Assembly: GCA_031289055.1 (NCBI GenBank)
Contig: JAITQE010000026.1
Span: 37,887-101,886, forward strand
Direction of reading: 5' to 3'
DNA from: Candidatus Endomicrobiellum porotermitis
Lineage (GTDB): Bacteria > Elusimicrobiota > Endomicrobiia > Endomicrobiales > Endomicrobiaceae
DNA: 64,000 bases
Of the stretch, positions 1-64,000 are shown piece after piece. The notes under the pieces are model-generated. The model was not told the origin of the DNA. It worked only from the letters and a program-made list of their open reading frames with translations, and searched no databases. A program made the translations under genes and the position numbers. Position 1 is the first letter of the stretch. Each line of letters starts with the position of its first letter.

Positions 1-1
1 T

Positions 2-133
2 GCGAGAGTCGAGGAAGAAAAGTCTGCGGATGCGGCGGCGGGAACAGATCCTGTTCAGCCTGAAATTATAAGCAAGGGCAAGAAAGACAAAGAAGAAGAA
101 GGAGTCGCGGCGGTTCCGGCGGCAAAGAAGTAA
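2..133 (+). CDS. rplY: C-terminal end of 50S ribosomal protein L25/CTC family (partial, runs off left edge)
   Basis: Open frame ...PVQPEIISKGKKDKEEEGVAAVPAAKK*; acidic/Lys-rich tail with PEIISKGKK typical of CTC-type L25; directly upstream of pth, a common pairing. Confidence 0.6.
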   Translation, partial: ARVEEEKSADAAAGTDPVQPEIISKGKKDKEEEGVAAVPAAKK

Positions 134-150
134 TAAAATAGATTACGGAG

Positions 151-747
151 TTGCCGGTGTCTAAACAGATTAAGCTTTTTGTCGGGCTTGGCAATCCGGG
201 TCGTAAATATGAAAACACCCGCCATAATCTTGGCTTTATAGCTCTGGATTCAATAGCTTTGGCTAAAGGTCTTGAGTTTAGAATTTGGAACAATGTGGCG
301 GATATTTCTTTTTATGAGGCTACTAGTGGTAAAGTATGGCTTTTAAAACCTGCTGCTTTTATGAATCTTTCCGGAGATGCCGTATCGTCTTTTTCAAAAT
401 ATTATAAAATCAGCGCGGAAGAAATAGTTATCTGTTACGACGATTTTTCCATATCTCTTGGCAAATATAAAATTAGGATGTCCGGCTCTGCCGGCGGACA
501 CAATGGTGTAAAATCCATCATAGAACGTCTTCATACGGACAAATTTCCGAGAATAAAGTTTGGCATAGGACCGTTCCCAAAATTTATGGACATGGCTGAT
601 TTTGTTTTGTCAAAATTCTCAAAAGAAGATGAAAACGGAATAAATTTGGTAAAGAATCTTGCAGTTGAAATTTTTGACGAAATAAATGCGTCTGATGTTG
701 AAAAAGCGGCTTCTAAACTGGCGAACAAAAATAAAACTCTCAAATAA
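151..747 (+). CDS. pth: Peptidyl-tRNA hydrolase
   Basis: FVGLGNPGRKYENTRHNLGF and GSAGGHNGVKSI motifs; TTG start. Confidence 0.95.
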   Translation: MPVSKQIKLFVGLGNPGRKYENTRHNLGFIALDSIALAKGLEFRIWNNVADISFYEATSGKVWLLKPAAFMNLSGDAVSSFSKYYKISAEEIVICYDDFSISLGKYKIRMSGSAGGHNGVKSIIERLHTDKFPRIKFGIGPFPKFMDMADFVLSKFSKEDENGINLVKNLAVEIFDEINASDVEKAASKLANKNKTLK

Positions 748-830
748 ATTTATAGGTTAAGGCGGTTTAGTTTAACAGATAAAATTTCTGCGCCAACGTC
801 AGAAAATCTCAAAATTTTAAAAGGCGACGA

Positions 831-1586
831 ATGTATAAAAACAGAAACAATAGAAAAGAATTATCGTTTGAAAATATTATATACGGACGCAATTCTGTTT
901 TAGAACTTCTTAAAGCAGGCAAACGCGCCGTAAACAAATTGATGGTTTCGCAGACTGCGAGAGGCTCGGCAATTTCAGAGATTATAAATCTTGCAAAGCA
1001 TAAGGGGATAGCTGTCCATTCTGTCCCGCCTGAGAAATTAGACAGGTTTTCGGAGCGGTCGCAAGGCGTTGCTGTAGAAGTTTCGCCAACAGAGTACGTA
1101 GAGCTTGAAGACTTAATAAAACAATCAAAACGGTCTCCGAAACCGTTGCTTGTAATATTAGACGGCATAGAAGATCCGCATAATTTAGGCGCAATAATAA
1201 GGAATTGCGTAGCTTTTGGAGCTGACGGCGCGATAATACCCAAGTGGAGAGCCGTCGGCGTAAATGAAACCGTTTCAAGAGCTTCTTCCGGAGCCGTAGA
1301 GCATATATCAATATCAAAAGTTGCAAACGTAAATCAGGCTATAGATTTATTAAAAGAAAATAACTTTTGGATAGCCGGCGCGGAAAACGGCGGACAAAGT
1401 TTGGAAGATGCGGATTTGCCTTTCCCTTTAGCCGTAATCATAGGAAGCGAAGGTTTTGGTCTCCATAATCTAACTAAAAAACATTGTGATTTTTTAATCT
1501 CAATTCCGCAAAAAACCGCCATATCTTCCCTCAACGCCTCGTGCGCCTCCGCCGTAATCCTATATGAGTTTTCCAAAAAGCGCTGA
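831..1586 (+). CDS. rlmB: 23S rRNA (guanosine-2'-O-)-methyltransferase, SpoU/TrmH family
   Basis: IIYGRNSVLELL, DGIEDPHNLGAIIRN, IIGSEGFGL, SLNASCASAVILYE motifs. Confidence 0.92.
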   Translation: MYKNRNNRKELSFENIIYGRNSVLELLKAGKRAVNKLMVSQTARGSAISEIINLAKHKGIAVHSVPPEKLDRFSERSQGVAVEVSPTEYVELEDLIKQSKRSPKPLLVILDGIEDPHNLGAIIRNCVAFGADGAIIPKWRAVGVNETVSRASSGAVEHISISKVANVNQAIDLLKENNFWIAGAENGGQSLEDADLPFPLAVIIGSEGFGLHNLTKKHCDFLISIPQKTAISSLNASCASAVILYEFSKKR

Positions 1587-2144
1587 TAGCAAGCGAATCC
1601 GCATGCCGTACAATACCGTTGCAAGGGTTAATACCCGAGTATATAGAAAAAGGTTCTCATTTTTATATCTAACCGATAAACTCAAGTATTAAAAATAATA
1701 TGTCTCAACAACTACTTCAAGCCCCTGTCAAAGTTGAATTCAACCGTCTTTCAATTTTTAACGAAGTTGTCCCGGAAGCTTTTCCATGTCCAAAAATTTT
1801 AAGCTCCATATCGGTTTTACTTGAATCGCTTTTATCTCTTGCAGGCGATAACAACTCAATTTTATCCGCGCAATCCATTATGCAAAATTGTTTTATTAAA
1901 TTTGACTTAGATGTCGGTATTTTATAAAATAGAACTTCGTAAATTTATTGTTGTATCGGCGTTTTTGTTTGCATTTATTGTTTGATTGTGAAAATTTTTT
2001 CCTTTTGATTTTTGCCCCAACCGAGCAAACGTAACGTTAAGATTAGGCGTGGAATATGTCATATAAGCGTCGCGTATAATTGTATAAATATCCGATTTAT
2101 CAGAGTGTGTTCTTAGTTGATTTTTAAGTTTTTGTTCTTGGTAA

Positions 2145-3191
2145 ATGGTAAAAATAGAGGAGCAGTGGGTGAACAAAATAGGCATAGTTTGTACAATGGG
2201 ACCAGCGATACGTTCCCTTGAAATTTTGAAGAGTTTAGCCGATAGCGGTATGGCTATAGTAAGGCTTAATTTTTCGCACGGAACTTTTGCGGAGCATGAA
2301 AAAGACATCGCTTTGGTAAGAACTTTAAACGAGCGGTATAAGAAAGATATAAAAATTCTCGCCGATTTGGAAGGACACAGAATAAGAGTTGGTAAAATTG
2401 AAGGCGGCAAGGTAGAATTAAAGAAAGGTCAACAGCTTATTCTTACTAATAAAGATATAGTAGGAAACAGTAAAGAAATTTCAATAGACTATCTAAATCC
2501 TCTTACGGACATTACAAAGGGTCTTACAATTTTTATAGACGATGGCAACCTTGCGTTAAAAGTTTTATCTTCAAAAGAAGACGAGGTTGTTACAGAAGTT
2601 CAGACGGACTATGTTTTAAAGACCCATAAAGGCGTAAATATTCCCGATGCAAAATTAAGATTTAAACCTTTAGAAGATAAAGACCGCGAAGGCTTGCTTT
2701 TTGCTTTGGGTCAAAACGTTGATTGCGTGGCGAATTCTTTTGTTAGAGATGCTGCCGATATGCAGCCTATAATAGACGTAGTAAAAGAGCAGAAAGCCAA
2801 ATGTGAACTTGTAGCTAAAATTGAAGATATGTCTGGAATCAATAATATTGACGAAATTCTTGATGTCGTTGAAGGAATAATGGTCGCCAGAGGCGACATG
2901 GGCGTATCTTTGCCTGTTTACTCAGTGCCCGTAATGCAAAAATACATAATAAAAAAATGCAAGGCGCGCGATAAGTTTGTAATCACGGCTACGCAAATGT
3001 TGGAAAGTATGATTAAAAATCCTGTTCCTACAAGAGCGGAGGTCAGCGATGTGGCTAATGCAGTTTTGGACGGAACCGACTATACAATGCTTTCAGCTGA
3101 AACGTCAGTAGGTCTTTATCCTGAGAAAGCTGTTGCTATGATGGGCAACGTTATAAAGTACACGTTGGAAAATAAATCAAAGATAGCCTAA
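2145..3191 (+). CDS. pyk: Pyruvate kinase, short form without the C-terminal domain
   Basis: VRLNFSHGTFAEHEK, MVARGDMGVSLP, ITATQMLESMI, PTRAEVSDVANAVLDGTDYTMLSAET; ends right after the barrel. Confidence 0.9.
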   Translation: MVKIEEQWVNKIGIVCTMGPAIRSLEILKSLADSGMAIVRLNFSHGTFAEHEKDIALVRTLNERYKKDIKILADLEGHRIRVGKIEGGKVELKKGQQLILTNKDIVGNSKEISIDYLNPLTDITKGLTIFIDDGNLALKVLSSKEDEVVTEVQTDYVLKTHKGVNIPDAKLRFKPLEDKDREGLLFALGQNVDCVANSFVRDAADMQPIIDVVKEQKAKCELVAKIEDMSGINNIDEILDVVEGIMVARGDMGVSLPVYSVPVMQKYIIKKCKARDKFVITATQMLESMIKNPVPTRAEVSDVANAVLDGTDYTMLSAETSVGLYPEKAVAMMGNVIKYTLENKSKIA

Positions 3192-3292
3192 ATTAATTTT
3201 TATTTTATAAAAGAGGACTGCTGTTGTATATTAATTTTTTTTGCTAATTTTTCGGCAGGCTGCTTTCTTTATAGTCGTAGTTAGGAGAAAAA

Positions 3293-4003
3293 GTGGAAAT
3301 TGTTTATTCGTTGATAGCCGCAAGCGCGGCGATGGTAGGAGCTTTAATAGTTATAACGTTTCATAAATGGTCTGAAAGAAATTCTTTTCTTATAATAAAT
3401 TTTGCGGCAGGCGTTATGCTTACGCTTGCTTTTGCTCATTTAATTCCTGAAGGCTTGGAGTTAAATTCCAATACGATGTTTTATGCTTTGATTGGTTTTT
3501 TGTTTATGTTTTTTTTGCAGTTTATTGTTCTATTCCACCCATGTCGCGATCACGAGTGCCGCACGCACACGCACGTAGCTTCTGTTGTAGGTTTATCTCT
3601 GCATTCAATTCTTGATGGACTTATGATAACTGTTGGTTTTGAGGCTAATGCAGAATTAGGAATTCTTACGACGTTTGCTATTTTGCTTCACAAGCTTCCT
3701 GACGGAATAACTATTTCGGGAGTTCTACTTCATAAAGGCGTTTCCAAAAAGAAAATTTTTCTTTTTTCTCTTCTTACCGCGTTATTTACGCCTCTTGGCG
3801 CAATAGTGGGGTTATGTTTGTTTAAAGGAATGTCTTTGCGTATGCTAGGGGCATTTTTAGGAGTAACGGCAGGCTCTTTTATTTTTCTTTCAGCTTCAGA
3901 TTTAATACCGGAAACCCATAAGTCAAAAGATAAAGTCACATCGCTTATGTTGTTTGCAGGGGTGTTTGTTGTCCTTGCTGCAGAACGTATAATAGGGCGT
4001 TGA
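3293..4003 (+). CDS. ZIP-family metal transporter
   Basis: Multi-TM; HLIPEG, HSILDG, LLHKLPDG motifs; His-rich loop; GTG start. Confidence 0.85.
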   Translation: MEIVYSLIAASAAMVGALIVITFHKWSERNSFLIINFAAGVMLTLAFAHLIPEGLELNSNTMFYALIGFLFMFFLQFIVLFHPCRDHECRTHTHVASVVGLSLHSILDGLMITVGFEANAELGILTTFAILLHKLPDGITISGVLLHKGVSKKKIFLFSLLTALFTPLGAIVGLCLFKGMSLRMLGAFLGVTAGSFIFLSASDLIPETHKSKDKVTSLMLFAGVFVVLAAERIIGR

Positions 4004-4043
4004 TTTATGATATTATTATGAATGATTTTGGAGATTTGCAACA

Positions 4044-4934
4044 ATGAATGAAATAAAGAAATTTCCATATACCTATATTTTGGGCTGGTCAGTGTCAAGG
4101 TACGATAGATTTTCAAGCTGCAAACGTCAATATTTCTACGATTATTATGCAAAATACGATAAAGAAAATCCTCTTGAAAAAATTGTATTTTTAAAAGGGT
4201 TAACTTCAAAAGCGCTGGAAACGGGAAATATTGTCCACGACGTTATAAGAGACACGCTTCAAAGATTCCAAAAGAGCTCAAAGCCAATAAACAAAGATAA
4301 ATTTTTCAAATATGCATTTAATACGACTGAGAAATATTGCGGCGCAAAAACTTTCTTTGAACATTATTATAATGGAGATTTAATTTCCGTTCAAGATATA
4401 TATTTAAAGGTGAAAAATATATTAGAAAAATTTTTGAATAGCCCACGCTTTTCTTGGATTGAAAAGAACGCTGTTCCGCAGAGCTCGGGGTGGGTTATAG
4501 AACCGCCGGGCTTTGGAGAAACAAGAATAAATAACTATAAAGCTTTTTGCAAAGTTGATTTTTTGTTTCCTGTCGGCGATAAAATATATATTATGGATTG
4601 GAAAACTGGGAAAGCCGATGATATTAAACACTCAAAACAATTGACCGGATACTCTCTTTGGGCAAACTATCATTTTGAAAAGAAAGCGTCCGACATTGTG
4701 CCTATGGTTGCGTATCTTTATCCCGAATACAAAGAGAGAAATATAAAGATCAATGATGCCTCCATATTTGAATTTGCAAATACTGTAGAATCGGAGACGA
4801 AAGATATGTATGAATATTTGATTGATATTGAGAAAAACATACCTAAAGACAAAAAAGAATTTCCTGTTGCCTGCAACGCGTTTTTTTGTAAATACTGCAA
4901 CTACAAAGAAATTTGCCGCGCAAGTAAATTTTAA
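4044..4934 (+). CDS. PD-(D/E)XK nuclease with putative Fe-S cysteines (RecB/Cas4/AddB-like), standalone
   Basis: WSVSRYDRFSSCKRQYFYDYY, IYIMDWKTGKADD nuclease core, C-terminal FCKYCNYKEIC (CxxCx5C). Confidence 0.8.
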   Translation: MNEIKKFPYTYILGWSVSRYDRFSSCKRQYFYDYYAKYDKENPLEKIVFLKGLTSKALETGNIVHDVIRDTLQRFQKSSKPINKDKFFKYAFNTTEKYCGAKTFFEHYYNGDLISVQDIYLKVKNILEKFLNSPRFSWIEKNAVPQSSGWVIEPPGFGETRINNYKAFCKVDFLFPVGDKIYIMDWKTGKADDIKHSKQLTGYSLWANYHFEKKASDIVPMVAYLYPEYKERNIKINDASIFEFANTVESETKDMYEYLIDIEKNIPKDKKEFPVACNAFFCKYCNYKEICRASKF

Positions 4935-5010
4935 TAAAATTGTCGCTTTAGCGAGCGTTAAATGGAATTGTTTGCCAATTCTTTGTCCAAAGCAGGTTTA
5001 GGTATTTAAT

Positions 5011-5176
5011 CCGAGATCCTTTCTAAAATCTTTGCTACAAAAGAAGCGGGGAAAGTCGCAGATCTTGGTTTATCAATGCGTTATGGCATAGTAAAGAGTT
5101 TGAGGGGGGGGTATCGGTTAAGAACGTTGTGGGAAAAGGTGCGACTTTCTATATAAATTTTCCGATATCAAAATAA
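5011..5176 (+). pseudogene. Relic of a sensor histidine kinase C-terminus
   Basis: Start-less frame ..KIFATKEAGKVADLGLSMRYGIVKSLRGGVSVKNVVGKGATFYINFPISK*, matching the G1/G2-box region (PFFTTKE.GKGTGLGLS..YGIVK..GG). Confidence 0.75.
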
Positions 5177-5178
5177 AT

Positions 5179-6339
5179 ATGAATACGATTTTGTATATTT
5201 TGATTGGATTTGTTGTTGGAGTTTCTTTTGTTTTGTTTAAATATATGGCAGCGGTAAAGGATAATGCCGCTAAAGAACAAAGGATAAAAGATTTAGAGGA
5301 AAATCTTAAAAACCAATCGGGTGTAAACGATTCTTTAAAAATAGAATTTGAAAATATTGCTTCAAAAGTTTTAGAAGAAAAAAACGCGAAAATTACGGAT
5401 TTGAATAAAGCTTCTTTGGAAAATGTAGTCGCGCCTTTTAAAGTAAAAATTGATGAGTTTAAAAACAAGGTTGAAAATCTTCAGATATATGAAGCGGAGA
5501 AAATGTCCGGACTACAGAAAGAATTGGAAAAATTAATTAGTCTTAATAAGCAAGTAAGCGAAGAAGCTAACAATCTTGCCGGAGCATTAAAAGGCGCGAA
5601 TAAATTACAAGGGATATGGGGCGAACTTACTTTGGAGAGAATTTTTGAATGCGCTGGCATGATAAAAGGCGTGCATTATAGTTCTCAGGAACAGTTTAAA
5701 GAGGAAAGCGGAAGAAAGATTCCAGATTATATAGTTAACTTGCCTGAAGGAAAGAGCATAGTTGTTGACGCAAAAACATCGCTAGGAGCTTATGAAAAAT
5801 ATTATAGTTCTCAAAATGAAACGGATAAAAAGATTTATTTAAAAGAACACTCTGTAAGCGTAAAAAAACACATTGATGAGCTTGCAGAAAAAGGCTATGC
5901 CGATTTACAGAGACTTAACCAACCCGAATATGTTTTAATGTTTGTGCCTGTAGAGGGAGCTGTTTCGCTGGCCGTTGCAGATAAACCGGATTTAGTAGGC
6001 TATGCGTTTAAGAAAAATATTATAATAGTTACGCCGTCAACGCTTTTAGCCACCTTAAAAACCGTTGAGTATATTTGGCGTCAAGAAAGCCAAAAAAAAA
6101 ATGTTCTTGAAATAGCTAAAGTAGGCGGGAATCTTTACGATAAATTTGTAACTTTTGCCGAGACTTTGCTTGATGTCAACAGGAAGATGACGGAAGCAAA
6201 AGATAAAACCGAAGAAGCCTTAAAGAGGCTTTCTTCTCCTGACAAGAAAGGCGATAGTTTGGTTGCAAGAGCTCAAAAGTTAAAAGAACTCGGATCTCCG
6301 ACAAGAAAAGAAATGCCTAGAGAGTTGTTAACCGACTAA
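5179..6339 (+). CDS. rmuC: DNA recombination protein RmuC
   Basis: N-terminal TM + coiled coil, KLQGIWGELTLERIFECAGM, VVDAKTSLGAYEKY, LLATLKTVEYIWRQE. Confidence 0.93.
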   Translation: MNTILYILIGFVVGVSFVLFKYMAAVKDNAAKEQRIKDLEENLKNQSGVNDSLKIEFENIASKVLEEKNAKITDLNKASLENVVAPFKVKIDEFKNKVENLQIYEAEKMSGLQKELEKLISLNKQVSEEANNLAGALKGANKLQGIWGELTLERIFECAGMIKGVHYSSQEQFKEESGRKIPDYIVNLPEGKSIVVDAKTSLGAYEKYYSSQNETDKKIYLKEHSVSVKKHIDELAEKGYADLQRLNQPEYVLMFVPVEGAVSLAVADKPDLVGYAFKKNIIIVTPSTLLATLKTVEYIWRQESQKKNVLEIAKVGGNLYDKFVTFAETLLDVNRKMTEAKDKTEEALKRLSSPDKKGDSLVARAQKLKELGSPTRKEMPRELLTD

Positions 6340-6364
6340 TAGCGTCATGTAACTTGAGGATAAA

Positions 6365-7066
6365 ATGAATGGACATAAAACGACGTTGTATAAAAGCGAA
6401 CTTCAAAATAAAGCGCTAGAACTTAGAAAAGAGCTTGACAAGAAGGAATTAGATCTTATTTTTGATGATAATTTTTTTAGAGATTATCTTGTAAAGATTG
6501 TTGTTAAAACAAAAAAAGGAATAACAAAAGGAAATTTATTTATCTATTATAAACCGACAAAAGACGCGTATTCTTTGAAAAGGCAAATAAAAGATACTCA
6601 AACAGATTTGCTTATAGATTTGTCATGGAATAAGATTAACAATTCTGAGACTTATGCGGCTGAGAGCGGTATTTACGAGGCTTTTGTAGACGGTTCATAC
6701 ATTAATGGAACTACGGGTTACGGCGCTGTTATTTATCTTGGCGATGAAATAAAGGCGGAACTTTCAGGAACGGTTCCCAATACGCAGTTTAGACAATTTG
6801 GCGGAGAATTGAAATCTGTTCTTGAAACTTTAAAATGGTGCGATGAAAATTATGTTGAAAAGATAAGAATCAACTACGATTATGAGGGTATAGAAAAAAT
6901 TGCCTTGGGCAAATGGAAAGCTGGCAACGAATTTTCAAAAGAGTATATAGATTTTATTTGCCGAACGAAAGTTGAAATTGAATGGCGGCATATAAAAAGC
7001 CATACGGGGAATATAAAAAATGATAAAGCTGATTTGCTAGCAAAACGCGCGGCAGGCAAGCGGTAA
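6365..7066 (+). CDS. RNase H family protein
   Basis: EAFVDGSYINGTTGYGAVIY ... ELKSVLETLKW ... WRHIKSHTGNIKNDKADLLAKRAA. Confidence 0.85.
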   Translation: MNGHKTTLYKSELQNKALELRKELDKKELDLIFDDNFFRDYLVKIVVKTKKGITKGNLFIYYKPTKDAYSLKRQIKDTQTDLLIDLSWNKINNSETYAAESGIYEAFVDGSYINGTTGYGAVIYLGDEIKAELSGTVPNTQFRQFGGELKSVLETLKWCDENYVEKIRINYDYEGIEKIALGKWKAGNEFSKEYIDFICRTKVEIEWRHIKSHTGNIKNDKADLLAKRAAGKR

Positions 7067-7110
7067 TTTGTATAATTGTTTGTTAATATTTTTTCAAGGG
7101 AGGAACAAAC

Positions 7111-7449
7111 ATGTCAAACTTGAAAAGCGCATTTTATGCAGGCGTTGGTCTTGTGTTAAAGAGTAAGGATAAGGTTGAATCCGCCGCGAGAAAATTTGTT
7201 AAAGACAACAAAGTTGAGGCTGTGGAGGGTAAAAAATTTATAGACAAAACAGTCAAACACGTGGAAGCTGCGAAAAGGGACTTATCAAAAAAGTTTAATG
7301 GAGCGGTAAAAAACGCAGTTGATAAAATGGGTCTGATAACTCGTAAAGAAGTAAAAGTTTTAAAAGAAGAGATACATCATTTTAAAAAGCAATTAAGCAA
7401 ACCTAATAGTCCTTCTAAAAAATCAAAAGTCAAAAAAGAGAAAAGATAA
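7111..7449 (+). CDS. Phasin-like small Lys-rich coiled-coil protein
   Basis: GVGLVLKSKDKVE..ARKFVKDNKVEAVEGKKFID...GLITRKEVKVLKEEI; phasin-like organisation; RBS GGGAGGAA. Confidence 0.55.
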   Translation: MSNLKSAFYAGVGLVLKSKDKVESAARKFVKDNKVEAVEGKKFIDKTVKHVEAAKRDLSKKFNGAVKNAVDKMGLITRKEVKVLKEEIHHFKKQLSKPNSPSKKSKVKKEKR

Positions 7450-7869
7450 TTCTTCTTTGGCGACTGCTGCTAACGTAAAGATTTGGCTAAAGTAGGGAAG
7501 GCGAAGGGCTTCTCTTTCGGTTTAAGGTGTCGTTCGCTAGTGTGGCGGCCTTGATTTGATTGTTGGTAATCAGGATCCGGTTCAGAATCGTCCCATAATT
7601 TTGGCTTCGGCTGATGCTTAAGAATAGCTTGAGTCTGTGATAATGGATTATTAATTGTTTTAGAGTCAAGAAATCATCGCTACTAGATGGCAGTAGTGTA
7701 TAATCGTTACAGCAAAAGAGTAAATGAGAAATCAGGTTTTGATAATGAGATATATATTTCACAAATATTTCACATCTTACTAAACTAACTTCGCTTTTCA
7801 AAATGTTATATTATTACTATGTAACTTACGAGTAGTACAATAATATAAGAGGAGGATGACTAGTAAAAA

Positions 7870-8646
7870 ATGAAAAAAGATAACAGTAAAATATTAAAAA
7901 GCACTCTTATGGTGATGACGTTAAGTTTGTTTGTTTTTGTTGCTGAAGGGCAAGCTCAGCTTCTGCAGAGACTATCCTCTCATATCTCCGCCGGCAGAGT
8001 CTTTAAAAATCTTCTTACACCAGTTAGGGGAGCCGAACCGTTGATCCCGATTAGGGGACTAGCCGAACCATTGATCCCGCAACTGCCACTATATGGTAAA
8101 TCAGTTGGCACATTACAAGAAAATACCATAGGCGGCTTGGAAGGAGTAGTAGACTTACGGCGACAACTAAGGCAATTAGAGGAAGTAAGAGCGCAAAATG
8201 CCATAAGTTTGGCAACAGTAACCCAAGAGAAAGAACAACAAAGAGCAGAAGTAGCGCGGTTACAAGAAGAATTAAAGCAAGTAAGAGCAAAAAGTGACGC
8301 GCAAGTAACCCAAGAGAAAGAACAGAAAAGAGCAGAAGTAGCGCGGTTACAACAACAAGTAGAAGAAGAAAGAGGAAGTCAAGTAGCAAGAACAAACAGA
8401 TTTAAGATGTTAGGATGCAAATTGGCGACTATGTTAGGAATATCAAAAGTAGCGAACATGGAATTACGTAAACAAATTAACGAAATGGAACTACAAAACG
8501 ATGATATGCAATCAAAAATATCAAAAGTAGTTAGGATTGCGTGGGAAGAAGTATCGCGCTTGGAAGGGATAATAGCAGAAAAAGACGCTCAAATTTCGCA
8601 ACTAAGAGAGGGGGGGGGGATTGAGGATAGAGAAAAGAAAAAGTGA
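7870..8646 (+). CDS. Secreted coiled-coil protein with internal repeats (tandem secreted cluster, gene 1)
   Basis: N-terminal hydrophobic signal; RBS AAGAGGAGGA; two 29-residue VTQEKEQ(Q/K)RAEVARLQ repeats; 10-nt G tract near the 3' end. Confidence 0.7.
   Translation: MKKDNSKILKSTLMVMTLSLFVFVAEGQAQLLQRLSSHISAGRVFKNLLTPVRGAEPLIPIRGLAEPLIPQLPLYGKSVGTLQENTIGGLEGVVDLRRQLRQLEEVRAQNAISLATVTQEKEQQRAEVARLQEELKQVRAKSDAQVTQEKEQKRAEVARLQQQVEEERGSQVARTNRFKMLGCKLATMLGISKVANMELRKQINEMELQNDDMQSKISKVVRIAWEEVSRLEGIIAEKDAQISQLREGGGIEDREKKK
8024..8080 (+). repeat. Short tandem repeat TTAGGGG(ACT)AGCCGAACCRTTGATCCCG x2
   Basis: ttaggggagccgaaccgttgatcccga followed by ttaggggactagccgaaccattgatcccgc; encodes RGAEPLIPI/RGLAEPLIPQ. 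Confidence 0.85.
8218..8354 (+). repeat. 87-bp period direct repeat (29 codons) in a coiled-coil gene
   Basis: gtaacccaagagaaagaaca(a/g)..agagcagaagtagcgcggttacaa begins at 8218 and again at 8305. Confidence 0.85.
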
Positions 8647-9143
8647 AGGATATTAAAATGTTAAAAAAATTAATAAGTTTGGTCGTAGTTTTTACTATGT
8701 TGGTTTCAGTAAGCGGTAGAGTAATGGCGGAGGCGTTGCTTGATGAAGATGAGCAAGATATTCAAGATATTATTGAAGAAGCAAGAATAGTATTACAAGG
8801 AAATAAAAATAGGTCGGAGTTTAGTAAAAGTGAGATAGAGACTATTGAAAGAGCAATTGAAAGAGCAAGATTATTATTATTGCAAAGAAAAAAGTTTAGT
8901 GAATTTAGTGAAAAGATTACTAAAAGGGCAGGAATATTGCCAGAAAAGGAGACTTCTTTTATAGGGAAAATGATGACGGTATTGTCAAAATTTGAAAATG
9001 TTCTTTCAAAGCTTGCTAGTATGGTAGATAGTATCGTGACCGTATATGGTGGCCTCAAAGATTTAATATTGGGCGCTAAAGGAGCGTCTTTAGAAAGTTA
9101 TAGATCGAAATTATCTAAAGAAATAAAGAAAGAGGGAGAGTGA
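8643..9143 (+). CDS. Secreted helical protein (tandem secreted cluster, gene 2)
   Basis: MLKKLISLVVVFTMLVSVSGRVMA signal peptide (internal ATG ~8658); internal duplication EEARIVLQGNKNRSEFS / ERARLLLLQRKKFSEFS. Confidence 0.6.
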   Translation: MKDIKMLKKLISLVVVFTMLVSVSGRVMAEALLDEDEQDIQDIIEEARIVLQGNKNRSEFSKSEIETIERAIERARLLLLQRKKFSEFSEKITKRAGILPEKETSFIGKMMTVLSKFENVLSKLASMVDSIVTVYGGLKDLILGAKGASLESYRSKLSKEIKKEGE

Positions 9144-9146
9144 CAC

Positions 9147-9692
9147 ATGAAAAAGATAGTAAGTTTAGTAATGGCGTTAACATTGTTATGTTCGCCGCTG
9201 GAAAGAGTTTTTGCTGCGGTTACGACGGGAACGGGAATAATTAATTCAGAAAAAGCGAAAGAGTTTCAAGTTCAAGATTTTCATAGTCTGAGTCTGATAG
9301 CAGAAAACAAAAAGTGTGAAGAAGAGGCTAAAAAGAAAAAAGAAATGGAAAATGAAAGTTGGGGTGATTGGTTCGGAAAAAATAAGTCCACGGTGATTAA
9401 AACTGTATTTTGTATTGAGGGGGTGTCGATCTTAATGAGTTCTTATGCAGGGTTTAATTCTGGATGTTTAGAATATAACTTGCATATTGATCAAATGATA
9501 GAAGAAGAACTCGAAGTACGACCTCATCATCAAAATAATCAAATAGGGTGGGGTATAAGATTAAGATCCATGGTCGCAAATTGGGCAATGGACATGGTGT
9601 TGGATACAGCATGGGCTTATGTGAAAAATTTTGTGACTAAAACAGGAACAATAGTAGCAGCAGTAACTACAGTAAGGAACTGGTTAGTATAG
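9147..9692 (+). CDS. Secreted/membrane protein (tandem secreted cluster, gene 3)
   Basis: Signal MKKIVSLVMALTLLCSPLERVFA; mature hydrophobic segment FCIEGVSILMSSYAGF. Confidence 0.65.
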   Translation: MKKIVSLVMALTLLCSPLERVFAAVTTGTGIINSEKAKEFQVQDFHSLSLIAENKKCEEEAKKKKEMENESWGDWFGKNKSTVIKTVFCIEGVSILMSSYAGFNSGCLEYNLHIDQMIEEELEVRPHHQNNQIGWGIRLRSMVANWAMDMVLDTAWAYVKNFVTKTGTIVAAVTTVRNWLV

Positions 9693-9754
9693 CGTAGCGA
9701 ACTTGTTTGGAAGTAATATTAGCTTTATCTACCATAAGAGGAGGAAGAAGATAT

Positions 9755-10156
9755 ATGAAAAGCATGTTAAGTTTGGTAATAGCGTTAGCGTTGTTATGTT
9801 CGCCGCTGGAAGGAGTTTTTGCGCAAGAACAAGAAAATAAGACTTTTTTTGAAAGACATACAATAACGTGTCTTTTTGGTTGCGTTGTTGTCCTAGTTGC
9901 TCCAAATGTATTAGCTTTTTATACTTTTAAGTCCCGAGGCTGGATTTATGCAGCGAGTACTGAACAGGGTAGAGCGAAGGAAGGTCGTCTCGCCGAGATA
10001 CGCGAGACGAGACGGGCGAGAGAGCTAAGAGAGCGACAACTCGAGGAGGTAGCGGCGAGGAGAAGCACAGTACTAAAAAGAGTGGCAACGGCGGGAGTAG
10101 GAGTGCTGGGATTGATTGGAGGAGGAATTTATTATCTGACGGGGGGAATTCGTTGA
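9755..10156 (+). CDS. Secreted/membrane protein (tandem secreted cluster, gene 4)
   Basis: ATG at 9755 after RBS AAGAGGAGGAAG; signal MKSMLSLVIALALLCSPLEGVFA nearly identical to gene 3; two further hydrophobic segments. Confidence 0.65.
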   Translation: MKSMLSLVIALALLCSPLEGVFAQEQENKTFFERHTITCLFGCVVVLVAPNVLAFYTFKSRGWIYAASTEQGRAKEGRLAEIRETRRARELRERQLEEVAARRSTVLKRVATAGVGVLGLIGGGIYYLTGGIR

Positions 10157-10188
10157 CTGACAGGATTTTTACGCTCCTTTTAAAAAAC

Positions 10189-10219
10189 TGTGAAGAAGTC
10201 TTTTTAAGACTTCTTCACA
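10189..10219 (-). terminator. Perfect 14-bp inverted repeat, 3-nt loop, T-rich tail on the minus strand
   Basis: tgtgaagaagtctt ttt aagacttcttcaca; minus-strand continuation gttttttaaaa. Confidence 0.45.
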
Positions 10220-10440
10220 AGCAAATTGACGTTTTGTTAAACTAAAGTCTTGCGTGTTTACAATAATCATAACAGGAAGTTTGTCGCCTTTAATAAAATT
10301 TAAAATCCTCTCTGTATTTCCATTTTACCACACCGCAAAAAGAAACTCCTTTATCCGTTTCTTTGCGCCGCTGCCGCTGCGAGTCGTCGTCGTTCATTCA
10401 GTATCTCAGCGAGAATTCTATCTTAAGTTTTAGGATACGT

Positions 10441-11028
10441 TCAACCCCAACAATTTAGAAATTTCCCGACGTCAGTTTGAAGATTGTCAAACCCTCGCTT
10501 GTTTTTTGCGCTTACAGCAAATGTATTAGATTCGCCTATGCCGAAGTATTGTACGACTTTATTTTGTATTTCGTCTTGCGAAATATCTCTTGGCAGTTTA
10601 TCGCACTTATTAGCAACAATTTTAAAAGAAATATTATGTTCGTCTAGCCAATATGCCATATTAAAATCTAATTCTGTCGGACCGACAAAAGCGTCTATAA
10701 TTATATAAACCCTCTTCTTGCTTTTTCTTAAGATTATACAATCTTCTATCATTCTGTTCCAGAGGTTTTTCTCTTGAGGGTCTACTCTTGCAAAACCATA
10801 TCCCGGCAAATCTATTATCCACTTTTTCATGGCTGCGCTATAAATATTTATGCTTCTAGTGCGTCCCGGAGTTTTTGAAGTTCTAGCCAAATTTTTTTGG
10901 GAACACAAAGCGTTTATAACGCTGCTTTTACCTACGTTAGACCTGCCGGATAAAATAACCTCAGCCATACTTTGCGGAAGCAGTTTGGCGTTTGATTCTG
11001 CTCTAAAAAATACCGTCTTTTCAAGCAT
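10441..11028 (-). CDS. engB: Ribosome biogenesis GTP-binding protein YsxC/EngB
   Basis: GRSNVGKSSVINAL, TSKTPGRTRSIN, DLPGYGFA, NKCDKL. Confidence 0.95.
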   Translation of the reverse strand: MLEKTVFFRAESNAKLLPQSMAEVILSGRSNVGKSSVINALCSQKNLARTSKTPGRTRSINIYSAAMKKWIIDLPGYGFARVDPQEKNLWNRMIEDCIILRKSKKRVYIIIDAFVGPTELDFNMAYWLDEHNISFKIVANKCDKLPRDISQDEIQNKVVQYFGIGESNTFAVSAKNKRGFDNLQTDVGKFLNCWG

Positions 11029-11029
11029 T

Positions 11030-11740
11030 TTAATTTCTCATCCTCAACAAAAGCCTTAGTATTTCAAGATAAAGCCAAACAAGCGTTACCATTAAAGCAA
11101 AAGAGCCGTACCATTCCATATATTTGGGCGCTCCGCGCTGCGCGCCGCGTTCAATTAAGTCAAAATCTATAATGAGATTTAAAGCGGCAACGGCAACTAT
11201 TATAAGACTAACTACCATGCCAAGACTAGAAGAATCTGCCAAAAATCTAAATCCCCTTGCGCCGAAAGCGCTCATAAGCAAATCTATAAGATATGCTAAA
11301 GCTATTGCAAAAGTTGAAAGTATAACGACTTTTTTAAACCTTGGCGTGGCTTTAAGCATACCGGTTTTATAAGCGGCAAGCATACAAAACAAAACGCACG
11401 TTGTTAAAAGAACAGCGCTTATGACAATGCCGGGGTGCGATTTCTCAAAATAAACGGAAATTACTCCCAAAACAAGTCCCTCGCAAACAGCGTATATTGG
11501 CGATAAAAACGGCGATAAAGCCATTTTAAAAGCAGTGATTATTGCCAAAACAAAAGCTCCCAGCAATATTGGAACAACTAGCGGCATTATAATGGCAGGG
11601 TGAGTCCAAGAATAAAATGCGCCGGCTGCAAGCAAAACCCACAAAATTATACTCTTGTTTATGGTCCCGGACGTCGTCATAACGTCTGCGTTCCTGACAG
11701 GCGTTTGAAAAGCGCTGTCCTTTAAAAGCGGATTACTCAT
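11030..11740 (-). CDS. Bax inhibitor-1/YccA family membrane protein
   Basis: Seven-TM pattern, SPIYAVCEGLVLGVISVYFE, IIDFDLIERGAQRGAPKYMEWYG. Confidence 0.88.
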   Translation of the reverse strand: MSNPLLKDSAFQTPVRNADVMTTSGTINKSIILWVLLAAGAFYSWTHPAIIMPLVVPILLGAFVLAIITAFKMALSPFLSPIYAVCEGLVLGVISVYFEKSHPGIVISAVLLTTCVLFCMLAAYKTGMLKATPRFKKVVILSTFAIALAYLIDLLMSAFGARGFRFLADSSSLGMVVSLIIVAVAALNLIIDFDLIERGAQRGAPKYMEWYGSFALMVTLVWLYLEILRLLLRMRN

Positions 11741-11742
11741 AA

Positions 11743-12180
11743 CTATCCTCCAATAATTTTATCGTAAGCTAATTTTATAATTTTCTTTTGATTGTCAAAA
11801 GAAAGAAGCTCTTTGGCTTTTTTTATATCCGCCCATTCTAGTTTTAGTATTTCATTCTCATCAAAACTCAAAGCGTCTTCTAAAGCCGTAGCAAGAAAGT
11901 AAACCGAACGCTTTTCAACCAAGCGTCTTTTGGTTTTATTTATGGCGTCGGCGATTAGATAGACGTCTTCTTGTCTGAAATTTTCAATAAATTTAACTTT
12001 TTTTATTCCCGTTTCTTCAAAAATTTCTCTGGTTGCGGTTTCAGTTTCGCTCTCGCCGTTTTCAACATGTCCTTTTGGAAAACCCCACATAGCGCTTCTC
12101 TTAGAATTGACGAGTAAAAAAACAGGCGCGCCCTTTTGCATCTTATAAACTACGGCCCCGCAGGAAGTTTCTTTGAGCAT
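11743..12180 (-). CDS. NUDIX hydrolase
   Basis: GHVENGESETETATREIFEETGI Nudix box. Confidence 0.93.
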   Translation of the reverse strand: MLKETSCGAVVYKMQKGAPVFLLVNSKRSAMWGFPKGHVENGESETETATREIFEETGIKKVKFIENFRQEDVYLIADAINKTKRRLVEKRSVYFLATALEDALSFDENEILKLEWADIKKAKELLSFDNQKKIIKLAYDKIIGG

Positions 12181-13926
12181 TTATCCTTCTTGTTTCGTAA
12201 ACAATTCAATCTCTTTTAAAATTGACTTACTGTCTTCTAGTTTTAAAACTTTATCAGCCATAGCGTTACAATCCGCAAAGGAAATACTTCTTATTATTTT
12301 TTTAATCGGCGCAATTTGCATCGGCGACACGCTGAATTCATCAAGCCCCATACCTAAAATAATAGGTGTAAATTTTGGATCGCCAGCCATTTCTCCGCAC
12401 ATGGCGACTTTTATTCCAGCTTTATGCCCTTCGTCAACAATACGTTTTATAAACCTCAAAATTGCCGGATGCATAGGGTCGTATAAATATGCGACATTTT
12501 CGTTAACTCTGTCCACCGCCAGCGTATATTGTATCAAATCATTGGTTCCTATTGATACAAAATCCACTTCTTTCGCTATGGAATCAATCACCGCCACAGC
12601 CGACGGCACTTCTATCATGGCTCCAACTTCCATATTTTCATCAAACTTTATGTTTTCTTTTCCTAAATCTTCCTTTACTTTGTCAAGAATAGCATTTGCC
12701 GCCCTTAACTCTTCAAGCCCTGAAATCATTGGATACATCAATTTTACTTTTCCTAAAACAGAGGACCTTAAGATAGCTCTCAACTGGCTTACAAATATTT
12801 CTGGATACTTAAGACACAATCTTATGGCTCTTAAGCCTAAAAACGGATTAGATTCGCTGCCAAGATTTAACAACCCCATTTTGGCAAGTTTGTCGCCGCC
12901 CAAGTCAAACGTCCTTATTGTCGCGGCATAAGGCAGCATTTGCTGCGCTACTTTAGAATATATATCAAAATGTTCCTGTTCCGTAGGAATAGAATCGCGA
13001 TTTAAATATATTACTTCCGTTCTGTAGAGACCTACGCCCGACGCTCCGTTATTCAAAATAATCGGCACTTCATCAAAATGATCAATATTGGCAAAAACAA
13101 AAACTTCATGTTTATCTGCAGTTTCCGCAGTTAAACTTTTAAGCTTTTTGGATTCTTTTGCGTCTGCCAATTGCAAAATATATTTATTTTTGTAATGTAG
13201 TAGTGTTTTTTGAGAAGGATTTAATATAACTTCGACTTTATCGCCGTCAACTATTATTTCTTCGCCAGTTTTAACAAGCGAAGATATATTTTTAAGCCCT
13301 AGTACGGCGGGCATGGCAAGACCTTGAGCGATAATTGCCGTATGGGAAGTCTTGCCGCCTATATCCGTAGCGAAGCCTGAAATCTTCTTCCCTCTTACAG
13401 ATACGGTGTCGGCCGGAGTCAAATTGTGCGCGATGATAATAGAACCTTCGTCTAGTTTTGCAAGATTTTTTTCTTTCTTGCCAAGAAGATTTGTAAGAAT
13501 TTTCTTGCCTACAGCTTGAATATCAACTTTTCTTTCTTTAAAAAAATCGTCGTCCATATTCTCAAAAGAACGAACAATCTTATAAAGAACTTTAAAAAGA
13601 GCATATTCGGCATTGACTCCGTCGTTGATAAGTTTATACACGTCTTCTCTTAACGTAGGATCATCTAAAATCAAAATATGTACATTTGCTATATCGGCAT
13701 AATTTTTTCCGAGGACGTCGTTAATTTTACCGTACGCAACCTTGAATTCGCTTCTACTTTTCTCTATAGCCTCGTCAAAACGTTTTCTTTCAGCTTCTCT
13801 AAAAGATTTGGGAATTTCTTTGCGAACGAAATGAAAATCTTCTTCTTCAAGAAGAAAAACTTTCCCTATGGCAATACCCGGAGCTGCGGCAATTCCTTTT
13901 AAAATTATATCTTTATCAACGAACAT
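12181..13926 (-). CDS. ptsI: Phosphoenolpyruvate-protein phosphotransferase (EI)
   Basis: GGKTSHTAIIAQGLAMPAVLG, GVGLYRTEVIYL, MCGEMAGDPKFTPIILGMGLDEFSVSP. Confidence 0.96.
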   Translation of the reverse strand: MFVDKDIILKGIAAAPGIAIGKVFLLEEEDFHFVRKEIPKSFREAERKRFDEAIEKSRSEFKVAYGKINDVLGKNYADIANVHILILDDPTLREDVYKLINDGVNAEYALFKVLYKIVRSFENMDDDFFKERKVDIQAVGKKILTNLLGKKEKNLAKLDEGSIIIAHNLTPADTVSVRGKKISGFATDIGGKTSHTAIIAQGLAMPAVLGLKNISSLVKTGEEIIVDGDKVEVILNPSQKTLLHYKNKYILQLADAKESKKLKSLTAETADKHEVFVFANIDHFDEVPIILNNGASGVGLYRTEVIYLNRDSIPTEQEHFDIYSKVAQQMLPYAATIRTFDLGGDKLAKMGLLNLGSESNPFLGLRAIRLCLKYPEIFVSQLRAILRSSVLGKVKLMYPMISGLEELRAANAILDKVKEDLGKENIKFDENMEVGAMIEVPSAVAVIDSIAKEVDFVSIGTNDLIQYTLAVDRVNENVAYLYDPMHPAILRFIKRIVDEGHKAGIKVAMCGEMAGDPKFTPIILGMGLDEFSVSPMQIAPIKKIIRSISFADCNAMADKVLKLEDSKSILKEIELFTKQEG

Positions 13927-13934
13927 GAACGCTC

Positions 13935-14198
13935 CTATTCGCTAAATTTTGAATTGAACAAACTTTCTATGGCGGCGATAGTCTCGCCTTCGTCAGGACC
14001 GTCTACGACGAATTTTAATTCGCTTCCGCAAGCGGCGGCTAACGCCATAACGCCCATTACGCTCTTAGCGTCAACCTCAAAATCATCTTTTAAAATTTTA
14101 ACGCCTGATTGATATTTATTTAGAGTCTGCACGAGAGTCGCCGCAGGTCTTGCATGTAGCCCTGACTTGTTTGAAACAACTATAATCTTTTCTTTCAT
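13935..14198 (-). CDS. ptsH: Phosphocarrier protein HPr
   Basis: NKSGLHARPAATLVQ and AKSVMGVMALAA (HPrK site). Confidence 0.95.
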   Translation of the reverse strand: MKEKIIVVSNKSGLHARPAATLVQTLNKYQSGVKILKDDFEVDAKSVMGVMALAAACGSELKFVVDGPDEGETIAAIESLFNSKFSE

Positions 14199-14201
14199 TT
14201 T

Positions 14202-14972
14202 TTATATTCCTAAAACAGACATTATTATACATATAGCTAAAACAGAAAACATAGAAAATAAAGGTCCAAATTTATTAGACGCAAAAAACGATAATAAGAA
14301 AATCGCTATATATGCGAGTAAGTCAATATCGCCTGAATTAAAAAGCCTGCCTTCGCTGCTAAAACCAAAAACAGCCAAATATAGAGAAAAAGCCGCCATA
14401 GCCATTACAAAAACTCCAAAACGAACAGAATCTGACGTTGATTTAAAACGAGCCAAAATTTTCATACTATTGGAAGAATACTTAAAACCTTCGTATAGAA
14501 AACGAATCCTAGTTTTCAACTGCAAGAAATTGTAAAGCGATATGAAAATAATTGGCGCTAAAATAATATATTCTGATCGTCTCTTGGCAAACATAACCAT
14601 TATAAACATGCTTAAAAATGACAACATCGGTCTAAGTTCTCCATAGAAAAAGGGATCGCCTATCGCTGCAAGAGGACCTGCCATATTGCTTTTAACTCTG
14701 TTCATATTGCGTATTGTCTCTTTGCGATTAGCTGGCTCCATTTTAGCTATTTTTTTCTCCATATTGGCAACTATTCCCACTATTATGCCAACCATATACG
14801 GTTGAGAATTAAAGTATCCTACGTGCCTTAAAAGAGCTTCTTTTTTTTCTTTTTCTACAGCGTAAAGTCTGTCAAAAAACGGTCTTAATATGAAAACAAA
14901 ACCTATATTTTGCATTCGCTCGTAATTCCACAATGCCTGCAGAAAAAAACTTCTTATGAAAAGTTTAATCAT
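14202..14972 (-). CDS. PTS mannose/fructose/sorbose-type IID component
   Basis: SFFLQALWNYERMQNIGFVFILRPFF; GPLAAIGDPFFYGELRPM. Confidence 0.9.
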   Translation of the reverse strand: MIKLFIRSFFLQALWNYERMQNIGFVFILRPFFDRLYAVEKEKKEALLRHVGYFNSQPYMVGIIVGIVANMEKKIAKMEPANRKETIRNMNRVKSNMAGPLAAIGDPFFYGELRPMLSFLSMFIMVMFAKRRSEYIILAPIIFISLYNFLQLKTRIRFLYEGFKYSSNSMKILARFKSTSDSVRFGVFVMAMAAFSLYLAVFGFSSEGRLFNSGDIDLLAYIAIFLLSFFASNKFGPLFSMFSVLAICIIMSVLGI

Positions 14973-15606
14973 TTCCGGAATTCCCCAAAAACAAAACTCT
15001 TATATTGGTCATATTATACGCCACTCCAAAACCTGCCGCTGGAAACAAATACCAAGCCTTTGCCAGCCCGGATAAAACATATTTTGGCAATTCTGCATAA
15101 ATATCGCAAAACAGTTTGCCTCCGATTGCAATAGCAAACAAATAAAACAAAAAAGCTCTTAAGAGAAAGAAAAGTAGTCCTGACCAAATGCCAATTTCTA
15201 TACGCCAAATTTTAGCATCTTTAATACCGTCTTCCACCCAATGCATTATTTTAACGTTAAGCTTCCTTCCCAATATGTCAATCCATCTATACAAATAAGC
15301 AAACGGAATTGCTAAAAGTATGCCTAAAATCGTCGCGTCTTTAAAACCGGGGAAATACGCGCATGTCCAAAAAGTGGATAAAATGCCTATCATTGAAATA
15401 TCTGGAATAACAGCTACTCCCATAGGAACGGTTTTTATCCAAAATAATTCCGATATAATACCTATGCAAAGACCCGTAATTACATCTCCTGCAAAAAAAC
15501 CGATAATCGGAGCGCAAAATATGGGGCGATAAATCATAAACTGTCCGAAAGCCGTTATATCTGCGCTGCAGAAAGCCCCGATAAAAGAAACAAGAAAAAT
15601 ATTCAC
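14965..15606 (-). CDS. PTS mannose/fructose/sorbose-type IIC component
   Basis: Multi-TM; GQFMIYRPIFCAPIIGFFAGDVITGLCIGIISELFWIKTVPMGVAVIPD. Confidence 0.88.
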   Translation of the reverse strand: MNIFLVSFIGAFCSADITAFGQFMIYRPIFCAPIIGFFAGDVITGLCIGIISELFWIKTVPMGVAVIPDISMIGILSTFWTCAYFPGFKDATILGILLAIPFAYLYRWIDILGRKLNVKIMHWVEDGIKDAKIWRIEIGIWSGLLFFLLRAFLFYLFAIAIGGKLFCDIYAELPKYVLSGLAKAWYLFPAAGFGVAYNMTNIRVLFLGNSGND

Positions 15607-15610
15607 GATT

Positions 15611-16185
15611 TTACAATTCCTTTTGTTTCTTTAAATTTGCGCTTGTAGCAAAAGAAAACTTTTTAACTTCGCCATGCTTGATCAAACATTTTACAAGAGG
15701 CAGCACGACAGTTCCTTAATAAGTTTTCTCAAATCCATTGTCTGAATTTGAAACAGTTTCAACAGGATAAACAAAAACTTCGCTTTTTTCAGAAAATTTA
15801 ACCTCTACTTCCATATATCGACATTTTTTAGAACCGAAGAATCATCTCCGCTTTTTGACGTAAAAGCAAAAATCTGTTCCGGAGCAAAACAAATGTCTAA
15901 ATTTTCATTTGAATTATTTTTTATTTCATACTTAGCGTCGTAACCGTTGAGCGTAGGAAATATCATACGAAGAGCATGGCAAATACGCTCTTACGTTTTC
16001 AACCGCGCCGAAAGGGATCAAATAATCATTCCCGCTGGCGTGCGCGTTCCATTTTACCTTTGAATGATTTAACTAATATCCATAAAAGGCTTACATGCCA
16101 TGCGGTAAGCTTTCTCAAAAACCCAACCAAAATTTCCAATAGGCTGATGGTTGTGGGTGCAAAAAATAAATTTAACTTTACTCAC
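15611..16185 (-). pseudogene. Decayed GH57-type 4-alpha-glucanotransferase/amylase with DUF1926-like C-terminus
   Basis: Minus strand: VSKVKFIFCTHNHQPIGNFGWVFEKAYRMACKPFMDIS* then frameshifted blocks NAHASGNDYLIPFGAVENVRAYLP, YDAKYEIKNNSNENLDICFAPEQIFAF, SEKSEVFVYPVETVSNSDNGFEKTY*GTVVLPLVK. Confidence 0.8.
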
Positions 16186-16691
16186 TTGCTCGCCTCGCAA
16201 ACAGTTCGGTATTCTTTTTCAAGCATATGGGTAATATCCGTTTTTTCATCGTCCGGGAGAACTCTACTCTCTATTTCAATTCCTTTGGAATATATTTGAT
16301 GCAAACTCTTAATGTCTTCATCATTGACGCATATGTTCTCCATTAACTGTTTTTTTCCCGTTATAAAATGCATTCCGCCAATATTTAAAGACTTGATTTT
16401 TAAACCTCTTTCCATCATATGCGCGACATCCGACGGATGCGTGGCTAAAATCATAATATTTTCTTTATCGTATTCTCCGTCAATTAGCGAAGCTGTCGCA
16501 TCTTTAAGAGTCTTCACGTCAAGCCTTATAGAAGTCGGCAGAGCCAACTTCATAAGAGTCTGTTGCATTTTATCGTTTGCGGCTGAATCCGAAATAACTA
16601 AAACAGCGTCTACATCGAGCGCTTTAAGCCAACCTTGAACTATTTGCCCATGCACCAATCTGTCGTCTATTCTGATCACGACTATAGCCAT
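16182..16691 (-). CDS. PTS mannose/fructose/sorbose-type IIB component
   Basis: IVVIRIDDRLVHGQIVQGWLKAL, NIGGMHF. Confidence 0.93.
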   Translation of the reverse strand: MAIVVIRIDDRLVHGQIVQGWLKALDVDAVLVISDSAANDKMQQTLMKLALPTSIRLDVKTLKDATASLIDGEYDKENIMILATHPSDVAHMMERGLKIKSLNIGGMHFITGKKQLMENICVNDEDIKSLHQIYSKGIEIESRVLPDDEKTDITHMLEKEYRTVCEASK

Positions 16692-17125
16692 TAAGGGATC
16701 CCTTTATAAATTGACGCTTGATGCGCTTCTTCTAATGCCAGTCTTATGTTTGATATGCTTTTTTGCCCTTTAATCAACGCCTTGTCAGCAAGTTCAGACA
16801 AATTTGCATGCGTTTTGCTTAACATTACCGCAGACAGTATCATCGGAAGATTTACGCCAGAAATAACTTCAACTTTTAAATCCGCGCATGCGCGCATCGC
16901 AGCGTTGCAAGGAGTGCCTCCAAACATATCGGCAAGAATCAAAACGCCGTCTTTATCGCTTACGTCTCTCAAAAGAGAGATGATACGCAAACGCATCTGT
17001 TCCAAACTATCGCTTGAACTGCGTTCAACAAAATAAAGATTAGATTGATTGCCAGATATAGCCGCGGCGACATTTACAAACTCAGAGGCTAAACCGCCAT
17101 GAGCTGCCACGATAATCTTAATCAT
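16691..17125 (-). CDS. PTS mannose/fructose-type IIA component
   Basis: IIVAAHGGLASEFVNVA, GVLILADMFGGTPCNAAMR. Confidence 0.92.
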   Translation of the reverse strand: MIKIIVAAHGGLASEFVNVAAAISGNQSNLYFVERSSSDSLEQMRLRIISLLRDVSDKDGVLILADMFGGTPCNAAMRACADLKVEVISGVNLPMILSAVMLSKTHANLSELADKALIKGQKSISNIRLALEEAHQASIYKGIP

Positions 17126-17143
17126 TTTCCCATCTTAGAAGTT

Positions 17144-18028
17144 TTAGCAATTAATCCCCCCCCCATTATTATAACACCTTAAAATATCTCTGTGGTTAAG
17201 CTTTACTTTATATTTTCTACTTTTCAAAAAAGCCGCCAGTTTTTCAGCGGTAAAAACAGATCTGTGTCGCCCGCCGGTACAACCTATTGCGACGGTTAAA
17301 TAACTTTTCCCCTCTCTTATATAGCCCGGAAGAGTAATTCCTATAAGTTTTGAAAATGCATCAAAAAATATTTTGAATTCTTCCTGTTTTTCTATGTATT
17401 TTTGAACAGATTTGTCACGTCCTGTCTTATATTTTAACTCGTGTACGTAATTAGGATTTGTTATAAAGCGCACATCGTAAACTATGTCGGCATCGTTTGG
17501 AATACCGTATTTATAGCCGAAAGATATAACTGAAATGTTTAAATATTGTTTTCCGGATCGGCAAATATTGGCAAGGATTGAAATTACTTTTTTTAACTCT
17601 CCTATAGTAAGATCGGAAGTATCAACAACCTCGTCGGCAACTCTAAAGATAGTGTTCAAGATCTTTCTTTCATGCTCTATTCCTTCAGAGACCGATTTGC
17701 CGCTAGGGTGCCGTCGGCGCGTTTCTGAATAACGTTTTAGAATAATATCGTTGGCGGCGTTAAAAAAAATAATCTTATAACTAACTTTTTTATTTTTTAG
17801 AACCGTAAGGAAATTCTTAAACCATGAAAGACATTCTCCTGACCGGGAATCTATGCTTATCGCAATGTTTTTATATTTTTGGGAATCTTTTATGCAGATG
17901 TCTATAAAATCAACTATCATCTGAACAGGCATATTGTCAACGCAAACAAACCCAAAATCTTCAAAGATTTTGAGCGCTTGACTCTTACCCGCTCCCGACA
18001 TGCCTGAAATTATATATAATCTGTTCAT
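17144..18028 (-). CDS. rapZ: RNase adapter protein RapZ / YvcJ family nucleotide-binding protein
   Basis: IISGMSGAGKSQALKIFEDFGFVCVDNMP; SFGYKYGIPNDADIVYDVRFITNP; VAIGCTGGRHRSV. Confidence 0.95.
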   Translation of the reverse strand: MNRLYIISGMSGAGKSQALKIFEDFGFVCVDNMPVQMIVDFIDICIKDSQKYKNIAISIDSRSGECLSWFKNFLTVLKNKKVSYKIIFFNAANDIILKRYSETRRRHPSGKSVSEGIEHERKILNTIFRVADEVVDTSDLTIGELKKVISILANICRSGKQYLNISVISFGYKYGIPNDADIVYDVRFITNPNYVHELKYKTGRDKSVQKYIEKQEEFKIFFDAFSKLIGITLPGYIREGKSYLTVAIGCTGGRHRSVFTAEKLAAFLKSRKYKVKLNHRDILRCYNNGGGINC

Positions 18029-18032
18029 GGCT

Positions 18033-18971
18033 TTATATATTGTTTAGTTCTTTACGTAATGTAAAGTCTAACGCTTTAGCGGTAAAATGTCCTTTGTTTT
18101 TTAACCTTTGATTCAAACTTGCCGTCTCAACAAGAACGGCAAGATTCCTTCCGGGCGCCACAGGAATTGTAATTTCAGGGATATTAACGCCCAAATACTC
18201 TGTATAATAATCGTCAAGCCCGACTCTATCATACTTTTTAAGCGGATCCCATTCTTCAAGTTTTATAACAAGTTCAATTTTGGAATCAGACAAAATGTTT
18301 CCTACGCCAAAAAGCTCTTTAACGTCTATAATGCCTATGCCTCTTACTTCTATTAAATGCTTCGTAATTTCCAAACCGCTTCCAGTTAAAAATTGTCCTG
18401 AAGAGCGTTTTTTTATATTAACTATGTCGTCGGCAATAAATTTGTGTCCTCTTTTAATAAGTTCAAGAGCGCACTCGGATTTGCCTATAGCAGATTTACC
18501 TACGATTAAAATACCGAGACCATAAACGTTCGCCATAACGCCGTGTATTTTAATTGAAGGCGCGAGTTTGTTGTCTAAGTAATAACTTAAATCTTCCGCT
18601 AAGGAAGACGAGCTTAAGGTCGTCTTCAAAAGAGGCACGTCTAAATCTGAAAAAACTTTAAGCATAGCGTCCGTAGGTTCCAAATTTCTAGTTAAAATAC
18701 AAGCTACAGATTTCTCATCTGAAAAAATTTTAGTCAAAATTTTTATCTGCAAATCGTTATTCAAATGACTAAGATACGTATGTTCTATTATGCCTATAAC
18801 CTGTATGCGTTCATATGGGAAATATTCTAAAAAGCCGGTTAACGCAAGACCAGGTCTATTTATATTTGGCGCCCTAATATGCCTGCTAACTCCGCCTTTT
18901 CCGGCTAACAGTTTTAGTTTGAAATCCTCGCCCTTCTCTTTAATAAGAGCGTATACGTCCATCGTCATCAA
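18033..18971 (-). CDS. hprK: HPr kinase/phosphorylase
   Basis: GVMANVYGLGILIVGKSAIGKSECALELIKRGHKFIADDIV; EVRGIGIIDVKELFG. Confidence 0.96.
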   Translation of the reverse strand: MMTMDVYALIKEKGEDFKLKLLAGKGGVSRHIRAPNINRPGLALTGFLEYFPYERIQVIGIIEHTYLSHLNNDLQIKILTKIFSDEKSVACILTRNLEPTDAMLKVFSDLDVPLLKTTLSSSSLAEDLSYYLDNKLAPSIKIHGVMANVYGLGILIVGKSAIGKSECALELIKRGHKFIADDIVNIKKRSSGQFLTGSGLEITKHLIEVRGIGIIDVKELFGVGNILSDSKIELVIKLEEWDPLKKYDRVGLDDYYTEYLGVNIPEITIPVAPGRNLAVLVETASLNQRLKNKGHFTAKALDFTLRKELNNI

Positions 18972-19426
18972 TAAGCGTCCTCTTGCTGTATAAGTTTTAC
19001 TACTTCTTGCGTAGTTTTAGCCGATTTTATGGCTTGTCTTAAAAATTTATCTTTAAACAATCTTGAGATTCTTGATAAAGCTTTCAAATGTTGTCCAGCA
19101 ACTTCAACAGGTCCGACTAAAAGGAAAATTATATGAACCAACTCTCCGTCAAGAGAATTAAATTCTATGCCTTTATGAGAAATGCCAAGAACGCCCATTT
19201 GCGCCTGCAGGATATCGGTCTTCCCGTGAGGGATTGCGACTCCCTGTCCAATTCCGGTTGATCCGAGCTTTTCTCTTTCTAAAACAATATTTATTATATC
19301 GTCGCTGTCTTTAATCTTTTTAGTGTTTTTTAAAACTTCGGCCAGCTCTATAATCGCCGACTTTTTGTCTGTCGCTTTCAGGTCGACATTTATTGCGTCA
19401 TGACTTAAAAAATCCATAATCTTCAT
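18968..19426 (-). CDS. PTS fructose/nitrogen-type IIA (PtsN-like)
   Basis: REKLGSTGIGQGVAIPHGKTDIL; IIFLLVGPVEVAGQHLKALSRISRL. Confidence 0.92.
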   Translation of the reverse strand: MKIMDFLSHDAINVDLKATDKKSAIIELAEVLKNTKKIKDSDDIINIVLEREKLGSTGIGQGVAIPHGKTDILQAQMGVLGISHKGIEFNSLDGELVHIIFLLVGPVEVAGQHLKALSRISRLFKDKFLRQAIKSAKTTQEVVKLIQQEDAY

Positions 19427-19444
19427 CTCTTTCTCCTATTTTTC

Positions 19445-20029
19445 TTACATTTCGTTGGGTTCTAAAAGAACTACGGATCCACTGTCGTTGCGGTAAAGAA
19501 CGCTTATCTTGTCGTTCAATATGTCTTTAAACATATATACCATATATCCGAGATTGTCCATTTCGTTAATTGCTTCTTCAACCGTAACAGGTCGTAAATC
19601 AAAACGTTTTATCTCTGAAATTTTTGTTCTAGAATCTTCCATATTATAATAAGAAAAAGCTTCTTCTATATTGCGCTTTTTGTCTTTTAAAATTGCGAGT
19701 TTGTCTTTTCTATGAACTTTTGAAATGTCTTTTTGTTTTCTGAGCTGTTTTTCAAGTTTGTTCGCGGCAAGGTCTATTGAGGCGTATAAGTCTGTTGATT
19801 CTTCTTTTGATCTGAAAGAAACTTTTCCGGAGTGGAAAATTATTTCAGTTATCTGTCTGTTTTTTTCAACAGACAAAATAACATGGGCAAAAATATCGCC
19901 TTCGGCGCAAAGTTTTTCAAATTTTGTAATTTTTTTTCGTACGTAAGAGTCTATGGAATCTGTCAGTTTAAGACGTCTCGCCGTTATGTTAACCTGCATT
20001 CCTCTCTCCTTGGCGATAGTAATATACAA
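19445..20029 (-). CDS. hpf: Ribosome hibernation promoting factor (long form)
   Basis: MQVNITARRLKLTDSIDSYVRKKITKFEKL; C-terminal VEEAINEMDNLGYMVYMFKDILNDKISVLYRNDSGSVVLLEP. Confidence 0.93.
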   Translation of the reverse strand: MYITIAKERGMQVNITARRLKLTDSIDSYVRKKITKFEKLCAEGDIFAHVILSVEKNRQITEIIFHSGKVSFRSKEESTDLYASIDLAANKLEKQLRKQKDISKVHRKDKLAILKDKKRNIEEAFSYYNMEDSRTKISEIKRFDLRPVTVEEAINEMDNLGYMVYMFKDILNDKISVLYRNDSGSVVLLEPNEM

Positions 20030-20082
20030 AATTATGTATGTTTTTTAAATCAAAAAAGGCTTCAAGCAAGTCAGTTCCAAGC

Positions 20083-20802
20083 CTACATTTTAAAATTATT
20101 GCCAAGATACGCCTTTCTTGCTTTAGGATTTTCCAAGAGATCTTTGGCGCTTCCCTCAAGCAAAATCTTTCCCTCGTAGACAATATAAGCCCTGTCAATA
20201 ATTTCAAGCGTTTCTCTTACGTTATGGTCTGTTATTAAAATCCCCAAACCTCTATCTCTAAGACTTCTTATAATTTTTTGTATATCGTCAACTGTAATTG
20301 GATCGATTCCTACAAAAGGTTCGTCCAAAAGTAAAAATTTAGGATTAGTTATCAGAGCCCTCGCAATCTCAAGCCTTCTTTTTTCGCCGCCTGAAAGAGT
20401 AACGCTCATCTGTTTCTTGAGCATGGTAAGGCCAAAGTCCTCAAGTAAAGAGTCGACTTTTTCCTGTTGGTCTCTTTTTGAAACGGGAAGCATTTGAGCG
20501 ATAGCCAGTAAATTATCTTCCACGTTCAACCCGCGAAAGATTGACGGCTCTTGAGCAAGATAACTAATTCCTGCGCGCGCCCTTTGACACATAGTCCAAT
20601 CGGTAACCTCGTTGTCTCCAAAATAAACGCTTCCGTCATATGGTTTAACGAGACCGACTGTCATATAAAAAGTTGTGGTTTTGCCGGCTCCGTTCGGACC
20701 AAGCAAACCTACGATCTCGCCTTGTCTCACGCTTATGCTTATGCCGTTTACAACCATTCTGTGCTTATACTTTTTAAATAATTCCTCGGTTCTTAGTATC
20801 AT
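20083..20802 (-). CDS. lptB: LPS export ABC transporter ATP-binding protein
   Basis: GLLGPNGAGKTTTFYMTVGLVKP, YLAQEPSIFRGL, LSGGEKRRLEIARAL. Confidence 0.96.
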   Translation of the reverse strand: MILRTEELFKKYKHRMVVNGISISVRQGEIVGLLGPNGAGKTTTFYMTVGLVKPYDGSVYFGDNEVTDWTMCQRARAGISYLAQEPSIFRGLNVEDNLLAIAQMLPVSKRDQQEKVDSLLEDFGLTMLKKQMSVTLSGGEKRRLEIARALITNPKFLLLDEPFVGIDPITVDDIQKIIRSLRDRGLGILITDHNVRETLEIIDRAYIVYEGKILLEGSAKDLLENPKARKAYLGNNFKM

Positions 20803-20803
20803 T

Positions 20804-21415
20804 TTATGTGTCTTCCATTTCTATTTTGCCTTTAACATCTCCTTCCATGAATATTTTTTTAACTTCCTTATTATCGTAAAAAATTATTTTATCGGCTTCA
20901 TAAATCTGTTTTCTACCGTTATACATAACTTTGGCAACGGGTCTTGTTTTATCTTTTTCAAATACCGCGCCAGATGTTTTTTGATCAAACAAAGCTTTGT
21001 CGGAGCGAATATCGCCTGAAGAAGTTACAACAAGCACGTCGCCATATGCTTTTACGCTTTCTTTGCCTTTATCAAATTGTATCTCTTTCGCGCGCATCGT
21101 AACAGGTTTTGGCAAATCTTTGACAAAATATTTTACCAAAGTATTTTTGCCCCAGATTTTCCCTTTCCCTGTAGTTGTATTATATTTGGCAAAACTTCCG
21201 TACGCTTCAATTCTCTCGCCGTTTTTAAGTTTTGACACAGCTTGCACGTTGCCTGAAGCCGAAAATTCCGAACGTTTTTTATCAAAAGACGTTTTGTCAG
21301 CTGTTATTTCCGTATTCCTATTGTCAAATGTTTTAGTTCCAAATAGCGAACTCTGAGCGCAAGAAACCGCTACGCTTAAAAAAACAACGGACAACGAAAC
21401 AACAAAATCAATCAA
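20804..21415 (-). CDS. lptA: LptA/OstA-like LPS transport periplasmic protein
   Basis: Signal peptide, NTEITADKTSFDKKRSEFSASGNVQAVSKLKNGERIEAYG; between lptC and lptB; start trimmed from the longer ORF, which overlaps lptC. Confidence 0.8.
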   Translation of the reverse strand: MIDFVVSLSVVFLSVAVSCAQSSLFGTKTFDNRNTEITADKTSFDKKRSEFSASGNVQAVSKLKNGERIEAYGSFAKYNTTTGKGKIWGKNTLVKYFVKDLPKPVTMRAKEIQFDKGKESVKAYGDVLVVTSSGDIRSDKALFDQKTSGAVFEKDKTRPVAKVMYNGRKQIYEADKIIFYDNKEVKKIFMEGDVKGKIEMEDT

Positions 21416-21932
21416 GAACCATTCGCTGATTCTTAATAGTGACCGTTTCAAGTTTAGTATCTGCATCAAACCTCGTTCCGTATATCGTCTGTCCGCGCTT
21501 CTTAATCTTAACGTTGTTATCGCTATAAATTAAATTCTTTTTTGCATTGTACGTTAAATCCGTAGTTTGTAGATGTCCATTGTTTGCCGCGTCAATAACG
21601 CATTTGCCTATTCCCTTAACATCGTATGTTTCCAAATTTATATCAGCGCTTTCTGTAATAAGCGTAGAAACATAATTGCCTTTATCGTAAAACTTTACTA
21701 TGGGAAGCTTTAAATGAGCGCTATTTCCATCTTCATCTACAATGGCGGAGTCTGCTTCAAGCATCATCTTCAGCTTTCCGTCTTCAGTTTGAGTTATAGT
21801 GAATTTCTCTATAGTGCGCTCGGACATTGGCGGCGTTTCTTCAATAACAATTTTTTCCGATTTACATCCTAAAAACAAAAAAATAGAAAAAAAAATAGAA
21901 GCGCACACAAAACTCTTTTTGCAAAAATTCAT
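21408..21932 (-). CDS. lptC: LPS export protein LptC
   Basis: Lipoprotein/TM N-terminus; LKMMLEADSAIVDEDGNSAHLKLPIVKFYDKGNYVSTL..DINLETYDVKGIGKCVI; operon context. Confidence 0.82.
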   Translation of the reverse strand: MNFCKKSFVCASIFFSIFLFLGCKSEKIVIEETPPMSERTIEKFTITQTEDGKLKMMLEADSAIVDEDGNSAHLKLPIVKFYDKGNYVSTLITESADINLETYDVKGIGKCVIDAANNGHLQTTDLTYNAKKNLIYSDNNVKIKKRGQTIYGTRFDADTKLETVTIKNQRMVLD

Positions 21933-21935
21933 GTC

Positions 21936-22454
21936 CTATCCTTTAACCTTTTTAGGTTTTGTTTTCCATCTGTCATGAAACCAAACCCACTGCTCGGGAT
22001 ACTGCTTTATATGCTCTTCCAAAATAGATGTGGCTGTCTGCGTAAGTTTTTCAGTTATTTCCCAATTGCCCGTATGGGCGCTTGCAAAAAGTATTCCTTT
22101 TCCTCTTTTCATGCTTTCTCGTATACGATTAAGGTTTTCAACAAAAGCCGCGTTTCTAATGAGTTTAGAACCCATGCGAGGAAAATTTGCAAGCTCAAAA
22201 AAATTCTTCGCTTCAAGACAAAATATCCTTTTTACTATTCTTTTTATATCTTCGTCGGATTTTTCAGGGAAACATTTCTTTAAATTTTCTCTAGCGCTTC
22301 TGTCTCCCGCTATAGCGACATAGTAAGCTATCTTGCCTAACAAAGAACTAAGAAAACCGACTGAAAATTTATAAGGCGACGTTAAAATTAACTTTGAAAA
22401 AGCATATGCGCCGTAATAATAGATTCTTCTGCGGATTTTTTTTAAATTTAGCAT
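21936..22454 (-). CDS. LpxL/HtrB-family lipid A acyltransferase with apparent internal deletion (~170 aa)
   Basis: N-terminal half through GILFASAHTGNWE, then directly ..HIKQYPEQWVWFHDRWKTKP; middle of the family fold missing, frame preserved. Confidence 0.75.
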   Translation of the reverse strand: MLNLKKIRRRIYYYGAYAFSKLILTSPYKFSVGFLSSLLGKIAYYVAIAGDRSARENLKKCFPEKSDEDIKRIVKRIFCLEAKNFFELANFPRMGSKLIRNAAFVENLNRIRESMKRGKGILFASAHTGNWEITEKLTQTATSILEEHIKQYPEQWVWFHDRWKTKPKKVKG

Positions 22455-22984
22455 TCGTACTTTTCCAAAGCTTTTTTCCACTCGCCCAAAGACTTCATTA
22501 TAATTTCTATCATCTCTCTCGCCACTCCGCCTCCGCCGTTAAGAGATGAAACAAAGCCCGCAGCTTCTTTTGCGTCAACGCAAGCGTCAGCTGGACACGA
22601 CGAAAGCCCTACGGCTCTTAATACTGGAACATCACCAACGTCGTCCCCTATATACGCTATTTGCAACAACTTTAAATTTTCTTTTTCCGCTATTCTTTCA
22701 AGCGCTTCTTTTTTGCTCGCACAATTTTGAATCAAATAATCTACCTTTATCTCAGCTGCGCGAGTTTCAACTTGAACCGATCCTCTTCCTGTAATCCACG
22801 CAGTTTTAATTCTTGAAGACATTTTTGATAATAAAGTATATCCCATGCCGTCTTTAACATTCCATATTTTAACTTCTTCTCCATTGTTAAAAACAATTAT
22901 CTCTCCGCGCGTTAAGACGCCGTCCACATCGCAGGCAAGAAGTTTTATATTCTTAGCTTTTTTTAAAATTTCGTTATTATTCAT
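22448..22984 (-). CDS. kdsC: 3-deoxy-D-manno-octulosonate 8-phosphate phosphatase
   Basis: IKLLACDVDGVLTRGEI, WITGRGS, YIGDDVGDVPVL. Confidence 0.95.
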   Translation of the reverse strand: MNNNEILKKAKNIKLLACDVDGVLTRGEIIVFNNGEEVKIWNVKDGMGYTLLSKMSSRIKTAWITGRGSVQVETRAAEIKVDYLIQNCASKKEALERIAEKENLKLLQIAYIGDDVGDVPVLRAVGLSSCPADACVDAKEAAGFVSSLNGGGGVAREMIEIIMKSLGEWKKALEKYEC

Positions 22985-23203
22985 TTATTCTATCGCAACC
23001 TTGTTGGAGTTTCCGCCGTTAAGCCACGGAGTAAGTTCGGGGTTTATTTGCCTCATATAAGGCTTTAAAACTATATTCAAGGTAAAAAAAAGAACTGTTA
23101 AAATTCCAAGTACAATTGCAAAAGTTTTTAAATACCACTCATACGAAGGTTTCCATAAAACATCTTTCTCTCTTTTAAGTTCAACCGAGTTTTCATGCTT
23201 CAT
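22985..23203 (-). CDS. Small single-TM protein of unknown function in the kds operon
   Basis: 72 aa, one hydrophobic helix, tightly packed between kdsC and kdsA. Confidence 0.6.
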   Translation of the reverse strand: MKHENSVELKREKDVLWKPSYEWYLKTFAIVLGILTVLFFTLNIVLKPYMRQINPELTPWLNGGNSNKVAIE

Positions 23204-24024
23204 TTTACCGCCTTGTCTATAGCTTTGATATGTTTTAGAAACTGGTTAAAATTTTTTAATTCCAAACTATTTGCTCCGTCAGAAAGAGCTTTATCTGGAT
23301 TATCGTGAACTTCTAAAAACAATGCCGAAACCCCGACAGCCGCCGCCGCTTTTGCAAGAGGAAATATAAATTTTCTGTCGCCGCCGCTGCAAGTTCCCTG
23401 TCCTCCAGGAAGCTGAACGCTGTGAGTAGAGTCAAAAACAACGGGGTATCCGGTTTGCTTCATTATTTCCAAACCTCTAAAATCAACTACCAAGTTGTGA
23501 TAGCCGAAGGAAGCGCCCCTTTCCGTCAAAGCCAACTTATTATTGCCAAAACTTTCGGCTTTTTTAACAACGTTAGCCATATCTTCAGGAGCTAAAAATT
23601 GTCCTTTTTTTATATTGATAGGCTTTCCAGTAAGAGCGCATGCTTTTATTAAATCTGTCTGACGGGACAAAAATGCAGGAATCTGTAAAAAATCTACAAC
23701 TTCCGCGGCTATAGGCGCTTGGCTTTCATTATGAACGTCGGTAATTACAGGCACTTTTAACTCTTTTCTTATCTTAGCTAAAATCTTTAAACCTTCTTCC
23801 GCGCCAGGTCCTCTAAAAGAAAAGCCGGAAGAACGATTAGCCTTGTCGTAAGAAGCTTTAAAAATAAAAGGAATTTTTAATTCCAACGTTATTTTTTTCA
23901 AACTTGCCGCTAAAGTTAAAGCGTGTTTTTCGCTTTCAATAACGCAAGGACCTGCTATTACGGCAAAAGGCTTATCGTTTGCTAAAGTAACGTTCTTGCC
24001 TATTTTTACTCGTTTTATCTGCAT
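23200..24024 (-). CDS. kdsA: 2-dehydro-3-deoxyphosphooctonate aldolase
   Basis: FAVIAGPCVIESEKHAL, FKASYDKANRSS, VFDSTHSVQLPGG. Confidence 0.96.
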   Translation of the reverse strand: MQIKRVKIGKNVTLANDKPFAVIAGPCVIESEKHALTLAASLKKITLELKIPFIFKASYDKANRSSGFSFRGPGAEEGLKILAKIRKELKVPVITDVHNESQAPIAAEVVDFLQIPAFLSRQTDLIKACALTGKPINIKKGQFLAPEDMANVVKKAESFGNNKLALTERGASFGYHNLVVDFRGLEIMKQTGYPVVFDSTHSVQLPGGQGTCSGGDRKFIFPLAKAAAAVGVSALFLEVHDNPDKALSDGANSLELKNFNQFLKHIKAIDKAVK

Positions 24025-24034
24025 ATATTTTTCC

Positions 24035-24760
24035 TTACCGTAAATATTTTTCAACTTTCGCAATATCTTTTGGAGTATCCACTCCTAAAGAATCCTTCTT
24101 GGACACTACGATTTTAATTTTTCTACCGTTTTCAAGAGCCCTCAATTGTTCAAGGCTTTCGGCTTTTTCTAAAATAGAATTTTTATCCTTAGAAAAATCC
24201 AGCAAGAACTTTCTTTTGTATCCGTATACGCCCATGTGCTTGTAGTATTTTGTCTTCAAACCGTCTCTATTAAATGGAATCGCAAACCTTGAAAAATACA
24301 AAGCGCGCATATTCTTGTCAAAAACAACTTTTACAACGTTAGGGTTATTTATTGAGTCGTTGTCTTTTACAGGAAAAGCCGCGGTTATATACTTGACAGT
24401 TTTATCTTTTTTAAGCGACTTTGCAAGCTCGTCTATAAGACCCGGATCTATTAAAGGCTCGTCGCCTTGAACATTAATAAAAATTCCGCAGCTTTTTAAA
24501 AACTTTGACGCGACAAAAGCAATTCTATCCGTGCCGCTTTCGCAAGTTTTAGGAGTCATAAAAACGTTAACCTTAAGACTTTTTACAAAATCGTAAATTC
24601 TTTTATCATCTGTAGCAACTGCAATATAATCAATCTCTTTGCATTTCTTTACTTGTTCAATAGTACGCCGTATAAGAGGCTTGCCTTTTATCATAGCTAA
24701 AGGTTTGCCGGGAAACCTGCTTGAACCATATCTTGAAGGAATAACCGCGGCTGTTTTCAT
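24035..24760 (-). CDS. kdsB: 3-deoxy-manno-octulosonate cytidylyltransferase
   Basis: AVIPSRYGSSRFPGKPLAMIKGKPLIRR, INVQGDEPLIDP. Confidence 0.96.
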   Translation of the reverse strand: MKTAAVIPSRYGSSRFPGKPLAMIKGKPLIRRTIEQVKKCKEIDYIAVATDDKRIYDFVKSLKVNVFMTPKTCESGTDRIAFVASKFLKSCGIFINVQGDEPLIDPGLIDELAKSLKKDKTVKYITAAFPVKDNDSINNPNVVKVVFDKNMRALYFSRFAIPFNRDGLKTKYYKHMGVYGYKRKFLLDFSKDKNSILEKAESLEQLRALENGRKIKIVVSKKDSLGVDTPKDIAKVEKYLR

Positions 24761-25740
24761 TTGCTATAAAAATCCTTAATAACCTCTCCAAGTTCTTGAG
24801 GGTTTGTAGTCGCCGTGCCAAGTTTGCCGACCACTATTCCTGCGGCAAAATTTGCGACTTCTGCCGCGTTTAACAAATCTGCTTTAGCCGCCAAAGCCAA
24901 AGTCATAGTGGAAATAACCGTATCGCCGGCTCCCGTAACATCATAAACTTCTTTTGCTCTTGTGGGAATATTTGTAACTTTATTATTAGGCTCTATAAGA
25001 GTCATTCCTTTCTCTCCGCGCGTGATAACGACTGAATTTGAACCTAAAGTCTTCAAGATTTTATTGCCTAAAACCGCTATATCTTCGTCAGTTTTTATAT
25101 TTTTTGCTCCCATGCCTTCTATAGCTTCTTTTTCATTAGGCGTCATTGTTGTGATTTTCTTATATTTTTTGAAATGGTCTATTTTAGGATCTACCGTAAT
25201 GGGAATTTTATATTTTCTCGCAAGAGCTATTGTTTTTTTAAGAATTCCCGAACTTACTACGCCCTTGCCATAATCCGAAATTATTACGGCATTTGCTTTA
25301 GGCATAGCTTCTTCTATATTTTTCATAATTTTTGACTTGGTGGCGCGCTCAAAAACGCCTTTCGCTTCTTTATCTACTCTAACTAACTGCTGACTTGCCG
25401 CAATAATTCTTGTCTTTATAATCGTCGGACGATAAGAACTGTAAACCAAATAATCGGAATTTATATTTTTTCCCAAAAGCATTTCTATTAAAGTTTTTCC
25501 TATAACATCCTCGCCGATTGCGCTGACCATAAAAGCTTTGCCGCCTAACGCCGTTATATTGTTTGCTACGTTTGCAGCGCCGCCAAGCGCTTCGGTCTCT
25601 TTTGTAACCTCAACAACAGGAACCGGCGCCTCAGGAGAAATTCTTTTAACTTTTCCCCATATAAACTTATCTACCATACTATCGCCAACAACCAAAACGG
25701 TTTGTTTTTTAAATAAAGAAATCAGTTTTAATAATTCCAT
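24757..25740 (-). CDS. rfaE1: D-glycero-beta-D-manno-heptose-7-phosphate kinase
   Basis: VVGDSMVDKFIWGKVKRISPEAPVPVVEV; DVTGAGDTVIS. Confidence 0.93.
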   Translation of the reverse strand: MELLKLISLFKKQTVLVVGDSMVDKFIWGKVKRISPEAPVPVVEVTKETEALGGAANVANNITALGGKAFMVSAIGEDVIGKTLIEMLLGKNINSDYLVYSSYRPTIIKTRIIAASQQLVRVDKEAKGVFERATKSKIMKNIEEAMPKANAVIISDYGKGVVSSGILKKTIALARKYKIPITVDPKIDHFKKYKKITTMTPNEKEAIEGMGAKNIKTDEDIAVLGNKILKTLGSNSVVITRGEKGMTLIEPNNKVTNIPTRAKEVYDVTGAGDTVISTMTLALAAKADLLNAAEVANFAAGIVVGKLGTATTNPQELGEVIKDFYSK

Positions 25741-25775
25741 CGCTTACTCCGGGTTAATAAAGTTGTCAACGCTTA

Positions 25776-26777
25776 TTACAAATAAGATTTATTTTTTAGA
25801 TAAGAACAGTAGTCTTTGACAGAATCTTCCAACTCCATGAAAGGTTTGTCGTATCCGGTTTTTCTCAAATTGTCCATTTTTGCTTCGGTAAAATACTGAT
25901 ATTTAGGTCTTAAATAATCCGGCATGCCTATATACTCAATGTTTTCTTTCTCGCCCGCCGCCGCAAACATTGCTTTTGCAACGTCGTTCCATGCTCTTGA
26001 TTTTCCTGTGCCTAAATTAAATACGCCGGTTTTTGAAGGATTTTGAAATAAAAAGTACATCGCCTCTACAACGTCTTTTATATAGACAAAATCCCTGCGT
26101 TGTCCGCCGTCAGGATATTTGTCGTTGTACGACTTAAACAGTTTTATCAGCCCTTTCTGGAAAACTTCGTCGTAATTTTTACATATTACGCTTCTCATGT
26201 CGCCTTTGTGATATTCGTTAGGACCAAAAACGTTGAAGAATTTTATTCCAGCAGCCTTATTTATATAGTTGTTGTTTAAAAGCCACAAATCAAACATATG
26301 TTTTGAATATCCGTACATATTAAGAGGCGCTAGCTCTTTTATTTTTGCCAAATCGTCATCATAACCCGATTCGCCGTTGCCATAAGTGGCGGCAGACGAC
26401 GCGTAAATAAAAGGTACGCCTAGCTCAAAAGCCCACAAGGCTAAAACTTTAGAATATTCGTAATTGTTTTTTATGTAGTAGTTTGACTCGGTTAAAACTG
26501 TTGAGCTGCATGCTCCAAGATGCACTATTGCTTGAGGTTTTGGGACTTGTCTGCTAATTACGGCGTTAAAAAAATCGCTTTTTTGTATATAATCGTGATA
26601 ACTTTTACCTACTAAATTCTTCCATTTCTCGTCTTCGTCCAAATGGTCTACAACTAAAACGTCTTTTATTCCTTCTTGGTTCAACTTCCAAAGAAAACAA
26701 CTGCCTATAAAACCTGCTCCGCCAGTTAAGATTATCATTGCACCCTCTTGCGTTTTAGACAAATTCCGAGAGAACAT
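25776..26777 (-). CDS. rfaD: ADP-L-glycero-D-manno-heptose-6-epimerase
   Basis: IILTGGAGFIGSCFLWKLN, YGYSKHMFDLW, FNVFGPNEYHKGDMRSV. Confidence 0.95.
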   Translation of the reverse strand: MFSRNLSKTQEGAMIILTGGAGFIGSCFLWKLNQEGIKDVLVVDHLDEDEKWKNLVGKSYHDYIQKSDFFNAVISRQVPKPQAIVHLGACSSTVLTESNYYIKNNYEYSKVLALWAFELGVPFIYASSAATYGNGESGYDDDLAKIKELAPLNMYGYSKHMFDLWLLNNNYINKAAGIKFFNVFGPNEYHKGDMRSVICKNYDEVFQKGLIKLFKSYNDKYPDGGQRRDFVYIKDVVEAMYFLFQNPSKTGVFNLGTGKSRAWNDVAKAMFAAAGEKENIEYIGMPDYLRPKYQYFTEAKMDNLRKTGYDKPFMELEDSVKDYCSYLKNKSYL

Positions 26778-27117
26778 TTTATAAAAAGATACTTTTTTAT
26801 GTCAATTTATTCGTTTTAAATTTTGCGCGTAAATTGAGATCTATATCGGTTTTAGAGAAGAAAGAAAACAAGCTTGACAGCTCTTCAACCTATAAGAAAG
26901 AAACAGCAAAGACCCTTGCCGCAGCCAAAGCCGTTGAAAAACCGATTACGCAGATTTTTTGCGGTCAAAGACGCAACGAACAAACTAGTAAAATTTTTAA
27001 ACGAGAAAGTCGTCCATTTTGAAAAAAACAGAGAAGCTTTTAAATGCCAAAAGGTCCAATTAGATTGACATGGAGTTGTTAATGTGGTACCTTAAATGCA
27101 GTTCTAATATCTACGTC

Positions 27118-27190
27118 GGGCAGTTAGCTCAGCTGGAAGAGCATTTCCCTTACAAGGAAGAGGTCGCGGGTTCAAATCCTGCACTGCCCA
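27118..27190 (+). tRNA. tRNA-Val (anticodon TAC)
   Basis: GGGCAGT-TA-GCTC..GAGC-A-TTTCC-CTTACAA-GGAAG-AGGTC-GCGGG-TTCAAAT-CCTGC-ACTGCCC-A cloverleaf. Confidence 0.95.
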
Positions 27191-27258
27191 CCTGTTTTAG
27201 AAGCTGAATCTGAAAGTGAAGGCGGAGAAGTTTACATAGACGATATAAGGTACGCAAA

Positions 27259-27366
27259 ATGAGAAAGTTTACAACTTGTATTCTATGTTTATTAATTTCT
27301 GCTACTTCGCGTTTCTCCGATATTTCTTTGGATTTGCCTGACCAAAAGCCTAAACTTAAATCTTAA
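27259..27366 (+). CDS. Short secreted peptide/lipoprotein-like ORF (35 aa)
   Basis: MRKFTTCILCLLISATSRFSDISLDLPDQKPKLKS*; may be a remnant. Confidence 0.25.
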   Translation: MRKFTTCILCLLISATSRFSDISLDLPDQKPKLKS

Positions 27367-27383
27367 AATGATATAATTCCAAA

Positions 27384-28658
27384 ATGACAAACAAATTGGA
27401 AATCAACGACAAATTCAAAGAAGCTTTTGATTTAATAGCAGAAACGCATAACTGCGTTTTTGTTACTGGAAACGCCGGTACGGGCAAAACCGCGTTTTTG
27501 CGTTACTACATGATGCATGCAAAAAAAAGGACTATAGTTCTTGCTCCTACGGGCGTGGCTGCTCTTAATTGCGGCGGCGAAACAATCCATTCTTTTTTTA
27601 ATTTTAAACCGGACGTAACTCTTTCTAAAATCAAGAAAAAAAAGTTTTCTGATAAATCAATATACAAAAAAGTTGAAACCGTTGTTATTGATGAAGCGTC
27701 GATGTTGCGTTGCGATTTGTTGGATTGCATTGATAAATTTTTAAAATTAAACAGGGAAAAACATCAAGAACCGTTTGGCGGCGTTCAAATGGTTTTTGTT
27801 GGGGATTTAAAACAGCTTCCGCCTGTTGTAAAAAGAGAAGAGAAATGCATTTTTTCTTCCGTGTACAAATCCCCTTATTTTTTAAGCGCGTATTCTTTAA
27901 ACGACTGTATGTTGCATACGGTTGAGCTTACAAAAGTATACAGGCAGCGAGAAGTTAACTTTGTGGCTTTGCTAAACGCCGTACGCAACAACGCCATTAG
28001 CGATGCCGATCTCGCTGAGCTTAATAGAAAATTTTCTCCGGATATTTTTAGCAAGCCTATGACTGTATACTTAACCGTAACAAATAAAAAAGCCGCTTAT
28101 ATAAATCGTCAATATCTTTCAAAGATAAACGCAGACCGTGCCGTATTTGTAGCGGAATCTGAAAACATAGAAGAAGATTCCAAAACGCTTCCTGCCGAAC
28201 GCGATTTGGTAATTAAAAAAGGCGCTCAAGTGATGATGTTGAACAACGACGCCAAACGCAGATGGGTAAACGGCAGCATAGGAATTATTGACGATATAAA
28301 AAGCGGCATGCATTCCGATAAAACATTCATATGCGTTAAATTTCCAAACGGCAGAATAGAATATGTTGAACCTTTCAAATGGGAACTGTTTAAGTATAAA
28401 TGGAACGAAAAACAAAAACAAATAGAAACAGAAAGCGCAGGTTTTTTTAAACAGTATCCGTTAAAGTTGTCTTGGGCTGTAACTATACACAAAAGTCAGG
28501 GTAAGACATTTGACAATGTTGTAATAGATATGGAGTACGGAGCATTCGCCCCGGGTCAGCTTTACGTGGCGCTAAGCAGATGCGCTTCTTTTGATGGAAT
28601 AATCCTCTCAAGACCTATAACCAGAAAAGATATTCTATCGTCCGTATATAATTTTTGA
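27384..28658 (+). CDS. PIF1/RecD-like ATP-dependent DNA helicase
   Basis: GNAGTGKTAFLRYY, VLAPTGVAALN, TIHSFF, VIDEASM, GDLKQLPPV, WAVTIHKSQGKTFDNVVID, YVALSRC. Confidence 0.9.
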   Translation: MTNKLEINDKFKEAFDLIAETHNCVFVTGNAGTGKTAFLRYYMMHAKKRTIVLAPTGVAALNCGGETIHSFFNFKPDVTLSKIKKKKFSDKSIYKKVETVVIDEASMLRCDLLDCIDKFLKLNREKHQEPFGGVQMVFVGDLKQLPPVVKREEKCIFSSVYKSPYFLSAYSLNDCMLHTVELTKVYRQREVNFVALLNAVRNNAISDADLAELNRKFSPDIFSKPMTVYLTVTNKKAAYINRQYLSKINADRAVFVAESENIEEDSKTLPAERDLVIKKGAQVMMLNNDAKRRWVNGSIGIIDDIKSGMHSDKTFICVKFPNGRIEYVEPFKWELFKYKWNEKQKQIETESAGFFKQYPLKLSWAVTIHKSQGKTFDNVVIDMEYGAFAPGQLYVALSRCASFDGIILSRPITRKDILSSVYNF

Positions 28659-29020
28659 GATATAGCAAAAGCAAAAGACTGCTTATTGGTTAGCTAAAAA
28701 GGAATAAACGTATTTTTTTATTTTCATAAGGTTTTCTCTTTTAAGAATCTTCTAATATTAGTTTAGCGTGGCGATACGAGACTAAGTCTTTGAGATGTAA
28801 AAGTATTGTGAAAAGAATTTGTACGTAATTTGTTATTGCGTCTTTGCCTTTGTCGTAGCGCTGAGCTTGATTTGGCGTTTCAAGACAAAAGATTGCTGAA
28901 AGTCGTTAAGTTTTTTTCGTCAACGACTAAAGATTTGTAATCGGGCGTTCATTTTTTATGGACTTCTTTTTAGTATAATCCTCTCGTGAATTTTACATGA
29001 CAAAGGATGAATGAAGTTAT

Positions 29021-31630
29021 ATGAATCTTTCTAAGTTTACTATTAAATCCCAAGAGACGTTGGCAGACGCGCAAAATATAGCGTCTGAGTACGGCAATCA
29101 AGAAATTACCGCGGAGCATATTTTATACGCTTTAATTAAACAGCAAGACGGCGTAGTCGGCGCTGTCATAAAAAAAATAGCCGCTGCCGGTCAGGAAGAC
29201 ATGCTGTTTTCAAACATATCAAAAGATTTAGTTTCCGAGATAGAAAAGAAAGTAAAAGTTTCCGGAGGAAACGTATATCTTTCCCAAGGACTTGCGAAGA
29301 TTTTAAACAATTCCGAAAAAGCGGCAAAAAATTTAAAAGACGATTACGTTTCTACAGAACACATACTTATTGCAATAGCCGAAGAATCTTCAGAAACCGC
29401 TTCAAAAATACTTAAGAAATATGGACTCGCGGAAGACGCTATACTTAAAGCGCTCGTAAGCATAAGAGGCGACCAGAGAGTGACAGATCAAAATCCCGAA
29501 GATAAATACCAAGCCTTAGAAAAATACGGAAGAGATTTAACTGACTTAGCTAAACGAGGCAAACTTGACCCTGTTATAGGCAGGGACGAAGAAATTCGCA
29601 GATGCGTGCAGGTATTGTCTAGAAGAACAAAAAACAATCCCGTGATAATCGGCGAGCCGGGAGTAGGGAAAACCGCTATAGTTGAAGGTTTGGCTCAACG
29701 TATAGTTTCAGGCGACGTTCCCGAGAGCTTAAAGGACAAAAAAGTTATAGCTTTAGATTTAGGGGCTTTAATAGCCGGCGCTAAATATAGAGGCGAATTT
29801 GAAGACAGATTGAAAGCTGTTCTTAAAGAAATTCAATCTGCAGGCGGAAGAATAGTTCTTTTTATAGACGAGTTGCACGCTATAGTCGGGGCAGGCTCTT
29901 CTGAAGGCGCTATTGACGCGGCAAACATGCTAAAGCCTATGCTTGCAAGGGGCGAACTTAAACTTGTCGGAGCTACGACATTAGAAGAATACAGAAAATA
30001 TATTGAAAAAGACGCGGCTTTGGAAAGACGTTTTCAACCTGTGCGCGCGGGCGAGCCTTCAGTGGAAGACACAATAGCTATTCTAAGGGGAATAAAAGAA
30101 AAATACGAAGTTCACCATGGGGTAAAAATAAAAGATTCGGCTTTAGTTGCGGCGGCTACGCTAAGCGCTAGATATATAATTGACAGATATTTGCCTGATA
30201 AAGCCGTAGATTTAGTTGATGAGTCTGCAAGCAGGCTAAGAATAGAAATAGATTCAATGCCTACTGAGCTTGACGCTGTTGAGCGCAGAGTAAGACAACT
30301 TGAAATTGAGAAACAAGCTGTTAAAAAAGAGACTGATTCTGCGTCAAAAGAACGGCTCGTCAATATGGAAAAAGAAATAGACAAGTTGAAACGTGATTCT
30401 GCAGGAATGAAGGCGCATTGGGAAAAAGAAAAACTTTCAATTTCACAAATCAGACGCTTGAAAGAAGATATTGAGAATATGAAAATTGAGGAGCAAAAAT
30501 CTGAAAGAAGCGGGGATTTAAATGCCGTTGCCGAAATTCGTTATGGCAAAATACCAAATATGCAAAAGCAGCTAGAAGAAGAAAATAAAAAATTGCAAAA
30601 ACTTCAAAAAGAAAAAAAGATGTTGAAGGAAGAAGTTGACGAAGAAGATATTGCCGAAGTCGTAAGCAAATGGACTGGAATACCAGTTACTCGTATGATG
30701 GAAGGCGAAATGCAAAAACTTCTTAAAATGGAAGACAAACTGCGCGAAAGAGTAATAGGTCAAGATGAGGCGGTGACGGCAATATCAAACGCGGTTCGCC
30801 GCTCGCGTTCGGGGCTTTCTGATCCGAGTAAGCCTATAGGTTCGTTTTTATTTCTGGGACCTACAGGCGTAGGTAAAACGGAACTTGCTAAAGCTTTGGC
30901 TGAGCTTCTGTTTGACTATGAAAAGAATATAGTAAGAATAGATATGTCGGAATATATGGAAAAACATAGCGTTGCTCGTCTTATAGGCGCTCCTCCGGGA
31001 TATGTTGGTTTTGAAGAAGGCGGACAGCTTACCGAATCTGTAAGAAGAAGACCATACTGCGTGGTTTTGTTTGACGAGGTTGAAAAGGCAAATCCTGAAG
31101 TGTTTAATGTTATGCTTCAATTGTTTGACGACGGCAGGCTTACCGACGGTCAAGGAAGAACGGTTGATTTCAAAAATACTGTTGTAATAATGACGTCAAA
31201 TATCGGCTCTCAATACATTCAAGAGTGCGATAATTATGATGATATGAAAAATAAAACAATGCGGGAGCTGCATAAATATTTTAGACCTGAGTTTCTAAAC
31301 AGAATAGACGAAACCATAATATTCCAAAGCTTAGGCGAGAAAGAATTAAATAGAATTATTGATATGCAGCTTAAATCTTTTGAAAAACGTTTGGCTGACA
31401 GGAAAATACATGTTGAGCTTACGGATAAAGCCAAAGATTTTATATCTTCAAAAGGCTATGACCCCGCTTTTGGAGCGAGACCTTTGAAAAGAGCAATACA
31501 GTTATATTTGTTAAATCCTCTTTCCTCAAAGCTTATTGCGGGCGAGTTCAAAGAAAGCGATAAAATCATCGTTGATTTTACAAGAAGCAACAAAGAAGAA
31601 CTAGAATTTAAAAAGAAACATTTGAATTAA
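29021..31630 (+). CDS. clpB: ATP-dependent chaperone ClpB
   Basis: Clp N-domain, [17 protein letters not shown], middle coiled coil, [33 protein letters not shown]. Confidence 0.96.
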
Positions 31631-31649
31631 AATATAAATTTATATAGTT

Positions 31650-31905
31650 TTTGGTCTTGAGAGATCGACTTCCCTCTGCGCGTTTATAAAATTATTAAAA
31701 TTGTTTAAGTATGCATTTGCAGAGTTTTGATCTAACTTTGCGGTTTTCATAAATTCGTCAAAATAATAAAACTGTTCCGGCTAAATATAATTGTAAGCCC
31801 GCTTTGCCCCATAACGCCGCAAATGGCGTCCTTAAGAAAAATACGGCCGAATAATAATCAAAACTGTTTTTGTCTTTTTTAATAAGTCCAAAAAGTTAGA
31901 AACCA
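31650..31905 (-). pseudogene. Relic of a TPR-containing protein
   Basis: Minus strand, frames broken by stops: FDYYSAVFFLRTPFAALWGKAGLQLYLAGTVLLF* then YFDEFMKTAKLDQNSANAYLNNFNNFINAQREVDLS. Confidence 0.45.
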
Positions 31906-31913
31906 AGATAGAT

Positions 31914-32243
31914 ATGATATACCAAAATACAAATCCTAATAAAACGATTCAGGTGCATAGCCCAATATCTCTTACTTCTCTGGGAAAAGACATAAAGAAC
32001 AAAATAAACGGCGCTGGAATTTTTGCAAAATATAAGAGGAAATTATGTGATTTTGTTGAAAAGACAAATATTAAAAATGCTTATGATATTCAAACAGAAT
32101 CTTTTAAAGTTGTAAAAGAACACTTATTGTCAATGCTTGATGAAAAAGAGCTTATAGCTATTAAAGATGAAGCGTTTTATAGAGGGATGATTGTTGAAGA
32201 TGTGATAGCAATATTTGGTGTTTTACTTGAAAAATCAATATAA
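31914..32243 (+). CDS. Hypothetical protein
   Basis: 109-aa ORF with coding-like composition; no recognised domain. Confidence 0.4.
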   Translation: MIYQNTNPNKTIQVHSPISLTSLGKDIKNKINGAGIFAKYKRKLCDFVEKTNIKNAYDIQTESFKVVKEHLLSMLDEKELIAIKDEAFYRGMIVEDVIAIFGVLLEKSI

Positions 32244-32415
32244 AACGCAATTATGATATTCAATTCGCGCCGTCAGAATACGTAAAATTTTTCATAAATA
32301 TTTTTTATGCGCGAAAAATTTTAAGAAAATTGTAATAAAAATCCTATATTTGCTAAACTTACGCGAAGAGAAAATTTTGCTCTTGTTTTCATTACGGCGA
32401 TTAAAGGTGTTATTT

Positions 32416-34035
32416 ATGTCATATCTTGGGTTAGCAAGAAAATTCAGACCTCAAAATTTTGACGAAGTCGTAGGACAAGACCATATTTCGCAAACTCTTA
32501 AGAACGCTATTTCTGAAAAAAGAATAGCTCACGCTTATTTATTTAGCGGTCCAAGAGGCTGTGGCAAGACTACTATGGCAAGGATACTTGCCAAAGCTTT
32601 AAATTGCAAAAATGGTCCTAATACCCAGCCTTGCGGCGTATGTGAAAATTGCATGGAGATTTCAAAAAGTTCAAGCATAGACGTTCTGGAAATAGATGGA
32701 GCGTCAAACAACGGCATAGACGAAATAAGAGCGTTAAGAGAAAACGTAAAATTTGCAAGCGCTAACTCAAATTACAAAATTTATATCGTAGATGAAGCCC
32801 ATCAAATAACTACTCAAGCGTTTAACGCTCTTCTTAAAACTTTGGAAGAGCCTCCCGCCCACGTAGTTTTTATAATGGCTACTACCGAACAGCATAAAAT
32901 TCCCGTTACTATTCTTTCAAGATGTCAAAGATATAGGTTTAAACTTATATCATCCTCCGAAATGGCTTCCGCAATAACAAATATAGCCCAAAAAGAAGGT
33001 TTTGAGATAGATTCTGACGCTTTAAGCGTTGTTACCGCAGCTTCCGGCGGCTCTATGAGAGACGCTTTAAGCTTATTAGACCAAGCGATGTCTTCAAACG
33101 CTGGAAAAGTAACTGGCGAATATATAAGAGGGCTTCTCGGACTTCTTCCAAGAGACATAATTGCTTTAGTTGCTGAAAATATTGCAAAGGGCGATATCCA
33201 AGCCATTTTAAAAACCGTCAAAGAAATTAACGAGCAAGGATACAATATTTTGCAGTTTGCAAGAGATCTGCGAGACCGCTTAAGGCAAGTTATGATTTAC
33301 TTGATAAATCCCGAAGTGGCGGAAATTTCTACGGAAGATAAAAAGCTTTTTGAAATTCAAAAAAATTTGTTTACGGTTTCGCGCCATATAAGAATGAACA
33401 ATTTGTTGTCAAAAGCTTTGGAAGAGATGCGCTGGCACGACCAGCCGAGAATTGTTCTTGAAATGTATTTGCTTAAAATGTCCGAGCCTTATTATAACGT
33501 AGGCGAGCTTATAAGCAGAATAGCCGAGCTTGAAAAGAATGTTAATAAGGAAGAAAGTTTTGAAAGCTCTGGCAGTTTGCAAAGAGAGACAAAAAAAAGC
33601 GACGACGTTGTAGCGTCCGCCGACTTAATAAGCGTATGGGGCGAAATCGTTTCTGAAATAATGAAAAAACATCCTCTTACTGCTCAATCGCTAAAGAAAG
33701 CTGTTATCAAAGTTGCTGGCGACGCTTTCGTTCAGTTAACGGTTGGCGGGCAGTTTGACTATGAAGGCGTTATGGGGTTTCAAGAGCAGATTGCAAAATT
33801 GTTCCAAAAAAAGACGGGACTAAATGTAAAAATCAAAGTTGTAATTGAAAAAACCGCTTTGCCCAAGCGGCAAGAAGAAGACATAGCGGTAAAAGAAGAA
33901 AAACCTATATCTTCTCTCGGATATACAATTGAAGAAGATTTAAAAGAAACGGCAAAGACGGTTGTGCCCAAACACATAGAGGATATAGCCAAAAAATTTA
34001 AATCCGTCGCTAAAAAGATTACAGACAATAAATAA
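32416..34035 (+). CDS. dnaX: DNA polymerase III subunit gamma/tau
   Basis: MSYLGLARKFRPQNFDEVVGQDHI, FSGPRGCGKTTMARI, four-Cys zinc module, EIDGASNNGIDEIR. Confidence 0.95.
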   Translation: MSYLGLARKFRPQNFDEVVGQDHISQTLKNAISEKRIAHAYLFSGPRGCGKTTMARILAKALNCKNGPNTQPCGVCENCMEISKSSSIDVLEIDGASNNGIDEIRALRENVKFASANSNYKIYIVDEAHQITTQAFNALLKTLEEPPAHVVFIMATTEQHKIPVTILSRCQRYRFKLISSSEMASAITNIAQKEGFEIDSDALSVVTAASGGSMRDALSLLDQAMSSNAGKVTGEYIRGLLGLLPRDIIALVAENIAKGDIQAILKTVKEINEQGYNILQFARDLRDRLRQVMIYLINPEVAEISTEDKKLFEIQKNLFTVSRHIRMNNLLSKALEEMRWHDQPRIVLEMYLLKMSEPYYNVGELISRIAELEKNVNKEESFESSGSLQRETKKSDDVVASADLISVWGEIVSEIMKKHPLTAQSLKKAVIKVAGDAFVQLTVGGQFDYEGVMGFQEQIAKLFQKKTGLNVKIKVVIEKTALPKRQEEDIAVKEEKPISSLGYTIEEDLKETAKTVVPKHIEDIAKKFKSVAKKITDNK

Positions 34036-34037
34036 AT

Positions 34038-34634
34038 ATGAACAGACCTCAATCTATAGAAAGAATGATTGACGTAATAAAAAAACTGCCGGGCGTAGGG
34101 CCAAAAATGGCGGAACGCTTGAGTTATCATATATTAAAGATGACTGACAATGAAATAAACAGGCTTGTGGATTCTATACTCAAGGCAAGGCAGACAGTGA
34201 AAAGTTGTAGCGTTTGCTATAACTTAAGCGAGCGCGACCCGTGCCCTATATGCGCTGATTCTGCAAAGGAGCGCAGTATCATTTGCGTAGTGGAAACCCC
34301 TCAAGATTTGATAGCGGTCAGCAGAGTTAAGGATTATAAAGGTCTTTATTTTGTTCTTGGCGGAGCGTTGTCGCCTTTAGATGCCGTGGGTCCTGACGAT
34401 ATAAGAATTGACAAGTTGATAAAACGGCTGAAAAGTGATAACATTAGCGAAGTAATAATTGCCACCGATGCCGATTCTAAAGGCGAAATGACTGCGATTT
34501 ACCTCGCGGAACTTATAAAAAAACTAGATGTTAAAGTGACAAGACTTGGGTATGGGCTGCCCGTTGGCGGGGATATTGAATATGCCGATGAAGTAACGAT
34601 TTCCCGGGCAATTGCCGGGCGTAAAGAGATGTAG
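34038..34634 (+). CDS. recR: Recombination protein RecR
   Basis: KLPGVGPKMAERLSYHIL, CSVCYNLSERDPCPIC, VVETPQDLIAV, GLPVGGDIEYADE. Confidence 0.96.
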   Translation: MNRPQSIERMIDVIKKLPGVGPKMAERLSYHILKMTDNEINRLVDSILKARQTVKSCSVCYNLSERDPCPICADSAKERSIICVVETPQDLIAVSRVKDYKGLYFVLGGALSPLDAVGPDDIRIDKLIKRLKSDNISEVIIATDADSKGEMTAIYLAELIKKLDVKVTRLGYGLPVGGDIEYADEVTISRAIAGRKEM

Positions 34635-34759
34635 AAGAGCGTCGTATAAACTCAAAACCAATTAGCGTAAAAAGAAAAAGCGAGATTGGAGAAGAGACTC
34701 TAATAATCTTAATCCGATGTCGTTGTTTGCTTTTTACTTCTCAATAAAGGAGCATAAAA

Positions 34760-35341
34760 ATGTCGGCAAAAATGATTGAAGTCCGTTGGCACGGACGCGG
34801 TGGACAAGGCGCAAAAACCGCGGCGCTTTTATTTGCCGAAGCAGTTTTAGCAACAGGCAAGTACATTCAGGCTTTCCCTGAATACGGCCCGGAAAGAATG
34901 GGAGCGCCGGTTCAGTCTTTTAATAGAGTAAGCGAAGATCCTATCACAATTCATTCGGGCGTTACAAACCCTAACTATGTTGTTATCTTGGATCCTTCTC
35001 TTATGGAATCCGTTCCAGTTACCGACGGTGTAGGAACTATTGGCAAAGTTATAGTAAACACCTCTTTCAGCTCAGCTGAAATTGCTCAAAAGCTTGGTAT
35101 TGACGCAAACCAAGTTTACGTTGTAAACGCGAGCCAAATAGCCCGCGAAACGATCGGTAAGGACATTCCAAACACGCCTATGCTTGGAGCTTTGGTAAAA
35201 GTAATAGGAACTCTTGATATTAACGGCGTTCTTGAAGATACGAAAGGCAAACTTATGGCAAAATTCAGACATAAACCGGAAGTTATAGATGGAAATCTTT
35301 TATCTATAAAACGCGCTTTTGACGAAGTAAGAAGCCGCTAA
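34760..35341 (+). CDS. porG: 2-oxoacid (pyruvate):ferredoxin oxidoreductase, gamma subunit
   Basis: EVRWHGRGGQGAKTAALLFAEA, PEYGPERMGAPVQSFNR. Confidence 0.9.
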   Translation: MSAKMIEVRWHGRGGQGAKTAALLFAEAVLATGKYIQAFPEYGPERMGAPVQSFNRVSEDPITIHSGVTNPNYVVILDPSLMESVPVTDGVGTIGKVIVNTSFSSAEIAQKLGIDANQVYVVNASQIARETIGKDIPNTPMLGALVKVIGTLDINGVLEDTKGKLMAKFRHKPEVIDGNLLSIKRAFDEVRSR

Positions 35342-35385
35342 ATTTAAAAATACTAGAGAGAGTTTTTGCTCCTTGGAGGAATAAA

Positions 35386-35703
35386 GTGAATAAAGAAAGT
35401 GCTAATAAAAAATTGACTGCCGCGGAACTCCCCGTTGGGGATTATGTAGAACCGGGAACGGCTGCAGCTTTTGACACAGGGAGTTGGCGTTCAATAAGAC
35501 CCGTATGGAACAAAGATAAGTGCATACATTGCTTAACTTGTTGGATTTCATGCCCTGACGCTTCCATAAAAATTGCTCCGGACGAAAAAAAAGGAACAGT
35601 TGTCACAGGTATAGATTATGACCACTGCAAGGGCTGCGGAATTTGCTCTAAAGAATGTCCCATAAAAGTTCAGGCTATTGCAATGGAGCAAGAAAAGAAA
35701 TAA
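35386..35703 (+). CDS. porD: 2-oxoacid:ferredoxin oxidoreductase, delta subunit (2x4Fe-4S)
   Basis: CIHCLTCWISCP and CKGCGICSKECP ferredoxin motifs. Confidence 0.9.
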   Translation: MNKESANKKLTAAELPVGDYVEPGTAAAFDTGSWRSIRPVWNKDKCIHCLTCWISCPDASIKIAPDEKKGTVVTGIDYDHCKGCGICSKECPIKVQAIAMEQEKK

Positions 35704-35740
35704 TTATTAAAAGGCTTTTTGCCGCAAGGGGTTAAATGAA

Positions 35741-36946
35741 ATGATAAAGACAGTTTTTTCAAAAGGCAAACTTGTTGCAAAAACAGGCAACGAAGTTATG
35801 GCGGAAGCAATGCGCCAAATAGAGCCGGACGTAGTAGCGGCGTATCCTATAACTCCTGCCACGGAAATTGTGCAGATATTTTCACAGTTTGTCGCAGACG
35901 GCGTTGTGAAAAGCGAATATGTTGCTGTTGAAAGTGAACATTCCGCTATGTCGGCGACGATAGCGGCTTCTGCCGCCGGAGCTAGAGCTATGACAGGCAC
36001 TTCTTCGCAAGGATTGTGCCTTATGTGGGAAATGCTCTATATTGCTTCAGGCTTAAGGCTTCCTATAGTTATGGCAGAAGTTAACAGAGCTATTTCTGCT
36101 CCGCTTAATATTCACGGCGACCAATCGGACACAATGGGCGCTAGAGATTCGGGTTGGGTTCAAATTTACTCAGAAAATTCTCAAGAAGCTTACGACAATA
36201 TGCTCCAAGCTACAAGAATTGCCGAAAAGGCGAAACTTCCAACGCTTGTAACGACCGACGGATTTATTATTTCTCACTGTATGGAAGTAGTAGAGCTTTA
36301 TCCGGACGTTGACGTAAAGGCTTTTGTAGGCGAGTATAAGCCTGAAAGATATTTGTTGGACACAAAAAAGCCTTACACTTTGGGTTCAATTGACTTGCAG
36401 GATTACTATTTTGAACATAGATACCAGCTTGCTCAAGCTATGAGAGATTCAAAAGACATAATCTTAGACGTAGCTAAAGAGTTTGAAAAAACTTTTGGAC
36501 GCAAGTACGAAATGTATGAAAAGTTTATGCTTGACGACGCTGAAATTGCAATAGTAGTTATCGGCTCAACGGCTGGAACTGCAAAAGTAGTTGTAAATGA
36601 GTTAAGAGAAAAAGGCGTTAAAGCCGGTCTTTTGAAAATAAGGGTTTTTAGACCGTTCCCTACGGAACAGATTGCCAAAGACTTGGCTCATGTAAAAGCT
36701 ATAGCCGTGTTGGACAGAGCTGATTCTTGCTCAGGCGCTTTTGCTCCTTTATATTCGGACGTCGCGTCTTCTTTGTATGCCGCCGGAGTAGCGGCGCCTA
36801 AAGTTGTAAATTATATTTACGGACTTGGCGGGCGGGAAATTAGCGCTGCGCACATAGCCGAGGTTTACGAGACTCTCGGTAAGATAGCTTCAGGAACTGA
36901 AAAGCCAGCTAACCAAGTGGAATATATAAACGTAAGAAAGAAATAG
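35741..36946 (+). CDS. porA: 2-oxoacid (pyruvate):ferredoxin oxidoreductase, alpha subunit
   Basis: GNEVMAEAMRQIEPDVVAAYPITPATEIVQ; VESEHSAMSATIAASAAGARAMTGTSSQGL. Confidence 0.92.
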   Translation: MIKTVFSKGKLVAKTGNEVMAEAMRQIEPDVVAAYPITPATEIVQIFSQFVADGVVKSEYVAVESEHSAMSATIAASAAGARAMTGTSSQGLCLMWEMLYIASGLRLPIVMAEVNRAISAPLNIHGDQSDTMGARDSGWVQIYSENSQEAYDNMLQATRIAEKAKLPTLVTTDGFIISHCMEVVELYPDVDVKAFVGEYKPERYLLDTKKPYTLGSIDLQDYYFEHRYQLAQAMRDSKDIILDVAKEFEKTFGRKYEMYEKFMLDDAEIAIVVIGSTAGTAKVVVNELREKGVKAGLLKIRVFRPFPTEQIAKDLAHVKAIAVLDRADSCSGAFAPLYSDVASSLYAAGVAAPKVVNYIYGLGGREISAAHIAEVYETLGKIASGTEKPANQVEYINVRKK

Positions 36947-36982
36947 AAAGCTTTAAAAGCTTAAGCTTTTAGGAGATATAAA

Positions 36983-37918
36983 ATGGCAAATTTAAAAGAT
37001 TTGAGTAAAAATCCGGAATGCGTAACAGGCGGACATCGTCTTTGCGCAGGGTGCGGAGCGGGTATAGTTGCTAGACAGGCTATGATAGCTGCGGGTAACG
37101 CGCCGGTTGTTGTTACAAGCGCGACCGGTTGTTTGGAAGTTTCTACTACTATTTTCCCTTATACGGCTTGGAAAAATTCTTTTTTTCACAGCGCTTTTGA
37201 AAATTCCGCGGCGACATGCAGCGGTATAGAAACAGCTTATAAAAGTTTAAAGAAGCGTGGGAAAATAACGGAAGACATCAGATTTATTGCATTTGGCGGA
37301 GACGGCGGTACGTACGACATCGGTTTGCAGTCTTTATCAGGAGCGATGGAAAGAGGACATAGAATGCTTTATATATGCTACAACAACGAAGCGTATATGA
37401 ACACCGGTATCCAGAGATCTGGAGCGACGCCTCTTGGCGCTCATACGACTACGGCTCCAGCTGGAAAAGTTCGCCAAGGAAAAGAACAGAACAAAAAAGA
37501 TTTAACGCAGATAATGATAGCTCATAATATTCCTTATGTTGCTCAAGCGTATGTCGGAAACTGGAATGATTTTATAACAAAAACGCAAAAAGCTTTAGAA
37601 ATAGACGGACCTTCGTTTATAAACATTTTGACGCCTTGCAGACTCGGCTGGAACTATAAGCCGGAAGATACGATGGCTCTTGCAAGGCTTGCTGTTGAAA
37701 CGTGCGTTTGGCCTTCTTTTGAAGTGGAAAACGGCGTTTACAAAATAAACGTTATGCCGAAAGAGAAGAAACCTGTAACGGAATTCTTGAAACCTCAGGG
37801 CAGATTCAAACATCTTTTCAATCCTGAAAATACTCCGATTCTTGAAGCTATTCAGAAAAGCGTTGACAATAACTGGAAGCTTTTGCAGCGCAAAGCTTCG
37901 GCAGGCTGTCAGGCGTAA
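36983..37918 (+). CDS. porB: 2-oxoacid (pyruvate):ferredoxin oxidoreductase, beta subunit (TPP-binding)
   Basis: GHRLCAGCGAGI, FGGDGGTYDIGLQSLSGAMERGH, CYNNEAYMNTGIQRSGATP. Confidence 0.92.
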   Translation: MANLKDLSKNPECVTGGHRLCAGCGAGIVARQAMIAAGNAPVVVTSATGCLEVSTTIFPYTAWKNSFFHSAFENSAATCSGIETAYKSLKKRGKITEDIRFIAFGGDGGTYDIGLQSLSGAMERGHRMLYICYNNEAYMNTGIQRSGATPLGAHTTTAPAGKVRQGKEQNKKDLTQIMIAHNIPYVAQAYVGNWNDFITKTQKALEIDGPSFINILTPCRLGWNYKPEDTMALARLAVETCVWPSFEVENGVYKINVMPKEKKPVTEFLKPQGRFKHLFNPENTPILEAIQKSVDNNWKLLQRKASAGCQA

Positions 37919-38073
37919 ATTTTATTAGCGGATTTTATATATTTAAAGCGAATGGGCAAAGGTTTTTGACCGTTCGTTTTTTATAAATATATAAACTTTT
38001 AACTCAGGTTATGTCTAAATATAGCCTTTTTCTGACTCTATATGTATCCTCAATGTATCCTCAAAATAACACA

Positions 38074-38100
38074 TTGACATTCATTAGGGTAATTTATAAA
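38074..38100 (+). promoter_or_regulatory. Candidate sigma70-type promoter upstream of the zapB-like/zapA pair
   Basis: TTGACA (38074-38079) - 15 nt - TATAAA (38095-38100); spacing is short and the -10 almost touches the CDS. Confidence 0.35.
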
Positions 38101-38108
38101 ATGTTGAT

Positions 38109-38339
38109 ATGGAAAATATTGAAATTTTGACTGTTAAAGTTAAAAAAGCAGCTGAAAATTTAAGAAAAATTACGAATGAAAACCATAAGTTAAAATTGGA
38201 AGTTGAATATTTGAGAAAAGAAAACGAGCGCAATAGAGGCGTTGTAAGCGAATATGCGGCGTTAAAGAGAAACGCGCAAGAAGCGGCCTCAAGAATAGAA
38301 AGAATAATGAAAAAGATTGATACGGCAAAGGTTTGCTAA
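38109..38339 (+). CDS. Small coiled-coil protein (ZapB-like) upstream of zapA
   Basis: Heptad-rich 76 aa, immediately 5' of zapA. Confidence 0.55.
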   Translation: MENIEILTVKVKKAAENLRKITNENHKLKLEVEYLRKENERNRGVVSEYAALKRNAQEAASRIERIMKKIDTAKVC

Positions 38340-38340
38340 T

Positions 38341-38631
38341 ATGGCTGCTACCCGCGAAAGAATAATGGGAAGAGACATAGAATTTAATATAGATAATTTA
38401 GACGAATTAAGTTTTAACAGAGTCGTAAATTTTGTAAATGAACAGTGGATTGAAGTAAAAAAAGAGAATTTTAACGTACCCGACACGCAGAAAATAGCGG
38501 CTTTAACCGCTGTGAAAATAGCGGCAGAACTACTTAAATTAAGAGATTTGCAGGAAAGTATTTCAAATAATTATGATAAGAAAATTAAAGACCTAATCAG
38601 ACAACTAGACGAATCCTATTGCGCGAATTGA
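38341..38631 (+). CDS. zapA: Cell division protein ZapA
   Basis: RIMGRDIEFNIDNLDELSFNRVVNFVNEQW..DTQKIAALTAVKIAAELLKL; start moved to ATG 38341. Confidence 0.75.
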   Translation: MAATRERIMGRDIEFNIDNLDELSFNRVVNFVNEQWIEVKKENFNVPDTQKIAALTAVKIAAELLKLRDLQESISNNYDKKIKDLIRQLDESYCAN

Positions 38632-38645
38632 AATATTTCTATAAT
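38619..38645 (+). promoter_or_regulatory. Candidate promoter for the 6S RNA
   Basis: TTGCGC (38619-38624) ... TATAAT (38640-38645), ~6 nt before the 5' end of the predicted closing stem. Confidence 0.5.
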
Positions 38646-38650
38646 AATCT

Positions 38651-38805
38651 GCGATGTTGGCGATGTTTTAGTCGGTTTATTCCTACAAGTCAACTTTAGA
38701 GAACGGCAGTCGAGCGTATGCTCGCGGGCTTATGCCGCTTGTGTCTCACTTAAAAAAGAGGGCTTTAAACCGGTTAAAACTAACGGCATCGCGGGTTTTT
38801 TATTT
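38651..38805 (+). ncRNA. ssrS: 6S RNA candidate with intrinsic-terminator-like T tract
   Basis: 5' GCGATGTTGGCGATGTTTTAGTCGGTTTA pairs with 3' TAAACCGGTTAAAACTAACGGCATCGC; internal ACGGCA..CGAGCGTATGCTCG..TGCCGC hairpin; GATGTT..GC / CGGCATC ends resemble E. coli 6S; zapA upstream, fau two genes downstream. Confidence 0.82.
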
Positions 38806-38808
38806 TTT

Positions 38809-40128
38809 ATGAAACAGACGGATTTTTTTAGCGAGGCGGCAAGCCAGAAAAATAAGCCGTTGGCGGCAAGAATGGCGCCTCAAGGCTTGGAAGAGTTTAT
38901 GGGCCAGGATAACATTGTCGGAAACGACAAGCTGTTGCGCCGAGCCATAGAAGCCGATAATCTTGGCTCTGTTGTATTTTTTGGCCCGCCGGGAAGCGGA
39001 AAGAGCGCGTTGGCTAGAATAATCGCTTCAAAAACGAAGTCGTATTTTGAAGAAGCAAATGCCGTAACTATAGGAATATCCGACGTAAGAAAAATAATAG
39101 AGTCGGCTAAAGCCAGAGCGGAAATATCAGGCAAAAAGACTATTCTGATGCTTGACGAAATTCATCATTTTAATCGTTTTCAGCAAGACGCTTTGCTTCC
39201 CGACGTTGAAAGAGGAATCGTAACTCTAATAGGCGTAACGACGGAAAACCCGTTCTTTTATATTAACGCGGCAATTATTTCAAGAAGCACGGTTTTTGAG
39301 TTTAGTTCTTTGACGCAAAAAGCTTTGTCTGCGATTATGGAGTCGGCTCTAAATGATAAAGATAAAGGGCTTGGCAAGTGCAATGTAAGAATGTCCGAAG
39401 AAGCAAAAATGCATCTGATTGTCAATTCGGGAGGCGACGCAAGAAAACTTCTCAACGCTCTTGAGATAGGCGTTCTTTCAACAAAAGTAAACGAGGAAGG
39501 CGTTAGGGTTTTTGACATAGAGGTAGCTCAAGAATCAATGCAGAAAAGGGCTGTTATTTATGATCGTCTTGGAGACGCTCATTACGACCATATCTCGGCG
39601 TTTATAAAATCAATGAGGGGAACAGATCCCGACGCGACCGTTTATTGGTTGGCAAAGATGATCGTTGCCGGAGAAGATCCGCGCTTTATCGCTAGGAGAA
39701 TAATAATTTGCGCTTCTGAAGACGTAGGCATAGCGGATCCTAGAGCGTTGACTCTTGCTGTTTCTGCTCTTAACGCTGTTGAGTTTGTAGGTATGCCTGA
39801 AGCGAGAATTATTTTAGCTCAAGCGGCTGTTTATGTCGCGTGCGCTCCAAAATCTAACGCTTCTTACTTGGCGATTGAGAATGCGTTAGCTGAGGTTAAA
39901 AATGGCAAAGGCAGGAACGTTCCGAACCACTTAAAAGATGCAAATCTTGACGGAAAAGAACTGAGTCATGGAAAAGGCTACAAATATCCGCACGATTTTG
40001 AAGGGCATTATGTCAAGCAGGAATATTGGACGGATCCTATAGAGCTTTATACGCCTACAAAAGAAGGATACGAGGGGAAAATACGTGAGCGATTGCTTGG
40101 AATTAGAAAAAAGAAAAGCGAGATCTGA
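38809..40128 (+). CDS. rarA: Replication-associated recombination protein A (MgsA/RarA AAA ATPase)
   Basis: FFGPPGSGKSALARIIA, MLDEIHHFNRFQQDALLPDVE, TTENPFFYINAAIISRS. Confidence 0.95.
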   Translation: MKQTDFFSEAASQKNKPLAARMAPQGLEEFMGQDNIVGNDKLLRRAIEADNLGSVVFFGPPGSGKSALARIIASKTKSYFEEANAVTIGISDVRKIIESAKARAEISGKKTILMLDEIHHFNRFQQDALLPDVERGIVTLIGVTTENPFFYINAAIISRSTVFEFSSLTQKALSAIMESALNDKDKGLGKCNVRMSEEAKMHLIVNSGGDARKLLNALEIGVLSTKVNEEGVRVFDIEVAQESMQKRAVIYDRLGDAHYDHISAFIKSMRGTDPDATVYWLAKMIVAGEDPRFIARRIIICASEDVGIADPRALTLAVSALNAVEFVGMPEARIILAQAAVYVACAPKSNASYLAIENALAEVKNGKGRNVPNHLKDANLDGKELSHGKGYKYPHDFEGHYVKQEYWTDPIELYTPTKEGYEGKIRERLLGIRKKKSEI

Positions 40129-40675
40129 GTTTTTGTCTATGAGAAACAGGCTTGATTCGGCTTCGGCTTTAGCTCGCAGCGCCGCTATTTTTGCAGCCGT
40201 TAAAAAGCTTCTTCTATATGAACAGTCGAATACTCTTATGATTTATTTATCTTACGGTTCCGAGGTTATAACTGATTTTATTGTGAAGTCTGCTATTGAA
40301 GAAGGAAAAAACGTTATTGTTCCGGCGATAAAAAATCCCGGGGATTTGCGTATGCAGGCTGTAAGGATAATAAGGCTTGAAGACGCTAATCGGTTAGTTT
40401 ATGGAATAAGGCAGCCTGAAGTAAATTCAGACGACGTTGTTTCAAAAGATTCTATTGATTTGGTTTTGATTCCGGGTCTTGCTTTTGACCTTTCAGGTTA
40501 CAGGCTTGGCTATGGGAAAGGCTATTACGATAGATGGTTAAAAGACATATCTTTAAGCAAGACGGTAGGTCTTGCTTACGATTTTCAAATTACTGACAAG
40601 CTCCCAATCGGAAAGCTCGATCTGCCGATTGGAGCTATCGTTACTGAGCAAAGGATCATACAAACTATAAATTGA
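40085..40675 (+). CDS. fau: 5-formyltetrahydrofolate cyclo-ligase
   Basis: [31 protein letters not shown]. Confidence 0.92.
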
Positions 40676-40686
40676 GGAGCGGAAAG

Positions 40687-42231
40687 ATGGGAGCGGTTAT
40701 TATAGGAATTGCGGCTGCAATTGCAGGATATGTTTTGCGTTTAGTTTATTCAAAAGTAAACGCAAAGTCGGTAGAGCAAATCTCGGAAAGAATGATAAAA
40801 GAAGCAAAAATGCTTGCGGAGACTAAAATAAAAGAGGCTTTGCTTGAAGCAAAAGTCATAGTTGATAAAGAAAGAAAAGAATTTGAGCATGAGATAAAAG
40901 ACAGAAAACAATCGATCCATAACATGGAAAATAGAATCAATCAGCGCGAAGAAAATTTAGAGCGCAAGATGTGCGCTATCGACAAGAAAGAAAAAGATTT
41001 AGTCAATAAAGAGAAAGAAGTTTCAAACAAACAGCTTCAGCTTGCGATGGAGTTTTCCGAAGTTGACAAAATAAAAGAAGAACAGAAAAAAGTTTTGGAA
41101 CGCGTATCGGGAATGACGAGAGAAGATGCCAAGAAAACGCTAATAAACGATATGGAGAAAGAAGCAAGACAAGACGCGGCTATTCTAGCTCAGAGACTTG
41201 AGCAAGAAGTCCGCGAAAATGCGGATAAGAAATCAAAAGAAATTCTTTCCGTTGCAATACAGCGCGTAGCTGCGGACCATACTGCTGATATTACGACTTC
41301 AACCGTTCAAATACCAAACGACGAAATTAAAGGAAGAATTATAGGGAGAGAAGGAAGAAATATAAGAGCTTTTGAACAAGCCACTGGAGTAGACGTAATA
41401 GTTGACGACACCCCGGAAGCTATTACCATTTCGGCTTTTGACGGCGTAAGAAGACAGTCGGCTAAAATTGCGTTGGAAAGATTGATAGCGGACGGCAGAA
41501 TACACCCTGCCAGAATTGAAGAAGTTGTTGCGAAAGTTAAAAAAGAAATGGACCAACATCTTAAAGAAATTGGCGAACAAGCGGCTGTTGACGCAGGCGT
41601 ACCCGGTCTTAACCTTGAGATTATTAAACTGTTGGGTAAATTAAAATATAGAGCTTCTTACGGGCAGAATCAGCTTCAACACACCTTGGAAGTCACATGG
41701 CTTGCCGGCGCTATAGCCGGGGAGCTTGGTTTGAACGTTATGTTTTGTAAAAAGGCGGCTTTGCTTCACGATATAGGCAAAGCCGTTGACCACGAAGTTG
41801 AAGGTATGCATCATCAAATTTCCGCAGACATAGCTAAGAAATACGGCGAATCTCAGAAGATGATAAATGCTATTTTGTCGCACCATGAGGGAATTGAAGC
41901 TCCTGCGAGTCCTGAAGCTTTTGTAATTGCGGCGGCGGACGCAATTTCAGCTGCAAGACCGGGAGCAAGAAGAGAATCTATAGAGCTTTACTTAAAGCGT
42001 CTTGAGAAACTTGAAAAAGTGGCTAAAGAATTCCACGGCGTTTCTTTGGCTTACGCCGTCCAGGCTGGAAGAGAAGTAAGAATACTTGTTGAGCCTGAAA
42101 ATGTTGACGATAGACAATCTCAAGTTTTGGCTCACGATATAGCCAAGAAAGTTGAAAAGGAGCTTGAGTATCCGGGACAAATTAAAATAACGGTAATACG
42201 CGAAACGAGATCGCAGGACATAGCCAAATAA
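40687..42231 (+). CDS. rny: Ribonuclease Y
   Basis: N-terminal TM + coiled coil, KH domain [31 protein letters not shown] domain [13 protein letters not shown]. Confidence 0.96.
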
Positions 42232-42234
42232 AAT

Positions 42235-42440
42235 ATGAGAATTGAAATTAACGAAAATGAAGAAGAATTAAAAAAAGCTTTGACAAAAAAGAAAAATCTA
42301 TGAAACCTATTGCTAATGAATTTCAAAATGCGGGTGGTTTTTATGAAAAGCGCGGATTTAAAGTTGATTTTGTAAGGAGTAACGGTAAAACCGCGCGGAG
42401 CAATAAGTATTGCTTGTCAAAGAAGCGTAGAGGCGCGTAA
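42235..42440 (+). pseudogene. Two short overlapping out-of-frame ORFs (possible frameshifted small basic protein)
   Basis: MRIEINENEEELKKALTKKKNL* (42235-42303) then MKPIANEFQNAGGFYEKRGFKVDFVRSNGKTARSNKYCLSKKRRGA* (42300-42440). Confidence 0.3.
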
Positions 42441-43660
42441 TGTTTGAAGAAACAGATAATAACGACGGGCGTTTGATTTATACTGTTTCTCAAATAAGCG
42501 CTGAAATAAAGCTTATTTTGGAAGACTCTTATCCGGGCGTTTGGGTGCAAGGGGAAATTTCAAACTTTAAACTTTACAACTCTGGACATATGTATTTTAG
42601 CGTTAAAGACGCTAATGCTCAGATAAAAGCCGTAATGTTTCAAAATGCAAATACAGGGTTGATTTTTGCTCCGGAAGACGGTATGAAAGTTTTAGTTTAC
42701 GGCAGAGTCAGCTCATACCCTAAATACGGCGATTATCAGATTATTGTGAACCGTATGGAGCGGTACGGTAAAGGCGAGCTTTGCGAGGCGTCTGAGAAAC
42801 TTAAGAAAAAACTTGAGTTGGAAGGTTTGTTTGATGAAAGCGTAAAAAAACCGATTTCTGATATCGTAAATAAAATCGGAGTCGTTACTTCTCAAGACGG
42901 CGCCGCTTTGCGTGATATTTTGCGCGTCATATATAATTTAAAAGCTAATGTTGAAGTTTTGATATGCCCTGCGAGGGTGCAAGGAAAAGAAGCTGAAAAA
43001 GAAATCTCAAAAGCCATAGAATATTTAAATGATAATCATAAAGATTTAGACGTTCTTCTTATTGGCCGCGGCGGCGGTTCAATGGAAGATTTGTGGGCGT
43101 TTAACGCGGAAGTTGTGGCTAGAGCAATTTTTAACTCTAAAATACCTACGGTGTCTTGCGTTGGGCACGAAGTGGACTTTACAATAGCAGATTTTGTTGC
43201 GGATATGCGAGCGCCTACTCCATCTGCCGCGGCAGAAATGGTTTTAAGGCAAAGAAGCGTTATAACAGGTCAAATAAAACGGCTGCAAGATTCTTTAAAT
43301 AATGAGATGGACTTCATATTAAACAATAACTTTCAAAGGGTTGAAAGGCTGAAATCTTCAAGAAGCTTGTTAAAGCCGCATTTGATGTATGAGGATAAGA
43401 CAGCTTATGTTGATGATATGGGTCGGCGGCTTTCAAACGGCGTTGAGAGGTTATGTTCTTTAAAAGCCGATAAAATAAAAAATATTGCGCACAAATTAAA
43501 TATGCTTTCGCCTTTGTCTGTATTAGAAAGAGGGTTCTCAATTTGTTTTTACGGCGATAATAAAATTGTTAAAAATTCAAAAGACGTCAAACAAGGCGAA
43601 ATTGTAAATATAAAACTTGCGTCCGGCGGCTTTAAAGCTGAGGTAAAAAGTTATGACTAA
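42440..43660 (+). CDS. xseA: Exodeoxyribonuclease VII large subunit
   Basis: WVQGEISNFKLYNSGHMYFSVKDANAQIKAVMF; LIGRGGGSMEDLWAFN; VGHEVDFTIADFVADMRAPTPSAAAE. Confidence 0.96.
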   Translation: MFEETDNNDGRLIYTVSQISAEIKLILEDSYPGVWVQGEISNFKLYNSGHMYFSVKDANAQIKAVMFQNANTGLIFAPEDGMKVLVYGRVSSYPKYGDYQIIVNRMERYGKGELCEASEKLKKKLELEGLFDESVKKPISDIVNKIGVVTSQDGAALRDILRVIYNLKANVEVLICPARVQGKEAEKEISKAIEYLNDNHKDLDVLLIGRGGGSMEDLWAFNAEVVARAIFNSKIPTVSCVGHEVDFTIADFVADMRAPTPSAAAEMVLRQRSVITGQIKRLQDSLNNEMDFILNNNFQRVERLKSSRSLLKPHLMYEDKTAYVDDMGRRLSNGVERLCSLKADKIKNIAHKLNMLSPLSVLERGFSICFYGDNKIVKNSKDVKQGEIVNIKLASGGFKAEVKSYD

Positions 43661-43868
43661 AAAACAATTGAATTTTGAAAAGTCTTTAAAAAGATTAGAA
43701 GAAATAATTGCCGAGATGGAAAATACCGAACCAAATTTGGACAAAGCTTTAAATTTGTTTGCTGAAGGGGCGGAACTTGTAAAGTTTTGTTCGGCAAAAC
43801 TTAATGAAACAAAGAAGAAAATAAAAATTATAACGGCTTCGGGCGAAGTTAAACCTTTTGAGGAGTAA
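43653..43868 (+). CDS. xseB: Exodeoxyribonuclease VII small subunit
   Basis: FEKSLKRLEEIIAEMEN..LDKALNLFAEGAELVKFCSAKLNE. Confidence 0.93.
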   Translation: MTKKQLNFEKSLKRLEEIIAEMENTEPNLDKALNLFAEGAELVKFCSAKLNETKKKIKIITASGEVKPFEE

Positions 43869-43871
43869 ACT

Positions 43872-44765
43872 TTGAAAAATATAGATTTTAAAAAATATCT
43901 TGCCTCCAAAGCCGAGTATGTAAACTCGGCTTTAAAAAGGTTTTTGCCTAAAGATAATTCGGTAATTTCGCAAGGCATGAGGTATAGCGTCTTGGCAGGC
44001 GGCAAAAGACTTCGTCCTATTTTTGTGTTTTTAGCCGCGGAACTTCTCGGAGTAAAGTCTAAAAATGTTTTGCCAGCGGCTTGCGCGGTGGAATATTTGC
44101 ATACGTATTCATTAGTTCACGACGATTTGCCGGCTATGGATAATGATGATTTACGCAGAGGCATGCCTACAAGCCACAAGAAGTTCGGCGAAGCGGCCGC
44201 TATTTTGTGCGGAGATGCTTTGCTCGCGGAAGCTTTTAATCTTATAACAAAATCTAATGCCGCTGATAAGAATATTAACGAAGCGATAAAAATTCTTTCT
44301 GATTACAGCGGGTATCAAGGTATGATCGCTGGACAAGCCGAAGATACGTTAGAAACGGGCGGTTGGAGTGAAAAAAGCAAAAAAGTTTTAGAGAAAAAAT
44401 TGAAATTTATACAGATTAAAAAAACTGCGGCATTGATAGTTGCAAGTTTAAAAATAGGCGCTGTTTTAGCGGGAGCCGACAAGAAAGATTTGAAAGCTCT
44501 TGAAACTTACGGAACAAATATAGGAATAGCTTTTCAAATCGCGGATGATATTTTAGACGTTTATGCCGATAAAAAACTTTTGGGCAAAAATGGCAGCGAC
44601 GCGGACAACGATAAACTGACCGCTCTTTCGTTGTTTGGCAAAGAGGAAGCGGAAAGAAGGGCGGACGAGCATATAAGAAAAGCAAAGAAGGCTTTGTCTA
44701 TATTTGGCGATAAAGCCGAAATATTTCTGCAGCTTGCAGATTACATGTCGTCAAGGAATTACTGA
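43872..44765 (+). CDS. ispA: Polyprenyl (farnesyl/geranylgeranyl) diphosphate synthase
   Basis: GGKRLRPIF, LVHDDLPAMDNDDLRRGMPTSHKKFGEA, FQIADDILD. Confidence 0.93.
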   Translation: MKNIDFKKYLASKAEYVNSALKRFLPKDNSVISQGMRYSVLAGGKRLRPIFVFLAAELLGVKSKNVLPAACAVEYLHTYSLVHDDLPAMDNDDLRRGMPTSHKKFGEAAAILCGDALLAEAFNLITKSNAADKNINEAIKILSDYSGYQGMIAGQAEDTLETGGWSEKSKKVLEKKLKFIQIKKTAALIVASLKIGAVLAGADKKDLKALETYGTNIGIAFQIADDILDVYADKKLLGKNGSDADNDKLTALSLFGKEEAERRADEHIRKAKKALSIFGDKAEIFLQLADYMSSRNY

Positions 44766-44971
44766 TTTTTTAATTTGTCTTTGCTATGTCGCCGTCAACC
44801 GACTTAAGGATTTATATAGCGATTTGTTTCCGCGTCGTTAGTTGTTGCCAAAATTTTGGCGAAAGTCGGAATTCGCGGAATCTAGTTGTTAAGCTTTTGT
44901 CGTTTGCGCAAAATTGCAGAATCTATGCTGTTTAGTCGTATTTCATTTCAATGTTTTTATTAGGAGCAATA

Positions 44972-46828
44972 GTGAAAATATTAGACTGCGTGAATGATCC
45001 TCAAGATTTAAAGAAATTAAAGAAAGAAGAACTTCTTGTTCTTGCAAAGGAAATAAGGGAAGAAATAATAAATACAATTTCAGTAAACGGCGGACATTTG
45101 GCGCCTAGTCTTGGCGTTGTGGACTTGACGGTTGCAATGCATTATGTGTTTGATTCTCCTCGTGATAAAATAATTTGGGATGTCGGGCATCAATCTTACG
45201 CCCATAAAATTCTTACCGGAAGAAAAAGTAAATTCAAAACAATAAGAACGCATAACGGTCTTAGCGGCTTTCCGTGCAAAGCAGAATCCGAACATGACGC
45301 TTTTGGCGGCGGACATTCGTCAACTTCAATTTCCGCAGCGTTAGGATTTGCCACGGCAAGAGACATAAAAAATGAGAATTATAAAGTAGTTGCGGTTATT
45401 GGCGACGGCTCTATGACCGGAGGTCTCGCGTTTGAAGGTTTGCAAAACGCAGGACATCTTAAAAAGAATCTGCTTGTAATATTAAATGACAATGAAATGT
45501 TTATATCGCAAAAAGTGGGCGCGGTTGCGGGATATTTGGCTAAGCTTTTAACTGTGGGCATGGCAAGAAAAGTTGAAGAAAAAGTGATGAAAACCATAAG
45601 CAGATTCCATGGTTTTGGTTCGCCGTTTAGAAAGTTTATAAAAAGAGCTAAGGTTATGCTTTTCCCAGGCATGCTTTTTGAGGAAATGGGATTTACGTAT
45701 ATTGGTCCTGTGCAAGGGCATGACATAAATAATTTAACAGTTATTCTTGAAAATATTAAAAGCATGGAAGGTCCGGTGCTTTTACATATAATTACGAAGA
45801 AGGGCAAGGGATACGCTCCGGCTGAAAACGAACCGATAAAATTTCACGGAGTAGGCAAGTTTGACGTTAAAACGGGCGAGACTACAAAAAGCGATGCCGT
45901 TACCTATACTAAAGTTTTTTCGGATACTCTTATAAAATTAGCTCATTCTGACAAAAGGATAGTTGCTATAACTGCCGCAATGCCTGAAGGGACGGGTCTT
46001 GATAAATTTGCTAAAGAATTCCCTAACAGATATTTTGACGTAGGCATCGCGGAAGGACATGCCGTTACTTTTGCCGCGGCTATGGCAGTTGACGGAATGA
46101 AGCCTGTTTGCGCTATTTATTCAACATTTATGCAAAGGGCGATAGATAATATTATACACGACGCGGCTTTACAGAACTTGCCTGTTACTTTTGTTTTGGA
46201 CAGGGCGGGTCTGGTTGGCGAAGATGGGGGAACGCATCACGGAGCTTTTGATTTGTCTTATTTGAATTATATACCTAATTTAATTATTATGTCGCCTGCC
46301 GATGAGAATGAATTGCAGCATATGTTAAAAACTGCGTTAGACTCTAATAAACCTTGCGCTGTGCGTTACCCTAGGGGAGCTGGCGTAGGAGTTAAACTTG
46401 ACAAGTCTGCGCATGTTCTAAAAATCGGTAAGGGGACTGTTGTAAAAAAAGGCGATGATATTTGCTTTCTTGCTATAGGAAATCATGTGGATACGTGTTT
46501 ACAAGCCGCCGAAGTGTTGGAGAAGAAAAATATAAATGCTTCTGTAATAAATATGAGGTTTTTAAAACCTTTGGACGTTGATATCATAAAAGAGGCGCTT
46601 TCAAAGACTAAAAAGTTTATTACGGCTGAGGAAAATTCTCTAATCGGCGGTCTTGGCGAAAGCGTAAAGAATGCGTTGTTTGGAACGGGGGCGGAAGTTG
46701 AATGTATAGGACTTCCAGATAAATTTGTAGAGCATGGAAATGTAAAAGCGTTAAGAAAGAAGTACGGCCTTATTCCTGAAGTCGCGGTCAATAAAGCTTT
46801 GAAAATGCTTGCAAATGGAAAAAACTAA
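44972..46828 (+). CDS. dxs: 1-deoxy-D-xylulose-5-phosphate synthase
   Basis: WDVGHQSYAHKILTGRK, GFPCKAESEHDAFGGGHSSTSISAALG, VGIAEGHAVTFAA, DRAGLVGEDGGTHHGAFDLSYL; GTG start after GGAG. Confidence 0.96.
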   Translation: MKILDCVNDPQDLKKLKKEELLVLAKEIREEIINTISVNGGHLAPSLGVVDLTVAMHYVFDSPRDKIIWDVGHQSYAHKILTGRKSKFKTIRTHNGLSGFPCKAESEHDAFGGGHSSTSISAALGFATARDIKNENYKVVAVIGDGSMTGGLAFEGLQNAGHLKKNLLVILNDNEMFISQKVGAVAGYLAKLLTVGMARKVEEKVMKTISRFHGFGSPFRKFIKRAKVMLFPGMLFEEMGFTYIGPVQGHDINNLTVILENIKSMEGPVLLHIITKKGKGYAPAENEPIKFHGVGKFDVKTGETTKSDAVTYTKVFSDTLIKLAHSDKRIVAITAAMPEGTGLDKFAKEFPNRYFDVGIAEGHAVTFAAAMAVDGMKPVCAIYSTFMQRAIDNIIHDAALQNLPVTFVLDRAGLVGEDGGTHHGAFDLSYLNYIPNLIIMSPADENELQHMLKTALDSNKPCAVRYPRGAGVGVKLDKSAHVLKIGKGTVVKKGDDICFLAIGNHVDTCLQAAEVLEKKNINASVINMRFLKPLDVDIIKEALSKTKKFITAEENSLIGGLGESVKNALFGTGAEVECIGLPDKFVEHGNVKALRKKYGLIPEVAVNKALKMLANGKN

Positions 46829-47552
46829 GAATAAGAAACGTTTAGATATTTTAGCGTTTGAAAAAGGATTGGCGGAAACAAGAGCCAAAGCCCAAGCGTT
46901 TATAATAGGCGGGAGCGTTTTTGTCAACGATCGGGTTCAGTATAAGCCCGGCGCTTTAGTCTGCGATAAAGACGTAGTTGAAGTAAAGAATATAAATCCA
47001 TATGTTTCAAGAGGCGGATTAAAGCTAGAATCTGCTTTGAACGCTTTAAATATTGACGTTAAAGGATATATTTGCCTTGACATAGGCGCATCTACCGGCG
47101 GTTTTACCGACTGCGCGCTGCAAAGAGGAGCGATTAAAGTTTATGCCGTAGACGTTGGGTCTGGACAGCTTCATTATAAACTAAGAAACGACAAAAGAGT
47201 AATAAATATAGAAAACGTCAATTTTAGGTATTTTGACGACGCTTTATTAAAAGATAAAATAGATTTTGCGACCATAGACGTTTCTTTTATTTCGCTTGAT
47301 AAGATTTTGCCTATAGCGCATAAAAGCGTTTTCAAAAATGGTTTTGTTTTAGCTATGATAAAGCCGCAGTTTGAGCTTGAGCCGTCGGAAATAAAAAAAG
47401 GCGTTGTCAGGGACGAAAAATTAAGACGAAAAGCTATAAATAAAATCAAAGATTTTGCTTTGAGTTTGGGGTTTAAAATAATTTCAGAAGCAGACTCCGG
47501 TCTTAAAGGACCTAAGGGCAATTTAGAGCATTTTGTTTTGCTGAGAAAATAA
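46815..47552 (+). CDS. tlyA: TlyA-family rRNA (cytidine-2'-O)-methyltransferase/hemolysin
   Basis: S4-like N-terminus, YVSRGGLKLESALNAL, CLDIGASTGGFTDCALQRGA, DVSFISLDKILP. Confidence 0.94.
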   Translation: MEKTKNKKRLDILAFEKGLAETRAKAQAFIIGGSVFVNDRVQYKPGALVCDKDVVEVKNINPYVSRGGLKLESALNALNIDVKGYICLDIGASTGGFTDCALQRGAIKVYAVDVGSGQLHYKLRNDKRVINIENVNFRYFDDALLKDKIDFATIDVSFISLDKILPIAHKSVFKNGFVLAMIKPQFELEPSEIKKGVVRDEKLRRKAINKIKDFALSLGFKIISEADSGLKGPKGNLEHFVLLRK

Positions 47553-47563
47553 AGAGGAAAAAT

Positions 47564-50002
47564 ATGGCGGATTATAATCATTTGGAAGTAGAGAAGAAAT
47601 GGCAGAAGAAATGGGCTGATAGCGCGATATTTGAAAGCAAAGAAGACTCTAAAAAAGAAAAATATTATTGTTTGGAAATGCTTCCTTACCCTTCCGGCAA
47701 TTTGCACATGGGACATGTCCGCAATTACAGTATAGGGGATGTTTTTGCTCGGTTCCACAGAATGATGGGCAAAAATGTTTTGTACGCAGCGGGGTGGGAC
47801 GCTTTTGGTCTTCCTGCTGAAACCGCCGCTATAAAAAATAAAATACACCCTGCAAAATGGACTAAACAAAACATATCCCGCATGAGAGAGCAATTAAAAT
47901 CTTTAGGTTTTTCCTATGATTGGAGTAGAGAAACGGCGACTTGCGGCCCTGAATATTACAAATGGACTCAGTGGTTTTTTATAAAGATGTGGGAAAAAGG
48001 TTTAGCGTTTAGAAAAAGCGCTAACGTTAATTGGTGTCCGTCATGCCAAACAGTTCTTGCTGACGAGCAGGTTTCAAACGGCGCGTGTTGGAGATGCGAC
48101 AGCCATACCGAGCGTAAAGATTTGGAACAGTGGTTTATAAAAATCACAGATTATTCAGACGAACTTTTGGAAGGACACAAACGGCTTGGCGGTTGGCCGG
48201 AGCAGGTTTTGTCCATGCAGAAAAACTGGATAGGCAAATCTTACGGAGCCGAAGTAGATTTTAAAATCTCAGGAACTGATAAAAACTTAAAAATATTTAC
48301 TACGCGTCCTGATACGATTTTTGGCGTGACTTTTATGGCTGCGGCTCCTGAACACGAGATAATCAATGAGTTGAAATCTAAAATTGTAAATTATGAACAA
48401 GTCGCCGAATATGTTCTTGCAAGCGGTAGAAAATCAAACATAGAAAGATCGTCAAGCAAAGAAAAAACGGGAATAAGGCTAGAAGGTATAAACGCCTTAA
48501 ATCCTGCTACTGGAAAAGAAATTCCTATTTTTGCTGCGGACTATGTTTTAACCGGATACGGCACAAGCGCGATTATGGCTGTTCCTGCCCACGACCAAAG
48601 AGACTGGGAATTTGCTAAGAAATTTGACGTTCCTATTGCGGAGGTTGTAAAAGGCGATAATTCTAACGTAAGCAAACACGCCTATGAAGGCGAAGGCGTT
48701 CTTGTAAATTCGGGACAGTTTGACGGCGCTAAATCTACCGAAGCTTTTGACGTTGTTTCAAGCTGGATTGAAAAGCAAGGTTTTGGGAAAAAGACTGTAA
48801 ATTTTAAACTTAAAGATTGGCTGGTTTCAAGACAAAGATATTGGGGCGCTCCTATACCAATGGTTCATTGCGCTCGTTGCGGAATTGTTCCCGTTCCAGA
48901 AAAAGAGCTGCCCGTGTTGCTTCCTGAAGACGTTGAATTTACAGGCGCCGGCGAATCTCCTTTAAAGACAAGCAAAACGTTTATAAGCGTAAAATGCCCT
49001 AAATGCGGCAAAAACGCCAGAAGAGAAACCGATACGATGGACACTTTTGTTGACTCTTCTTGGTACTATGCGAGATATTGCGATGCTCGCAACGACGATG
49101 CTCCTTTTGACAGCGTAAAAGCAAATTATTGGATGTCGGTAAATCAATATATCGGAGGTATAGAACACGCTTGCATGCATTTGATATACGCTCGTTTTTG
49201 GTTTAAAGTCATGAGAGATTTAGGTCTTGTAAAGTCCGACGAGCCTTTTACAAATCTATTAACGCAAGGAATGGTTACTCTTGGCGGCGGCGCTATGTCT
49301 AAGTCAAAAGGAAATATTGTAAGTCCTGACGAAATACTTCCAAAATACGGAGCCGATACTGCGAGATTATTTATACTTTTTGCCGCGCCTCCTCAAAAAC
49401 AGCTTGACTGGTCTTCCGACGGAATAGAAGGGTGTTGGAGATTTGTAAACAGAGTATGGCGTCTTTTTGACGTTGTAAATACCAAGTCTGCAATCGCCGC
49501 TTCTCAAAATGATAAAGATGATATTTTGAGAACTATGCACAAGACCATAAAGAAAGTTACGTCCGATATTGAAAAAGAATTCCAGTTTAATACCGCTATA
49601 TCGTCAATTATGGAGCTTGTAAACGCATTGTATTCATATAAATATCATTCCAACGATAATGGCGTTTCGCTTGAAGTCTATAAGAAGTTGATATTATTGC
49701 TTTCTCCTATTACTCCTCATTTGTGCGAAGAAATTTGGGAGAGGCTTGGAAATAATGAATTCGTATCAATCCACGCTTGGCCTATTTTTGACGAAAATAT
49801 GACCAAAGAATCTTCAGTTGAGCTTCCGGTGCAAATAAACGGAAAATTAAAAGGAAGAATAACGGTTTCAACTGATGCTTCTGAAGACGAGGTTAAAAAA
49901 GCTGTAAATTCGGATGAGAAAATCTCAGCGCAGTTAAAAGATAAACAAATAGTTAAGTTTATATACGTTAAAAATAAGATAGTTACTATAGTAGTAAAGT
50001 AA
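47564..50002 (+). CDS. leuS: Leucyl-tRNA synthetase
   Basis: MLPYPSGNLHMGHVRNYSIGDV; MDTFVDSSWYYARYCD; MSKSKGNIVSPDEI. Confidence 0.97.
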   Translation: MADYNHLEVEKKWQKKWADSAIFESKEDSKKEKYYCLEMLPYPSGNLHMGHVRNYSIGDVFARFHRMMGKNVLYAAGWDAFGLPAETAAIKNKIHPAKWTKQNISRMREQLKSLGFSYDWSRETATCGPEYYKWTQWFFIKMWEKGLAFRKSANVNWCPSCQTVLADEQVSNGACWRCDSHTERKDLEQWFIKITDYSDELLEGHKRLGGWPEQVLSMQKNWIGKSYGAEVDFKISGTDKNLKIFTTRPDTIFGVTFMAAAPEHEIINELKSKIVNYEQVAEYVLASGRKSNIERSSSKEKTGIRLEGINALNPATGKEIPIFAADYVLTGYGTSAIMAVPAHDQRDWEFAKKFDVPIAEVVKGDNSNVSKHAYEGEGVLVNSGQFDGAKSTEAFDVVSSWIEKQGFGKKTVNFKLKDWLVSRQRYWGAPIPMVHCARCGIVPVPEKELPVLLPEDVEFTGAGESPLKTSKTFISVKCPKCGKNARRETDTMDTFVDSSWYYARYCDARNDDAPFDSVKANYWMSVNQYIGGIEHACMHLIYARFWFKVMRDLGLVKSDEPFTNLLTQGMVTLGGGAMSKSKGNIVSPDEILPKYGADTARLFILFAAPPQKQLDWSSDGIEGCWRFVNRVWRLFDVVNTKSAIAASQNDKDDILRTMHKTIKKVTSDIEKEFQFNTAISSIMELVNALYSYKYHSNDNGVSLEVYKKLILLLSPITPHLCEEIWERLGNNEFVSIHAWPIFDENMTKESSVELPVQINGKLKGRITVSTDASEDEVKKAVNSDEKISAQLKDKQIVKFIYVKNKIVTIVVK

Positions 50003-50014
50003 CCGGGAGGTTTT

Positions 50015-50596
50015 GTGAAAAAAATCGTTGCATATTTGCTTGCGTTTGCTCTATTTATGGCAAATCTTACTTCATGCGCGTCTCCATATGATCCGGCGGT
50101 TCAGCTCTTACCGGAACATATTAAGAAAGTTTATGTTAAGCCGTTTGAAAATAATACTAATCAATTTGGGATAGAATCAAAATTTACAAACGAAGTTATA
50201 GACGAAATAATTGCAGATGGACGTTTGTCTTTAGTAAACAAAGAAGACGATGCGGACGGCGTTCTTACGGTTACAATTAAGAGATATATTTTGCAGCCTA
50301 TTACGTATGATATAAACAATGTCGCAGAGCAATATAAAATGTGGATTATTGCGAGCGTTTCATTGGTTGACAAGGACAATGACGTAACTTTGTGGACTGA
50401 ACCCAATATGGAAGGAATACAAATTTATCGGGATATAAATAGAAGACCAAGCGGCGAAGATTCTATGGGCGACGAAATGAGCGAAGAAGAAGCAAGAAAA
50501 ATTGTTTGGACTAAAATGTCTAGAAATATTGTAAGGAGAGTTGTTAAGGGGTTTGGTTCCGCGACCAGCGTGTCAGAAAAAAAAGTCCCCGTCTAA
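50015..50596 (+). CDS. LptE-like LPS assembly lipoprotein
   Basis: Lipobox LTSCAS; IKKVYVKPFENNTNQFGIESKFTNEVIDEIIADGRLSLVNKEDDADGVL. Confidence 0.75.
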   Translation: MKKIVAYLLAFALFMANLTSCASPYDPAVQLLPEHIKKVYVKPFENNTNQFGIESKFTNEVIDEIIADGRLSLVNKEDDADGVLTVTIKRYILQPITYDINNVAEQYKMWIIASVSLVDKDNDVTLWTEPNMEGIQIYRDINRRPSGEDSMGDEMSEEEARKIVWTKMSRNIVRRVVKGFGSATSVSEKKVPV

Positions 50597-50619
50597 TTTA
50601 AATATATTGTTAAAAAGCT

Positions 50620-50889
50620 ATGAAAAAAATAAGAATTCGTTATATTATGTTGTTAGTTTTTTTGTTAATTTTGATTTTTAACGAAGGAAATAGGACGCTT
50701 GTTAGACGACATTTTGAGATAAGCAAATTAAATAGAAATATTAAGTACGCTCAATATCAAAACGAATTGCTTAAAAAAAGAATATATTATCTTGAAAATG
50801 AGCCTTCTTATTTAGAAAGAATGGTTCGCAGCGAATTAAACGTCGCGGCGACCGACGAAATAGAATATAGGTTTTCGGTTAAGGACTAA
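50620..50889 (+). CDS. FtsB/DivIC-type septum formation initiator
   Basis: Single TM followed by coiled coil, ENEPSYLERMVRSELN. Confidence 0.7.
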   Translation: MKKIRIRYIMLLVFLLILIFNEGNRTLVRRHFEISKLNRNIKYAQYQNELLKKRIYYLENEPSYLERMVRSELNVAATDEIEYRFSVKD

Positions 50890-50944
50890 CGTTTAAGACG
50901 GTTTAAGTCGCCGACTATTTTACAAATCTTAAAGTATTATATAA

Positions 50945-51515
50945 AACCTTACTAGATGGAAAAGTTAAAAGTAATGGCATCTCATTATTTGCTTTTTCTT
51001 TTATTTTGCAGCGTTTCTGCGCGCTGCAGACGTAGATTTTAAAACGCAGGCGGATGTAGATAATCCTGACAATTAGGCGGCTCTTGGCGCCGATACGAAA
51101 GGTATTTTCTACGGGGACTTTTTTTGTCAACGTCACTTTTTTACGGTAAGGACGTTCATTTTAAAGAAGGCGTCTTTATAAATATGAGAACTCAAAGCTC
51201 AAACGAGTTGAGATTTTACAATTTAACTTCGTCAGCTTCTATATGTTACGACATAAATTTGGAAAATAAATTTGTTGACAGGATAGTGGTTGACAATCGC
51301 AAATGGACGGCAGCAAGATCAAAGCTGTGCTTTCAGACGTTTATGCGGAAGCGCAACATACAATATAATTTTGGCAACAAGCGCTTGTGGTAAATATAAA
51401 TACCGTTATTCCCCAATACCAAAAAAGGATTTTACTGCAATGTCGGAGCAAATTTTAAATTTAACATTGTTCCAAAAGATTTTTATGAAAAACCCGCGAC
51501 AAGTAAACAATTGAG
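50945..51515 (+). pseudogene. Degraded secreted/outer-membrane-type protein
   Basis: Signal-like MASHYLLFLLFCSVSA followed by stop-interrupted fragments (ADTKGIFYGDFF / FYGKDVHFKEGVFINMRTQSSNELRFYNLTSSASICYDINLENKFVDRIVVDN) in shifting frames. Confidence 0.4.
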
Positions 51516-51648
51516 CTAAAGCAGTCTTCTTCTTTTTTGCTTCTGATGCTGAAGACGTTTAATTTAGATTAGCAAAAGTCTGTTTTTTGAAAGAAGGATT
51601 TATTATAATGTCTTCGCAGAATTAAAAATAAGAGCGGGAGTATATAAT

Positions 51649-52602
51649 ATGGCGTTTGAGTCTGTGAACAACATTATTATTAGATGGGCTGTTTTTACAG
51701 TTTTGCTTCTTTCCGGTTGCGCGCTTTCTCAGGTTATAGTTGCTAAAAAAGCTTCAGCTATTATATCTTCCGTTCCTATGGTTTCTATGCCTTCCTATTC
51801 TCGCGATATGCTTTTTAATGATGTTGAAGCAAGAGCAAAATATCTTGCTTTGCGAGTTAAAGATGCGCATTTTTTTGTATATTCCATTAAACCTAAAGAT
51901 AATTTATGGAAAATTGCCAAGAGATATGGCTACTCGGTACACAGCATAATAGGAACAAATCCTCAACTAAAGACTTACGAAGTAAATCTTAATCAAAAAA
52001 TTTTACTGCCGTCAGCTGGCGGCTCTTTGCACCCGATACAAGATAACGACTCTTGGGAGAAGATTGCCGAAAGATATGGCGTTGACTATAAAATGCTGCA
52101 AGATGTGAATTTTGGCATTTTAACGCTTGTTCCCGGAGAATATGTTTTTATACCTGGCAGACATCCTGCGGTAGATTTAATGAATAAAGACATGCAGGCA
52201 AAATACGAACTTCGTTCTTTGTTTAAATCGCCGCTTAACGGTAGGTATTCAAGCGTTTTTGGCAAGAGGAAACACCCTGTAACGGGTCGGGCAGGGTTTC
52301 ACGGCGGCGTGGATATTGCCGTTCCGTCAGGTTCATGGGTTGGCGCAGCCGCCGACGGAGTGGTTACGGTCGCAAGTCATAATGTGGGACATTATGGAAC
52401 AGCCGTGTTTATAGATCATAAAAACGGATACGTTACTCATTACGGACACCTTTATTCTATACATGTGAGAGTAGGGCAAAATGTAAAAAAAGGACAGCTT
52501 ATAGCAAAAAGCGGCGCTACCGGCAGAGTAACGGGACCTCATTTGCATTTTACAATAAAGAAAGGCGACAAAGCCTTAGATCCTATGAAGTTTATTTGGT
52601 GA
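51649..52602 (+). CDS. LysM + M23-family murein hydrolase/peptidase (NlpD-like)
   Basis: KPKDNLWKIAKRYGYSVHSIIGTNP LysM; GRAGFHGGVDIAVPSGSWVGAAADG ... HYGHLYS ... GRVTGPHLHF. Confidence 0.93.
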   Translation: MAFESVNNIIIRWAVFTVLLLSGCALSQVIVAKKASAIISSVPMVSMPSYSRDMLFNDVEARAKYLALRVKDAHFFVYSIKPKDNLWKIAKRYGYSVHSIIGTNPQLKTYEVNLNQKILLPSAGGSLHPIQDNDSWEKIAERYGVDYKMLQDVNFGILTLVPGEYVFIPGRHPAVDLMNKDMQAKYELRSLFKSPLNGRYSSVFGKRKHPVTGRAGFHGGVDIAVPSGSWVGAAADGVVTVASHNVGHYGTAVFIDHKNGYVTHYGHLYSIHVRVGQNVKKGQLIAKSGATGRVTGPHLHFTIKKGDKALDPMKFIW

Positions 52603-52604
52603 TC

Positions 52605-53292
52605 AATTTATCTGCAAATTATTCTTTTTTGTTTGTTATTTCTGTCTTTTTCTACAAAAATTTTATTTCCTGATAAATCTTTTTCGCAATAATACATCAA
52701 CGTCGCGTTTGTAGAAGTCGTTGGCGCGAATATTTGCGCTTGTTCGGGGCGAATTTTAAATTCCTTCCGATAAATTTCTGTAAGTTTTTCATTTCTTTAT
52801 CGCTGCGCCCCGGATATGCTGTTAAAGTAATAAGTCAGAAACTGTTTGTTTTTAGAACTTTTCTTAAACATTTCTATGAACTGCGTTAAAAGTTTTGCCG
52901 GCGGCTTTCCCATTGAGGTTTGTATAAACCGCGCATGCCCTATCGGGACGTTTGTTATTTATTCCGCCGGGCGTTAAATCGTCGTTATTTCTGACTTTAT
53001 TAAGAGCTGTATAATTTGCGACAAGCGAGTCCATTGCTCCGGCGTTTACGCCCCAAAAGAGTTTGGGTTATCCAAGTCTTGCAATTTCGTCAGTTTTAAT
53101 ATCCGGTTGGGCTATTACGGCTATTTTAAACCCATGAATATAAAGCCAATTCCCTATTACTGCTGTTCCTATAAACGGGCTATCAATATAGGTATCGTCT
53201 GATACTAAAATTATATCAGGGGCGTCCCAACCGAGTTTTTGCATGTATTTTTTAGTAGTAGGTAAAAACATAATTATCCGTGAAAACTTCAT
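52605..53292 (-). pseudogene. ygiQ: Decayed YgiQ-family radical SAM protein
   Basis: Minus strand: FLPTTKKYMQKLGWDAPDIILVSDDTYIDSPFIGTAVIGNWLYIHGFKIAVIAQPD, then LFWGVNAGAMDSLVANYTALNKVRNNDDLTPGGINNKRPDRACAVYTN, then QIFAPTTSTNATLMYYCEKD, with stops/frameshifts and the radical SAM core absent. Confidence 0.85.
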
Positions 53293-53402
53293 TTATTTTA
53301 CGAGATATTACGAAAATTAGACAGAAAATAAAAATTTTGGTACAATTTAGACTCGCGGTAATAAGCGTTAAAAAAGTAATGAAAAAGCAAGGAGTAATAA
53401 AG

Positions 53403-53663
53403 ATGGCATTTGTGAAGAAAGAAGTAGTTGAAAAATTTAAAACTCACGAAACCGATACCGGTTCTCCTGAAGTTCAGGTTGCTCTTCTTACGACAAGAAT
53501 AAAGTATCTTTCAGATCATTTTCAGAAATTTCCTAAAGATTTTGCTTCAAGAGTAGGCTTTCTTAAGATGATAGGTCAGAGAAGAAGATTGTTGGATTAT
53601 TTAAAAAAGTGCGACAAGGAAAGCTATTCTGCCTTGATAAAGAAATTAGATCTTAGAAAGTAA
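53403..53663 (+). CDS. rpsO: 30S ribosomal protein S15
   Basis: FKTHETDTGSPEVQVALLTTRIKYLSDHF; RRRLLDYLKK; start at ATG 53403. Confidence 0.96.
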   Translation: MAFVKKEVVEKFKTHETDTGSPEVQVALLTTRIKYLSDHFQKFPKDFASRVGFLKMIGQRRRLLDYLKKCDKESYSALIKKLDLRK

Positions 53664-53671
53664 ATAAAAGA

Positions 53672-53755
53672 CCCGGCAGAAACTCGCAAAATATGCAAGG
53701 ATACGCTTGGAAGACATAAGCGTTTGCTTGGATCTTTTGCGTGAAAGTTGCCGGG
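53672..53755 (+). promoter_or_regulatory. Long imperfect hairpin between rpsO and pnp
   Basis: CCCGGCA/TGCCGGG, CGCAAAA/TTTTGCG, GCAA/TTGC, ACGCTT/AAGCGT nested pairings; no T tract. Confidence 0.75.
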
Positions 53756-53768
53756 CTATGGGGTTAAA

Positions 53769-55838
53769 ATGGAATATTTTAAGAAAGAAGTGGAAGTTGC
53801 CGGTAAAAATTTTATTATTGAGTCCGGAAAAGTTGCAAAACAGTCAAGCGGATCTTGCGTTGTAAAAGTCGGAGACACAGTGGTTTTAGCTACTGCGGTA
53901 GCTTCAAAAGATCCCAGACCGAGCATGGATTTCATGCCTTTGACTGTAGATTACAGAGAAAGGACTTACGCCGCCGGCAAAATACCGGGCGGTTTTTTTA
54001 AAAGGGAAGCTAAGCCTAGAGAAAGCGAAATACTTGTAAGCAGACTCATAGACAGAAGCGTTAGACCTCTATTCCCCGAGTATTGGAGAAACGATACTCA
54101 AATTTCGGCTATCGTGCTTTCGCATGACGGGGAGAATGAATCCGATATAGCGTCAATAATTGGAGCTTCGGTAGCTTTATATACGTCTGATTTGCCGTTT
54201 AGTATGCCTATAGCGTCTGTAAGAATAGGCAAAATTGACGGGCGACTTGTTGTAAATCCAATTATTTCCGAGCAAAAACTTAGCGTTTTAGATCTTGTCG
54301 TTAGCGGAACTGAAGACGCTTTAACTATGGTGGAAGCGGGATCTCAAGAGCTTTCCGAAGAGGAAATGCTTGAAGCTTTGAACCTCGCAAGAGAGACGAT
54401 AAAGGCAATATGTTTGGTTCAGAAATCATTTCCGACAAAAGTAAAGACTGTTGTTCAAGAGCCTCAATATAATGCGTCTTTAAAAGCTGACATTGAAGCG
54501 GAAGCGACAACAAAAGCCGAAGAAGGCGTAACAATTAAAGAAAAAGGCGAAAGAGAATTTTTCTGGGCGACTTTTAAGAAAGATATAACTGCAAGACTCG
54601 TTGAAAAATACCCTCAAGAGTCGGCTTCAACCGTTGACGCTATGCTTGAAGATATTTTTTACAAAAGAGCTAGAGATCTTGTTTTAAATAAAAAAGTCCG
54701 TACAGATGGTCGCGGTTTAGAAGAAATAAGACCAATATCCTGCGAGACGGATGTTCTTCCAAGAACGCATGGTTCAAGCTTATTTACTAGAGGTCAAACT
54801 CAGGCTTTAGTAACGGTTACGCTCGGAATTCCCGGCGATATGCAGATTATGGACGAACTTTCTGGAGAATATAAAGAACGTTTTATGCTTCATTATAATT
54901 TCCCTGGATTTTCAACGGGAGAAGCTAAAAGCGAGAGAGCTACAAGTAGAAGAGAAATAGGACATGGCAACTTGGCTAAGAGATCTCTTAGACCTATTTT
55001 GCCTAATGAAAAGGATTTTGGCTACACAATAAGAGTAGTTTCCGACATATTGGAATCTAATGGTTCTTCGTCAATGGCTTCAGTTTGCGGCGGATCGCTT
55101 GCTTTGTTTAACGCCGGCGTTCCCGTTAAGGCTGCTTGCGCAGGCGTCGCTATGGGGCTTATGAAAGAAGGCGATAATTATGTTGTTTTGACTGATATTA
55201 TGGGAATGGAAGATCATCTCGGCGATATGGATTTTAAAGTGGCGGGCACAAGGAAGGGCATAACTGCTCTTCAGATGGATATAAAAATCGCTGGACTTAC
55301 TACCGATATTATGGCAAAAGCTCTTGATCAGGCAAAGAGAGGCAGATTTTTTATATTAGATAAAATGGACGCGGCGATATCTGTTCCTAAAAACGATCTT
55401 TCCGAGTACGCTCCTCGTATGGAAACCTTGATGATTCCTCAAAATAAAATAGGGGAGCTTATAGGTCCTGGAGGGAAAAACATAAGAAAAATTCAGGAAG
55501 AAAATAACGTAAAAATAGATATTGAAGAAACTGGTAAAGTATTTATTTCCGGCGCTGATTCTACTGGCGTTGGAGCTACGAAAGAATATGTAAAGTCTAT
55601 GATTGCAGAGGCTGAAATAGGAAAAATATACAACGCAAGAATCACAAAGTTGATGGCGTTTGGCGCTTTTGCTGAAATATTGCCGGGTAAAGAAGGACTT
55701 ATACACATTTCTCAACTTGCCGCAGGTCATACGAAGAAGGTTGAAGACGTTGTTAAAGAGGGCGATAAAGTTAAAGTTAAAATAACAGAGATTGACGATA
55801 GAGGTAGAATAAACTTAAGCATTAAAGCGGCTTTGTAA
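53769..55838 (+). CDS. pnp: Polyribonucleotide nucleotidyltransferase
   Basis: RNase PH domains, PGGFFKREAKPRESEILVSRLIDRSVRPLFP; KH IGPGGKNIRKIQEENN; S1 GAFAEILPGKEGLIHIS; start at ATG 53769. Confidence 0.97.
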   Translation: MEYFKKEVEVAGKNFIIESGKVAKQSSGSCVVKVGDTVVLATAVASKDPRPSMDFMPLTVDYRERTYAAGKIPGGFFKREAKPRESEILVSRLIDRSVRPLFPEYWRNDTQISAIVLSHDGENESDIASIIGASVALYTSDLPFSMPIASVRIGKIDGRLVVNPIISEQKLSVLDLVVSGTEDALTMVEAGSQELSEEEMLEALNLARETIKAICLVQKSFPTKVKTVVQEPQYNASLKADIEAEATTKAEEGVTIKEKGEREFFWATFKKDITARLVEKYPQESASTVDAMLEDIFYKRARDLVLNKKVRTDGRGLEEIRPISCETDVLPRTHGSSLFTRGQTQALVTVTLGIPGDMQIMDELSGEYKERFMLHYNFPGFSTGEAKSERATSRREIGHGNLAKRSLRPILPNEKDFGYTIRVVSDILESNGSSSMASVCGGSLALFNAGVPVKAACAGVAMGLMKEGDNYVVLTDIMGMEDHLGDMDFKVAGTRKGITALQMDIKIAGLTTDIMAKALDQAKRGRFFILDKMDAAISVPKNDLSEYAPRMETLMIPQNKIGELIGPGGKNIRKIQEENNVKIDIEETGKVFISGADSTGVGATKEYVKSMIAEAEIGKIYNARITKLMAFGAFAEILPGKEGLIHISQLAAGHTKKVEDVVKEGDKVKVKITEIDDRGRINLSIKAAL

Positions 55839-55901
55839 TGTAATAAATAACTCGGAGTTTGGGACTTCTATGTTTCAATTCCGATTTTATAAAGGATTAA
55901 C

Positions 55902-56351
55902 ATGGTTAATGACATTAAATCCGAAGTAAAATCTCTTTATGAAATAATGAAAGAGGAAAAAATCCAGAAACTTGAAGTAAACTCAAAAGATTATAGCGTC
56001 TGCATAAAGCGTAAAGACAAAAATGAAAATAAACAGTCGGTCGTTTTGAAAAAACAAGAAGTTGAAGAGAACATTGTCTCTCCTGATAAGTTTAAAAAAT
56101 CTTCCGTTTTGGGAGAAACGATAAAATCTCCTATAGCGGGCATTTTTTATAAATCTTCTTCTCCTTCGGCTCCGTCGTATGTTACGGAAGGCGACGTTAT
56201 TGAATCCGGAAGGACTGTTTGCATAATAGAAGCGATGAAAGTTATGAACGAAATAAAAGCTCCTTTTAAAGCAAAAATACTGAAGATATTGGTTGAAAAC
56301 GGAAAATCTGTAAACTCGGGACAAGATTTGTTTGAAGCGGAGAAAGCGTAA
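55902..56351 (+). CDS. accB: Acetyl-CoA carboxylase biotin carboxyl carrier protein
   Basis: IKSPIAGIFYKSSSPSAPSYVTEGDVIESGRTVCIIEAMKVMNEI. Confidence 0.95.
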   Translation: MVNDIKSEVKSLYEIMKEEKIQKLEVNSKDYSVCIKRKDKNENKQSVVLKKQEVEENIVSPDKFKKSSVLGETIKSPIAGIFYKSSSPSAPSYVTEGDVIESGRTVCIIEAMKVMNEIKAPFKAKILKILVENGKSVNSGQDLFEAEKA

Positions 56352-56354
56352 ACA

Positions 56355-56561
56355 ATGAGCGAGATGTCGTCTAAAGTAGGTTTAATCGCGGGCGATGTAT
56401 GGCGTTATTTATCGGAGAATGGCGAATCTTCTCCGATAAAAATTAAAGCTGTTCTTGGCATATCCAACACAATGCTTTATCTTGCGTTGGGTTGGCTTTC
56501 AAGAGAAGATAAAATTGTCGTAGAACAAAATGAATACAGTTACAAAATTTCTTTAAAATAA
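56355..56561 (+). CDS. Small winged helix-turn-helix protein (DUF2582-like)
   Basis: GLIAGDVWRYLSENGESSPIKIKAVLGISNTMLYLALGWLSREDKIVVE. Confidence 0.75.
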   Translation: MSEMSSKVGLIAGDVWRYLSENGESSPIKIKAVLGISNTMLYLALGWLSREDKIVVEQNEYSYKISLK

Positions 56562-56610
56562 AAACGTTTGGAGACTTTTAAAGTCTTTTTATCAAAAGAG
56601 GTTTATTTTT

Positions 56611-58776
56611 GTGAGGAAAAATAGATCGATAAAAAATAAGAGCAAAAACCGAGATAATGAAAAGATAAACAGAGATACGGTTTCTCTGTTTTTTGCGTTG
56701 GCGGCGTTTTTAAGCGCTTATGCGTTTGTTGTTCCTTATAAGTCGGGCATAATAGGCAGGGCGTTTTATTCCGTAGCGCTTAGTGTTTTTGGAGTTGCGG
56801 CGTATATTTTGCCGTTTATATTTTTGTGGCAATTTATATTGCATATCAAACAGTCCTTTGAGTTGAAGGGTAGACTTGATTTTATTTGGTCTTTATTGTG
56901 CCTGATTTGCGCCTCCGTGTTCTTTGAGGCTGTTCATTTTATGTTTAAAACAAAAATGGACGGCGGTTGGATAGGTGACAATTTGTATCCATTTTTAAAA
57001 GAGCTTCTTGATGCTTGGCTTGGATTGACTCTTATTGCCATGCTTACTTTTGTTTTGTTTGCTAAGGTGTTAAGATTGTCTGCCATAAAAATTCTTCGCG
57101 CTTTCGTTGGTAATTTAAGGGACGACATAAAAAAATCAAAGACTGAAATCAGCGATTTAAAAAAATCTGGCGAGCCGTTTATACGACAAAGTTTTGCAGA
57201 CGACGTTTTTGCTCAAGAGCCTGCAAAACCAAATATTGTAAACAGATTTGACGAAGAAGAGAAAAAGAAATACAAAGACCCGTCAAAAATTTTTCCGGCA
57301 AAACAGGAATCGATTGACAGTAAAGCGTTTAATTATACGCTTCCTCCGATGAATTTATTAAAAGAAGACGATGCTTCAAATTTTGCGGCGAATAAAAACG
57401 AACTCCTAAAAAGAGCCGAGCATTTAAGAACAATTCTTTCTGATTTCGGTATAAGCGCTGAAGTCAAAGACATTATACCTGGTCCTGTGGTAACTCGTTA
57501 TGATTTGGTTTTGGCCCCAGGTATAAGAGTACAGACCGTTTCCAATATTATAGACAACATTTCTTTGGCAATGCGGACAGCTTCAATAAGAGTTGTCCCG
57601 ATACCTGAAAAAGCGGTTGTCGGCATAGAAGTGCCTAATCCTGTAAGCGTAATTGTTGGCTTAAGGGAAATTTTGGAAAGCGTTTCCTTTGAAAAGTCAA
57701 AATCTCTTCTTACTTTAGCTTTGGGTAAAACAACCGACGGGGCAGGCTACGTAACCGATTTAGCTTCAATGCCTCATTTGCTGATTGCTGGAGCCACAGG
57801 TTCTGGTAAAAGCGTTGGGATTCATACTATAATACTTTCTATTTTATATAAAGCTCGTCCGGATGAAGCGAAGTTTATGCTGATTGATCCTAAACGCGTT
57901 GAAATGCCTATATATAGAGATATTCCTCATTTGTACAACCCGTGCGTTACGGCGGTAAACGCCGATATTATAACTAATCCGAGAGAAGCTGCCGCCGCTT
58001 TAAAAAAACTTGTTTTAGTTATGGAAGAAAGATACGCAAAATTTGCTAATGTAATGGTCAGAAACATTGAAGATTACAATAATAAAATGGCTGAAACTGG
58101 CGGTGAAAGAGAGTTTTATATTGTTGTTATAATAGACGAACTTGCAGATTTAATGCTTGTGGTGCAAAAAGAAATAGAAGATTCCATACAACGGTTGGCC
58201 CAAATGGCAAGAGCCGTTGGCATACACTTGATTCTTGCTACTCAAAGGCCTTCTGTAAATGTTATAACAGGCATTATTAAAGCCAATTTCCCAGCAAGGC
58301 TTTCATTTCAGACAACTTCTAAAGTTGACTCCAGAGTTATTTTGGATATGTTGGGGGCAGAATCGCTTATGGGAAAAGGCGATATGTTATTTTTGCCTCC
58401 GGGCGAGGCAAGGACTGTTCGTTTGCAAGGGGCTTTTGTTTCGTTAAAAGAGGCGGAGAAAATAATTTCATTTATAAGTAGCCAGAATTTCCCAAGACTA
58501 TACGAAGCCATATCTGTTGAAGTTGAAGGAAAAGGAAGTTTTAACGCTGATAAAGAGAAAGGGAGCAAAGATTTTATTCCCGCTCTGAAACTTATAAACG
58601 AAAGAAGAAGAATATCTCAAGACTTGCTTAAAGCAAATTTCGGCGGGTCGGCAAGAGCTACGAATATATTAAGTATCCTTGAAATAGAAGGTTTTATATC
58701 AAAGCCTGAAGGCACTAATAAGTGGAAGATAAATTTTGATAAGATTTCAAAATATCTGGAAGCAAATAATATATGA
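56611..58776 (+). CDS. ftsK: DNA translocase FtsK/SpoIIIE
   Basis: 4-TM N-terminus, PHLLIAGATGSGKSVGIHTIILSILYKARPDEAKFMLIDPKRVEM, C-terminal gamma winged helix. Confidence 0.95.
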   Translation: MRKNRSIKNKSKNRDNEKINRDTVSLFFALAAFLSAYAFVVPYKSGIIGRAFYSVALSVFGVAAYILPFIFLWQFILHIKQSFELKGRLDFIWSLLCLICASVFFEAVHFMFKTKMDGGWIGDNLYPFLKELLDAWLGLTLIAMLTFVLFAKVLRLSAIKILRAFVGNLRDDIKKSKTEISDLKKSGEPFIRQSFADDVFAQEPAKPNIVNRFDEEEKKKYKDPSKIFPAKQESIDSKAFNYTLPPMNLLKEDDASNFAANKNELLKRAEHLRTILSDFGISAEVKDIIPGPVVTRYDLVLAPGIRVQTVSNIIDNISLAMRTASIRVVPIPEKAVVGIEVPNPVSVIVGLREILESVSFEKSKSLLTLALGKTTDGAGYVTDLASMPHLLIAGATGSGKSVGIHTIILSILYKARPDEAKFMLIDPKRVEMPIYRDIPHLYNPCVTAVNADIITNPREAAAALKKLVLVMEERYAKFANVMVRNIEDYNNKMAETGGEREFYIVVIIDELADLMLVVQKEIEDSIQRLAQMARAVGIHLILATQRPSVNVITGIIKANFPARLSFQTTSKVDSRVILDMLGAESLMGKGDMLFLPPGEARTVRLQGAFVSLKEAEKIISFISSQNFPRLYEAISVEVEGKGSFNADKEKGSKDFIPALKLINERRRISQDLLKANFGGSARATNILSILEIEGFISKPEGTNKWKINFDKISKYLEANNI

Positions 58777-59468
58777 TAAGAAATTTGTCGGTTGTAACGG
58801 CGGCAAAATTTAAATTTAGTTATGTTTGGCATCTTATATTAGTTTTGATGTTTTTTTCGTGTAATGTTTTGGCTCAAGAATCAAACGTCGTCGTATTGTT
58901 TGATTTTCTTGCAAGATTGGAGCAAAGCGATAAGAAAACGAATACTATTAAAGCGAAATTTGTTCAAACTGTTTTTTTTGAATCTACAGGCGAGAAACAA
59001 GAAATTGTTGGAACGGTTTTTTTGAAGAAACCCGACAGTATATATATAACTCAAAGAACTCCTCAAGAGCAAAGGATTTATATTAACGGAAAGACGATAA
59101 CGGTTTACACGCCAAACGAAAGACAAGCTGTTGTTGACGCTTGGAAGAATTCTGTTGACAGCGATTTTTCTCCGGCTTCTATTGTCGGCTTTGGAAGCTC
59201 TTGGAGAGAACTAAAGAAAGCCAATGACATATCTCTTGAAGGATACGACGATAATCATGTGATAATTAAAATTCAGCCTTTTAAAAATAAGAATTTTAAC
59301 GCAAAGATATATATTGAAAAAGAAAGCATGCGCCCGGATAGAGCAATTGTAAATTCTGAAGGATTAAAAATAGAGATAGTGTTTAAGAATTATATTGTTA
59401 ATTCGGAATTATCCGTAAATATTTTTAAGTTTAAAGCTCCAAACAACGTTGAAATAATAAAATTATAG
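58773..59468 (+). CDS. lolA: Outer membrane lipoprotein carrier LolA
   Basis: Signal; KTNTIKAKFVQTVFFESTGEKQEIVGTVFLKKPDSIYI.....GKTITVYTPNERQAV. Confidence 0.88.
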   Translation: MIRNLSVVTAAKFKFSYVWHLILVLMFFSCNVLAQESNVVVLFDFLARLEQSDKKTNTIKAKFVQTVFFESTGEKQEIVGTVFLKKPDSIYITQRTPQEQRIYINGKTITVYTPNERQAVVDAWKNSVDSDFSPASIVGFGSSWRELKKANDISLEGYDDNHVIIKIQPFKNKNFNAKIYIEKESMRPDRAIVNSEGLKIEIVFKNYIVNSELSVNIFKFKAPNNVEIIKL

Positions 59469-59491
59469 TAAAACCAAAACCGGGAGATACT

Positions 59492-60166
59492 ATGAAAGAA
59501 ATAGGCAAAACGCTTAAAGACAAGCGGGAACATATGAATTTATCGCTTTCTGACGTTCATAAAGCTATCAGAGTTCAAGAAAAGTATCTTGCTGCTATAG
59601 AAGAAGGCGATTTGGACGCTTTTAAGGCTGAGGTTTATTATAAAAGTTTTTTGAGATCTTACTCTAAATATCTTGCTTTTGATCCGGAAGAATTTGTGGA
59701 ATTATTTAATGCTCAAAGACGAGAGATAGAATACGCTTCCAAATCGGAAGACCCGTCGTTTTCTGAGGATTGTAAAAATATTTTTTGTACAAAGAAAATA
59801 TTTATTGTTGTCGCGGCGATTGTTGCGGCGGCGTTGTTAATAGTATTTGTGTGTTTATATAAATGCGCGCCAAAGATTGTCCCGCCTGTTGAAGTTGACG
59901 GTTTTAAGCAGGTTGAAGTCTCGGCAAAGCAAAATCTTGAGATTGAAGCCAAAGAAACGGTTTGGATAAGAGTAGATATTGACGGTAAAACTGCATATGA
60001 AGGAACGCTGTCAAAAGGCGGCAAAAAAATGTGGGAAGCGGATAAGTCGGTTACTTTAAAAGTTGGGTACGCTCCGGGCGTTAAAGTGTCTTTTAATGGA
60101 AAACTTGTGGATGTTGTGTCCGGGGCGGTTCAAGATGTGAATACTGTTGTTTTAAAGAAGAAGTAA
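59492..60166 (+). CDS. RodZ-like HTH + TM + DUF4115 protein
   Basis: GKTLKDKREHMNLSLSDVHKAIRVQEKYLAAIEEGDLDAF; TM; C-terminal DUF4115-like beta domain. Confidence 0.88.
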   Translation: MKEIGKTLKDKREHMNLSLSDVHKAIRVQEKYLAAIEEGDLDAFKAEVYYKSFLRSYSKYLAFDPEEFVELFNAQRREIEYASKSEDPSFSEDCKNIFCTKKIFIVVAAIVAAALLIVFVCLYKCAPKIVPPVEVDGFKQVEVSAKQNLEIEAKETVWIRVDIDGKTAYEGTLSKGGKKMWEADKSVTLKVGYAPGVKVSFNGKLVDVVSGAVQDVNTVVLKKK

Positions 60167-60187
60167 ATAATAAAGGCGTAAGGAATT

Positions 60188-61507
60188 ATGCAAAAAGTAG
60201 CAGTCGTAGCTTTAGGTTGTCCAAAGAACACGGTTGAGGCTGAATATTTGCTTGGAGTTTTTCGCGGCAAAGGTTTTGCAATAACTAATAATATTGAAGA
60301 GGCTGATATAGCTGTGATACATACCTGCTCTTTTATAAAAACTGCAAAAGAAGAGTCTGAAAAAACTATTCGCGCCGTTTTATCGGTCAAGAAAAAAACA
60401 GGTTTGAGGGCGTATGTTTCTGGCTGTTTGCCTCAGCTTTTGCAGAATAAAATGAATTCCGTTTTCCCTGAAATAGACGGATACGTTGGGACGGGAACTC
60501 TTAAAGAACTGCCCCGGTTGGTTTTTAATAAAGGTTTTGACAAATCTTTGCTCCCTCCGGGAGGTCTAAACGAATCCAAATACAGAGTGCTGTCTTCTTC
60601 TTTGCCTTCAACGTATTTGAAAATAGCGGAAGGTTGCGGACATAAATGCAGCTTCTGCATAATACCGTCTTTACGCGGCGGTTATGAAAGCCGAACAATA
60701 GAATCTTTGGTTGACGAAGCGAAATCTTTAGCTGATAATGGCATAAAAGAGCTTATACTTATAGCGCAAGACGCTACAAGTTATGGCTATGATATTTACG
60801 GCGCGTTTGCATTAGATAAACTTCTTTCAAAACTTGCAAATATCAAAGGACTGAAATGGATAAGACTTCTTTACGCTTATCCGTCTAGCGTTACGGACAG
60901 CTTGCTTGATGTTTTTAAAGAGCGTAAAAATATTTGTAATTATATGGATATTCCTATACAACATATAAGCAAGAACGTTTTGTCGGCAATGCGTAGACCT
61001 CTTAACACGGCGTCTATTATTGATAAAATAAAAAATAAGTTGCCAGACATTGTTTTAAGAACGTCAATAATAACGGGGTTCCCCGGGGAAACTAAGAGGG
61101 ATATTAACGAATTGATTTCTTTTTTAGAGCGGGGATATTTTCAATATGTAGGAGTTTTTGAGTACTCAAATCAGAAAGAGGCGGATTCTTCAAAACTAAA
61201 AAAACAAATTAAAAATTCTGTCGCGGTGGATAGAAGGACTCTTGTTGAAAATGCGCAATATTCTGTTTTTAAATCTCAAATTGATAAAATAAAAGGAAAT
61301 GATATTGAGTTTATTGTTGAGAACTGTTCGCAAAAAATCTCCGATAGCAAGTATAATATAACTGGAAGGTGTTATTTTCAAGCTCCTGAAATAGACGGAA
61401 ATATTACGCTTTTAAGCGATAAGCCGTTAAAATCTGGCGAGTTTTATAGCGGCAAGATAAAAGGCGTTAAAGGTTATAATATAAAAGTAACGATTGGAGA
61501 AATATAA
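60188..61507 (+). CDS. rimO: Ribosomal protein S12 methylthiotransferase
   Basis: VALGCPKNTVEAEYLLG; GCGHKCSFCIIPSLRGGYESR radical SAM; TRAM-like C-terminus. Confidence 0.95.
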   Translation: MQKVAVVALGCPKNTVEAEYLLGVFRGKGFAITNNIEEADIAVIHTCSFIKTAKEESEKTIRAVLSVKKKTGLRAYVSGCLPQLLQNKMNSVFPEIDGYVGTGTLKELPRLVFNKGFDKSLLPPGGLNESKYRVLSSSLPSTYLKIAEGCGHKCSFCIIPSLRGGYESRTIESLVDEAKSLADNGIKELILIAQDATSYGYDIYGAFALDKLLSKLANIKGLKWIRLLYAYPSSVTDSLLDVFKERKNICNYMDIPIQHISKNVLSAMRRPLNTASIIDKIKNKLPDIVLRTSIITGFPGETKRDINELISFLERGYFQYVGVFEYSNQKEADSSKLKKQIKNSVAVDRRTLVENAQYSVFKSQIDKIKGNDIEFIVENCSQKISDSKYNITGRCYFQAPEIDGNITLLSDKPLKSGEFYSGKIKGVKGYNIKVTIGEI

Positions 61508-62128
61508 ATGAATTTGGCGAATAAACTGACTATAGCGAGAATATGTTTAGTGCCTTTTTTTATTTTATTTATGGAATTGGGAGGTTTTTTTAATACAACT
61601 TTTGCTTTGATTGTTTTCTGCGCGGCTTCAATTACTGATTTTTTTGACGGACGTATAGCAAGAAAGAATAAAACTGTAACGTCTCTCGGCATTTTTTTGG
61701 ATCCTTTAGCCGATAAGTTGTTAATATCTTCGGCATTTATATGTTTTGCGGGCATTCCATATCTTAAAATAGCGGTGTGGATGGTCATAGCGATAATATC
61801 CAGAGAATTTTTAATAACGGGTCTTCGTTCAATCGCGGCGTACAAAAATGTAATGATACCTGCGGATAAGTCGGGTAAATTTAAAACTACGTCGCAAATT
61901 GTGGTGATTATAGCTACGTTGGCAATTGTAATAATTAATGAAGCGTTTGCTAAATATGCGGGTATTCCTATAGATTTTTTTAAATTTTATAATAGCGGAG
62001 CGTATTCCTATGCGATTGCGGTAATGGAAAAAATCCCATACTGGTTTACTTTTTTCGCTGCTTTATTTACTATATTTTCTGGAGCAAATTATGTGTTCAA
62101 ATATAAAAACTTATTGAGCGAGAAATAA
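61508..62128 (+). CDS. pgsA: CDP-diacylglycerol-glycerol-3-phosphate 3-phosphatidyltransferase
   Basis: LANKLTIARICLVPFFI; DFFDGRIARKNKTVTSLGIFLDPLADKLL. Confidence 0.94.
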   Translation: MNLANKLTIARICLVPFFILFMELGGFFNTTFALIVFCAASITDFFDGRIARKNKTVTSLGIFLDPLADKLLISSAFICFAGIPYLKIAVWMVIAIISREFLITGLRSIAAYKNVMIPADKSGKFKTTSQIVVIIATLAIVIINEAFAKYAGIPIDFFKFYNSGAYSYAIAVMEKIPYWFTFFAALFTIFSGANYVFKYKNLLSEK

Positions 62129-62583
62129 TGAATAAAATAATAATTTTCTTTTCATCTGTAGCTTATTTAGGGTACGTTAAACGCGCTCCTGGCACTTGGG
62201 GGAGTTTAGCGGGCGTTTTGCTTTGGGTATTTTTTATGCCCGACTGCGCTTTAGTTCAGCTGCTTGCGTTGGCGGCGATATTTTTTATTTCTATTTTCTT
62301 TTCTTCGCTGGCTGAAAATATTTACAAAACAAAAGATGATCGGAGAATAGTTATTGACGAAGTAGCGGGTATATGGTTTTCTTTGGCTCTGCTTCCGAAA
62401 CAATTCTTATTTTTTTTTCTAGGATTTTTGTTATTTAGGTTGTTTGACGTAAAGAAGCCTTGGATAATAAAATCAGTTCAAGAGTTAAAAAGCGGCTTTG
62501 GCGTTACACTAGACGATGTTATAGCTGGAATATTTACAAACTTTCTACTTCAAATTATAAACTTTACTAAACTTAATAACTAA
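62128..62583 (+). CDS. pgpA: Phosphatidylglycerophosphatase A
   Basis: YVKRAPGTWGSLAG; DDRRIVIDEVAGIW; FRLFDVKKPW; DDVIAGI. Confidence 0.93.
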   Translation: MNKIIIFFSSVAYLGYVKRAPGTWGSLAGVLLWVFFMPDCALVQLLALAAIFFISIFFSSLAENIYKTKDDRRIVIDEVAGIWFSLALLPKQFLFFFLGFLLFRLFDVKKPWIIKSVQELKSGFGVTLDDVIAGIFTNFLLQIINFTKLNN

Positions 62584-62586
62584 AAT

Positions 62587-63216
62587 ATGATAAAACTGAT
62601 TAAAGTAAAAAAGATAAGAACGGGAATTATTGGCGAAAATTGTTATTTGGTTTACGATGCGGACGCCAAACGCGCGGCTGTCATAGATCCCGGCGAAGAC
62701 GCCGACCGGATTATTAATGCCATAGAGACGGAAAATTTGAAACCCGAGATTCTTATCAACACGCATGGACATTACGATCATGTTATAGGCGACGATAAAA
62801 TTCGTTTAAGATATAAAATTCCGCTAGCAGTTCACAAAGATGAGTCTGAGATGCTTGCGGATCCTGAGAAAAACGGTTCCTTGCTTTGGGGACTGCCAGC
62901 AACTATTAAAGATCCTGAAATTTTACTTGAAGACAATCAAGAGGTAAAATTATCTTTTATTACTTTTAAAGTTTTAAGCACTCCCGGTCATTCAAAAGGC
63001 AGCGTATGCTTGTTATTTGGGTCATATTTATTTACAGGCGACACTCTTTTTGCAGGCGCCATAGGAAGAACTGATTTGTGGGGCGGAAATACTGGAGAGA
63101 TTTTGAAATCGCTTGAAAAACTAAAAAAACTGGATCCTTCTATTACAGTTTATCCTGGACACGGAAGCGTGACTACGATTGCTAATGAGCTTAGACGCAA
63201 TCCATTGATAGGCTAG
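62587..63216 (+). CDS. MBL-fold metallo-hydrolase (glyoxalase II-like)
   Basis: NTHGHYDHVIGD; LSTPGHSKGSVCLL; TGDTLFAGAIGRTDLWGGN; YPGHGSVTTI. Confidence 0.93.
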   Translation: MIKLIKVKKIRTGIIGENCYLVYDADAKRAAVIDPGEDADRIINAIETENLKPEILINTHGHYDHVIGDDKIRLRYKIPLAVHKDESEMLADPEKNGSLLWGLPATIKDPEILLEDNQEVKLSFITFKVLSTPGHSKGSVCLLFGSYLFTGDTLFAGAIGRTDLWGGNTGEILKSLEKLKKLDPSITVYPGHGSVTTIANELRRNPLIG

Positions 63217-63767
63217 TAAAGTGGAGCAAAGAGTCTAAAGAATTTTTTGAAAAATCAGAAGATAAGAGCGTAGTTTTAGATTTGGTTATATCTTACGGCT
63301 GCGCAAGCCAAACGGGAGAAGGGTTTGAAGAGCTTATCAATACAATTAATAGCGAAAGTATCAAAAGAAAAGTAAAAAAGGTCAATATAACGGACACGTC
63401 TTATCTTTATAGACATATCATTTCGCAATTTTCAGGATTTTGCGATCCAAATATTCCTACAGAATGGTACTTAAAAAACAAAGATGCAATTGGAAAATTG
63501 ACTATTCCGCCACAATTAAAATCATGGGCTACGGGTTTGGATAAAGATGGTTTTCAAAATTGGTATAGGCAGATAAAGAAAGATTTCTTTACTGACTCCA
63601 AATTTAAAAATGCAGTTATAGAATTAGCAATGGAGTTTACTACTAAAAGTTTTTATGACGTTGAGATTGGTAGAAATATAGATTTTATACTTGAGGAAAC
63701 AGCATATACTGCTTTTAATCTCAAAGCGGCGAATATTGTTTATCCTACAGGAATTTCAAATTATTAA
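63195..63767 (+). CDS. Probable tRNA-dependent cyclodipeptide synthase (XYP-like); 5' end possibly eroded
   Basis: VVLDLVISYGCASQ (SxGx at the catalytic-Ser position), VNITDTSYLYRH, TEWYLKNK, IDFILEETAY, final VYP. Frame is open from 63195 but the first accepted start is TTG at 63282, inside the conserved region. Confidence 0.6.
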   Translation, partial: TQSIDRLVKWSKESKEFFEKSEDKSVVLDLVISYGCASQTGEGFEELINTINSESIKRKVKKVNITDTSYLYRHIISQFSGFCDPNIPTEWYLKNKDAIGKLTIPPQLKSWATGLDKDGFQNWYRQIKKDFFTDSKFKNAVIELAMEFTTKSFYDVEIGRNIDFILEETAYTAFNLKAANIVYPTGISNY

Positions 63768-64000
63768 TCAAAGCCGTGAGCAATATAAGGTAAGAGATAT
63801 AGAATTTAAAAGTTCGTTCAATAGCGCGAATAAGTTTGTATTTATAAGAGGGAATTTTGTTGATTTTAGCAGAATGATATCTAATTTACTAAATAACGCA
63901 GTAGAAGCAATAGAAATGAAAAAAGGGATAATAGATGTTTCTTATGCGGTGAAAGGAGATAAAGTAGAAATAAAGATAAAAGATAATGGAAAAGGAATGC
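63745..64000 (+). pseudogene. Histidine-kinase-type ATPase fragment (5'-truncated, runs off right edge)
   Basis: FSRMISNLLNNAVEAIEMKKGIIDVSYAVKGDKVEIKIKDNGKGM (N box and DxGxG start); no start codon in frame; overlaps the 3' end of the preceding ORF. Confidence 0.65.

Follow-up and report, generated by a model that had tools for sequence, protein, structure and literature searches.

A cyclodipeptide synthase-like domain at the N terminus of hybrid histidine kinases in gut-protist symbionts, and its decayed remnant in Candidatus Endomicrobiellum

Cyclodipeptide synthases (CDPSs) are familiar as enzymes of biosynthesis, and those of the XYP type bind the acceptor arm of aminoacyl-tRNA (PMC7566563); here, the CDPS fold is found tied to histidine kinases, in both subfamilies and in different phyla living with gut protists. 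CDPSs located at the N terminus of a bigger polypeptide have been described, among the few known CDPS fusions (PMC5816076) and among cAA enzymes of Legionellaceae that carry an additional domain at the C terminus, but the described partners are tailoring, transport or unknown domains, whereas the partner in the family reported here is a PAS-histidine kinase-receiver module. Among the domains without a biosynthetic function in the vicinity of CDPS genes, PAS is one of the most frequent, and a role in quorum sensing was suggested (Skinnider et al., PMC5767969). The family shares this CDPS-PAS association; however, in the published cases the domains lie in neighbouring ORFs, whereas in Endomicrobiellum and Alphaproteobacteria they are joined in a single polypeptide, both CDPS subfamilies are involved and paralogues have multiplied in protist symbionts. 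Hybrid kinases of Legionella plasmids (e.g. WP_252582798) share ~32% identity with a full-length fusion over HisKA-HATPase-receiver, but only the kinase half matches; a HAMP domain is annotated in them and the CDPS domain is unmatched. Both halves of the fusion are of known kinds. No report of the fusion was found in a limited literature search on CDPSs with histidine kinases, PAS domains, Endomicrobium or sensors and symbionts, which covered few subscription papers, and histidine kinases, two-component systems and dipeptides are absent from the main text of the genome paper on Endomicrobia.

The window analysed here is a 64,000-nucleotide stretch at the right end of a contig (C26) of Candidatus Endomicrobiellum, a genus whose members, like Endomicrobium, are endosymbionts of termite gut flagellates (PMC11257099). 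At ~1.04 Mb, the genome is indeed the reduced symbiont genome that the first-pass annotation had supposed. The open frame at 63195-63767 (+), annotated there as a probable XYP-type CDPS, is present and reads TQSIDRLVKWSKESKEFFEKSEDKSVVLDLVISYGCASQTGEGFEEL...DFILEETAYTAFNLKAANIVYPTGISNY*, with all of the named motifs in place: S-Y-G-C (S32, nt 63291-63293), DTSYLYRH, TEWYLKNK, FILEE (F163 and E167) and Y-P (Y182-P183). These residues are equivalent in AlbC to S37 (S32), Y178 (F163), E182 (E167) and Y202-P203 (Y182-P183). Since two stop-free frames of 190 codons arose in 20 simulations of a 64-kb window with the same dinucleotide make-up, that is, in about one window in ten, the length of the frame alone is weak evidence, and it is homology, not length, that is decisive for the predicted CDPS assignment.

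The single window sequence matched a solved CDPS in the PDB (5ocd, E=0.0047). No match above the gathering cut-off of Pfam PF16715 was obtained with the window sequence or with the other 19 family members, but a profile built from the 20 members matched Rgry-CDPS (5mlp, 3.9e-8), Fdum-CDPS (5ocd, 9.2e-7) and Nbra-CDPS (5mlq, 5.4e-6), all three of which are XYP enzymes. The structure that AlphaFold predicts for the window domain (pLDDT 85.6, pTM 0.79) showed the Rossmann-like CDPS fold in Foldseek searches, in which the best 48 PDB matches were all CDPSs with XYP members leading, and the 27 PDB chains at E<=0.001 were likewise all CDPSs, with 5ocd at the top (E=2e-8). Judged from family profile and predicted structure, positions 63198-63764 (+), a domain of 189 codons without the last ~35 residues, are a CDPS by descent and fold, of the XYP type. 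Compared with the XYP CDPSs of known structure (Fdum-CDPS 5ocd, Nbra-CDPS 5mlq/9iam and Rgry-CDPS 5mlp), the family has in common the fold, the catalytic Ser, Glu182, the Tyr-Pro pair, the EW..N helix and the YL.RH motif, but shares ~20% identity, has Phe for Tyr178 in 51 of 52 domains, forms the N-terminal part of a histidine kinase and, as single sequences, gives no Pfam CDPS match.

The window feature is the decayed N-terminal remnant of a CDPS-hybrid histidine kinase gene, and not the standalone copy for which it had been taken. Upstream, it adjoins the 3' end of an MBL-fold (GloB-like) hydrolase gene (62587-63216, +), which shares 88% DNA identity with L033:1-435 of another genome (G008) up to 63206. 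DNA matches to L033 and to a second relative, L032, place a deletion junction at 63204-63216 (+), where the hydrolase 3' end runs into the 5' end of the CDPS domain and the homologous ATG is gone. Matches to the G008 hydrolase gene reach 63206, those to the CDPS-kinase gene begin at 63206-63216, and the match to L032 begins at L032:1488, the gene start there being 1480. In L033 these genes still stand ~790 bp apart, so that in the window a deletion has joined hydrolase and CDPS gene, with loss of the ATG. Before 63282 the window frame contains no ATG, GTG or TTG, and the start position of the relatives holds no start codon.

A second deletion scar was mapped by DNA matches to 63759-63828 (+), where the C-terminal end of the CDPS domain, the linker, PAS and HisKA are lost and the frame then changes. 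Matches to L031 stop at 63758 and those to the kinase parts of L034, L003 and L060 restart at 63829-63839, indicating that ~690 bp (CDPS end, PAS and HisKA; size from L034) are gone. The stop of the window frame at 63765-63767 is therefore a consequence of the deletion. What remains of the gene extends in a shifted frame as far as the end of the contig as a HATPase remnant (63829-64000, +; N-box NLLNNAVEA, G1 DNGKGM), which shares 75% amino acid identity over 57 residues with the kinase of an intact 779-aa gene in the same genome. The input domain of the window copy is thus not followed by a kinase in its own frame, PAS and HisKA being deleted and the HATPase out of frame. Initiation at a rare codon (TTG 63282 or ATT 63204) might conceivably still yield a shortened product. 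The G008 copy at the same site (L033) also has stop codons, six related genomes showed no such gene in the flank examined at this site (L124-L129), and further fragments of the family lie on contigs C20 and C21 of the window's genome. The CDPS part still has a dN/dS of 0.18 against L031, suggesting that the decay of this copy may be recent.

Since the window copy is itself a remnant, the interest rests in the family. When the window protein was used as a query against the genus, 17 of 42 genomes had matches, with as many as eight in a single genome; the matches frequently fall in much longer frames and frequently lie at the end of a contig. The common architecture, in one polypeptide, is a CDPS-like domain (~225 aa) followed by a PAS-like domain ending in ..GVIGLAVDITDRKK, a HisKA (HDI.SP), a HATPase (N and G boxes) and a receiver, so that in the relatives from Candidatus Endomicrobiellum and Alphaproteobacteria the CDPS is the N-terminal domain of hybrid histidine kinases of 690-860 aa. 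In the order around one alphaproteobacterial genome (G081), 25 of 50 genomes carry the fusion family, mostly as intact frames. Single-frame fusions include L060 (835 aa), L067 (707 aa), L100 (705 aa), L092 (706 aa), L097 (722 aa), L098 (705 aa), L106 (701 aa) and L114 (689 aa). A contig scan also found the family in Holosporaceae, other termite-gut Alphaproteobacteria and a goat-cecum alphaproteobacterium, as well as one termite-gut Prevotellaceae MAG whose CDPS-like domain has no kinase in frame with it. In Pfam searches of full-length members, HATPase_c was above the cut-off (up to 6e-19), PAS_4 and HisKA were weak but in place, and Response_reg was above the cut-off in L060 and below it in L100. 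Most full-length relatives have the H-box HDI.SP with its His, the N and G boxes and the receiver Asp. The model of a full-length fusion reached a pTM of 0.38, at which the contacts between domains are not readable. That the fusions stem from chimeric assembly is ruled out by intact examples in many genomes of differing origin.

CDPSs of the NYH type are linked to kinases as well. The genus has canonical NYH-type CDPS genes (PF16715, E to 1e-50), and in all seven Endomicrobiellum loci with a readable flank (L007-L012 and L014) the next gene downstream is a PAS-kinase, usually after a gap of a few bases. Among Alphaproteobacteria, the NYH CDPS adjoins a kinase in L187 and L188, and L186:1435-3633 (747 aa) and L189:1438-3591 (718 aa) encode it together with a PAS_4-histidine kinase as one continuous frame; for these two, Pfam reported PF16715 (E 9e-58 and 2e-44, respectively) plus PAS_4 and HATPase_c. 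These kinase-linked CDPSs retain GISPFN (S and N40), Y178, E182 and mostly Y202, with Lys replacing His at 203. On a plasmid of Legionella lytica (L213:3980-6734; NZ_CP071528.1 45226-47980), an NYH CDPS gene overlaps a PAS_4-HisKA-HATPase-REC-Hpt gene; this operon sits in a cultured organism, and the overlapping pair makes the idea of cyclodipeptides as signals accessible in culture. That CDPS and kinase are joined in both subfamilies argues for a functional bond between them.

The active site was surveyed in 52 distinct domains, with S37, Y202 and P203 scored in 51. Columns were equated through the profile alignment to 5mlp, in which the query F aligns with the Y, and the second E with the second E, of NYFLEES; in Rgry-CDPS, Y181 and E185 are the positions matching the Y178 and E182 columns (PMC7566563). 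The catalytic Ser was found in 49 of 51 domains, with Cys in the other two, and Glu at 182 in 47 of 52, with Lys in five, while the Tyr202-Pro203 signature was nearly invariant (Y 50/51, P 51/51). The Y178 column, however, held Phe in 51 of 52 domains, including that of the window. All through the family, therefore, the pocket is kept but one of its catalytic positions is changed. In AlbC, the Y178F substitution substantially impaired activity and aminoacyl-enzyme formation (PMC5935735), although AlbC is an NYH and not an XYP enzyme, which cautions against reading the Phe as lost turnover. As for the first-pass annotation of a cyclodipeptide synthase of the XYP type, homology, fold and the Tyr-Pro pair uphold the assignment to the fold and type, but diketopiperazine synthesis is not to be assumed for a family without the catalytic Tyr178. 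The CDPS domain is under purifying selection: dN/dS between the closest pairs was 0.05-0.37, which argues against drift.

Lateral acquisition, also suggested by that annotation, is borne out by the domain tree (52 rows, IQ-TREE), in which Endomicrobiellum and alphaproteobacterial rows are intermixed with 10 label changes, at least seven Elusimicrobiota/Alphaproteobacteria changes being forced by well-supported branches. Such mixing agrees with the exchange already reported between Endomicrobiellum and alphaproteobacterial symbionts of flagellates (PMC11257099). In a plasmid collection, the XYP-like domain found no relatives and the full protein matched with its kinase half only. IMG/VR viral contigs contained no relative and so give no sign of phage carriage.

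Based on these data, we favour, at roughly even chances, the view that the CDPS domain was recruited as a kinase input with a binding or sensing role, probably for aminoacyl-tRNA or cyclodipeptide. The domain would retain the pocket for the tRNA acceptor and aminoacyl group together with the nucleophilic Ser, Tyr178 being lost. We propose that a pocket of this kind might bind aminoacyl-tRNA or hold a slowly turned-over aminoacyl or dipeptidyl adduct or a cyclodipeptide, so that the ligand would be the aminoacyl-tRNA, the enzyme-bound adduct or the cyclodipeptide, with Phe178 slowing or abolishing turnover. Occupancy of the pocket would then set kinase activity through PAS/HisKA, phosphate would pass to the receiver, and the output may report the supply of amino acids or charged tRNA within the protist host cell. 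A more specific proposal, for now doubtful, is a histidine kinase class that senses aminoacyl-tRNA charging directly, in which the recruited CDPS binds or is acylated without turnover and which spread and diversified by gene exchange among gut-protist symbionts. If the domain senses aminoacyl-tRNA, it would add a new type to the nutrient sensors of bacteria.

Retention of Ser, Glu and Tyr202 is also compatible with a live enzyme. The fused CDPS could be an active synthase whose cyclodipeptide is a signal sensed by the PAS-kinase part of its own polypeptide or of a sibling, which would make the fusion an autoinducer synthase and receptor in one; besides the conserved Ser, Glu182 and Tyr202-Pro203, the NYH CDPSs with S, N40, Y178, E182 and mostly Y202 beside or fused to PAS_4 kinases, and the PAS domains common near CDPS genes with their suggested quorum-sensing role (PMC5767969), speak for it. 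Set against the Phe at 178 in all domains but one, the Lys at E182 in five and the Cys at S37 in two, this reading is possible but on the whole unlikely; if the domain does make a cyclodipeptide, a fused signal synthase-receptor would result. Those same substitutions, Y178F with the occasional S37C and E182K, would suit a catalytically dead module that serves dimerisation or as a scaffold without a ligand. This is improbable, since a scaffold has no need of the pocket residues and Ser, Glu and Tyr-Pro are otherwise kept in >90% of members at low dN/dS. As for a standalone XYP CDPS of a small secondary metabolite pathway, the open frame that looks isolated and bears every CDPS motif and the one domain-only copy in G115 (L171:512-1189) would agree with it, but the relatives are kinase fusions, the start and 3' part of the window copy are lost with a kinase remnant ~60 bp downstream of its frame, and the neighbours are rimO, pgsA, pgpA and the hydrolase. 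There is no sign of a secondary metabolite cluster, and this reading is very improbable.

The intact 779-aa PAS-hybrid histidine kinase of the window's genome (G000:C22:67691-70027, -; L003:7692-10028) has as its N-terminal domain (~250 aa) a different family, A4, which is multi-copy and occurs in 16 of 42 genomes of the genus. Its motifs YLVEENAWIL and IYVIHVG resemble the CDPS Y178xxxE182 and Y202 elements; as a candidate further CDPS, A4 gave no match in a PDB profile search and a 43% probability over 59 columns when aligned by hhalign to A3. Directly downstream of the 779-aa kinase gene lies a decayed NYH-type CDPS fragment with three stops (G000:C22:67352-67597, -; L001). In G115, the domain-only CDPS-like copy (226 aa; L171:512-1189, -) is divergent from a full-length CDPS-kinase gene (1477-3636, +), and one alphaproteobacterium has a tandem pair of full CDPS-kinase genes (L094:1061-3538 and 3970-5724). 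In G017, four copies at contig ends (L059, L063, L064 and L078) have differing CDPS domains and an identical kinase end (..VERMLVDDICSPGLSL..), which suggests paralogues with homogenised kinase halves and variable input domains.
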